Positions 1 to 51,202 of a stretch of 51,202 nt of DNA are shown here, piece after piece. This DNA is from Candidatus Altimarinota bacterium (GTDB taxonomy: Bacteria > Patescibacteriota > Gracilibacteria > BD1-5 > UBA6164): the NCBI GenBank assembly GCA_010119095.1, contig SAAG01000003.1:1-51202 (forward strand), given 5' to 3'. The notes under the pieces were generated by a model. It had not been told where the DNA came from, made no database searches, and worked only from the letters and a program-made list of their open reading frames with translations. Within the stretch, counting starts at the first letter, position 1. The number at the start of each line of letters is the position of its first letter. The translations under genes and the position numbers were made by a program.

Positions 1-1326
1 TAAGTTTTTCATATGACTTATAACACTGTATTTTATTAAGAATTTTTTTCATAAATAGTATTCTGATAAAATCCATATAATTATCCATCAAATTCATGTT
101 GCTAATGAAGCTCAAGCTACTCATATTTTATTAATAAATATGTAATTCATAATTATGTTTGACACTATTGCAAATAACATAATATATAATTTATATTTCA
201 CTTTTCAAATTCAAGACAAAATTTGAAAATTTATATGCAATAAATAGTTAAAAACTAAAAATAAAATTGAGTATTTTAAAATAGTTCAAGACATAATAAA
301 TTTTTCTCCAAAAAGTATAAATGCAATTATTTCTGCAAAAACAAAAAAAAGTATATTACTAAATATAGCTATATTTATAAATTGTTTTACAAAAATTGTT
401 TTTACAGCAAGTATTTTGTTATTTTCATTTTTTCAATTTAATTCAGATATTACAGGTAATAATAAACCAAACATTGGTCATATAAGCATAAATGGTATAT
501 TTATTATACTTAAATAGTTTGTATAATATCAAGCTGATTCAGTTCAAAGATAATATATGACCATTTGCATATCTATTTGTCATAAAATTGTTCAAGCTTG
601 AGCTGATAAAAATACCAATAATGAATATTTAAAAACTTCTTTTACTATATCAATTTCAAAATTGAATTTAACTCATTTCAAATATTTTTTATAGTATGAT
701 TTATAAAATTTTACTATTGCATAAATTGTTCATATTACAACTCAAAATAGCCATGCATATGAATATGTAATAATATCTCAGTAGTTTAAAATAAATATTA
801 ATATTGTTGTTATTAGAGTAAAACTCATTCTAAATAACTCAACTATTTTTGCATAAAATGTATTTTGAATTGCCAAAAAAAATGTAGTAATTATTTGCAA
901 AAAATTTACAATTAAGAAAAAAAATGCAAAAATTTTCAGTATTTCTATTGCTTCTTTAGACTCAAAATAATTAATAGCTAAATAGTTACTTCAAAAATAG
1001 AAAAAAGATGCTAAAATTACTCAAGTAAAAATTTGAATAATAAATCAATAAAAAATAAGAGTTTTAACTTTATCATACCTATTTTCAGTTACAAATTTTG
1101 GAATAAAGTAGTTTATACTTTCTGTTATTCATAAGTCATGATAAGCTGATACTAGTACAATTAAGCTTATTATTCAATAGATTAATCATACTTCTGAAAC
1201 AGTTAAATCTGTAGAAATTATTATTTTTACGATGTATCACATTGGTGATACAATGTATGTAAATAAGTATAACCAAAATCATTTTTTTATAAATTTTTCA
1301 GTTAGTGATCAATGTTGCTCAATCAT
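1..1326 (-). CDS. Polysaccharide flippase-like membrane protein, 3' end beyond window
   Basis: This is probably a lipid-linked oligosaccharide or polysaccharide flippase of the Wzx/MVF type, acting in the inner membrane. About 442 codons are visible, with many hydrophobic segments of roughly 20 residues separated by short basic loops, the usual layout of a 12-14 TM flippase. Motif-like stretches include VSEVGLIYGIISLIVLVSAY near residue 50 and GPMFGLLLPVISEL in the second half. The reading frame continues through position 1, so the C-terminus is missing. The ATG lies 13 bp after the tilS stop, so it is the last visible gene of the mraY-RNHCP-tilS operon. The substrate cannot be inferred. The superfamily is fairly certain from topology; the exact family is not. 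Confidence 0.8.
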
Positions 1327-1339
1327 TTTTTATATCATA

Positions 1340-2269
1340 TTAATAATAAATTTTATCCCCATCTTTTTTCATTTTGAGCATCTTTAATTCCTTTATAGTT
1401 TTATTGTTCTTTCAATTAATAAATCTCAAAATTTCATTAATATTACTCTCAGATAGTCATATGGTTGAATTATTATTCCTTAGAAAGAAAATATATCTTA
1501 ATACTTCTTTTTGCAAGAATAAATCTAAATTTTTAAACTCTTTTACTGAAAATATTCAATCTTTTATCAAAAATTTTTCTACTTCAATATCTATAAAATC
1601 TTTTACATTTTCCAGATAACTCATAAAATTTCAAATATTTTCTTTGAAATTTGAATTTATTTTTCATAATTTAGGAATAATATCAAGTCTTAAATAATTT
1701 CTAGTTATTTCTTTATCAAGATTTGTTATATCAATATTGTATTTTAATTTATTTACTTCTAGGTATTTCAATATATCATTTTTTGTTATATTTAGTAGAG
1801 GTCTCAAAATAGCTCAACTTTTCTCTTTCATATTGATTAATCCAGTTATTTTACTTCATCTAAGTAAATTAAAGAAAAAAGTTTCAATTTTATCATCTAG
1901 ATGATGAGCTGTTAATATATATTTAGAATTATGTATATTTAAAATAGCATTAAAAAATGCATATCTTTTCTCTCTTGCAATTTCTTCTATACTTTTACTT
2001 GGAATAATTTTATGAATTGCTTTTATATCAGCAGTTCAAATTTCAACATGAAATCATAGTTTTTTTCAAAGTTTTTCAATAAATTCCTCCTCTTTATCAG
2101 CTTCTTTTCTAAGCTTATGATTAAAATAACACACAACTAAGTTATCCTTGTATGATGTTTCAAGGATTTTGTGAAGCAGATACATACTGTCAGGTCATGT
2201 AGAACAGGCAAGTATAATATTATCATCTTTTTTGAAGTATTTATTTAGAAATTCTTCTAAATTATTCAT
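1340..2269 (-). CDS. tilS: tRNA(Ile)-lysidine synthetase TilS
   Basis: TilS converts C34 of the CAU-anticodon tRNA-Ile to lysidine, so that the tRNA reads AUA and is charged with isoleucine. AUA is very frequent in this AT-rich window. The protein has 309 residues. The PP-loop ATP-pyrophosphatase motif is CSTGPDSMYLL at about residues 20-30, with the G coded by UGA. It is followed by FNHKLRKEADKEEEF and the HHLDDKIETFFFNLLR segment typical of the family. The size fits the short TilS form without a full C-terminal extension. The ATG is 2 bp after the RNHCP-gene stop, consistent with translational coupling in one operon. Confidence 0.93.
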
Positions 2270-2271
2270 AA

Positions 2272-2580
2272 TTATATTTTATTATTAATTTTTACAAACT
2301 CTAAAAATTCATCATCAGGTGCTAGTTTGTTAAGTATTTCTTTATTACATTTTTCACATCTATGTTTAATCATCCATCATTTATTTTTTTTGTTATCAAT
2401 TCAAACAGGTTTCATTAGTCAGTGACATAGAGATAATCTATCTCAAGGCATATTAAGATCTAGATGTTTACTATATAAACAATATGGACAATGATTTCTA
2501 GCACTTCATTCTGGATGTTTAGCTATATTTTTAGAACAATTTTCACATTTGAAAGTCTCATTAATCATTTTAAATCACAT
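2272..2580 (-). CDS. RNHCP-domain zinc-ribbon protein
   Basis: A 102-residue protein of the RNHCP family, named after the motif seen here as RNHCPYCLYSKHLD near residues 27-40. Four CxxC-type pairs are visible: CENC near the N-terminus, CPYC, a lone C before HGLMKPVG, and CEKC near residue 80. These would form two zinc knuckles. The PGDR segment after the motif is also characteristic. The molecular function of the family is not established. The first ATG lies 3 bp after the mraY stop; a second in-frame ATG at 2568 is an equally reasonable start. It sits between mraY and tilS in one operon. Confidence 0.85.
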
Positions 2581-2583
2581 ATA

Positions 2584-3642
2584 TTACTGTAACTGATAAA
2601 CTATTATTCAAACTACTGATAATACAATTCATATTAACCGTACTCTAAAAACAATTGTTTCTTCTTTCCGTCAAATAGCTTCAAGATGATGATGAAAAGG
2701 AGCAATACGAAATACTTTTTTACCATGCCTAAGTTTCTTACTTGTTAATTGGATTATTACACTAATTGTTTCAAAAATAAAAATTGAACTTATGATTAAA
2801 AATACTGTTATAGTATTAGTTAATACAGCAATTATTCATAGATTTGCTCATAAAGCTAAACTTCAAACATCTCACATATAAAACTCTGCAGGTTTGACAT
2901 TGTACCACAAAAATGCAATTAATGCTCATATTATTACTAAGCATAGTGTAGATAATAAGAATAATCATTGATCATATGTTATATATGCATAAACTCAATA
3001 ACAAAACAATAATAATCATCAAGCTAATCAATCAAGTCAATCTGTTAAATTCACACTATTTGCAGATGCAATAATTACAAAAATAAAAAATGGAATAAAA
3101 TATATTCAAAGCTCGATACTTTGCTTAAATGGAATTTTCAGTGTTCTTAAATAATCTCAATTTTCATCAATTACATTCCATCAAAGTTTGTAATAAAACC
3201 ACCAACTTCATGCAAGAGCAAATACTATTAACCAAAACATTTTAAATCTAGCAGATAATCATTTTTTTCAGATTCATTTAATATTCATATAATCGTCTAT
3301 AAAACCTAAAAATCATACTGTTGCTAGTGTAAATAAACATAAGTAAGTCTCTTTTTGGTTTAAAAGGGAATTGTTAACATATCATAATTTTTGTAAGATT
3401 ATACTTACTAAAACCATAAAAAATATTATAAACAAGATAATAGCTCATCACATAGTTGGAGTTCATACTTTATCTTTGTGAAGCTTAAAAAATTCCATTG
3501 CCTTTCAAATCAAAGCTTCTTCTCTTATTTGTTGTCAAAACTTAAGTTTTTTAAGAAAATTTATATAATAAGGAGTAATTAGATATCAAATTAAAAATGT
3601 TGCTATTCAAAAAGAAAAAATTTGTACTAGGTATGAGTTCAT
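2584..3642 (-). CDS. mraY: Phospho-N-acetylmuramoyl-pentapeptide-transferase MraY
   Basis: MraY transfers phospho-MurNAc-pentapeptide to undecaprenyl phosphate and makes lipid I at the inner membrane. The 352-residue protein has about ten TM segments. Key motifs are present: PTMGGAIIL near residue 60, [10 protein letters not shown] with the Asp pair, the catalytic NLTDGLDGLAGG stretch, the ADVGS-like GDVGSLALGANLG, and the C-terminal FHHHLE histidine motif followed by WRKEE-like RKEET. Most of these glycines are UGA. It is first in a minus-strand operon with RNHCP, tilS and a flippase. With murC at 19565 it indicates that the cell makes its own peptidoglycan. Confidence 0.95.
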
Positions 3643-3823
3643 GTTTTCTATATAGTAATAAAGTCAGTTTTAATTAATTTATTAATTCGCACTAATTTTA
3701 ATAATTAATTTTGTTTTTTCAAAAGATTTAATAAAATCATATGAATTCATAGTGTGTATTGTCTAATTGATATATTAAAATATTAAACAAAAAACACTAA
3801 TACTATATAATAACAATAAAAAT

Positions 3824-4429
3824 ATGAACTTAGATAACAAAGTTATTTTTACAACTAACTCAATAATAAAAGATACTCTTATTTCAAAATTTTCCCTTAA
3901 AAAAGAGATAACTACGGAATATGAGATTTATTCTTGAAAAAGAGAATCTGATGATTCAATTGATAGTATTATTATTGTTTATTGTAAAATAGAAAAATTG
4001 AAAGAAACAGTATTTTATGTCAAAGAAAATTATATAATACAAAAGTTTATATTACTTTGAAGTTCATTTATTGCTAGAAATCAAGATATAGAAACTTGAG
4101 ATATAATGATACCAAATTCGTTTATAGATGAAAACGGAGATAATCCTATATTCTTAGAGTATGCTGTATGAGAAAACTTTGACTTAAATAAATTTTGACT
4201 AATACTTAATTGAGTTTGTTCAGATAAAGTAAAAGATACTGAGATAATTAATTCTGATGAATCATATTTTGATATATTTGACCATGATAGTTATAATTTT
4301 TTAAAATGCTTAACAAAAGAAGACCTAGAATTGGCTGTAGTAATAAGAGTTTGTATAAAAGATGAAAGTGATATTGAAAATAATTATTTTATTGAAAATC
4401 TATTAAATATTGTTGATGTTATGATTTAA
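3824..4429 (+). CDS. Nucleoside phosphorylase-superfamily-like protein (divergent)
   Basis: A 201-residue protein that I place tentatively in the PNP/MTAN phosphorylase superfamily. The stretch ILLGSSFIARNQDIETGDIM resembles the 'GxAG...iGDivip' strand of that fold. FGLILNGVCSDKV resembles the 'G.i.s.D.v' loop. FDHDSYNFLKCL resembles the 'DMEsyai' substrate loop, but the key glutamate is replaced by Asp. It is shorter than MTA/SAH nucleosidases (about 230 residues), mainly at the N-terminus. Activity is uncertain because the glycine-rich phosphate loop is not obvious. The last 4 bp overlap the stop of the convergent oxidoreductase gene. Confidence 0.7.
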
Positions 4430-5097
4430 TACTTCTCTGTAAAAATCTGGTCTTTTTTTATTCATAAAGCCAATAAAAGTTCTATACAATTATCTATCAT
4501 GCTAGGAATTCAACATAAATAAAACTCTTCATATATAGATATATTTTCTTTTGTAATAAATTCTGTAACTCTTCAATGTATATAATTTCAGACTTTTTCG
4601 CGACTAATATAATAATCATAATCAAAATTAGAATTATTACTTTTTAAATCTCTTAATTCTTTTTCGTAAAATAAATCAAGCTCATTTCTAAGACCAAAAA
4701 GTAATTTTAAATTAGCTTTTAATCACAATTCTAAACTTCAATTAATTTGATTAAAAAGAGGTACAAATCAAGTTCCTGTTCATATAAAAAGCTTATTTTT
4801 TGGAGTTTCTTTAAGAGTAAAATGTCATGCAGGTCATACTCATTTTAAAATGCATCAAAGGTTACAATCACAGATAAATTTGCTTCATCACCTCCCATTT
4901 TCAAGCCTTTTTATTATTAGTTTTATATATTTTCAATTTGTTTCAAGTATACTGTAAGCTCTTCATCAGATTCAAGGCAATACAAAAGTTATAAATTGCC
5001 CATGAATAAAACTAAAACTATCTTCAGTTTCAAAAATCATTTCAAATAAATCATAAGTGAGTTTTTTCTTTTCTACAAGAGTAAAATCTTTTAACAT
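4426..5097 (-). CDS. FAD/NAD(P)-binding oxidoreductase, ferredoxin-NADP reductase type
   Basis: A 223-residue protein with the two-domain layout of ferredoxin-NADP reductases. The N-terminal flavin barrel has RAYSI, the usual RxYS FAD motif, near residue 51, then GPAGHFTL. The C-terminal nucleotide-binding domain has GTGTGFVPLFNQI, LLFGLRNELDLFYEKEL and the terminal LCGIPSMIDNC, matching the family's 'GTG', 'G.R' and 'CGP..m' motifs. No iron-sulfur cysteine cluster is seen, so it is a stand-alone reductase. Its electron partner is unknown. It converges with the nucleosidase-like gene and overlaps it by 4 bp. Confidence 0.85.
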
Positions 5098-5163
5098 TAA
5101 AAAATTGTTTATTTATATTTTCTAGATTTTATGTTTTTTTTGAAAAAAGCAAAAAAAAGTTTC

Positions 5164-5246
5164 TTAATTTGTATTTAATTTATGAACAAGATGATTAAAT
5201 CTATCTAGTTTTTCCATGAATTCTTTAAATTCATTATTTGTTAAAT
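5164..5246 (-). other. Likely out-of-frame C-terminal tail of the DUF294-type gene
   Basis: In the -1 frame relative to the gene at 5247-6107, an open stretch continues from the A8 run to a UAA at 5164-5166. It reads LRLNINLTNNEFKEF then MEKLDRFNHLVHKLN. The composition matches coding sequence here and contains no UAG/UAA. The upstream frame would be restored by one extra A. The remaining bases up to 5097 show no gene. Confidence 0.55.
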
Positions 5247-6107
5247 TTATATTCAATCTCAATTTTTTTTATGATTATAACTCATAAAATTGTGTATTTT
5301 TAATAAAAAATTATATAAAAATTTTAATTCTTCTTCTTCAATAAATGAAACATTAATTTTTCACAAATCTAAAAGATAATCTAATTTATCATTTATATTT
5401 CATCAAAATATTTTACTTTGGTCAATATTAGTTATTTCTTTATTTCTAATATGATTCATTATAATTCTAACTACAACATATTGTAAATACCTTAAAGGTC
5501 ATATTTTTAGTGATATTTCAAAATTTGGCTCTCTATAGTAACTTAATTGTCTTAAATTACTATCAATTATATGATATTCATTTTTCTTCCATTTTCATTT
5601 TCATTCAACTGATAATTTTTTATGATATCATATTCTTCAAGCCCATTCTTTTAAATATTTTCTTTCAATTGATTCAATTGTCTGTAAGTATTGTATTTCT
5701 AGTTTTTTCATGTATCTTATATTTCAATATATAAGTTTATAATCAAGGAATCTAGAAGGGAAAAATGTTTTTGAATTTGTATTTGAATCTTCATAAAAAA
5801 CAATATCATTGTCACTTTTAAATTCTATTAAAAGAGAGCATTCTCTTTTAATAGTTGTTATTATTTCTGTTAATTGAGTTGCGAGTTGTTCACTATTTTG
5901 TCATAGTATAACTAAGTCATAATCATCAATTTTTCAATATTGTTCTCATCTTCATGCACTTCATATAGTATAAACTATATTTCATTTATCATCAATGGGT
6001 TTATTTAATAATATTTTAATTATGTTTGAAATTTCATTAATTCATAGATTATTATATGATCATATTGCTTCAATTACTGATGAAATGTTATTAAAACTTT
6101 GTTGCAT
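5247..6107 (-). CDS. Putative nucleotidyltransferase of GlnD/DUF294 type, probable C-terminal frameshift
   Basis: A 286-residue protein in the uninterrupted frame. The nucleotidyltransferase signature is IGSAGRGEQYGKIDDYDLVI near residues 52-71: GS, then R-E, then a DxD metal pair, as in GlnD and DUF294 proteins. The rest is largely alpha-helical and charged. The frame ends with ...NHKKNGDGI just after an A8 run (5263-5270 on the minus strand). One more A would continue the protein for about 33 residues (LRLNINLTNNEF... to the stop at 5164). That tail reads like normal protein, so a frameshift or slippage is likely. The substrate is unknown. Confidence 0.75.
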
Positions 6108-6217
6108 TATTAATTTATAAAAAAATAAAAAATAATGATGTCAATATTAAATTTATATATTTTTTCTTTTTTGTCAAAAATAAATTATATTATTATATAT
6201 CTTAAACATAAATACTT

Positions 6218-7513
6218 ATGAAAAAAATCTATTTAATTGATTGAAATGCTCTGATTTACCGTATGTTTTTTGCTCTACCTGAGTTTAGTACAAAAGAATG
6301 AAAGCAAGTAAATGCTATTTTTTGAGTTGCTAAGTTTTTTATGCAAGACTTGATAAGAGATAATCCTGATTATCTTGTGTTTATAAGAGATGCAAGATGA
6401 GAAAATTTTCGTCATCAAATCTATAGTGAATATAAGGCTACAAGAGATAGGATGCCAGATAATTTAAGAACTCAAGTTGATGATATAAATGAGATGGTAT
6501 CACTATTTCATATGGATGTAGTTGAAGTTCCTATGGTAGAAGCTGATGATGTTATAGCAACTCTGGCTTCAGAATTATCAAAAGATAAATCAAATCAGAT
6601 CTATATACTTTCTTGAGATAAAGATTTATATAGTCTGGTCAGAGATAATGTAAAAATCTATGATACAATCAAAAAAGATACATTTGATATTGAGAAAACA
6701 ACTGAAAAGTTTTGAGTTATTCCTGAAAGGATAATTGATTATCTAGCAATTATTTGAGATAAATCTGACAATATTCCTTGAATTGAAGGTATTGGTCCAA
6801 AAAAAGCAGTTCCACTTATAAATAAACTTTGAACACTTGAAGAAATTTATGAGTTTATTGATTCATGAGTTATTACAGATGATGAAGAAGTGAAAAAAAT
6901 ACTTTCTTGAAAAACCCTTGAAAAGATTGTAGATGCTCGTGAAATAGCATTTTTATCAAAATCACTAGCTACAATTAAAAAAGATGTTGATTTATGAGAT
7001 TTTAATTTAGAACATTATAAATTCTACAATGATAGTTTGTTAAATGATAAAATAGTAGAATTATTTAAAAAATACGAATTTAATAGTCTACTCCCAAATA
7101 ATGAGAGAAAAGTAGAAAAGGTATGGAATGATTTAAATAAAAATGTTCAGATAATAGGGGATAGTGAATGACTTCAAAATCTAAAAAACAAGCTTAAGTC
7201 TTATGATAAAATAGTTCTTGATACAGAAACAACTTCACTAGATATTATGAAAGCTGAACTTGTTTGAGTTTCGATCTTGCTTGATGACAACAATATTTAT
7301 TATATAAATGTAGCTCATAACTGACCAAAAGTAGAAAAAAAAGAATTAATTGATTTTCTTAACCTTCTCTTAAACTTAGATATTACAATTATAGGACATA
7401 ACATAAAATATGATTTAGAGATACTTGAATTATTTATTAAGGATACTGAAAAATTTGATGGTTGACAATCAAAACTAGATAATTCATTTTGACAAATGAC
7501 ATTATGACTATAA
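6218..7513 (+). CDS. polA: DNA polymerase I N-terminal region: 5'-3' exonuclease plus partial 3'-5' exonuclease, no polymerase domain
   Basis: The 431-residue product starts with the FEN-like 5'-3' exonuclease of Pol I. Visible motifs include LIDGNALIYRMFFALP, the FRHQIYSEYKATR arch, VEADDVIATLA, ILSGDKDLYSLV and the helix-hairpin-helix IEGIGPKKA. A second domain begins near residue 325: IVLDTETTSLDIM is the ExoI DxE motif and IIGHNIKYDLEIL is ExoII. The frame then ends after about 25 more residues, before ExoIII and before any polymerase motif A, B or C. All three frames downstream hold stops up to htpX at 7555. The protein could still remove RNA primers or flaps. A separate polymerase module elsewhere cannot be excluded. 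Confidence 0.88.
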
Positions 7514-7554
7514 AATAAACTAACCACTAATAACTAATAAATAATAAATAAAAT

Positions 7555-8469
7555 ATGTGAATGATTAAAAGAATTTTCTTATTCCTACTTACAAATCTCG
7601 CGATAATGATTCTTATTTGAATTGTAATTGCTGTACTTGAAAGTGTTTTTTGATTTAATATATCATGATATGGTCAAAATTATACATCTATATTTATTTA
7701 TGCTCTAGTTGTATGATTTACAGGATCATTTATAAGTTTAATGATGTCAAAATGGAGCGCTAAAAGAGCTTACAATATACAAATTATAGAAGAAAAAAAC
7801 TTATTTGATTTAAGTAAAAAAGAAAGACTATTTTATGATGTAGTTTATGATTTAGCTGCAAAAAACAGAATTAAAATGCCTGAAATTTGAATTTACGACT
7901 CACCTGAACTTAATGCATTTGCAACATGAGCTTCAAAAAATAGTAGTTTAGTAGCTGTTTCATCTTGATTACTAAATAGAATGAATGAAAATGAAATTAA
8001 ATGAGTAGTTTGACATGAGATGGCTCATATACTAAATTGAGATATGGTTACAATGGTCTTATTACAATGAATTATAAACACATTCGTTGTATTTTTGTCT
8101 AGAGTTTTAGCCAATATTATAGATTCATATTTTAGCAGAGAAGAATCTTCTGGTCCTTCATGGATATATTTTGTTTCATCAATAGTTCTTGATATAGTTT
8201 TGTGACTACTTGCATCTCTAATTGTAATGTGGTTTTCTAGACATAGAGAGTTTAAAGCAGATGAATGAAGTTCAAACTTAGTTTGAAAAGAAAATATGAT
8301 TGCTTGACTTGAGGCTTTAAAAAGGATGTATAATCTATCATGAGATGATGATTCAAAACTTGCCACAATGAAAATCAATACAAAACACAGATGATGAATC
8401 AAAGCTTTATTCTCAACTCATCCAGATCTAGATGATAGAATAGAAAACCTGAGAAATTATGTTTTATAA
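7555..8469 (+). CDS. htpX: Membrane zinc metalloprotease HtpX
   Basis: HtpX is an M48-family integral-membrane protease for quality control of membrane proteins. The 304-residue protein has two N-terminal TM segments, the zinc motif HEMAH at residues 154-158 followed by ILNGD, then two more TM segments. The third zinc ligand lies in FSRHREFKADE near residue 230. LNAFATG before the active site is also typical. The initial ATG is followed directly by UGA, read as Gly; an ATG two codons later is an alternative. It is 41 bp downstream of the truncated polA and followed by a hairpin terminator. Confidence 0.94.
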
Positions 8470-8484
8470 AAATATTATTTGCAT

Positions 8485-8522
8485 AAATAACTCTTATAAA
8501 TAAAATATAAGAGTTATTTTTT
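8485..8522 (+). terminator. Rho-independent terminator after htpX
   Basis: A perfect 13-bp inverted repeat (AAATAACTCTTAT with ATAAGAGTTATTT) around a 9-base loop, ending in a T-run, 15 bp after the htpX stop. Confidence 0.75.
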
Positions 8523-8537
8523 AATAAAAAATTAAAT

Positions 8538-9119
8538 ATGAAAAAATTATTATCTATAGTAATATTACTATCTATTACTTTTTCTTGAGTTTTTGCCTTA
8601 ACAGAATCAGAACAATATAAATCTGCTAATTATCTTGCTATGAAGACATTTATAAAGGATTTCTCTAAAAGTCCTAGTGAATATAGGATAAATGATAATA
8701 TTACAAGAAAAGAAGCTATGAAGATTATAGCAAATATATGATTTTTAAAAGTTGAAAATAAGTGTATTGGTAAATTTAAGGATGTTGAAGATGATTGGGG
8801 GTGTAAATATATAGAAGCAGCATTAACTGCTTGATTTATATCACAAACTGATAAATTTAGACCAAATGATAATATTACTGTTGCGGAGGTTTTAAAACTT
8901 ATATTTAAAGCAAGAAATCTTGATAGAAAATTCAACACTTGAGATTGGGTAAAAGATTATGTTAATAGTGCTTATGAATTAAAATTAACAGATTGAGATA
9001 TTGAGTGAAATACTGATGCTAAAAGATGATGGATATTTGTAGTAATAGCAAAAAGTTTTGATTATCTAAATGATAAAAATTTTATACTATTTTATTCAAA
9101 CGAAGCAGATATAAAATAA
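8538..9119 (+). CDS. Secreted SLH-domain-like protein
   Basis: A 193-residue exported protein. The N-terminus MKKLLSIVILLSITFSGVFA is a clear signal peptide with an AxA-like end. The rest resembles S-layer homology repeats. One is IGKFKDVEDDWGCKYIEAAL followed by TAGFI, near residues 77-100. It continues into FRPNDNITVAEVLKLIFKA, like the 'F.P...iTRaE...' half of an SLH unit. Another partial unit precedes it (RINDNITRKEAMKIIANI). SLH domains bind cell-wall polymers, so the protein is likely held at the cell surface. It lies between two terminators and is probably transcribed alone. Confidence 0.82.
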
Positions 9120-9140
9120 TAAACTAAAATATTATATAAA

Positions 9141-9176
9141 AGATATTGCCAGTAAATTGACAATATCTTTTTTTTT
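9141..9176 (+). terminator. Rho-independent terminator after SLH-type gene
   Basis: Arms AGATATTG and CAATATCT, extended by two more pairs around one mismatch, followed by a run of about eight T. Confidence 0.75.
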
Positions 9177-9201
9177 GACTTATAATTGATTACAATATAA
9201 T
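9175..9201 (+). promoter_or_regulatory. Candidate promoter for the DUF47-PiT operon
   Basis: TTGACT at 9175-9180 and TATAAT at 9196-9201, separated by 15 bp, about 33 bp before the DUF47 start and just after the upstream terminator. The spacer is short against the usual 17 bp, but the same spacing recurs at other starts in this window. Confidence 0.45.
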
Positions 9202-9233
9202 AAAAATGCATTATTTTTTAACTTAAACAATTT

Positions 9234-9854
9234 ATGTTTTTTCCTAAAAATTACAATTTTGGTAAGTTATTCCAGGATATGACTGGAGGGATGGTTGAGA
9301 TATTTGATTTATTTGATGATCTTTCAAAAAAATATAAAGATTTTGATTGATATGCAAAAAAATCTGAAATAATTGAAACACAAGTTGATCATATGGTTCA
9401 TGATGTTATTGATCAATTAAATGTATCATTTATAACTCCTTTTGATAGGGAAGACTTACACTTACTTGTAGTAGAATTAGATAATATTGTTGATTATATA
9501 GATGAAGCAATGCATATGATAAATTTATATGAATTAAAAAATAAACCAGTATTTATTACTGAATTTTCAACTATATATTTAGATCTTGCAGAAAATTTAC
9601 AAAAATTAGTAGCAGAAACTTTCAAATCAAAAAAAGATATGGCTTTAGTAAGCAAATTAGTTATTGCTATTAAAGTATGAGAAAATCAAGCAGACAAGAT
9701 TTATCTTAAAGCATTAAATAGATTATTCAAAGAAGAAAAAGATCCAATTGAAGTTATTAAAATCAAAGATATATTAGAAAAACTAGAAACAGTTGCAGAC
9801 AATTATAAATATGTATGACATACAATTGAAAATATGCTTATTAAAATGGGATAA
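9234..9854 (+). CDS. DUF47 / PhoU-like phosphate transport accessory protein
   Basis: A 206-residue all-helical protein of the DUF47 (PhoU-like) family. Features include DHMVHDVIDQLNVSFITPFD followed by REDLHLL near residues 45-72, where family members carry the same 'T PfdReDi' segment. LDNIVDYIDEA and later VGENQADKIYLKAL also fit. In many bacteria DUF47 genes stand directly before PiT-type phosphate transporters and are thought to regulate them. Here a PiT gene follows after 25 bp, which supports the same role. No membrane segment or signal peptide is present. Confidence 0.9.
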
Positions 9855-9879
9855 TTTTTATTTATTATTAATTTAAAGT

Positions 9880-10911
9880 ATGATTGATTTTTTTAACAAT
9901 ATAATAAATTTTATATCAACTTATCCATTTGTAGTTTTTGTTATACTAGTTGCATTAGTATTTGATTTTACAAATTGAATGCACGATAGTGCTAATTCAA
10001 TTGCAACAGTTGTATCAACTCGTGTATTAACACCAAAACTAGCTGTTATGTGGGCTGCATTTTTTAATTTTTCAGCCTTTTTTATTGTCTGAACAGAAGT
10101 AGCAAAAACTATTTGAAAATGAATGATAGATATAAGTATAGTTACACCAACTGTTATATTATGTGCACTTTTATGAGCTATCTGATGGAATATATTGACT
10201 TGGTACTTATGATTACCAACTAGTTCATCTCATGCACTTTTATGAGGTTATTTATGAAGTGCAGTTGCAAAATGATGAACTTGAGTAGTTATTGCTTCTT
10301 GATGGACTAAAACTATCATATTTATATTTTTAGCTCCACTTATCTGAATGATTCTATGATTTATATTAATTATTGTTTCTACATGGTTACTTAAAAGTGT
10401 TAGATTAAAAATAGTAAATAAGATATCCTATTTTCTGCAATTGTTATCATCGGCACTTTATTCACTATGACATTGAGCTAATGATGCACAAAAAACGATG
10501 TGAATAATTGTAAGTTTACTATTATCTGTAAATCTTGTTACATCTGCTAAACCACCTCTATGGGTAATGTTATCAGCATATTTTGCTATAGCACTGTGAA
10601 CTATAACTTGAGGATGGAGAATAGTAAAAACAATGTGAAGCAAGATTATACCACTTAGACCTATTGACTGATTTAGTGCAGAAACTGCAAGTGCAGTGAG
10701 TTTATTTACTGCTTCAAGTTTTTGAGTACCAATAAGTACTACACATGCTATAACATGAGCAATTTCTTGAGTTTGAATCGCTAAGAATGCAAAAGCAATC
10801 AGATGGAGTGTAGCTTCAAATATTGTAGTTGCCTGGATTTTTACAATTCCATGATCATGTCTAGTAGCATTTACTCTTTATCATGTAATAAGTCTTTTCT
10901 TAGGGGCATAA
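9880..10911 (+). CDS. PiT-family inorganic phosphate transporter
   Basis: A 343-residue integral membrane protein of the inorganic phosphate transporter (PiT) family, which imports metal-phosphate by proton or sodium symport. Both inverted signature repeats are visible: FDFTNGMHDSANSIATVVST near residue 30 and LGHGANDAQKTMGIIV near residue 200. The PTSSSHALLGGYLGSAVAKG segment and its later copy PISTTHAITGAISGVGIA are the paired motifs of the two halves. About ten TM segments are expected. It follows the DUF47 gene by 25 bp, so the two form a phosphate uptake operon. Confidence 0.94.
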
Positions 10912-10923
10912 TTTTAATAAAAT

Positions 10924-10951
10924 TTGCAAACTAAAAAAAATTATATATTAT
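10924..10951 (+). promoter_or_regulatory. Possible promoter of the T-box leader
   Basis: TTGCAA at 10924-10929 and TATTAT at 10946-10951 with a 16-bp spacer, after the PiT stop. Transcription would begin near 10958, just before Stem I. Weak matches in AT-rich DNA, so only a candidate. Confidence 0.3.
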
Positions 10952-10965
10952 ATTTTTAAGTTAAT

Positions 10966-11100
10966 TACTTTTAGAAAAAACATGGGTTGGAATCCAGTGT
11001 TAAAAGTAAAACACTAAAGTTAAACATTTGGGTGGAACCGTCTATTACAAATTTAGTAGACCCCAAGGCTTATTACACATAAGCTTTAGGGGTCTTTTTT
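10966..11100 (+). promoter_or_regulatory. T-box riboswitch with very small Stem I, upstream of glycyl-tRNA synthetase
   Basis: The T-box core is clear: GGGTGGAACCG at 11030-11040. It forms a canonical antiterminator. Helix A1 is TTGGG (11028-11032) with CCCAA (11062-11066). The 7-base bulge is TGGAACC (11033-11039). Helix A2 is GTCTA (11040-11044) with TAGAC (11057-11061). The bulge UGGA would pair with a tRNA ending in UCCA, and bacterial tRNA-Gly has U73. The competing terminator uses GACCCC (11059-11064) with GGGGTC (11089-11094), then six T. Upstream, TACTTTTA (10966-10973) pairs with TAAAAGTA (11001-11008) as a 43-base Stem I. Its apical loop UUGGAA contains GGA, a glycine codon followed by A. 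The next genes include glyS. Antiterminator and terminator are well supported; Stem I and the specifier are inferred. Confidence 0.85.
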
Positions 11101-11112
11101 AATCTAAAAATT

Positions 11113-11394
11113 ATGGAAAATATAACTCTAGATTCATTAAGTGAAGAGATAAATAAAATAAAAGATAGAAATGCTAAAGTTGAGGCTGAAAAAGCTTGGG
11201 AAACTTCAATGCATAGAAAGATATCAATACTGATTTTAACTTATATGATAATCAGTCTCGTTATGTATTTTCTTGACTTTGATAAACCATTTCTTAATGC
11301 AATTATTCCAACTTCTTGATATTTACTATCAACACTATCTATTTCTTTTTTAAAGAAAAGATATATAAATAAATATACAAGTAAACGAGGCTAA
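11113..11394 (+). CDS. Small two-TM membrane protein, first gene after the T-box
   Basis: A 93-residue protein I do not recognise. The first 37 residues are charged and probably helical (SLSEEINKIKDRNAKVEAEKA). Then come two hydrophobic segments, SILILTYMIISLVMYFL and NAIIPTSGYLLSTLSISFL, and a basic tail (KKRYINKYTSKRG). The layout predicts a small inner-membrane hairpin with a coiled-coil-like N-terminus. It begins 12 bp after the T-box terminator and lies 41 bp before glyS, so it would share the control by uncharged tRNA-Gly. Why a membrane protein is controlled with GlyRS is unclear. Confidence 0.75.
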
Positions 11395-11435
11395 AATATA
11401 TTAATTTAAAATTTTATTACCTAATACTTTAACCT

Positions 11436-12857
11436 ATGGAAAAAATAACAATGAACGATATAGTTAATCTAGCTAAAAATAGATGATTTGTATATGCTTG
11501 AAGTGAAATTTACTGATGACTTGCAAATTCTTGGGATTACGGTCCTTATTGAAGTCTTATGAAAGAAAATATTAAAAATCTTTGGATAAAAGAGTTTGTG
11601 CAAAAAAGAGATGATATGATGCTTTTAGATGCTGCTATACTTATGAATCCACAAGTTTGGGTTGCAAGCTGACATGTATGAGGTTTTAGTGACCCACTTA
11701 TTGATGATAAAAATACAAATGAGAGATTTAGAGCTGATAAATTACTTGAATGATTAATTTCTGATTTATGAGAAAAAGCTGATACACTTCTAAGTAAATA
11801 TTGATTAAATAATTTAATCCCTGAATCATGGTCAATTGAAAAACAAGCTGAAGTTATGAGATGAGAATGAGTTAAAAACCCAAATAATTGAAAAACAGGT
11901 AATTGGACTGATATCAAGAAATTTAACCTGATGTTTAAAACATTTCAATGAGTTACTGATGACTCTAGTGCAACTATTTATATGAGACCTGAAACTGCTC
12001 AAGGGATATTTGTAAATTTTCCAAATATTGTAAGAACAAGTAGGAGAAAAATTCCTTTCTGAGTTGCTCAAGTTTGAAAAGCATTTAGAAATGAGATAAC
12101 TCCAGGTAACTTTATATTTAGAACAAGAGAGTTTGAACAAATGGAAATAGAATACTTTTGTGAACCATGAACAGATTTAGAAGTACATAAAGAATGGAAA
12201 GAAGCTTGTAGAAAATTTTTACTTAATACTATGTGAATAAAAGAAGATTCTCTTAGATTTAGAGATCATGACAAAGAAGAACTAAGTCATTATAGTAATG
12301 CAACAACAGATGTAGAATTTAAGTTTCCTTTTGGTTGGTGAGAACTTCGGGGTATAGCTGATAGAACTGATTTTGATATAAAAGCTCATATGAAAGAATC
12401 TAAAAATGATTTATCATACTTTGATCCAGTAAACAATAGAAAATTTATTCCATATGTTATAGAGCCATCAGTATGATTAACTAGACTTTTCTTAGCAACT
12501 TTGATTGATGCTTATACTGTAGAGTGAGAATGAGAGGAACAAAGAACTTACTTAAAATTAAAACCAAGCATTTCACCAATTACTGTATGAGTATTACCAG
12601 TTGTAAAAAAGATAAGTGATATAGCTAAACCAATTTACGAACAATTAAGTGATGATTTTGTATGTGAATATGATGATGTATGAAGTGTAGGGAAGAGATA
12701 TGCTAGATTTGATGAGATTGGTACACCATTTTGTGTAACTATTGATAGTGAGAACTATGATGCATGAAAAGTAACAATCAGATACAGAGACTCTATGGAA
12801 CAAGAATTAGTAGAGATTAGTAAATTAAACGAGTTTATTAGAGCAAAACTTAAATAA
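11436..12857 (+). CDS. glyS: Glycyl-tRNA synthetase, alpha2 type
   Basis: GlyRS charges tRNA-Gly, here presumably including the UCA-anticodon tRNA that reads UGA. The 473-residue protein is the dimeric class II form. Visible are [20 protein letters not shown] near residues 22-40, [24 protein letters not shown], motif 2 around [15 protein letters not shown] then [14 protein letters not shown], and motif 3 VIEPSVGLTRLFLA. The C-terminal anticodon-binding domain begins near PITVGVLPVVKK. A second in-frame ATG is five codons in. It is downstream of a T-box and 41 bp after a small membrane protein gene; yigZ follows after 4 bp. Confidence 0.96.
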
Positions 12858-12861
12858 TATT

Positions 12862-13284
12862 ATGTCAAATAATCAGATTTCTCTTAGTTTATCAAATGAA
12901 TTTATCCTAAGTAAAGATAATGTGATTTTCAAAGATATTATTATTGATAGAAAATCACATTATACTGTAGTATGAAAAAAATTGAGTACAAAAGAAGAGA
13001 TTGATAAATTTATGAAAGATTTAATTTTAGATGACTATTACAGAAAAGCAACTCATAACAGTTATGCATATCGCATAAAACTTAAAAATTGAAGTGTACT
13101 TGAATGAAAAAATGATGATGGGGAAACTTGAGCCGGGATGTGTATACTTCGTGAATTACAAAGAGAAAATGCAATAGATTTAATACTGATTGTTACTAGA
13201 TATTTTTGATGAATTAAACTTCAATCTGATAGATTTAAAAATGTCATTAATGCATGTAAGATGTTTTTTGAGAAACAAAAATAG
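12862..13284 (+). CDS. yigZ: YigZ/IMPACT-family protein
   Basis: A 140-residue member of the YigZ/IMPACT (UPF0029) family, related to the RNase PH/EF-G domain IV fold. Motifs: RKATHNSYAYRI near residue 70, NDDGETGAGMCILREL near residue 93, and VTRYFGGIKL near residue 115. These match the family's 'atHncyAyr', 'dDGEp.GTAg.pil' and 'vvVtRyfGGikLG'. The GTAG part is altered to GAG. The C-terminal extra domain of longer YigZ proteins is absent. Family members are linked to translation, but the biochemical role is not settled. It starts 4 bp after glyS, so it belongs to the T-box operon. Confidence 0.88.
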
Positions 13285-13306
13285 ACTGATAATTCAGTCT
13301 ATTTTT
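13277..13306. terminator. Bidirectional terminator between yigZ and pilB-like gene
   Basis: A 13-bp perfect inverted repeat (AAAAATAGACTGA with TCAGTCTATTTTT) with a 4-base loop. A-run on the left, T-run on the right, so it can end both convergent transcripts. It begins inside the last codons of yigZ. Confidence 0.8.
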
Positions 13307-13315
13307 GTTATAATA

Positions 13316-14650
13316 TTAAATAACTCTAAGTACCTCCTCAATTGTTGTATATCCCTTCATTGCTTTCAGTATACCATCTTCTTTCATTGATATAAATCAT
13401 GTTTCTTTTGCAGCTTTTATTATATCCTCACTTTTTTGAGTTAGTCTTATCATATCTCTGATATTTTCATTAATGTGAATTATTTCATATATTCATACTC
13501 TTCATTTATATCAACTTTTATTACAAATTTCGCATCAAGTTCATTGATATAGTTTCATACTGTCTGTAGATATGTTTTTCATATCAATTTCTTCCATCAT
13601 TGCCTTTATTAAAGCAGTTTCTTGAGGAGTTTTATTTTTCTCAACTTTACAGTGAGGGCATATTTTTCTTACAAGTCTTTGAGCAATTATTACATCGATT
13701 GCTGATGCCATTATATATGGTTTTAGTCACATACTAAAGATACGATCAATAGTTTCAGTAGCACTTTTTGTATGCAAAGTTGACAGTACTAGATGTCATG
13801 TCAAAGAAGCATTTACAGCAGTTGTTAATGTTTCTGCATCTCTAATTTCTCAGACCATTACTATATCAGGATCCTGTCTAAGTATTGCTTTTAATCAACT
13901 TTCAAAAGTAAATCATACTTTTTCACTTACCTCAGTTTGAATAACTCATGGCATTTCGTACTCTATAGGATCTTCTAATGTTATTATTTTTTTCTCTCTT
14001 GTGTTCAACTTTGATAACATAGTATAAAGAGTAGTGGTTTTTCATGATCAGGTTGGTCAGGTAACCAAAATCATTCCATTTTTTTTATCAAGTGTTTTTT
14101 CAACTATTCTTTTTGCTGTCCAGAAAAATCATAAATCTTCAAAACTTACTATACTTTTTTCTGAGTCAAGTATTCTACAAACAGCATTTTCACCATATTT
14201 TGTTGGTAGTATTGATACTCTTATATCTATTTTTCTATCTTCTATTTTTATGTTATATTTTCAGTCTTGAGGAAGACTTATTATGTTTAATTTTAAGTTT
14301 GCAGAATATTTTAATCTCTCTAATAATAATTTATATTCTTTATAATTTATTGTAAAAATATCTACTAGTACTCAATCAATTCTAAATCTAATTACTACTT
14401 TTCATTCAAAACATTCGTAATGAATATCTGAACTTCATAATACCATTGCTCACACAGTAATGTCTCTTAAAGCTTCATCAGTTACTTGTCTTGCAATAGA
14501 ATCTTTTATTTTTTCTTCTATTTTTATAAATTTATCTGATGAATATTCTTGTTTTTTTTCCAAAGCTAAAATCCATTTCTTCAAATCTTCTTTTTTTATT
14601 TCTTCTAAATCATTTTTTGATTTTTTTATTGTTTTTATTGGAGTTTGCAT
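13316..14650 (-). CDS. pilB: Type IV pilus / type II secretion assembly ATPase (PilB/GspE family)
   Basis: A cytoplasmic hexameric ATPase that drives pilin polymerisation. The 444-residue protein has Walker [16 protein letters not shown] with Lys204; all three loop glycines are UGA. The Asp box lies in [17 protein letters not shown], Walker B is [17 protein letters not shown], and the His box [17 protein letters not shown] follows. The tetracysteine zinc motif (CPHC, later CEIC) near residue 340-390 marks PilB/GspE rather than PilT. The N-terminal domain is short, lacking the full PilB N1 domain. A prepilin-like gene lies far away at 27669, so any pilus genes are dispersed. Confidence 0.92.
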
Positions 14651-14700
14651 ATAATAAATTAGTATTTAGTTATTTATATTTTATCACAGATTTTATAGAT

Positions 14701-15294
14701 ATGCAAAAAACAAACAATAAAGCATCAATTTTAATTTGGAGTATCTTTTTAAGTCTAGTTGTATCATTATCATTCGTATTTGTATCAACTAAAATTAATC
14801 AGAATTTAGCATTAAACACTTATTTAAATGATTTTTTTAGTAATGATAACAAAACAACTGAGTTAGTTAAAAATAATTCTTTATGAGATATTTGAGATAA
14901 TTCAAAATTATTACTTGAAACAAATAGTATTTCTTTATCAAATTGAGAATCACAAATTTTTTCATTTTCATGATCATCTGATTTTACATGAAGCATTACA
15001 ATTAAAGAATGATGACCTCTATATTTTGAGACTATTTCTTATAGTTGAAGTTTGAATAATCTAGAATTAACAACTAGTACATGAATAATATCTGATAATA
15101 AAAGTTTTATTTTTACATGAGTATTAGATTTACAGTATAAAAAAACTGACTTAATAGTAAAAAACTTATGAGCAAATTTGATTTTTAAACTTGAAACCAA
15201 TACTGAAATATTAACATCTTGAACTATAAAAAAATATAAGATCACAAAAAATATTTGATGAAAAGATGTTGAGAAAAATGTAATTGAAAATTAA
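14701..15294 (+). CDS. Hypothetical single-TM protein next to the pilus ATPase
   Basis: A 197-residue protein that I do not recognise. It has one N-terminal hydrophobic helix, ILIWSIFLSLVVSLSFVFVS, after a basic Lys-rich start. The remainder is rich in Ser, Thr, Asn and Gly, with a beta-strand-like pattern (SGSSDFTGSITIKEGGPLYF). Such a layout is common in minor pilin-like or surface-exposed proteins. It lacks the FTLxE cleavage motif. It is divergently placed 50 bp from the pilB-like gene and followed 1 bp later by the flavoprotein gene. Confidence 0.75.
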
Positions 15295-15295
15295 T

Positions 15296-16462
15296 ATGAT
15301 AAAACACTATGATATAATAATAATTTGAGCATGAGCATCTGGACTTTTTACAGCAATTAAAAGCCCTAGTTATTTGAGTAAATTAATTATAGAAAAAAAT
15401 AAATCTGCATGAACAAAGATATTGTTATCAGGTTGAGAAAGAGCAAATGTATCCAATATAGATATAGATCCAGAAAGGGATTATTTCGGGCAAAATAAAA
15501 AAGCATTAATAAGCTTATTTAAGAGATATAACAATTATGATTTTATATCATTTTTATCGGAGAATTGAATACACACCGTAGAAGAAGATAGAGGTAGAAT
15601 TATTCTTGAAAGTTGAAATAGTAGAGAATTACTTGATTTCTATTTAAAAAAAGTAAAACAAAATAGCACAGATTTAATTTATAATTCTCAAGTTTTAGAA
15701 GTAAATAAAAATAAAAAATTTGAGATAAAAACTATTAATTGAGACAAATATACATCAGATAATCTTGTAATCACAACTTGATGAAAAAGTTTTAGTCAAG
15801 TAGGTACTACATGAGATTGATATGAATTAGCTCAAAAATTTGGTCATACTATTATTAATCCTTTCAGATGACTTTGTGCTTTGGTATCAAAAAAGGACTT
15901 AACTGAGATTTCTTGAGTTAGTACAGTATTAAGTTTAGAAATTATTTCAAAACTTACAAATAAAACTATATATTTCGAAGAATGACCACTATTATTTACA
16001 CATTTTTGACTTTCAGGACCAATTATTTTTAATTCATCCAATGCAATTTGAGAATACATAAATACTATTAATATAACTGAGTTTATAAATAACTTAGACT
16101 TTACAAAAATACCAATAAATGAAAAATTAGATTATATAACAAGGCAATTTATAAAAGATAATATTATATTAAAATTTATCTTTAATTTAGAGAATACTCC
16201 AAAAAGAATAGTTAAATTTTTTGATTTAAATACAGAAAACTGTGAAATAAACTTAGAATTACAAGATTGTAGAACTTGGAAAGAAGCAAAAGTGACTTGA
16301 TGATGAGTTAAAATAGACGAATTAACCAATAATTTAGAATCAAAAATAGTTCCATGATTATATTTTGCAGGTGAAATTCTTGATATTACAGGAAAAACTT
16401 GATGATTCAATCTACAATTTGCTTGGACAAGTTGACACATAGTAGGTAAAAATCTATGATAA
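15296..16462 (+). CDS. HI0933-family NAD(P)/FAD-dependent flavoprotein
   Basis: A 388-residue flavoprotein of the HI0933/BaiN family. The FAD dinucleotide-binding motif is IIIIGAGASGLFTAI at residues 6-20. TKILLSGGERANVSN matches the family's 'sGGGRCNvtN' loop. LVITTGGKSF, LLFTHFGLSGPIIFNSS and VTGGGVKIDEL follow. The signature C-terminus is GLYFAGEILDITGKTGGFNL then QFAWTSGHIVGK. The physiological substrate is generally unknown. The ATG is 1 bp after the preceding stop. The protein is slightly shorter than the usual 390-420 residues. Confidence 0.92.
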
Positions 16463-16530
16463 AAATTTGATTTAGTTTCATATTTTGATAGACTTCTTTA
16501 AAATAAATTTTATATTTTTAATTATATTAT

Positions 16531-17898
16531 ATGGATTTAGTTTCACTAGTACTACAATTATTGTTGTCAGCTTTACTTTGAGCTATTATATGAGCAGAAA
16601 GAGATATATTTAATAAAAATGATTCCGATATAAAAGAAAGACCTAATTTTGGTTGAATAAGGACATTTGCACTTATATCATTGTTTTGATGAGTAAGTGT
16701 TGCAATAGATAAACTTTTATGATTCTGAAGTTTTGTACTTATCACTTCTATAATTATAATTTGATTATTTACTCTAGTATCGTACATATATTGAGTAATT
16801 AAGAAAGAACAGTTATGATTAACAACAGAAATAGCCGTATTTCTTACATATTTTTTATGAGTTTTTGTTGTATTAGGTTTTTCTAAATTCGCAGCAATCC
16901 TTTCAATTATAGTTACATTTATTCTTTCTATGAAAGATTTCTTGTATAAAATTAAAGAAAAAATCAGTAGGGAAGAGCTTAGTAATTCACTCAAATTCGC
17001 TGTTATATTGGTAGTGATATTACCTTTGTTACCTGATATGAAGTTCTCAATATTTCAAGTTTTACAATTTTTAGGTTATTCAGCAGACTCGCTAAATTTA
17101 CCAATAGTTAATATAGAGTTTTTTAATCCATATTGAATTTGGTACTTTGTTGTACTTATGTCAGCAATCAGTTATGTTTGATATATGCTTTCAAAATTTA
17201 TATGAGAAAAAAATAGTATTGTTGCTTCTGGTGCAATTTGATGACTTATCTCATCTACTGCAGTTACTGCATCTATGACTGAAAGTTCTAAAAAAGATAA
17301 GAAAAATATTGATTTATATGTTGTTTGAACACTCTTAGCATCAACTATAATGTTTATAAGAGTTGTATTAATCGTACTTTTCTTTAATATTGATATGATT
17401 AATGCTATTACTGTACCAGCACTTTTTATGCTTATAGGAATGTGATTATATATATATTATTTTTACCATAAATCAAAAAATGAGAAATTAAATACCAATA
17501 TAGTTGAAGTTAAATCAGATTATAAAAGTCCATTTACTATATGACCAGCAATCAAGTTTGCATGATTTGTACTTTTTATCAAATTTATTTCAGCAGTATG
17601 AGCTGAATATAAAGATATCTGGTGAGATTATTTCTACTATACACTTTGAATTATATCTTGACTTGCAGATGTCGATGCAATCAGTCAAACAATGTCAGTT
17701 GATGCAAAAGATTGAAAATTATTAACTTGAGTTGCTAGCACTACTATCATCATTGCTGTTCTATCAAACAATCTAGTAAAATGAATGATAGCATGGAGGT
17801 TTTGAGAAAGAAAATTTTGAAACACAGTAATGTGATGATTCTTATTTTCAATGCTATTCTGAATAATAGGATTAGCTTTATTGAAAATGGTTGGGTAA
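16531..17898 (+). CDS. MgtC/SapB plus DUF4010 integral membrane protein
   Basis: A 455-residue polytopic membrane protein with about 12 hydrophobic segments. The N-terminal third resembles the MgtC/SapB family: LLSALLGAIIGAERDIF near residue 10 and GGIRTFALISLFGGVSVAI near residue 48. The C-terminal part fits DUF4010: VASGAIGGLISSTAVTASMT and GLADVDAISQTM. This pairing is common in bacteria and archaea, and the function is unproven; magnesium or ion homeostasis is often proposed for MgtC proteins. It lies 68 bp after the flavoprotein gene and 20 bp before recJ. Confidence 0.85.
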
Positions 17899-17918
17899 TT
17901 AAATAATAAAATAGTTAA

Positions 17919-19559
17919 ATGCAAGAACACTTAAGTTATAAATGAAACATAATTAAATACGATGAAAAATCTTTTTCAGAAGATATAGAAGATATACTTT
18001 TAAAAAGATTTAACTGAGATTTTAATAGTAATTCTTCACTAGATGATTTACATAACCCATATTTACTTTGTGGAATGAGAGATGCAGTAGAAAGAATCAA
18101 AAAAGCAAAAGAGTTTTGACAAAAAGTTATGATTTTTGGTGATTATGATGTGGATTGAGTTACTAGTACTTCTATATTGATGCATTTTTTTAAAAAAGTA
18201 TGAATTCTAGCAAGTTATAGATTACCACATAGAATAGATGACTGATACGGCATAAAATCGTATTTTATTGATGAATTTAGCTCTATTTGAGTAGATTTGG
18301 TAATAACTGTAGATTGTTGAACTCGTGATACAGAAGTTGTAAAATATGCCAAATCTAAAGGGATAGATGTAATTATTACAGATCACCACACTGTACCAGA
18401 TATAATTCCAGATGAAGCAATAGCACTTATTAACCCAAAAAGAGGGGATTGTGTATATCCATTTAAACACCTTTCAGGTGCTTGAGTTGCTTTCAAGCTT
18501 ATGTCAGCATTAGCAGAAGAATTTTTAGATAAAAAAGAAATTAAAAAGTATATTGAAGAAACTATTGATATAACAGCAATTGGTACTGTTGCTGATTGTA
18601 TGTTACTAGTTTGAGAAAACAGAATCATAGTTGAAGCATGATTAAAACAAATTAAAAAATCAAGATCAAGATGAATCAGAAAACTTATCGAACAAAAGAT
18701 ACATGATGACTTAGATAGTGATATATTTTCATATTTGATTTGACCAAAATTAAATGCAGCTTGAAGAATGGATACTCCTTACAAAGCAATAAATCTTATA
18801 TTAAATAATTCTGATAGTGTTGAAGAAACGATACAAGAGATAGAACTATTAAACGATAATAGAAAACAATTAACATTTGATTTTTTTGAGAAAGCTTTAG
18901 AAAATATTAACTCAGAAGATAACATAATATTTTATGATTCAAAAGATATAACACATTGAATTATATGAATTGTTGCCTGAAAACTTACTGAGAAATTTTA
19001 TCGCCCATCAATAGTTTTAAAAGAAGAATCAGATAGATACATAGCAAGTTGCAGAAGCCCAGATTATTTTTCTATAGTAGATATACTTGAAAAGTATCAA
19101 GATTATTTTTTAAGATACGGTTGACACAAACAAGCTGCTTGATTTAGTATAGCAAAGGAAAGATATGATGATTTTAAAAATGAAATACTTAAGGATGTAA
19201 ATTCACTTGATTTTAAAGATCAAAAAAAATCTATTTCTGTAGATAAAATTGTATCTATGAATGAACTTGGATTCAATTTCCTTGAAAAAGTAAATATATT
19301 TAAGCCTTTTTGACTATGAAATACTAAACCAGTTTTTATGGTTAAAGATCTTGATTACCAAAGAATTGTCTATTTATGACAATGAATTGATCATATCAAG
19401 TTTGAAACAAAATATTGATTTAAAATAATTGCATTTTGAATGGGACAATTTATGGATAAAATTAAATCAAGTAGTGATATTTCTATTATTTTTGAATTAA
19501 ATCTAGACAATTATAATTGAAATAAAAATTTACAGCTAAATATTATAGATATTATTTAA
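17919..19559 (+). CDS. recJ: Single-stranded-DNA-specific exonuclease RecJ
   Basis: RecJ degrades single-stranded DNA 5' to 3' in recombination and repair. The 546-residue protein shows the DHH phosphoesterase motifs in order: FGDYDVDGVTSTSI, VITVDCGTRD, ITDHHTVPD and GTVADCM. Then come GPKLNAAGRMDTPYKAI and the DHHA1 motif RYGGHKQAAGFSI. The C-terminal OB-like domain ends with LNIIDII. The length is at the low end for RecJ (about 550-580). It sits between the MgtC/DUF4010 gene (20 bp) and murC (5 bp) on one strand. Confidence 0.95.
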
Positions 19560-19564
19560 AAAAT

Positions 19565-20902
19565 ATGCAAAAAGTATACTTTATATGAATTGGATGAATT
19601 TGAATCTCTGCAGTAGCAAGATATTATAAGCAAAATTGATGGCAAGTTTTTTGAAGTGATAAATATGATAGCGAACTGATTTCTACATTAAAAAGTGAGT
19701 GAATGAACATAATAGTGTGAGAAGATCTAGAAAGAATTTCTAAAGAAATTGATTTAGTAATATTTACAGAAGCTGTTCCAAATACACAAACAGAAATTAT
19801 CAAGGCAAGATGATTATGAATTAAAACTATCTCATATCCTGAATCTCTAGCTCTAATCTCAAATGATAAAAAACTTATAGCAATCTCATGAAGCCATTGA
19901 AAATCTACAACAACATCAATGATTTCAATTATGCTTAAAAACTCAAGTTCCTGAGTAAATGCAGTTATTTGAACAATTCTAAAAGAATTTGATAATAAAA
20001 ATGCATATTTTTCTAGTAGTGAATATTTTGTTATTGAAGCTTGTGAATACAAAAGATCTTTTTTAAATTACTCTCCATATATTGGTATAATAACAAATAT
20101 TGATTTAGATCATCTAGATTATTACCATGATTTAACAGATTATGAAAGTGCATTCAACGATTTTATAAGCAATATAAAATCAGGTTGATATGCTATCCTA
20201 AATGCAAGTTGTATCTCAAGTATGAAATTTTATGGTTTAAGAAATGATATAAGTTATATATTAATTAATGAAAATGATTTCTTATTCTTAGATGTAAATT
20301 GAAATAAAGAAATAACAAAATTTCCTAAATTTGCTCTTCAAGTACCATGAGATCATATTAAGTTTGATGCAAAAATTGCTTATGTAGTTTGAATTATCTT
20401 AAATTTAAATAGCAAAGAAATAATAAATTCTTTAGAAAATTATACATGAGTTTGGAGGAGAAGTGAAATAGTTTGAACTACAATTAATGGAAATATTCTT
20501 ATGAGTGATTATTGACATCATCCAACAGAGATTAGACTTACTCTAGATGCAATAAAAGAAAAATACTCAGATAAAAAACTTTTTATAGTATTCCAACCAC
20601 ATCAATACAATAGAACTCTAAATTTAATTGACTGATTTGTTAAGTGTTTTGAATCTGCAGATAAACTGGTTATTCCAAATATCTATGAATCAAGAGATAC
20701 CTGGGAAGATAAAAATAAACTTGATACAAATATGCTAGTTGAACTAATAAATCATCCTAATAAATCTGACTGACTATGACTTGAAAATACTCTAAAGTTA
20801 ATTCAAGAATACGATATAGAAAATCCTAATTCATCTATTATACTGTTACAATGAGCATGAAATGTAGATAATCTAAGATATGAAATTGGACTTATAAAAT
20901 AG
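19565..20902 (+). CDS. murC: UDP-N-acetylmuramate--L-alanine ligase MurC
   Basis: MurC adds L-alanine to UDP-MurNAc, the first peptide step of peptidoglycan synthesis. The 445-residue protein begins with the nucleotide-binding IGIGGIGISAVA. The ATP-binding P-loop is [15 protein letters not shown] near residue 107. Later motifs include [26 protein letters not shown] and [10 protein letters not shown], all typical of MurC. The stop is UAG. The start is 5 bp after recJ. With mraY and the diaminopimelate genes it supports a complete wall-building route. Confidence 0.95.
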
Positions 20903-20904
20903 CA

Positions 20905-20931
20905 TTGACATTAAAAAATAAATTATATAAT
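20905..20931 (+). promoter_or_regulatory. Candidate promoter before the small gene at 20967
   Basis: TTGACA at 20905-20910 and TATAAT at 20926-20931, both perfect consensus hexamers but with a 15-bp spacer, 35 bp before the next start codon. Confidence 0.5.
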
Positions 20932-20966
20932 AAAAAGTGCATAATTTATTTATTAATAGTTTTTAT

Positions 20967-21185
20967 ATGCAAAATAATTGAGTTATCAGTGCTGTAATTA
21001 CTTCATGAGTAACTGATTGATTAGATGGTTTTAAAATATCTAAAATTGAAGGAATAAAACCTAAATTATCAGTTAATCAAAAAATTGTTACAGTAGCAAA
21101 TGATGTATGGGATATTATAACACAATGAGATTTATGAAAAGCAACTTGAATAATAAAAGATTTGTACTATTCACAACCAAATTAA
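20967..21185 (+). CDS. Small hypothetical protein
   Basis: A 72-residue protein of unknown function. It starts MQNNGVISAVITSGVTDGLD and contains FKISKIEGIKPKLSVNQKI and VANDVWDIITQGDLGKATG. No signal peptide, cysteines or strong TM segment are visible, although the first 20 residues are mildly hydrophobic. Coding is supported by four in-frame UGA glycines, a good upstream promoter candidate and a terminator directly after the stop. It is probably a single-gene transcript. Confidence 0.72.
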
Positions 21186-21220
21186 AAAAAACATTATATA
21201 TAAAAGATATAATGTTTTTT
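21186..21220. terminator. Bidirectional terminator between two convergent genes
   Basis: A 14-bp perfect inverted repeat (AAAAAACATTATAT with ATATAATGTTTTTT), directly after the stop of the small gene and just before the stop of the convergent M24 peptidase gene. Confidence 0.8.
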
Positions 21221-21224
21221 TAAG

Positions 21225-22247
21225 CTACATAATTATAATATTTTCCCACCTAACTCAAAATTTTCAAGGTAGGTATATTCATGGTTCAATTGTAAATAGC
21301 ATTCATTTTTTTAGTTTTAAATCTCATTTTCTTTCAGAAATCCATGGTTCTTCATGGTTTTGAAGTCCTATTCAATGCCCAGTAGTATGAGTAAAATATT
21401 TTCAATATCAAAAACTTTTTATATAATCTCTAACACATTTATCTAACTCTTTTCAAGTAATTCATTCTTTAACAAAGTTTTTTCATAGCAAATGTGCATT
21501 TTTAACTATTTTTAGAATCTTATTAAAATCATCAAATTGTTCATTTTTTTCTCATATCCAAAAAGTTCTTGTAAAATCACTACAATATCATTGGTAAACA
21601 ACTCACATATCTATTAATAATGGTCAGTTTCAAATAACAGTATTTCATGATTCGTGATGTGGAATCGCACTATTTTTTCAAAATGCTACAATAGAAGGGA
21701 AGCTTTCATCATCTCATCCATTTCTTAAAATAGATCTATTTATTATCTTTCTTACCTCAATTTCTTTTATTCAAATTAATGTCTCCCTTGCATCAAATAG
21801 TTCTTTATATACTTTATTTACTATGCTTATTGCTTTTTTAATCTTATTTAATTCTTCAGTTGATTTAATAATTCTTTTTTCATTAAATATATTATAAGTT
21901 ATTTCTAAATCTTTAGGCTTTATTTCTTTCAATTTTTTATACATATATAAAGGTAAATTTTCCTCTATAACTAGATCTTTTCATCTAAGCAGAGAATCAA
22001 TTTTTATTTCTAAATCTATATCAAGTAGTATATTTTTTATTTTCATCTTATTTCAAAAAAACTTTTTAAACCTTGCTTTAGGTATTTTTTGGATTTTTCA
22101 ATAATATCTAGCATCAAAAATAAGATATATATTCTCATCATCAAAAATTACAGTTCATAAACTTGGATTAAATCAAAGTAGATAGTAAACATTTTTGTTA
22201 ACATATCAATTATCTATATCTTGATGTAAAAAATATGTTTTTGCCAT
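21225..22247 (-). CDS. M24-family Xaa-Pro aminopeptidase-like peptidase
   Basis: A 340-residue 'pita-bread' metallopeptidase similar to PepP/YpdF. The N-terminal creatinase-like domain is followed by the catalytic domain with all five expected metal ligands. Asp is in LLIDMGVVYQG, Asp in CSDFTRTFW, His in THTTGHGIGLQNHEEP, Glu in MLFTIEPGIYLPG and Glu in GVRWENIIIM. The usual RiEd is RWEN here. The protein ends only a few residues after the last ligand. It likely cleaves N-terminal residues before proline in peptides. It faces away from the nif3 gene with a 68-bp shared upstream region. The stop is UAG. Confidence 0.9.
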
Positions 22248-22315
22248 AAAAAAATTTGTAAATAAAATTATTTATATACAATATATCAAAGTATTGTTAA
22301 AATCAAAATTTAATT

Positions 22316-23091
22316 ATGAAAAAACAAGATTTAGTTAATTATTTAGATGATTTCTTAAACATAAAATTATTTACAGATAAATCAAAAAATGGCTTACAAG
22401 TTGATAATAATAAAAGTGAAGTAAAAAAAATAGGATATAGTGTAGATGCTTCAACTTATATATTTGAAAAAGCTAAAAATGAAAATATTGATTTAGTATT
22501 ATGTCATCATGGTATGTACTGGTGATTTGAATCAACATTAGTTTGAATACCATTTAAAAGAGCCAAATTACTTATTGATAATGATATTGCTTTATATGCA
22601 TGTCATCTACCACTTGATGCTCATAGAGAAGTAGGTAACAATATGTGACTTCTAAAATGATTTGTTAATATATTTTGACTAAGAGATTGAGAGTATAGAG
22701 TAGAACCATTTTGAGAATACAATTGAAACACTATTTGATTCTGACTTAGATTTGATAATAAAATTCATATTTCTAGTTTACAAACACTTTTTGCTGAAAC
22801 ACTTCAATTACAAAAAAATTATACAATTTTGCAAATCATGATTTTATAAATAGTATAGCATTTGTAAGCTGATGAGGTTGAGAGGAAATAAAAGAAGCAA
22901 ATACTAAAGGATATGATTTATTTATAACATGAGAGGCTGCACATCATCAAATAATGTGAGCTAAAGAATTATTACAATCTATAATGCTATGTTGACATTA
23001 TGAAACTGAAAAAATTTGACCTAAATTACTTGCATATCATTTAAAAGACAAGTTTGATATTGAAGTGATTTTTTTAGATGAAAAATATTAA
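22316..23091 (+). CDS. Nif3-like dinuclear metal-centre protein, frameshifted
   Basis: A Nif3/YbgI-family protein (GTP cyclohydrolase I type 2 family). The first frame (22316-22849) gives NGLQVDNNKSEVKKIGYSVD, VLCHHGMYWG with the metal-binding HH, and YACHLPLDAHREVGNN. It ends prematurely after an A7 run at 22812-22818. The -1 frame then continues to 23091 with FVSGGGGEEIKEA, YDLFITGEAAHHQIM and CGHYETEKIG, the C-terminal metal ligands of the same family. One extra A would restore a product of about 258 residues. Both halves are needed for one active site, so this is one gene with a frameshift, slippage site or sequence error. The metal-site role is known; the cellular function of the family is not. 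Confidence 0.85.
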
Positions 23092-23113
23092 TTATTATTT
23101 AATAACTAAATAA

Positions 23114-23983
23114 ATGAAAAAAATAACTAAATGTGTTATTCCAGCAGCTTGAATGTGAACAAGATTTTTACCAGCAACTAAAGCATTACCAAAAGAAATG
23201 TTTCCAGTTATCGATAAACCCGTTATGCAAATGCTTGTTGAGGAAGCTGTATGAGCTTGATGTACTGATATAATAATAGTTACTTGAAGAAGTAAAAGAG
23301 CAATCGAAGATCATTTTGATTCAAATTTTGAGCTTGAAGAAAGGTTAGATAAAAGTGGAAAATTTGTATATTTAAAAACAGTAAAATGATTAAACACTTT
23401 AGCAAATATAGTATATGTTAGACAACCTTATCCAAAAGGCGATTGAGATGCTATACTTAGAACAAAAACACTTATCTGAGATGAACCATTTTTAGTGTTT
23501 TTTTGAGATGATATTATAGATAATGAGATTTCTGCTGCAAATCAACTAGTAAAAGCTTATGAAGAAAAGGGAACTCCTATAATTTGTTCAACTGTAGTTT
23601 CAGATGACAGAGTGTCAAATTATGGTATTTTAGAATCAAGTAGTAATGATGATATTTTTAAAGTTGAAAGATTTTTAGAAAAACCAAAAGCCACAGAAAC
23701 AAAATCAAGAAATGCTAATATATGAAAATATGTAATGACTCCAGATATATTTGAATACCTTGAAAAATCAGTACCTCTTAACTGAGATTGAGAAACTAGA
23801 TTAATAGATGCTTTTGAGCTTTTAAGAAGAGAAAAACCAATTCATTGAATAAAAATCAAATGAACTCGGTATGATACTTGAAGTAAATTAGGATTTTTAA
23901 AACTTTGTATAAATGAGTGATTAAAAAGAAATTGATTTAAAGATGAGTTAATTGAATATATTAAAACATTAAAACTAAATTAA
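23114..23983 (+). CDS. galU: UTP--glucose-1-phosphate uridylyltransferase GalU
   Basis: GalU makes UDP-glucose from UTP and glucose-1-phosphate for glycan synthesis. The 289-residue protein starts with the nucleotidyltransferase signature [20 protein letters not shown] at residues 10-29. [32 protein letters not shown] and [10 protein letters not shown] follow. The C-terminal half contains [16 protein letters not shown] and IKGTRYDTGSKLGFL, both typical of GalU. It may supply UDP-sugars to the polymer exported by one of the flippases; this link is inferred. Its 3' end overlaps the convergent gene by 9 bp. Confidence 0.95.
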
Positions 23984-24613
23984 AAAATAGTATACAATAT
24001 ATGATAATGAAAAAAAAGTAATAATAAAAGCAACTAAAAAAGTCATTCTACTTAAATCTTTGTATTTTGCTTTTCATGAAATAATCAAATAAGTGTGTTT
24101 AGGAGATTTTATTATTCAGTCACCTAAATCAAATAAATACTTAATAGTTGCACTACAACTATCAATTCATCATAAACATAGTCAAATGATTTGATCTGAA
24201 TTATTTTCGGGATTAAATCATTTTTCATATAATTTAGGAAATTTTTTTTGAGTAAATGAAGATTTTTCTCAAATACTTATAAATTCTATATTTGAAATAC
24301 TATCTTTGTTAGTTAACTTTTCTGCTCATAAAATTGCACTGTATAGATTTTTGAGTCTATCATTTGTTAATCATAAGATAACATTTCTATCATCAATGTT
24401 TATGTTCTCATTAGTTTCAACTTCTAGTTTAAGTTTCTCATGTGAGTTTATTCAAGCATCTTTTTTTAGAATAGCTAATTCTTCAGCTGTTTTATTTGAT
24501 ATACTAAACTCTGTAGCAATACTTTTATAGATTTCTTTTTTTAGTAAATCTAATTTTATTCTTGATTCATTATTAGTTTCATCATAATTATTTTTATTTT
24601 CTTTATTTTCCAT
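23975..24613 (-). CDS. Hypothetical tail-anchored protein with coiled N-terminus
   Basis: A 212-residue protein that I do not recognise. The first 55 residues are charged and helical (ESRIKLDLLKKEIYKSIATE, then SISNKTAEELAILKKDAG), a little like a DNA-binding helix-turn-helix but not convincingly. The middle is mixed, with IIGLCLGGIDSCSATIKYLF and KSPKHTYLIISGKAKYK. It ends in a single hydrophobic helix, MTFLVAFIITFFSLSYIVYY, giving a tail-anchored topology with the bulk in the cytoplasm. It lies 19 bp downstream of the TPR gene on the same strand and is probably co-transcribed with it. Confidence 0.72.
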
Positions 24614-24632
24614 ACTTAATTTAAAATATTAA

Positions 24633-26081
24633 TTATAATGCATCAAGTTCTTTTTTTATTTCTATAGATATCTTTGATTTTTTATCAATACTATATGCTT
24701 TTTCAAGATATTCTTTTGCCTTATCATTCTTATCTTCTTTTATATATATTAATCACATAACATAATTTAAAGTTTGATTTTTTGGATCAATTTTTAATCA
24801 TTTATTTATATAAATATTTGCTAACGATAATTTTCAATTATCAAGCTCATATTTTCACATATACGAATAAAATATTGGTTCTTTAGGAAATAACTTTATT
24901 CATATTTTTGTCCATTCAGGAATTTTATTGGTTATATTATTTTCTATAGCTTGGTTTATTATTATATTTATATCGTCTTTAGAAATACTTTTTTCGTATT
25001 TAATCATATCATCAAATACCTTAAACATTTTTTCTTTATCACCTAATAAAAAGTAATTATATGCTATTTTTCTTCTGACATTTAATGTATCTCTATATTT
25101 TAATAATATTGCTTTGTTTAAAAATATATTACTGATAATATATTCATTTAGTTTTAAATTAATTATTCATAATATATATGCAGCACTTGAATCGTTTGGA
25201 GCTAATTCAAAATATTTTTTTAAGTAAGTCTGCGATTTTTCATAATTTCATAAATCAAAATAACTTTGAGCAATAATTTGTAAAATAGCTTGATAATCAT
25301 GTTTCTCTTCCAATAATTTTTTTCATAAAAAAATTGAAATAGGATATAATTTTAACTTCATAAAAGCTCAGACAATAAGTGAATTTTTATAGTATAAATC
25401 AACTAATCAAAAATCAGTATATGTTTTAATAGCAAGTTTAATTTCATTCAACTCATTAGACTTAATTGTATCACTGATAGAAATGATTTTTTCGTCAAAA
25501 TTCTTTTTACATTGATGAAAATCCTCTACACAATAAATTGTATTAGAATAAAAATAAATCTTTTCCTCATCTTTAATATTTTCTTTAAGTTCATTAATAA
25601 TTTTTTCTCTTCATGATTTTTTTAGTATATCATTAGTATAAATTAATGACAAAATGTACTTATTAGTATCAAATCATTGATTATTAATTAATTGCTTATA
25701 ATAAACTAATGATTCATTAAAATTTTTTAATTCAAAATATATATCTCATATTTTCTCTATTAACTTATAATCATCAGGAGTTTTATTAAGAGCTATCTTA
25801 TACTGAATAACAGCTAGAGATAATTGGTCGTTTTGAAAAAAATTATCTCATTTGGAAATTATATCTTTTAATTTGAGTCTATTTTTTATTACTTCAAGTT
25901 TACTTTTTATAAGTTTATGTTTATCTTCTTCACTACTAACTTCAGAAATATAATTTCAAGTATTAGTAGATATTATTTTAGTAGTATTATTAAAATTATT
26001 ATAAATTTTTATTCATATGGTTACTAAAAATATTAAGCACAAACAACATATTCCTATAATTAATTTATTTTTCTTTTTCAT
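24633..26081 (-). CDS. Tetratricopeptide-repeat protein with N-terminal membrane anchor
   Basis: A 482-residue protein. The N-terminal segment LIIGICCLCLIFLVTIGIKI is a membrane anchor or uncleaved signal. The rest is helical with degenerate TPR units, for example AVIQYKIALNKTPDDYKLIE then KIGDIYFELKNFNESLVYY near residue 85-120. Another set is at LDNGKLSLANIYINKGLKID and NDKAKEYLEKAYSID near the C-terminus. TPR proteins mediate protein-protein contacts, often in envelope assemblies or pilus biogenesis. Partners are unknown. It is divergent from the flippase at 26198 and upstream of a tail-anchored protein gene. Confidence 0.82.
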
Positions 26082-26197
26082 TATTAATTTATTGATTTTT
26101 TATAATATATACATATTATTATTTTAATGTTTTTTTTCAAGTATATTAAATAAATTATTGCTTGATTATGTATAGTTTATCTTTTTAAATAACTATC

Positions 26198-27679
26198 TTG
26201 TATAAAAAAGTTTTTATAAATACTGCTGCTCAGATATTATCTAAAGCATGAACAGCACTTATCTCTATATTATTACTATCAATTTTAACTAATTACTTAA
26301 CACAAGAATTATTTTGATTGTATTCAAAAGTTTATAATTATTTAGGTATCTTTGCCTTTTTAGCTGATTTATGACTTTATACAATAACAATCAGAGAAAT
26401 TACAAAAAATTCTAACGATACTAAAAATATTGTATCAAATGTTATGACTTTAAGAACAATATTATGAATTATTATAATAGTATTATCAGTATGAATTGCT
26501 TATTTCTTACCATGATACAATAGTAAAATAGCAATAATTTCCATATTTATAATATCACTTTTTACACTAGTATCACTAATTAATTCATCTGTTTTAGCTT
26601 TAATGCAAGCAAAATTAAAGATGGAATTCTCATTATTTTCTGCTATTTTATGAAAATTAGCTACATTTGTATGAATATTATTAACTGTTTTTATTTTTTT
26701 CAAAAAAGATATTATTTCAGATTATTCTTTTCCTTTTTATTTTATAATGTTATCTTGATTGCTTTGAATAACAATTAATACTCTTATGAATTATTTCTAT
26801 ACAAAAAAATTATGTGATATATGATTTTCATTTGATTATAAATATATGAAACATATTTTTAAAATTTCATTACCGTATTGATTAGCATTGTTTTTGTCAG
26901 TTGTTTATTTTAAAGTTGATATTGTTTTATTATCTATAATTGAACCAGAAAAACTATCAAATTATTCAATAGCACTATACAGTTTACCTATGAAAATTGT
27001 TGAAGTATTGATGGTTATTGGATGATTTTACCTAAACTCAATCCTTTGAGAATTATCTAAAAATTTTGAATTAAAAAAACATACAGAAATAAATTCTATA
27101 CTAAATATTTCATTTAAATTGCTTTTTTCTTTTTCACTATTTTTATTAGTTTCATGAACCTTATTTAGAAACAATATAATTGAAATAGTTGCAAATAGGG
27201 AATATATAACAAGTCCTGGGCATATTTATTCATCTTCTAGTGTGTTTTTTATTGTTTTATTAGTATTAGTTTTTTATTTTATTTCAAACTTATTTATTTA
27301 TATACTTATTTCATCAAATAATGAAAAAAAATTATTAAAAATCAATATTATTGTAGCTTTATTTAATATTATTTGAAATATCTTAATAATTCCAAAATAC
27401 TCTTTTATGTGATCTTGAATTGTTACAGTTCTTAGTCAATTATTATTACTAATAATATGATATTTTGAAACAAAAAAAATAACAAAATTTATTTTCCCAA
27501 TTAAGTATATTGTTGTAAATATAATATTTAATGCATGAATATATATTTTAATAAGTAATATTATGCAAACATATACTTTATGATTATATTTTGATATATT
27601 ATGTTATGGCTTTATGTTATGAATAATATACTTATCTTTTTATTATTATTTATTCAAAAAAAATAAATTTATTGTCTAA
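26198..27679 (+). CDS. Oligosaccharide flippase-like membrane protein (TTG start)
   Basis: A 493-residue polytopic protein with about 14 hydrophobic segments, of the polysaccharide biosynthesis/MVF flippase type. The start region KVFINTAAQILSKAGTALIS is the amphipathic beginning common to Wzx proteins. FFLADLGLYTITIREITK-like text (FLADLGLYTITIREITK) matches the 'DfGl....vreia' loop. FPFYFIMLSGLLGITIN and VVYFKVDIVLLSII follow. No in-frame ATG fits; an in-frame UAA at 26189 limits the start, so UUG at 26198 is the best choice. The 3' end overlaps the convergent prepilin gene by 11 bp. Another flippase is at the left edge of the window. Confidence 0.84.
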
Positions 27680-28223
27680 TTTGTTCAAGTACTCAACTAA
27701 TAGAATTTAATCTTAATACTTTTTTAAATCATTTATAATATAACTCAATATCAACAATTTTTTGGTAACTATTTGTACATCAACTTAAAGTTATATTTCA
27801 GTTTTCATATTTTATTGATATATCATCATTAATTGATAATGTTGAATTATTTAATGCTAAAGTATTACATTTAATTGAATGAATATTGTAATGCTCTCAC
27901 AATGGGTTTACACTCATTTGATTATAATAAGTGTTATTTAATCATCAAGTACTATAATATGTTTTTAAATATGATCCAGACTTTGAAAGTTCAATTAAAT
28001 AATAATTTGGAGTTACTAAATCAGCTCATACTCATTTTCAAACTAATGAGTAATTTTTTATAGTATCAAATATTCACACAATTTTATTTGTAAATAAATC
28101 AAGTTTTTGCTTATCAGGTATATCACTTGTATAAAGTTTGGTAATTCATATAGTAATTAATGAAATTATTGTTATTCAAACTAATAGTTCAATTATTGTG
28201 AATGCTTTTTTATTTCTTATCAT
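27669..28223 (-). CDS. Type IV prepilin-like protein
   Basis: A 184-residue protein with a class III signal peptide. After the short basic leader MIRNKKA the motif FTIIELLVGITIISLITIGI matches the prepilin FTxxELLV methylation motif, with Glu at +5. The C-terminal part is mostly beta-like, rich in Asn, Tyr and Ser. Two cysteines (near SIKCNTLAL and LSGCTNSY) could form the pilin disulfide. It would be processed by a PilD-type peptidase and assembled by the PilB-type ATPase encoded at 13316. No peptidase or PilC is in this window. It is divergent from the LPXTG gene. Confidence 0.85.
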
Positions 28224-28334
28224 ATGAAATATTTGTAATTATAATAAATATATAGTATTATTATATATAGTTAATTATTTATATCTTAAATAAATTACAA
28301 CTAAAAACAAATTTTTATTTAATAAAATAATTTT

Positions 28335-29255
28335 ATGAAAAAATTTTTAATTTGAATACTATGTTTCGTATTCACATGAATAAACTTAACTTATTCTGAT
28401 AATTGAATTATTTCAGCTCCTACACTAATAAATTCAACAAGTAACTCAATTAATGTAACATGGAATAAAATAGATAATGCTCTTTGATACTATGTATATT
28501 ACTCTGAAACATCAGGAGATAATTATAAACCATTTTGAGATGCTTATGACGATAACAAAGTAACTATTACATGATTAAAACCTTCTACAACATACTATGT
28601 AGTAATAGCATATCTAGATAAAACAACAAATCAAGAGTCTGCTTTTTCAAAAGAAGGTGTATTTAATACAAAATGATCTTCTAATGAAAAATTTTCACTT
28701 GAAGAAGTAAATGTAAAAAATGCAATTAACCTTGAACTACTATTTAACTCTTCATTAGAAGTAAAAGAAGACACTATAAGAGAATTTAAAATTACTCAAA
28801 ATAATAAAGAAGTTGTTGATGTAAAAGAATCAGTAATAGATGAAGAAAACGATAAAAAACTTAACTTAACACTTGATAAACAACTAACAAAGTGAGAATA
28901 TAAAATTACTGTTATATACCTTACAGATAGTTTATGAAGAAATATAGAAGAATGAATAAACTGAGAATTAAAATTTATTGTAACTGATCAAAATCTATCA
29001 GTAAATATAAATGATAGTAGTGTTGACATAGATTTAATAAATGAAAATATTGAACTAAATTCTTGAGATCCTGAAACAACAGATAATCAATATTATTGAT
29101 TAGCATGAAAATCAATGTCTTGAGTGCTTTCTACAGGTGAAGTTGTTGCATGAGAAAGTAAAAAACTACCTCAAACATGACCAGAAAGTATCTTACTTGT
29201 ATTTATATCAATGATACTTTGAGTTATATATTTAAGAAAAAGAAGTATTGTTTAA
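28335..29255 (+). CDS. LPXTG-anchored surface protein with fibronectin type III domain
   Basis: A 306-residue surface protein. Residues 1-22 are a signal peptide (MKKFLIGILCFVFTGINLTYS). A fibronectin III-like domain follows: APTLINSTSNSINVTWNKID then GYYVYYSETSGDNY and TGLKPSTTYYVVIAYLD. A second beta-rich region spans about residues 120-230. The C-terminus is a canonical cell-wall sorting signal: LPQTG at residues 278-282, the hydrophobic ESILLVFISMILGVIYL, then RKRSIV. This predicts covalent attachment to peptidoglycan by a sortase, which would have to be encoded elsewhere. It ends just before a bidirectional terminator. Confidence 0.87.
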
Positions 29256-29266
29256 TTAAGTAAAAT

Positions 29267-29294
29267 AAAAAAAAGCGATTAATCGCTTTTTTTT
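29267..29294. terminator. Bidirectional terminator between LPXTG gene and lysS
   Basis: A perfect palindrome, AAAAAGCGATTAATCGCTTTT extended by further A and T on each side, between convergent stop codons. It reaches the lysS stop. Confidence 0.8.
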
Positions 29295-31305
29295 ATTTGT
29301 ATAAATTGAAATCTTTGGTAATCTCATCAATTACTTTTTTATCTCAAAAAACCAAAACACCTAGATACTCAATTTCATTATATTTTTTACCAGCAGTATT
29401 TAAAGCAACTTTTTCATCATTTGTTGATTCAAGCATTTCTCTAGTAAATTCAGATAACTCAATTCAATTTTTTTCTTTTGATACTTTTATTAAATTCTTG
29501 ATTTCCTCATTTGAATTAGTTTCTTTTATATTTATAGCATGTTGAATATTTAAATTTATTTCAATAGAATCATGTGTTTTAATTTTATCTTGTAGAAATA
29601 ATTCTTTTCATAACCTTGCTCAAAATGAAGCATTTAGATGTCATACTGTATTTAGTTCTTGCCATTTTTCTTTACAAGCTCATTTATTTATAATTGCTAC
29701 TGCAATTTTTGTTTTTTTAGACTTTCATATTGTTAAATCTTTTTTTTCACTTTTCATTAAAGGGAATAACACAACATCTCTTAAATTGTCTTGACTTGTT
29801 AGAATAGATAAAATTCTTTCTATTCACATTCACCAACCTGATTGAGGAGGCATTCAATATTCCATAGCAAAAACAAAATCATCATCACTACTTGTAGCTT
29901 CATTATCTCATAATTCCTTAGCTTTTGCTTGTTCATAAAAATTCATTCTTTGAACTTCTGGATCAACTAATTCACTGTATGCCTTAAGTATTTCCCATCA
30001 GTTAACAAGTAATTGAAATTGTTCTACTATTTCTGGATTATCATCATTCTGCCTCGCAAGAGGTTGCATCGCTTTAGGGTAATTATAAACAAATGCAGGT
30101 CATACGATACTTGGTCTCAATACTTTTTTATATAAATAATCTATCAATGTTGGTACAAGCATATTGTCCATTCAATCAAATTCAACTCATGCTTTTTTTA
30201 TTTCAGATATTAAAATCTTCTCATCTCAAACTTTATATTTTGATACATCTATTCAACATGCATTTTTAACTCAATCAATATAATCAATTCTTGCAAAAGG
30301 AGTTTTAAAATTAACAAGCTTTTTAACTCCTTGTTTATCTTTAACTTCTATTTCTCTACTCAATTCAGAAATATTATCAAATATATAATCAAACATTTCT
30401 TCTGTAAACTTCATATTATCTTCAAAATTCCACCAAGCAGCATAATGTTCGATAACAGAAAATTCTTGCATATGACTTGGGTCTGATCACTCATTTCTAA
30501 AATCTCTTGCAAACTCAACAACTCTCTCAAATCTACCAACAGTAGCTTTTTTTAAAGCTGTTTCAGGACTAATTCTAAGGTAAAAATCTTCATTAAAGTC
30601 ATTATGGTGAGTTATAAAAGGTGCTGCAGCTGCTCAAGAAGCTGAATTTCACAAAATAGGTGTTTCTATCTCAACAAATCCATTTTTTTCATAAAAATCT
30701 CTAAGAGTTTTTAAAAACTTACTTCTTAGGTTAAGTCTACTAAATGAATCGTCATTCATTATTAAATCAAGATATCTCTGTCTATAAATAGTTTCTTCAT
30801 CAGTTAATCAATGAAATTTTTCAGGTAATGGTCTTATTGCTTTAGCTAATATTTGAAATTCTTTTACAAATAAAGTTAATTCTCAATGTTTAGTTACAAA
30901 TAAATCTCATTTTGTTCATATATAATCTCAAACATCCAAAAATTTTTCACTTATCTTATAAGCTGTTTTATTTTCTCAAGCAATTTCTATATTCTCAACT
31001 ATTTTTCTTCAAGTATTAAAAACAATTTTATCGTTCATAAAACAAACCTGAATAATTCAAGAATTATCTTTTAATTTTGCAAATGCCAACTTTCAATGAC
31101 TTTTATAACTCATAAGCCTTCAAGCAATAGAAAAATCTCATAGTGCACAATTCTCTTGTAAATCCTCAATATTTTTTATATTTTTGCTAGATATGACTTT
31201 ATCTATGTTAGTTTTTCAATGATAATGATTTGCATAAGGAACTATATTAGCATCCTTAAGTTTTTTAATTTTTTTAATTCTGTCAAAAGATTCATTAGAG
31301 TACAT
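29293..31305 (-). CDS. lysS: Lysyl-tRNA synthetase (class II) fused to a DUF2000-like C-terminal domain
   Basis: A 670-residue protein; ordinary class II LysRS has about 490-510. The N-terminal OB fold has [19 protein letters not shown]. The catalytic core has [14 protein letters not shown], motif 2 in [19 protein letters not shown], and motif 3 [14 protein letters not shown] followed by [12 protein letters not shown]. From about residue 532 comes an extra domain: [30 protein letters not shown] and [20 protein letters not shown]. This matches the DUF2000 (peptidyl-tRNA hydrolase 2-like) fold as I recall it. The domain may help in tRNA handling, but that is inference. It is third in an operon after the PKD protein and AI-2E permease genes, 28 bp after the latter. 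Confidence 0.93.
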
Positions 31306-31333
31306 ATAAAAATTAGTTAGTAATTAAATTTTA

Positions 31334-32476
31334 TTATTTTCATTTTATTTCAGCTATTCACTTATCAGCATCTTTCAATAATCATTCAATAAAGTAAAAC
31401 ATACTAACTCAAATAAGTAGTCATGCCATACCAAATAAATGTTCTGATACAATTAGAATGACAAAAGTAAGTGATACAGGTAAATTTAAAAAAGATGATA
31501 CTATTTTTGGATTCAAATAATAAGCTTCAATCATATGAATAATTGAAATAAGTAATAAAATTGCAATAATAACTGAAAATCATCCCATATTATATCATAT
31601 AAATAATATTGGTAATGATGAAATAAAGGTTCATAGAACAGGAATAAATCAACAAACAAAAACAATAACAATTAAAGTTATAAAATATGGAAAAAGCATT
31701 CAATTATTATAAATCATTCATATAAAATACATTCAAATAGCAGTTAATATAGTATTTGTTAATGCTATTAATGATTGAGCTTTAAATATCAGTCAAAAAC
31801 TTTTTACAATTCTTTCAAAAAAATCAGAGTATTCATGATAGAAAAAAGAAAAATTAGAATTTTTAATTCATAAAAAATATTTTTTAAGTTTATGTCTATC
31901 CACAATAAATACATAACTTAATATTAGTGATAACAATATTTTAATAAATAAAATTCATGCACTTTTAAGTTTATTAAATATATCGAAAACTATATTTATA
32001 TCTTGTGTATTAACAACTTCAGTAATACTTCATCACAATTCAGTATTAAATGCTATTAAATCTTGTAATTTTGTAACCACATTATCAACCTCATTTTTTA
32101 TAAAAGGTACTTTTTCAGGTAAACTAACAAGTTCATCAACAATTTTAGGTAATACATTAGATAATGTAAAAACAAGCATTATTATTAAAATAATATATTC
32201 AACTAAAACTATAGCATTAATAGATATAACTTTTTTTAATATTTTTCTAAGTTTATTTTTTGAAACTATTTCATCAATAAAATTATCAATTTTATTTTTT
32301 ATAAAAAAACCAAGTGATGAAAATAAATATGCAAAAATAAAGGTTAAGAAAAAAATAAATATAAAATCAAAAAGTATATAAAAAAACAGTATTAATAATA
32401 AGTATGCAACTATTTTTTTTATAAACTTTTTTGTTAAAAAAAACTTAGAAAATTTTTTTACTTCAATTTGGCTCAT
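31334..32476 (-). CDS. AI-2E-family transporter (PerM/YdiK type permease)
   Basis: A 380-residue membrane protein of the AI-2E (UPF0118) family. Hydrophobic segments occur at residues 18-50 (IVAYLLLILFFYILFDFIFI and the next helix), about 75-100, and then in the C-terminal two-thirds. The signature GFIPVLGTFISSLPILFIGY lies near residue 280, followed by HMIEAYYLNPKIV, both strongly family-typical. Substrates vary and are mostly unknown; some members export small signals or act as Na/H antiporters. It starts 16 bp after the PKD gene and ends 28 bp before lysS on the same strand. Confidence 0.9.
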
Positions 32477-32492
32477 ATAGACTAATTAAAAA

Positions 32493-34307
32493 TTAATATA
32501 CTTCAAAAGAATCTCATGCTGAGAAAATATCTGTATTTCAGCTTGAGGTAATAGCAGGGAAGACATAATCGCATTTTCTTATTGTAGAATAAAAGTCGAT
32601 GAAATTCAGACAAGGACATGTATTACATATAACATTTCAATAGATTTTATTTTGACTTTTCTTTTCTAAGCAGTTATTTGTTAAATTATTAACTTCATTA
32701 TCGTTATATGATTCATCTAATTCACAAACTCAACTAATTCAGCAAATACTTTCATTTGTTGTATTGCAAACCTTTCAAGATGGACAACTACAATCATTAT
32801 TACATGGAGTTAAAACAGGACATCAACTATTACTAGCTTTTCAATATACTAAAGGACATAAATCATTGCAATCATTAATTCAATCAACATCACTATCCTG
32901 ATTTTCGCAATTTCATCAAATAGAGGATTTCACTAAAAGACTAGCACTTCAAATATTTCAATCAGAATCAGTAACTGTTAATGAGACATTATATATTCAT
33001 GATTCGTTATATATATAATCAATATTTTTTCAATTTCATTTTTCATTATTTCAAAAATTCCATACATATGTATAACTTCAATTTCATCATCATACAATTG
33101 AGTAAAATGATATAGGAAGAGGAGTAAATCATGAAATTGTATTTAAATCAATTGATACTGACAATTTATTTGATATTCCATTATTAGAAAAATATAATGA
33201 ATTATAAACCTCTCCTGAATTATTACATTTATCAACAACTGAAAGATATATGTACCGATTTCATTCATTTAAAAATGTAAAATCATTTATATATTTTCAA
33301 TACTTAATTATCTCTTCTCATGTTAATTGATTATAAAATTTCCATATATAGCCATTAATTTCATCAATTCATTCACTGCAAGATCATGTTGAAAATCACT
33401 TAAAATCAAATAGTGATTGATCTTGAGTAATTAAAGCTAAACTACAATTAGAATCATATGAATTACATGTACTGTCTATAATCTCGATTTTTAAAGCCAA
33501 ATTGTTAGTTTGAACATTGTTGCAACTATTTGTTTTTAACGAAATATAAGCCATTTTTAAAAAATCTTCTTTTGTTATAAGTTTTTTAGGATATATATTT
33601 CAGTCAGTTAATTCCAATAACTTATATATTTTTTGATTTCATAAATTATCATACTCAACTATTTCATATTCTAGAGCTTTCTTTATATATCAATAATATT
33701 GATTTGCAGTTCAATCAGTATTTTTAGCAGAAAAATCATTTGCTAAACTCTCAGTGATTTCTCAATCATTTATTTTTTCTATAATACTATTATTTTCTTC
33801 CTTTGAATAGATATTTGAGTTTCTTAAAATAACGGAAATTGCTTCTTCGAGAGATATATAATTATTTGGACAAAAAGGAGTTTTCAGAGCATTATAAGTT
33901 AAATTATCACATTTATGTCATACTGAATATGAATCAACATAATTATTATCCTCAGATAAAGCAATACAATATGAAAAATTGTTAGAACTAGTGACATCAA
34001 AATAAGGGTAACTTTCACCATACTTGCTTATGATATCCATTGAAGTATTAGGTTTAGTACACTTTTTACATAAAACTTCCATAGTTATTCAAACAAATTC
34101 ATCTCTTGATAATAAACTATAAGGATTAAAATTTCAATCAGAATCAGGATATATTGCTTGTCTATTAGATAATTCTTGTAATTGATTATAGTATTTATAA
34201 TCTTTTTCTATATCAGAAAATAGATTTTCGACAGGTATATTTGCAGAAAATACAAAATTATAAGTAGATATAAATAATATAAAGAATAAGTATTTAATAA
34301 ACTTCAT
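32493..34307 (-). CDS. Large secreted protein with SLH-like, PKD and thrombospondin type-3-like segments
   Basis: A 604-residue exported protein. The start MKFIKYLFFILFISTYNFVF plus SA is a signal peptide. Residues about 30-260 contain three SLH-like segments (for example YPDSDGNFNPYSLLSRDEFV). Near residue 410 a PKD-type domain follows: SYTYVWNFGNNEKG, then SGIYNVSLTVTDSDGN. A calcium-binding thrombospondin type-3-like motif is DSDVDGINDCNDLCP near residue 480. The last 120 residues are cysteine-rich (over 15 Cys), which suggests disulfides or metal binding outside the cell. It is probably wall-associated. It is the first gene of the operon with the AI-2E permease and lysS. Confidence 0.85.
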
Positions 34308-34498
34308 AATATGGTAATTAATTAATTATATATATAATAATAAAATACTAAAAAAAACAAGTTTTTTATTAATTTATATATATTGTTTTTGTCAAATGAT
34401 TTTTTTTGTTTATTTATTTCAAGTATGTTAAAATTTATTTATAGATTTAATAAGTATTTTACATAATCTAAAACTCTATTACTTTAATCTCCATATAT

Positions 34499-35008
34499 AT
34501 GTGATTAACAGAAATACTAAATGAAAAGAAAAGACAAGCAGAAAGTATAAAAAGTAAATACAAACTGCTTAAGAAAAATAAAATTCTATGAGTTATAGTA
34601 ATGGATAACAAAGAGATATTATCTGATTTATTAAAATGATTATCTGTATTACCTATTGATTTAATAGTATTATCAAAAGAAGAATTTTGACAATACAACT
34701 CAATGGTCTATATGGATAATATTGCGGATAATACCTTATTTTGAGTAGATTTTATTGTTTGTGATAACTGTATGTGAAAATTATGAGATTATCTAAAAAA
34801 ATGAATAGTTCCTATTGTATCTAAGAATAATTACTTAAATAATATTCTAAATGAGTTTAATCCAGTAAAAAGTGAATGAAATGCATTTTTTTACGAAGAA
34901 GATAATGTTTGGAGTATATTTTATGCTATAATTAGATACCTTGAAAATCACAAGTTTCCATATGATAATAGAAATCTAGTAAAAAATGTAATTGATATTT
35001 ACTATTAA
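34499..35008 (+). CDS. Hypothetical protein, faintly like the C-terminus of glycogen/starch synthase-type glycosyltransferases
   Basis: A 169-residue protein without signal peptide or TM segment. The N-terminal 20 residues are charged and helical. KGIVPIVSKNNYLNNILNEF near residue 105 and GNAFFYEEDNVWSIFYAIIR near residue 128 resemble the 'G.iPiv...gGL.d.v.df' and 'gnGf.f......l..ai.ra' blocks of GT5-type glycosyltransferases. No catalytic N-terminal domain is present, so activity is doubtful. An in-frame UAA just upstream at 34484 supports ATG 34499, which is followed directly by a UGA Gly codon. A terminator follows 20 bp after the stop. Confidence 0.7.
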
Positions 35009-35028
35009 TTAATTAAAATAATAATTAT

Positions 35029-35056
35029 AATCCCTTAATATAAAAAGGGATTTTTT
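35029..35056 (+). terminator. Rho-independent terminator
   Basis: Arms AATCCCTT (35029-35036) and AAGGGATT (35045-35052) with an 8-base loop, followed by TTTT. Confidence 0.78.
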
Positions 35057-35067
35057 AATACAATAAT

Positions 35068-35421
35068 ATGAATAATAAAGAAAAAAAAGGGGAGATAGAA
35101 AAATGGAATAAAATACTTGAAAAAGAATGATTATGATTGCTTAAAGATGAAATAGATGAATCTTCAACCGATTTATCATGGGAAAAAGCTGTAAATATGT
35201 GTGACTGAAGCTGTGAAAATTGTATTAATACAACTATTTGAGAAAATAATACTAGAATAAATGCTATTTTATGTTGTCCTTATCATCCAGAAACAAAAGA
35301 AGTGAGTGAAGAATGATATTGTCCTGAAATAAATTTAGAAACTTGATTGTGTAATATTTATAAAACAACAGATTATCCTTCCCAATGTGAGTGTTATCAT
35401 TGTAAAACTCATTGAAGATAA
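35068..35421 (+). CDS. Small cysteine-rich hypothetical protein
   Basis: A 117-residue protein of unknown function. The first 45 residues are charged and helical (EKWNKILEKEGLGLLKDEID). The rest holds ten cysteines and several histidines: MCDGSCENC, LCCPYHPETKEV, YCPEINL, LCNIYK and QCECYHCKTH. The spacing suggests two or more zinc-binding clusters. There is no signal peptide, so it is probably cytoplasmic. It lies between two terminators, 11 bp after the first, and is likely transcribed alone. Confidence 0.75.
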
Positions 35422-35454
35422 AATTAGAAATTTTAGTTTTTCTAATTTTTTTTT
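35420..35454 (+). terminator. Rho-independent terminator after the Cys-rich gene
   Basis: Arms AAAATTAGAAA (35420-35430) and TTTCTAATTTT (35439-35449), then further T. The left arm begins inside the stop codon of the Cys-rich gene. Confidence 0.7.
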
Positions 35455-35514
35455 GACTAAAAATAATAAAATAATACACTTTAAAAATATATTTACTAAT
35501 TCAAAAAATATAAA

Positions 35515-37812
35515 ATGTCAAAAAATCTAGTAATAGTAGAATCCCCAGCAAAATGAAAAACAATCGAAAAATTTCTATGAGCTGACTATAAAGTAGTAGC
35601 TTCTATGTGACATATTAGAGATCTTCCCGAAAAAGAGCTATGAGTAGATATAGAACATGATTTTACACCAAAGTACCAAATATCTAAAGAAAAAGTTAAA
35701 ACAGTTGATTCACTAAAAAGCTTAGCTTCAAAATCAAATGAAGTTTGGATAGCAACCGATGAGGATAGGGAATGAGAAGCAATCGGTTGGCATCTTTGTA
35801 ATGTTTTAAATTTAGATCCTACAAAAGTTAAAAGAATAGTATTTCATGAAATCACAAAAAAAGCAATTGAAGAAAGCATAAAAAAACCAAGAAATATAGA
35901 TGTAAATCTAGTTGATGCACAACAAGCAAGAAGGATACTTGATAGACTTGTTTGATACAAAGTTAGTCCTGTTCTTTGGAAAAAGATAAGAAAATGACTT
36001 TCAGCTTGAAGGGTACAGTCAGTTGCAGTTAAGATGATAGTAGAAAGAGAGAGAGAAATACTAGAATTTAAACCAAAAGAATCATGGAAATTGATTGCTA
36101 ATCTTGATTATAATAGCTTTAAATTTAAATCTATCTTAGAAAAAGTTTGATGAAAATCAAAGATACTTAATTCTCGTGAAGATGTAGATAAGCTTCTTTT
36201 AACATTACAACAAAATCTTGATTCAGTTAAACAAACAAAAGATAAAAACGATTATACTGTTTTAAATTCAAAGGTTGATTTAGAATTTATACTAAATGAT
36301 ACTGTTAAAAAAGATAGTAAAAGAAGTCCTTGAGCTCCATTTACTACTTCTACTATCCAACAAGAAGCAAGTCGTAAATTCTGATATGGAGTGAAACAAA
36401 CTATGATGATAGCTCAAAAACTATATGAATGAGTTGATTTATGATGATGAGAAAGACAATGATTAATTACATACATGAGAACTGATAGTGTAAACCTATC
36501 TAAATTTGCAATTGATTCAGCAAAAGAAGTTATAGAAAAACTATATTGAAAGGAATACCACAAAGAAAGACAATTTAAAACTAAACAAGCATCAGCTCAA
36601 GAAGCACATGAAGCTATCAGACCTGTTGATTTAACAAAAACACCTGAAAGCCTAAAAAATACTCTTGATGCTCAAGAATATAAATTATATGAACTAATTT
36701 GGAAGAGAACAATAGCAAGTCAAATGGAAGATGCTCAAATAGAAATAACTACAATGGATTTTTCACCAGTAATTAATTCAAATACAAATTGGATTACAAA
36801 AGGAGAAGTTATCAAATTTGATTGATTTATGAAGTTGTATATTGAGTGAAATGATGATGAAAACACTGATGAAGAAGAAGTTTCAAAATTACCAAAAATC
36901 AATATATGAGAAAAAGTTAATTGTGATGAATTAATTGCAAATCAGACATTCTCTCGTCCACCAGCTCGTTATACAGAAGCATCTCTTGTTAAAAAAATGG
37001 AATGAGAATGAATAGGAAGACCATCTACATATGCACCGACAATTTCTACAATTATTGATAGAGGTTATATCGAAAAATTTGAAAAAAAATACTTAAAACC
37101 AACTGAAATTGCTTTTACTACAACAGATTTCTTATGAAAATACTTTGAAAGAATGATGGATTATAAATTCACTTCACAAGTTGAAGAAGATTTTGATAAA
37201 GTAGCTGAGTGAGTTGAGAAATATCAAACTATGCTATCAAGATTTTGGGATTGAAGTCTTAAAAAAGACTTAGAAAATGCATGAGAAAATGCTGAAAAAG
37301 TGATAGAAATGGTTTGAAGAGCTTGTCCAGAATGTGGAAAAGACTTATTATATAAGTATAGTAAAACTTGAAAATTTATTGGTTGTAGTTGATATCCAGA
37401 ATGTAAATTTATTGAAAGAACAGAAAATGATAATCCAGGATTAGAAGCACTGAAAGCAAAATACGAATGAAAACCATGTCCTGAAGGTTGAACTATAGTT
37501 GTAAAAACAGGTAGATTTGGTCCATTTTTAGCCAGTTCAGAATATCCAGAAGTAAAACGGATAGGGAAGATTAAGTCTGAGAAAGATGAGATTCTTGAAG
37601 TAATTGTAAAAGAAAAGTGATTATTAATTGATTCAGAGTCTGGTGAAGAATTGGTAATAAAAAACTCAAGCAGATGACAATTTCTAGCAGCAAAGAAATA
37701 TCCTGAAGTGAAGATTGCAAAACCTATACCTAAAGAAGTATGGGACGAATTAAAAATAAGAATGCAAAAAATTGAAGAAGATAAAGAGCTGGAAAATGAA
37801 AATAATAATTAA
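35515..37812 (+). CDS. topA: DNA topoisomerase I
   Basis: TopA relaxes negative supercoils by a transient covalent bond to single-stranded DNA. The 765-residue protein has the Toprim start [31 protein letters not shown] and [15 protein letters not shown] with the metal-binding acidic residues. The catalytic tyrosine is Tyr320 in [29 protein letters not shown] and [20 protein letters not shown] follow. The C-terminal part holds a four-Cys zinc ribbon ([20 protein letters not shown] then CSGYPECKF) near residues 604-630, plus two degenerate repeats of the ribbon type ([18 protein letters not shown] and [15 protein letters not shown]). Confidence 0.96.
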
Positions 37813-37823
37813 TATTATTATAT

Positions 37824-38255
37824 ATGAGATTATGGTCAATTCATCCAAAGTACTTAGATTCAAAATGACTAGTTGCTTGTTGGAGAGAAGGACTACTAGC
37901 TAAAAATGTATTACTATGAAATACAAAATGATATAAAAATCATCCCCAATTAAACAGATTTAAAGCTTCTTTTGATCAAATAAAATCAATCGATGCTTTT
38001 TTGTATCAGATATATTTAGAAGCTAAAAGTAGGGGATACAATTTTACTCTTTCAAAAATAAATAAAATAGATTTAGCTTGAATTATTAGTGTTACAAAAT
38101 GACAATTAGACTATGAATTTAGTCATTTACTTAGTAAATTAGAACTAAGAGATAATTGTAAGTATAGAGAACTATTAAAAGAAAAAAATATAGAAAGTAA
38201 TTCTATATTTAAGATTATTGATTGAGAAATAGAAAAATGGGAAATAATTAATTAG
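37824..38255 (+). CDS. Pyrimidine-dimer DNA glycosylase family protein
   Basis: A 143-residue protein of the pyrimidine dimer DNA glycosylase/endonuclease V family (Pyr_excise). The N-terminus MRLWSIHPKYLDSKGLVACW then REGLLAKNVLLG, and KNHPQLNRFK near residue 50, are strongly typical of bacterial members. YLEAKSRGYNFTLSKI follows. The family removes UV-induced cyclobutane dimers. In phage T4 endonuclease V, residue 2 is the catalytic Thr; here it is Arg, as in the MRLWS-type group, so the exact chemistry of this subgroup is uncertain. It is 11 bp after topA and overlaps the convergent rhomboid gene by 8 bp. Confidence 0.85.
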
Positions 38256-38775
38256 TTTTCTTGTTTTTATTAAATAGAAAAAATACTACTCAAGAAACTG
38301 CTCAAAACAAATGTCCAATTAAACTAATTCAAGGGTAAAATCATATTATTATATTCACTATAATTGCTGTAACTCATCATTTGTATTCAGGATTCTTTTT
38401 AGTGAATAACTCCAATGTAAAATAAGTTAAAATGGCCATACAAAATCAACTAATTCAAACTGTATTTTCCTTTGTTAAAAAAAGTAGTGCTATTCAAACG
38501 AAAAAAGTATTAAAAACAAAGAAAATTATATATTTTGTTTTTCACATAATATCTTCTAATCAATTTCAAAATATATAAATAAAAATTGCATTAAAAATAA
38601 AATGTAGGATTCATGCATGAATAAATTGATATAGAAAAAATTGCATAAAAAATAAATGATACATAGACTCTCACAAAAAATTGTTATTTATTCAAAAATC
38701 ATTAATTCAAGTAACAAAAGTTGCTAAAGCAGTAACAATTGCAGAAATAATTATAAATATATTTGAAACAGTCAT
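38248..38775 (-). CDS. Rhomboid-family intramembrane serine protease
   Basis: A 175-residue membrane protein with about six TM helices. YQFIHAGILHFIFNAIFIYI near residue 46 is the HxxxHLxxN-type helix (Asn at the oxyanion position). The catalytic Ser lies in TVGISGFCMAILTYF (GxSG). The catalytic His lies in LIGHLFGAVSGVV near residue 155. The three key positions are intact, so an active protease is likely. Rhomboids cut TM segments of membrane proteins. It starts 2 bp after lgt on the same strand, a tight operon. Confidence 0.9.
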
Positions 38776-38777
38776 AT

Positions 38778-39581
38778 TTACTTACTTAACTTAATAAAAT
38801 AATATATTCAAGATATTAACATAGGAAAAGTTAATATTTCTCACATAGTTAGAAATCAAAATATATATCAAATTTGAGTATCAGGTACTCTAAAAAAGAT
38901 TTCTACAATAATTCTAAATATAGAATAAAATATTAAGAATAGTGCTGCAATTTGTCCGTCATACTTAGGTATAAACACATTATACCACTTTTTATGTAAT
39001 TTAAAACTAAAAATTTTATTATTATTTTCTTTGATTTTTTTAGCATAATGAAGAATTCAAAACAATACAATTCATTCTAAAAAAGCCTCTAATAATGGCG
39101 ATGGAAAATATCATACAGAATTAATATATATAGCAAATGGTCAGTTATAATTACTAAATCACAATAATTCTTTATTTAAATAATTTCATATTCTTCAAAA
39201 AAATAATCAAATTGGTAATGCATAACATAGATAATCAGCAAGCTTTAAAAATCAAACTTTATATTTTTTACTAAAAAAATACATTGCAAGTATAACTCAT
39301 ATAACTCATCAATGAAAACTCATTCATCATTCCCATACTTTAATTAAACTTCATGGATTATTTAAATAATAAGTCAAATCATAAAATAATATATATGCAA
39401 TTCTTCATCATAAGAGAACTCACAAAAAACTATATATCAATAAGTCATCCATTTTTTTAGTACTGATTTTAAGTCATTTTTTAATAATTATATAAGCTGT
39501 TAAAAATCAAATAGCATACATTAATCAATAATAACTTGGGGCTATTGTTATTCAAAAGATTTCTGTTTTAAATATATACAT
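38778..39581 (-). CDS. lgt: Prolipoprotein diacylglyceryl transferase Lgt
   Basis: Lgt moves diacylglycerol from phosphatidylglycerol to the lipobox cysteine of prolipoproteins. The 267-residue polytopic protein has the family motifs GGRIAYILFYDL near residue 60, VWEGGMSFHGGVIGVILAMY near residue 90, and the signature LPIGLFFGRIGNYLNKELLG near residue 135, with the essential Arg and Asn-Glu positions. FPSPLLEAFLEG matches the 'hPsqlYEa' stretch. The start is ATG 39581, with a 263-bp divergent intergenic region upstream. It implies that the cell makes lipoproteins. Confidence 0.92.
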
Positions 39582-39695
39582 AAAAATTATATTGTAACAA
39601 TTAATAATATTTTGTTAATTTAGTGGCTTTTATTTCATCATATTAATAAATATATACTTGACATTTGTATATTTTTATTAAAAATCACCAAATAT

Positions 39696-39724
39696 TTGAC
39701 ATTACACAAAATATGTTGCATAAT
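39696..39724 (+). promoter_or_regulatory. Candidate sigma-70-type promoter for the M23 peptidase gene
   Basis: TTGACA at 39696-39701 and CATAAT at 39719-39724 with a 17-bp spacer, about 120 bp upstream of the start at 39845. A second TTGACA lies at 39658-39663. The 263-bp divergent region 39582-39844 holds no gene. Confidence 0.5.
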
Positions 39725-39844
39725 TTATTTAGAAATAATTAATTACACACAAATTAGTTTATCTGTCAATATATATAATATAGTTTATTAAAACTAATTA
39801 TATACAAAAAACATTTAAATAAAAATTATTTCTAAAAATAATAT

Positions 39845-42220
39845 ATGAGAGCAAAAATAAAAAAAACTGTTGGTATATTTATGATACTACTCATTGTACT
39901 ACCACCAGAAATAACTAGGTCTGAGAGTCCTAAAGTCGTATATCCTTTACAACAGGTATCTAAATTAGAGTGTAGATATGAAAATTTCACTGATTTAGAT
40001 GGTTCATGTAAAGAAAACTTAAAGATATTAAAAACAAATGATTATAAAAAATATTCAGAACAGAGCGACTGATATAACGATTATACAAGAAGGTATAGTG
40101 TTTTATGGTGAGCTAGCTACACATATTGATGGGATGTATGAAACTGATGACATATGTGAGTAGATATAGCTACTTCAGAATGAACTCCTGTTTATGCTAT
40201 GGCTGATTGAGAAATTATAATTGCAAAAAATAAATTAGAATTTTGAAACTTAATAAGCATTAAACATGAAATAAATTGAAAGAAAATAGTTTCAAATTAT
40301 GCACATTTATCAAAAATAAGTGTTAAAGAATGAGAAAAAGTTAGTGCATGAGAAAAAATATGAGAAGTTTGAAGTACATGAAATTCTACTTGAAACCATT
40401 TGCATTTTCAAATAGATTTACAAACAAAAAGTTCTCCTGCATATTATAGTTATGATACTTGTCCATATTCATATAATGACATAGTCAATGAATGAAAATG
40501 TTTTAATGAACTACAAAATATAACTGTTGATCCGTTATCATTTTTAGAAACTTCATGAGCTATATTAAATAATATTGTAATTAAAGAAGTTACTGTAAAA
40601 GCAAAAACAACTACTAATTCAACAGTATCAGCATGAAATGCTAGCAATATATTTAATTCTACTATTTATATAGACTCTTCATTTGATGATATAGTTGAAG
40701 TACAAAAAATATATAAGGCTTTATGATACTACAAATGAAAAATTGATTGAAATTATAATTCAGTAATTAATGATATAATTAAATATCAGTTAGATAAAAA
40801 AATTATAGCAAGTAAAAGTGATGATTGAGCATGATATTTTTGACCAAAAACTAGAGCACAAACAAAAATTGATTATAATAAATATTTAGCAATAAAAGAT
40901 AAAGATAATTCTGTAAAAACAGAAGTTGCTTCATGAACTCAAAAAGTCGAAACAATTAGTAGAAATTGAATGTTAACAAGAGAAGAAATAGAAGAAAGAG
41001 AAATAAATGAGTTTAAGAAAAAATATGATATTGAAATACAATTTGATGATATTTGAACAAATGTATGAGTTTGAACAAGTAAAAAAATCTGATTGACTAT
41101 AAAAGATAAGAAATGAAAATGATATAAATGAAATACTCCTTATCCAATAAGTTTTACAGTTGATACTTGAGTTGTTGAAGTATTTCCTAAGAAATTCTAT
41201 AATTTTAGTAATTGAAAAAGAGACATTACTCTAACAGGTAAAAAAACTTGAAATACTACACTATATGTAAAAATGTGATCAAAAACAATTAAGTCTGTTT
41301 CATTAAAAATATTTGATAGTTGAAAAGATATTAATCCAAAATCTGCTATTGTTTTAGCAAAATCAAAAGTAATTATTTGAAACACAAATGAGTGAGCAAT
41401 AATGCTAAAAGATGACAAGTGAAGTAGATTAATTAATCTAAAATATAATTGAACATTTGATTTAAAAGCAGAATGAAATGCAAAATTATGTATAAAAAGC
41501 TGAAATTCAAAAGATTTAAAAAACATTATGAAAAAGGAATGTCTTGAAAAAGACTATGTAAAAAATAAAATAATTTCATATAATGATACAGTATGATGAA
41601 TAGTAGTATTTAATTATAAAGTATTTGATGATCAAGCAAAAATAAAACTTTACTCATTTAATGAAAAGAAGGACTTAATTACACTTAGTATTAAATCTGA
41701 TGCCCCTAAATGATTAACTGAAAGTTATGCATATTACGATGAGATTATTACATTACTTGAAAATAATATTGCTACATCTGAATTAAAACAATGATACTTC
41801 TTAGAAAAAAGAACAATGACTGAGAAAGAAGCAGTTACATGGATAAAAGATTCATTGAAAGCTATTAAAAAAGATACAGTAGATAAAAATATAATTGCAG
41901 TAATAGATGCAAATATTGAATCTATAGAAAAAGAAAATGTAAGTTCATTTAATTCTATAACAAGAAAAGATTTTTTAGATAAAGTATATAAATACTTAGT
42001 ATTCAATAAAAATACATCTGTGTCAATAACATACAGAGATCTAGAAAATGAAGACAATAAAAAAGCTAATACAATTTTTGATAAAACTAATACATGGAAA
42101 GATAAGTTTTGAGAAAATTATTATCAACCATATCAACATATAACTAGATGAGAATGAGCATATGTTATTACTCGTGCAATAGATAGAACAAGAAATTGAA
42201 CTCTAACTTTATGAAAATAA
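39845..42220 (+). CDS. Secreted M23 peptidase with peptidoglycan-binding domain
   Basis: A 791-residue exported peptidoglycan endopeptidase. The N-terminus TVGIFMILLIVLPPEITRSE is a signal peptide. The M23 (LytM) domain has the zinc ligands His103 and Asp107 in GWHMGVDIATSEGTPVYA, and HLHFQ with His185 and His187; the GNLISIKHE and VSAGEKIGEVGSTGNSTGNH loops are typical. A PG_binding_1-like domain follows near residue 275 (VQKIYKALGYYKGKIDGNYN, then YFGPKTRAQ). The remaining 450 residues include beta-rich and coiled parts that I do not recognise. It probably remodels the wall or acts on neighbouring cells; the latter is speculation. Confidence 0.9.
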
Positions 42221-42258
42221 TAAAACAAAAATAAATTTAATTTATAATTGAAATAAAT

Positions 42259-42729
42259 ATGAGAAAACAATATAATACACAATTAGCTTTAGAATCTATT
42301 CCAGAAGCAAAAAAAATTGATACAATTGAAAAACAACAAGAACTGTTTAAATCAAAAATAGATTGATTATTAATTTCAAAAGATATTTTAGATAATCAAT
42401 CAATATATAGATGATGAATAAACAAGATTTTAAAAAATGCTCCAACAATTAAAGAATTTAAAAGAGATTTAAAATGATGGAATAAATGAATTGAAACAAT
42501 AATTGATAATCCATTAGAACTAGTAACTAAAGAAGTATGAATGAAATTAAAAGGTATATTAGAGTGAAAGTGAATCAAATTACCTAAATTAACAACTGAA
42601 ACAATAACTAAAGTAAATGCAAAAGATAGAAATGATTTACAAAATAAAATAAAAGTAATGTTACAACCATTTTGACTATGAAGTTGAGCTTCAGATGATT
42701 ATAATTACTCCAGAGTAGTTAATGTCTAA
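42259..42729 (+). CDS. Hypothetical protein downstream of the M23 peptidase
   Basis: A 156-residue, basic, mostly helical protein that I do not recognise. Segments such as SIPEAKKIDTIEKQQELFKS and KNAPTIKEFKRDLKGWNKGI suggest helices; EVGMKLKGILEGKGIKLPKL is lysine-rich. No signal peptide, TM segment or cysteines are visible. It begins 38 bp after the M23 gene and is followed by a strong terminator, so the two are probably one transcript. Confidence 0.75.
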
Positions 42730-42748
42730 ATTTATCATCATACAAAAA

Positions 42749-42780
42749 CAAAAAAGTATTAGAGGTCTAATACTTTTTTG
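42749..42780 (+). terminator. Rho-independent terminator before the lysine cluster
   Basis: A 15-bp perfect inverted repeat (CAAAAAAGTATTAGA with TCTAATACTTTTTTG) around a 2-base centre, 19 bp after the stop of the preceding gene. Confidence 0.8.
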
Positions 42781-42801
42781 TTGCTTTAAAATAGAAAAAG
42801 T

Positions 42802-42828
42802 TTGATTTTTTATATTTTATTATATACT
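42802..42828 (+). promoter_or_regulatory. Candidate promoter of lysC
   Basis: TTGATT at 42802-42807 and TATACT at 42823-42828 with a 15-bp spacer, 32 bp before the lysC start and after a terminator. Confidence 0.4.
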
Positions 42829-42860
42829 AGAATAATTCCAATAATTTCTAACATATAAAT

Positions 42861-44195
<1,335 letters not shown>

Positions 44196-44234
44196 TATAG
44201 TTAATATTACATTTATATCATAACTTTAATAATT

Positions 44235-45239
44235 ATGTACAATATTTGAATAGTTTGAGCTACTTGAGCTGTATGAATTGAAATGATAAATTGTCTGTAT
44301 GATTTAAAAATACCTATTAATAAACTTAAACTTTGAGCATCTGCTCGTTCAGCATGAAATAAACTTAAAACACAATTTTGAGAATTGATTATAGAAGAAG
44401 TAAATGAAGAATTTTTTGATTGACTTGACTATGCACTTTTTTCAGCTGGGTGAGATAATTCAAAATTATTCGCCCCAATTGCCAATAAAAAATGAGTAGT
44501 AGTTATTGATAACTCATCAGCATTTAGATATGATAAAGATGTTCCTTTAATTGTGCCACAAATTAATCCTGAAGCTATTTGAAATGCTATGATAATTGCA
44601 AATCCAAATTGTACTACAGCAATTCTATGAGTAGCAGTATATCCAATTTATAAAAAATATGGTTTAAAAAAGATGATAGTTTCAACTTACCAAGCTACAA
44701 GTTGAGCTGGAGCAAAAGGTATGGAAGAATTAATTGAAAATACTAAAAAATATCTAAATAATGAAAAAAGAGAATCAAAAGTTTTTGCTCACGATATAGC
44801 ATTTAACTTAATTCCACATATTGATAAGTTTCAAGATAATTGATATACAAAAGAGGAAATGAAAGTAACATGGGAAACTCACAAGATTTTCTGAGATGAT
44901 AGTATCAAGATTAGTTGTACTGCAGTAAGAATACCAACACTCAGAGCACATAGTGAAAGTATCGTTTTAAAAACTGATAGAGAAGTAGATATAGATGATA
45001 TCAAAAAACTATTGAAAAACTCACCTTGAGTAAAATTGGTTGATGATATAGAACATAACATATACCCAATGCCAATGAATGCAATGTGAAAATACGATGT
45101 AGAAGTAGGTAGAATTAGAAAAAATATAGTATTTTGAGACCATTGAATAGAATTATTTGTATCATGAGATCAATTACTTAGATGAGCTGCACTAAATGCA
45201 GTTGAAATACTTAAAATAATTATTGATAAGAAAAGATAA
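44235..45239 (+). CDS. asd: Aspartate-semialdehyde dehydrogenase
   Basis: Asd reduces aspartyl phosphate to aspartate semialdehyde with NADPH. The 334-residue protein has the nucleotide-binding start NIGIVGATGAVGIEMI, LFSAGGDNSKLFAP, VIDNSSAFR, and the active-site IIANPNCTTAIL with Cys126. YQATSGAGAKGMEEL and the catalytic His in VRIPTLRAHSES follow. All motifs of bacterial Asd are intact. The product feeds both homoserine (hom) and dihydrodipicolinate (dapA), both encoded downstream. Confidence 0.96.
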
Positions 45240-45297
45240 ATTACTATAATTACTATTGTAATGACATTTTTTAATATATTACTTAACTAAACAAACT

Positions 45298-46422
45298 ATG
45301 ATACAAAAGATATTTATACTTTGAGCATCATGAAATGTTTGAAGAGAATTGGTTAGACAAATATATAAAAATGACTCGACAAAAAATCATGCAAATCCTT
45401 CTCAAATAGTTTGAATTGCTAATTCAAAAAAGTATATATTTGATTCGAGATGAATTAGTATTGAATTATTAGAAAAAGTATCAAAATCTAAAGATGAAGC
45501 AAATAAAGTATTTGATACATTTTGAACAAAAATTAATAAATTAACTGATCTTCTTGAAGTAGTAAATAAACAATGATTAAACTGAGAAGTTGTTTTTGCA
45601 GATGTTACAGCAGGGAAGGATGAATTACTAAAATTTCATAAAAAATTGATTAGTGATACACAAAATTTCCTTGTTACAGCCAATAAAAATCCTATTTCTC
45701 TTTATTCAATGTCAGATTTTAAATATTTAACTGCTTACAATGGAAGATATGATACAAATACAACTGTTATGTGATGAGCATGAGTATTAAACTTTGTAGA
45801 TGAAAGGGTTGATAGGATTGTAGATAAAATAGAAAAAATAGAGTGAATGTTTTCCTGAACATTAGGTTACATAATGTCTGAACTTGAAAAACTTGAGAAA
45901 CCATTTTCTGTTATTGTTAGAGAAGCTAAAGAAAAATGATACACAGAACCAAATCCATGGGATGATTTAAATTGAGTTGATGTCGCAAGAAAATTAATTA
46001 TCTTAGCAAGATATGCATGATACAATGTTGAGATGAAAGATGTAGAAATTAAACCACTAATCAGCGAAAAATATTCTAAATTTGAATGAGAAGAATTTTT
46101 AAAATCCATAAAAAGAGAAGATGAGTTATTTAATAAAAAAGTACTATCAGCAAACGAACAAGGAGAAGTTCTTCGTTATGTTTGAGAAATGAATTGTACT
46201 TGAAAAAAAGTAACTCTAAAAGTATGAATTAAAAGCATACCTAAAAATTCTGATTTATGAACTTTAGAATGAACTTCAAATCTTGCATTAGTAGAAACTG
46301 GCATACTAAAATCTCCACTTCCTCATGTAATTAAATCTAGATGAGCTTGACTTGAAGTAACTGCTTGAGCAGTAAGAGTTGGAATTGCAAAGATGCTTCC
46401 AAATAATATAAAAACAAGATAA
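45298..46422 (+). CDS. hom: Homoserine dehydrogenase
   Basis: Reduces aspartate semialdehyde to homoserine, towards threonine and methionine. The 374-residue protein resembles the dehydrogenase half of bifunctional ThrA more than the longer ACT-containing Hom. Motifs: FILGASGNVGRELVRQIY, FLVTANKNPISLYS, GMFSGTLGYIMSELEK (the 'G.lnGT.nyIl' motif), and YTEPNPWDDLNGVDVARKLI then ILAR. It ends with GAGLEVTAGAVRVGIAKML and has no C-terminal ACT domain, so it may lack threonine feedback. The gap from asd is 58 bp. ThrB and ThrC are not in the window. Confidence 0.92.
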
Positions 46423-46444
46423 TTAACAAAAAACTAAATAAATT

Positions 46445-46471
46445 TTGAGATAAATAATTTTTTAATATACT
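46445..46471 (+). promoter_or_regulatory. Candidate internal promoter before the aminotransferase gene
   Basis: TTGAGA at 46445-46450 and TATACT at 46466-46471, spacer 15 bp, 29 bp before the start codon. Confidence 0.35.
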
Positions 46472-46500
46472 AAAAAATATTATTTTTTAACACACACATT

Positions 46501-47724
46501 ATGAGATACTTACCAGAGTCTTGAGAAAATCTTTTTCAAAGAATTAAAAGATTAGTTAGAGAATATGAAGCAAAAAATTGAGTATGATCTAGTATCAATA
46601 TTGCAGTTTGAGAACCAGATACTAATCCTCCAGAGTTACTAAGAAAACTTGTTGCAGAAGAAGTACTTAGAGATGTAAATAAAAATCATAATTATTGGGA
46701 TAACTGAAGTCCCGATTGATTAAATAATAAACTAGTTAAATTAAATACTAAAATTGATATTGAGAATTATTCTCATATTAAAACTTTGCTTATCCCATGA
46801 GAAAAACCTATCCTTTGATTACTCCCAATTGCTACCTGAGCAAATAGAAATGATTCACCAGTTTCAAATACTTGATATATGAAAAATGCTCCTGCATATG
46901 ATGTTATGGCTACATGGTGTGAATATATCTGAGAAGAATCATTTATATGGCCAATTTATTCATACGAAAACTTTAAATTAAAAGTATCAAATATGCCTGA
47001 TTGAAGGCTTCCAAGAATGATTTTAACAGTTAAACCTTGAAATCCATGTCCTGTTTGAGCAAGTGAAGAAGAATGGAAAGAAATAATTGATTTTTGTATT
47101 AAAAATAAAATCAGGTTAGTTAATGATGGTGCTTACACTGCTGTAGTACATAAAAATCATGTTAGTTTAACTTCAGTAGCTGTAAAATATCCAGAATTAG
47201 AGTGGGCTGAATTATTTTCTATTTCTAAAACTTACTCAGCATGTGGATGGAGACTATGAGTAATAGTTTGATCAAACGATTTTATTGATGAAATAACAAA
47301 AATAAAATGAAACACAGATTCTTGAGTATTCTGACCAGCTGCTGTTTGATTAAATAGATACCTTGATACTGCTGAAAGCAGTGAAGATAATAAAAAGATA
47401 GAAAAAATGTACATGAATAGAATGGATGTATTAATCCCTATATTTGAAAGTGCAGGATTAAAACTTGCTTGTCCTAGTGATGCATGATTTTTTATGTTAT
47501 TTATGTGTCCAAAAAAATTAAATTGACTAGAGATTAATACTTCAGAGGAATTTAATAATGCAATGATAAATGCTATTTGACTAGTATGAGTACCTTTTGT
47601 ATGAAGTGCTGTTGATTGAAAAAATGAACAATTTATCAGATATAGTGCTTGTTACGATTCATTAAAACCAGAAAATGTAACTAGATTAAAGGATGCATTA
47701 AAAAAAGTCAATATTTCTTACTAA
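46501..47724 (+). CDS. Class I/II PLP-dependent aminotransferase, possibly LL-diaminopimelate aminotransferase
   Basis: A 407-residue fold-type I aminotransferase. NIAVGEPDTNPPELLRKLV near residue 35 is the substrate-side loop, and TVKPGNPCPVGASEEEW matches the 'NPsNPtG' motif. VNDGAYTAVV holds the cofactor-binding Asp and Tyr. The PLP lysine is in SISKTYSACGWRLG (SxSKxxxxxGxRxG), and QFIRYSACYD carries the carboxylate-binding Arg. Its place between hom and dapB suggests the step from tetrahydrodipicolinate to LL-diaminopimelate (DapL), but general aspartate or other amino-acid transfer is possible. DapC/DapD/DapE genes are not seen here, which favours DapL only weakly. Confidence 0.85.
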
Positions 47725-47729
47725 ATAAA

Positions 47730-47758
47730 TTGATTAATTTTAAAATATATCATATAAT
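47730..47758 (+). promoter_or_regulatory. Candidate promoter before the acidic protein gene
   Basis: TTGATT at 47730-47735 and TATAAT at 47753-47758, spacer 17 bp, 32 bp before the start at 47791. Confidence 0.4.
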
Positions 47759-47790
47759 ACAATTACATTTTATTTTATAACACTTAAAAA

Positions 47791-48096
47791 ATGTTTGATT
47801 TCCTTAAAAAAATATTTGGATGAGATCCTAAATATACTGATTGTGAAGATATTAATCCTAATGAACCTACTTTTCCTATTGAAGAAGTAAGTGAAGAATC
47901 TAAAGTAGTAGAAACTGCTCCAGTAGAAAATGAACAACCAAGTCTAAAAATGAATATGCCTACAGCAACTAATCCTACTGTTGATACTCCAGAAGTAGTT
48001 GAGACTCCAGAACAAAATGTTGAAGCTCCAGCTGCAGAAACACCTACTGTTGCTGAAGTAACTACAGAAACAACTGATGAAACTACATCAGCATAA
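47791..48096 (+). CDS. Acidic, Pro/Thr/Glu-rich low-complexity protein
   Basis: A 101-residue protein. It begins with a basic/aromatic helix (MFDFLKKIFGGDPKYTD), which could touch the membrane. The rest is a disordered-looking acidic tail rich in Pro, Thr, Glu and Val (for example PEVVETPEQNVEAPAAETPT). No fold or function is recognised. Codons such as GCT, CCT and ACT are more frequent than in neighbouring genes, as expected for this composition. A strong terminator lies 13 bp after the stop, so with its own promoter candidate it may be a single transcript. Confidence 0.75.
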
Positions 48097-48109
48097 TTTA
48101 TATTTCTTC

Positions 48110-48144
48110 AAAAAAGAGTTAATTTCAAAAATTAACTCTTTTTT
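48110..48144. terminator. Strong terminator after the acidic protein gene
   Basis: A 16-bp perfect inverted repeat (AAAAAAGAGTTAATTT with AAATTAACTCTTTTTT) around a 3-base loop. Confidence 0.8.
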
Positions 48145-48209
48145 ATTTGACATAATATGTATTATATATATTATTAATTTGTGATTTTAATTTTTAATTA
48201 ATTTACATT

Positions 48210-48441
48210 ATGAAAATATCAGAATATCCTCAATGATACTGACATCTGCCAGTAAATAATAAATGTTGAAATACTTCAAGTATAGTATTAGATCGTGTAA
48301 CTGCGGCTTTAAAATGATGAGACTTATGACCAGTTTTTTGAAACAAAAGAAGACCCATGTCATCAATGACTAGTTTCTGTATGATGAGATGTATATATTA
48401 TCTGAAATTGACAATCATGAATACACAAATGTCCTAATTAG
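48210..48441 (+). CDS. Small hypothetical gene with probable +1 frameshift
   Basis: The first frame starts at ATG 48210 and reads MKISEYPQGYGHLPVNNKCG then NTSSIVLDRVTAALK. Near 48315, at TTA AAA TGA TGA, it turns into an unlikely Met- and Cys-rich tail ending at 48437. The +1 frame from there reads DETYDQFFETKEDPCHQG then LVSVGGDVYIIGNGQSGIHK to a UAG at 48439-48441. This has normal composition and UGA glycines. Removing one A from the A4 run would join them into about 76 residues. It may be frameshifted, a decaying fragment, or an error. No family is recognised. It is isolated between two terminators. Confidence 0.6.
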
Positions 48442-48450
48442 AAACAAACT

Positions 48451-48497
48451 AATACAAAAAAAGAAAAAAGCTTGAAACTTTTTTCTTTTTTTGTATT
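48451..48497. terminator. Long bidirectional terminator before dapB
   Basis: A perfect 20-bp inverted repeat. The left arm at 48451-48470 starts AATACAAAAAAAG and the right arm at 48478-48497 ends CTTTTTTTGTATT. The loop is 7 bases. Confidence 0.8.
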
Positions 48498-48528
48498 ATC
48501 TTCTTATATATTACTTAAAATGTGCTTT

Positions 48529-49266
48529 ATGAAAATTGCAATTGTTTGATATGGTCGTATGTGAAAATATGTTGAAGAATATGCAATAAAAAGATGACAT
48601 GAAGTCTCTATAATAATAGATCCAGTAAAATGAAATTCAATTCAAGATTTAAAAAATACACATTTTGATGTAATAATAGAATTTTCAGTTCCTACAGCGG
48701 CAATAGAAAACATGAATTTTTATGCTGAAAATAATATGAAAGTAGTTATGGCTACAACTTGATGGTATGATAAAGTTGAAGATATAAAACCTATTTTTCG
48801 AAAACACACAAGTAGTGCATTACTTTGGAGTAGTAATTTCTCTGTTTGAGTACATTTATTTTGGAAAATGATTGAAAATGCTTCAATTATAATGAATAAA
48901 TTTAATGATTACGATGTATTTTGACACGAATTTCACCACAATAAAAAAGCTGATTCTCCATCAGGAACAGCTATAACAACTGCTGAGATAATACTGAAAA
49001 ACATTGATAGAAAAGAAACTCTAGTAACCGAGGAGTTATCACATAGACCTATAAAACCTGAAGAATTACATTTTTCATCAACAAGATGATGAAGTATACC
49101 TTGAACTCACAGTGTATACTTTGATTCAGTATTTGATACGATCAAAATAGAACATACAGCAAGGACAAGAGAATGATTTGCTCTTTGATCAGTAGTTTGT
49201 GCTGAATGGCTAAAAGATAAAACATGATATTTTGAGATATGAGATTTTGTTAAAGATATTGTTTAA
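48529..49266 (+). CDS. dapB: 4-hydroxy-tetrahydrodipicolinate reductase
   Basis: DapB reduces the DapA product to tetrahydrodipicolinate with NAD(P)H. The 245-residue protein starts with the nucleotide-binding KIAIVGYGRMGKYVEEY. Further motifs are IIEFSVPTAAIENM, VMATTGWYD and LWSSNFSVGVHLF. The catalytic signature is EFHHNKKADSPSGTAITTAE, with His-His and Lys as required. An in-frame ATG three codons upstream (48520) is an alternative start; 48529 gives the usual MKIAIVG beginning. dapA follows after 24 bp. Confidence 0.96.
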
Positions 49267-49290
49267 CATTTATATTTTAAATAATTATTT

Positions 49291-50190
49291 ATGAACACCC
49301 AAAACTTTTCATGATTATGGACAGCCTTAATCACCCCATTTTTAGAAGGAAATTGAATTGATAATGATATAGATTATATTGCACTAAAATGAGTTTTAAA
49401 GCAACAAATAGAATGATGAGTAGATTGAATACTACTATTATGAACTACATGAGAGAACCCTACTTTAACACAATATGAATGAGTAAAACTAGTTGAATAT
49501 GCAATAGATAAAGTAAATAAAAAAGCAAAAATCATGGTTAATGTATGAACTTATAGTACAAAAAAATCATTAAAAAATATAGAAAAATACGATAAAATAG
49601 CTTGAATTGATGCATATTTGCTTGTAAATCCATATTACAATAAACCAACACAAACAGGTTTATATCTACACTTTAGCACACTTGCAAAGGCTACAAAAAG
49701 ACCAGTTTTTATATACAATATAAAATGAAGAACTTGAGTTAATCTAGAAACTGATACTTTATTAAAAATTATTGATGAGTGTCCAAATGTTATCTGAGTA
49801 AAAGAAGCAAGCTCTGATTTAAATCAAATGAAAGAAGTAATAGAAAAAACTCCCGATTATTTTACAGTTCTTTGTTGAGATGATTCTTTAACTTATGATT
49901 TAATAAAATTATGATGACATTGAATTATATCAGTTGCTAGCAATTGATTTCCAAAGAAAATTAAAAAATATGTAGATTTATGCTTAACTTGAGATAAAGA
50001 AGCAAAAGAAAAAAAAGAAAAACATTCAGAGTTATTTAAGATGATATTTATACAAACAAACCCAATTCCTATAAAAACATATCTAGCAAGCAAATGAATA
50101 ATTAAAGAGGAATTTAGACTCCCAATGTGTAAAATGGATAAAAAAGAAAAAAAAGAATTTTTAGATTTTATTAAAGATAATAATTACTAG
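49291..50190 (+). CDS. dapA: 4-hydroxy-tetrahydrodipicolinate synthase
   Basis: DapA condenses pyruvate with aspartate semialdehyde. The 299-residue TIM-barrel protein starts [20 protein letters not shown]. Motifs: LLLGTTGENPTLT near residue 51, [20 protein letters not shown] with the active-site tyrosines at 115-116, the Arg-containing YNIKGRTGVNLE, and the Schiff-base Lys171 in [25 protein letters not shown] matches the late barrel loop. The stop is UAG. It lies 24 bp after dapB and 28 bp before a small unknown gene. Confidence 0.96.
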
Positions 50191-50218
50191 CATTAATTAT
50201 TTTATAACCATTTTTTAT

Positions 50219-50509
50219 ATGAATTTTAATGAATTACTTGATACTCTTGACCCAATTAAAAATTATTCTGTTGAAATCAAATTAAAAACATGAGAAATCT
50301 ATATTATAGAAAATAAACCATGAAAACTATGATCTCTTAGGATATTGCAAAACCATTTATGAGAAAATCTTAAATCAAAAGAAAAAATTGATTTAAAAGT
50401 ATTTTGTGAGTATTACGAGGAATGGTTAAGTAATAATGCTATCCATACTACAATTTGATTTCTAGACAAGTACAACAAAGTATGATGAGAAATAAGAAGA
50501 TTTATTTAA
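50219..50509 (+). CDS. Small hypothetical protein between dapA and lysA
   Basis: A 96-residue protein that I do not recognise. It starts MNFNELLDTLDPIKNYSVEI and contains KTGEIYIIENKPGKLGSLRI and FCEYYEEWLSNNAIHTTIGF. No signal peptide or TM segment is visible. It has a compact alpha/beta look. Its position, 28 bp after dapA and 34 bp before lysA, makes co-transcription with the lysine genes very likely, so a role in that pathway is conceivable but unproven. Confidence 0.75.
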
Positions 50510-50543
50510 AAGAAAATATTTTATTTACTTAATATAAATATCC

Positions 50544-51202
50544 ATGACTGCAAAAACAACACCTCTTACTTTAAAAAAAGTAAAAGAAATTGCAAAAATT
50601 TATTCTACACCTTTTGTTATCTATGATGAAAAAGCTATACTAGACAATTTTAAAGAGTTTAAAGAAGCATTCTCATGGGTTGATTGATTTCAAAATTACT
50701 ATGCTGTAAAAGCATGTCCAAATCCTACTATAATTAAAGCATTAAGCCAATTATGAAGCTGAGCTGATTGTAGTTCTATGTGAGAATTAGTTATGAGTGA
50801 ACTTATATGAATCACTTGAAAAAATGTTATGTTCACTTCAAACAATACAAAATATGACGAATTTATGAAAGCACACAAGATGTGAGCAATAATCAATTTT
50901 GACGATATAACTCATATAGACTACTATAAAGAACATATTGGTTTTTACCCAAGAATTGCATGCTGTAGATATAACCCAGGCCCACTTAAAAAATGAAATA
51001 CTATAATAGGGAAGCCAGAAGAAGCAAAATATGGTATGAAAAAAGAACAATTATTTGAAGCTTATGAAAAACTACAAAAATGGTGAACTAAACATTTTTG
51101 ACTACATACTATGGTAGCATCAAATGAGCTTGATCCAGCATATTTCATAGAAACAGCAAAGATACTTTTTGAATTAGTAGTTGAGATAGAAGAAAAACTA
51201 GG
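50544..51202 (+). CDS. lysA: Diaminopimelate decarboxylase-like protein, 3' end beyond window
   Basis: LysA converts meso-diaminopimelate to lysine. The visible 219 codons give the N-terminal part of a fold-type III PLP enzyme: TPFVIYDEKAILDNF, then the PLP-binding Lys56 in NYYAVKACPNPTII, and GADCSSMGELVMSEL. VMFTSNNTKYDEFMKAHKMG and PRIACCRYNPGP follow. FGLHTMVASNELDPAYF near residue 193 has the 'GlHt..sN' stretch with the substrate-side His. The reading frame is open to the end of the window. Ornithine or carboxynorspermidine decarboxylases are related, but the neighbours dapA and dapB favour LysA. Confidence 0.92.

Follow-up and report, generated by a model that had tools for sequence, protein, structure and literature searches.

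A putative transcriptional T-box riboswitch with a minimal Stem I ahead of glyS in a lineage that reads UGA as glycine

The leader at positions 10965–11100 of the window (the whole 51,202-nucleotide stretch analysed here; all features described lie on its + strand) is predicted, with a probability of roughly 0.92, to be a T-box riboswitch that acts on transcription through a minimal sensor, located ahead of the glycyl-tRNA synthetase gene glyS. This reading is drawn from features displayed by the sequence itself, namely the architecture of the leader, its conservation and covariation, its terminator, and the match between its codon and a tRNA. The window, contig 136, belongs to a genome of 1.53 Mb in 220 contigs in which UGA encodes glycine, as its reading frames close up under genetic code 25. 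The glyS gene (11436–12857, code 25) carries 25 in-frame UGA codons and encodes a dimeric-type glycyl-tRNA synthetase (GlyRS), which matches the NCBIfam glycine--tRNA ligase model NF003211 with 631.6 bits (cut-off 312). Besides UGA, its glycine codons comprise seven GGU and two GGG, with no GGA. The original prediction had placed a T-box in front of glycyl-tRNA synthetase, and glyS is indeed found downstream; a 93-aa ORF between the two (11113–11394, code 25) is an addition to that description. This ORF encodes a putative small membrane protein, occurs as one copy in the genome, returned no match in Pfam and NCBIfam searches, and opens the regulated unit in some species. Several relatives (L035, L062, L066, L074, L080, and L081) have a homologue at the corresponding position, between the T-box and glyS.

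A putative sigma-70 promoter (10924–10951) precedes the leader, with TTGCAA at 10924–10929, a 16-bp spacer and TATTAT at 10946–10951, and the transcript is predicted to start at about position 10958. Downstream, per-sequence folding yields an ultrashort Stem I (10965–11009), a 45-nt hairpin made up of a lower helix of 8–9 bp (10965–10973/11001–11009), a 5′-side internal loop of six unpaired bases (10974–10979), and an upper helix of 6–8 bp (10980–10986/10993–11000) in which G10997 is bulged. The short hairpin, its six-base 5′ bulge and its bulged G had all been foreseen, with a length of 43 nt rather than 45. The apical hexaloop UUGGAA (10987–10992) holds the specifier GGA at 10989–10991, followed by A10992, in keeping with the proposal that a glycine codon is presented by the terminal loop.

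The same element was found in 32 distinct glyS leaders, obtained from the family genomes that have GlyRS (43 of 48). The named relatives that carry this leader are Candidatus Gracilibacteria and Candidatus Altimarinus genomes, and include a complete chromosome (CP042461.1). The specifier encodes glycine in every leader, with GGA in 28 of them, GGU in three and GGG in one. All 32 leaders have a U-GG(A/U/G)-A loop, a form that the loop search itself partly required. The 5′ flank of Stem I pairs with its own 3′ flank at a mean of −10.2 kcal/mol, compared with −4.1 kcal/mol for the flanks of relatives, and none of 20,000 permutations in this flank-swap (chimera) test was as low; the pairing check suggested for Stem I thus favours the hairpin. 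RNAalifold, applied to ten aligned leaders, favoured a local UUUAC/GUAAA hairpin at the expense of Stem I, which is too variable for MAFFT to align. That result was set aside, and per-sequence folding together with the flank-swap test was used in its place. An alternative pairing, AGTGTT/AACACT, which had been suggested as a possible switch, exists in the window; no sign of it was noticed in the leaders of relatives, and a role as a switch is unsupported.

A hairpin this short could potentially be explained by a canonical long T-box whose Stem I has been misread, with the true Stem I far upstream and the specifier elsewhere, and long forms do exist nearby: same-class thrS leaders have a long, Rfam-like Stem I. 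In the glyS leaders of the family, however, a promoter-like TTGACA/TATAAT pair precedes the short hairpin at a near-constant distance. The −10 box lies a median of 46 nt (IQR 40.5–48) from the specifier in the 27 of 32 leaders with a good −10 box, and 43 nt from it in the window. With the promoter so close, there is no space for a Stem I of greater length, and a predicted transcript start at or near the first base of the hairpin makes a hidden long Stem I unlikely. The upstream gene, moreover, ends at 10911, the Rfam T-box model RF00230 has no match in the window at any threshold used, down to E 5 (its curated score of 93 bits is not reached), and the apical codon tracks both the downstream gene and the tRNA set. 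A misread long Stem I is consequently very improbable.

About 17 nt separate Stem I from the antiterminator in the window. Within them, the linker AAAGUUAAAC (11016–11025) lies where other leaders have Stem III (AAAGUG-hairpin-AAC), and the Stem III hairpin appears to be lost or vestigial. It is kept, with its AAAGUG...AAC flanks, in 13 of the 32 leaders; in the other 19, the window included, the hairpin is absent or vestigial while the purine flanks stay. Assignment of the AAAGUG-hairpin-AAC segment to a Stem II with an S-turn was considered and dropped, as the RF00230 alignment of the L188 leader has the same flanks around Stem III. Neither a Stem II with an S-turn nor a Stem IIA/B pseudoknot was found in the 32 leaders.

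The antiterminator (11027–11067) consists of helices A1 (11027–11032/11062–11067) and A2 (11040–11047/11054–11061), between which lies the seven-base T-box bulge UGGAACC (11033–11039), invariant among the 32 family leaders. Across these leaders, 90.9% of antiterminator cells are paired and 45 cells are changed on both sides, values reached in none of 500 shuffles. An intrinsic terminator (11059–11100), comprising a hairpin at 11059–11094 and a U-run at 11095–11100, overlaps the 3′ arm of the antiterminator with its own 5′ arm, and a terminator with a U-run is found in 32/32 family leaders. The canonical antiterminator, its UGGAACC bulge and the strong competing terminator are all located where the original prediction had put them, and the T-box in related glyS leaders and the covariation of the antiterminator, both left to be looked for, are present. 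In the folding model, the terminator state (−38.2 kcal/mol) is approximately 10 kcal/mol better than the antiterminator state (−27.9 kcal/mol), so termination would be the default. A weaker antiterminator state is what would be expected of any T-box when its tRNA is absent.

A covariance model that excludes the window's genus recovers the antiterminator as the single match in 51 kb (46.5 bits, E 1.4e-13). The covariance search that had been proposed therefore had a divided outcome, in that RF00230 misses the leader and the leave-genus-out model finds it. The sequence GGTGGNACCG occurs once in the 1.53-Mb genome and not at all in the backward control, the leader fold lies 4 s.d. below shuffles, and the antiterminator is present in 37 of the 38 family genomes listed in the class-wide model search. 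Within the leader, the top match from Rfam is to a PyrR site (E 5), which could hint at a constitutive terminator leader, or one regulated otherwise (e.g., a protein-dependent, PyrR-like leader), with a T-box resemblance only. That match is at chance level and was rejected, and such a leader would leave unexplained the bulge, the covarying antiterminator, and the agreement of the specifier with both gene and tRNA; this explanation is likewise very improbable.

The T-box reading is further supported by the tRNA complement. A tRNA-Gly(UCC)-like gene is found in every family genome, and the 30 loci scanned are all annotated Gly(UCC). This tRNA has the anticodon loop CUUCCAA and the discriminator U73, and its CCA end is encoded in most cases. 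The UGGA of the bulge is complementary to U73-C74-C75-A76 (UCCA) of tRNA-Gly, and the tRNA-Gly genes end in TCCA, as had been anticipated from the fit to a U73 end. The hexaloop UUGGAA is complementary to all six bases 33–38 of the tRNA-Gly(UCC) anticodon loop; as a guess, the conserved U and A on either side of the codon could contribute two pairs beyond the three codon–anticodon pairs. Within the order, a GGC specifier occurs only where tRNA-Gly(GCC) was found, that is, in five genomes (G119, G137, G177, G197, and G295), each with this tRNA. A pattern search, which could miss variant tRNAs, found no tRNA-Gly(GCC) in four GGA-type genomes of the order or in the family genomes tested. In a 94%-complete relative with a GGU specifier (G037), the glycine tRNAs found were UCC and UCA only. 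The rule is looser outside the order, where two genomes (G404 and G390) combine a GGA specifier with tRNA-Gly(GCC).

A tRNA-Gly(UCA) is also present. UGA accounts for 766 of 906 glycine codons (84.5%; 35 ORFs, window 1–51202), and GGA for just 5.6% in the same ORFs, yet GGA is the specifier of the T-box. The preponderance of UGA, and a U73-CCA end common to both tRNAs, would favour a leader that senses mainly the UGA-decoding tRNA-Gly(UCA), which serves most glycine codons. The loop codon, however, is GGN in 32/32 family leaders and UGA in none, and the anticodon UCA would mismatch one base of GGA, with which it cannot fully pair. Sensing of tRNA-Gly(UCA) is about as improbable as a misread Stem I. 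With tRNA-Gly(UCC) as the predicted ligand, the codon usage of the window means that the switch would monitor a tRNA serving approximately 15% of the glycine codons. The absence of UGA among the specifiers of the family may date from before the code change, or may bring some advantage through monitoring of the minor tRNA.

By analogy with established T-box biology, from which tRNA binding, sensitivity to charging and readthrough are inferred, RNA polymerase would start just 5′ of Stem I, and the apical loop of the short hairpin would offer GGA to the anticodon of tRNA-Gly(UCC). If this tRNA is uncharged, its UCCA end would pair with the UGGA of the bulge and hold the antiterminator, allowing the polymerase to continue into the 93-aa ORF and glyS. 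When it is charged, the antiterminator would not be held, and the stronger terminator would form. Points against this reading are that RF00230 misses the leader, that the leader lacks the elbow-binding module and the Stem II by which known T-boxes hold tRNA, and that its Stem III is vestigial.

Four classes of T-boxes have been described (PMC10482949). In classes I and II, Stem I is long and transcription is the controlled step; classes III and IV have a shorter Stem I and act mostly on translation, and class III needs Stem II (PMC10482949). Like class III (the Nocardia farcinica ileS type; PMC10482949), the window leader has a short Stem I without the double T-loop module, and its specifier, with a purine next to it on the 3′ side, sits in an apical loop of six nucleotides. 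Class III differs in being mostly translational, in coming from Actinobacteria ileS, and in needing a Stem II with an S-turn and a pseudoknot, whereas the window leader is specific for glycine, ends in a transcription terminator and lacks Stem II. The latter three features are those of class II (Bacillus subtilis glyQS; PMC10482949). Classes I and II, in contrast, have a long Stem I with a distal double T-loop (IDTM) and an internal-loop specifier, compared with the 45-nt Stem I and apical specifier of the window, and class IV has an intermediate Stem I with the specifier in a side bulge between two helices. The leader shares its apical specifier with class III, and its glycine specificity, terminator and absence of Stem II with class II, and therefore belongs to neither. 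The combination of a short Stem I, an apical specifier, no Stem II and a terminator fits none of the four published classes.

Four sequence features of the T-box superfamily are recognisable: a 7-nt UGGN-ACC bulge between A1 and A2, a competing terminator that overlaps the antiterminator, a gene-matched specifier in Stem I, and a bulge base complementary to the tRNA discriminator. Of a fifth, the RRRNG–Stem III–AA motif, the window keeps the flanks, with its hairpin absent or vestigial. The T-box bulge, the antiterminator and the Stem III flanks AGuG...AA (L188 alignment) are also those of RF00230, whose consensus has a long Stem I and leaves the window undetected. The long T-boxes ahead of thrS in the same class (L267, L268, L275, L277, and L279) share the antiterminator core and belong to the same phylum; they differ in their long Stem I and reach 36–48 bits with Rfam, still below the gathering score of 93.

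Similar leaders are found across Patescibacteria, and many of them have a short Stem I with a loop codon that fits the gene. The antiterminator model matched 76 of 288 class genomes and 38 of 380 phylum genomes, all drawn evenly and searched with strict filters that lose weak matches. Outside the family, 63 of 67 canonical-bulge matches lie upstream of glyS (21), thrS (36), ileS (5), or valS (1), genes that were labelled by tblastn against four references, with eight representatives checked by NCBIfam; the remaining four, with none of the four synthetases downstream, were left out as support. When loop codons were called across the phylum by a mechanical loop rule, the glyS leaders had glycine codons in 12 of 21 cases and the thrS leaders in 2 of 36 (Fisher 2.5e-5); threonine codons were present in 11 of 36 thrS and 1 of 21 glyS leaders (p 0.04), and isoleucine codons in four of the five ileS leaders and nowhere else. 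In the window's class, a long, Rfam-like Stem I is present in many thrS leaders, and this accounts for some of the loop codons not found. An exact-pattern scan of the genome collection, with matches sorted by the author's reading of the sequences, gave 45 matches, of which 30 are Patescibacteria-like leaders with terminators, one is from an Erysipelotrichaceae bin, and 14 were rejected as chance, mostly in G+C-rich coding DNA.

Patescibacteria quite probably hold a separate architectural class of T-boxes, which are transcriptional, have a short Stem I with an apical specifier, lack Stem II and in some cases also Stem III, and serve several amino acids; in the lineage with UGA as glycine, this class would control GlyRS via the minor GGN-reading tRNA and would not sense the tRNA by which most glycine codons are decoded. 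According to reviews, transcriptional T-boxes generally need a long Stem I with a tRNA-elbow module, the reason given being that the tRNA must bind before the polymerase reaches the terminator (PMC7583486). If the present reading is true, tRNA can be sensed co-transcriptionally without the elbow-binding module, which appears to be absent from an entire bacterial family and from many further members of the Candidate Phyla Radiation. Since the family appears to manage without this module, the minimal requirement for co-transcriptional tRNA sensing is directly testable on RNAs of approximately 140 nt. A 2008 survey listed T-boxes in Firmicutes, Actinobacteria, Chloroflexi, Deinococcus-Thermus, and two Proteobacteria (PMC2494555). 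No report of one in Gracilibacteria, Patescibacteria or the Candidate Phyla Radiation was found in the open-access papers searched, in agreement with the original prediction, which knew of no description for this lineage. The taxonomic range of T-boxes would thereby be extended, and a regulatory mechanism for aminoacyl-tRNA synthetases predicted for a phylum known almost only from genomes. It would also be linked to a recoded genetic code, through a sensor that reads the tRNA for a minority of the window's glycine codons.

The breadth of these short forms had been understated, as short-Stem-I T-boxes are also found ahead of thrS and ileS in many other Patescibacteria (L188–L216 and L262–L301), with the loops CUACCAA and CUAUCAA. 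The bulge is unusual in four leaders, with UGGGACC ahead of glyS in L276 and, ahead of ileS, UGGCACC in L289 and UGGAACC in L205 and L206. In the Erysipelotrichaceae bin (Firmicutes), the T-box (L259, 6380–6416, − strand) has a Stem I that also looks short, and precedes a 228-aa protein without an assigned function. The IleRS of two Patescibacteria (L288, 270–2036; L289, 265–2037) contains a phosphoglycerate-mutase/histidine-phosphatase-like stretch after approximately residue 500. Four thrS leaders (L194, L199, L200, and L294) have a second conserved segment pair, CCAGCCCAG ... AUGGUACCAC, in common.
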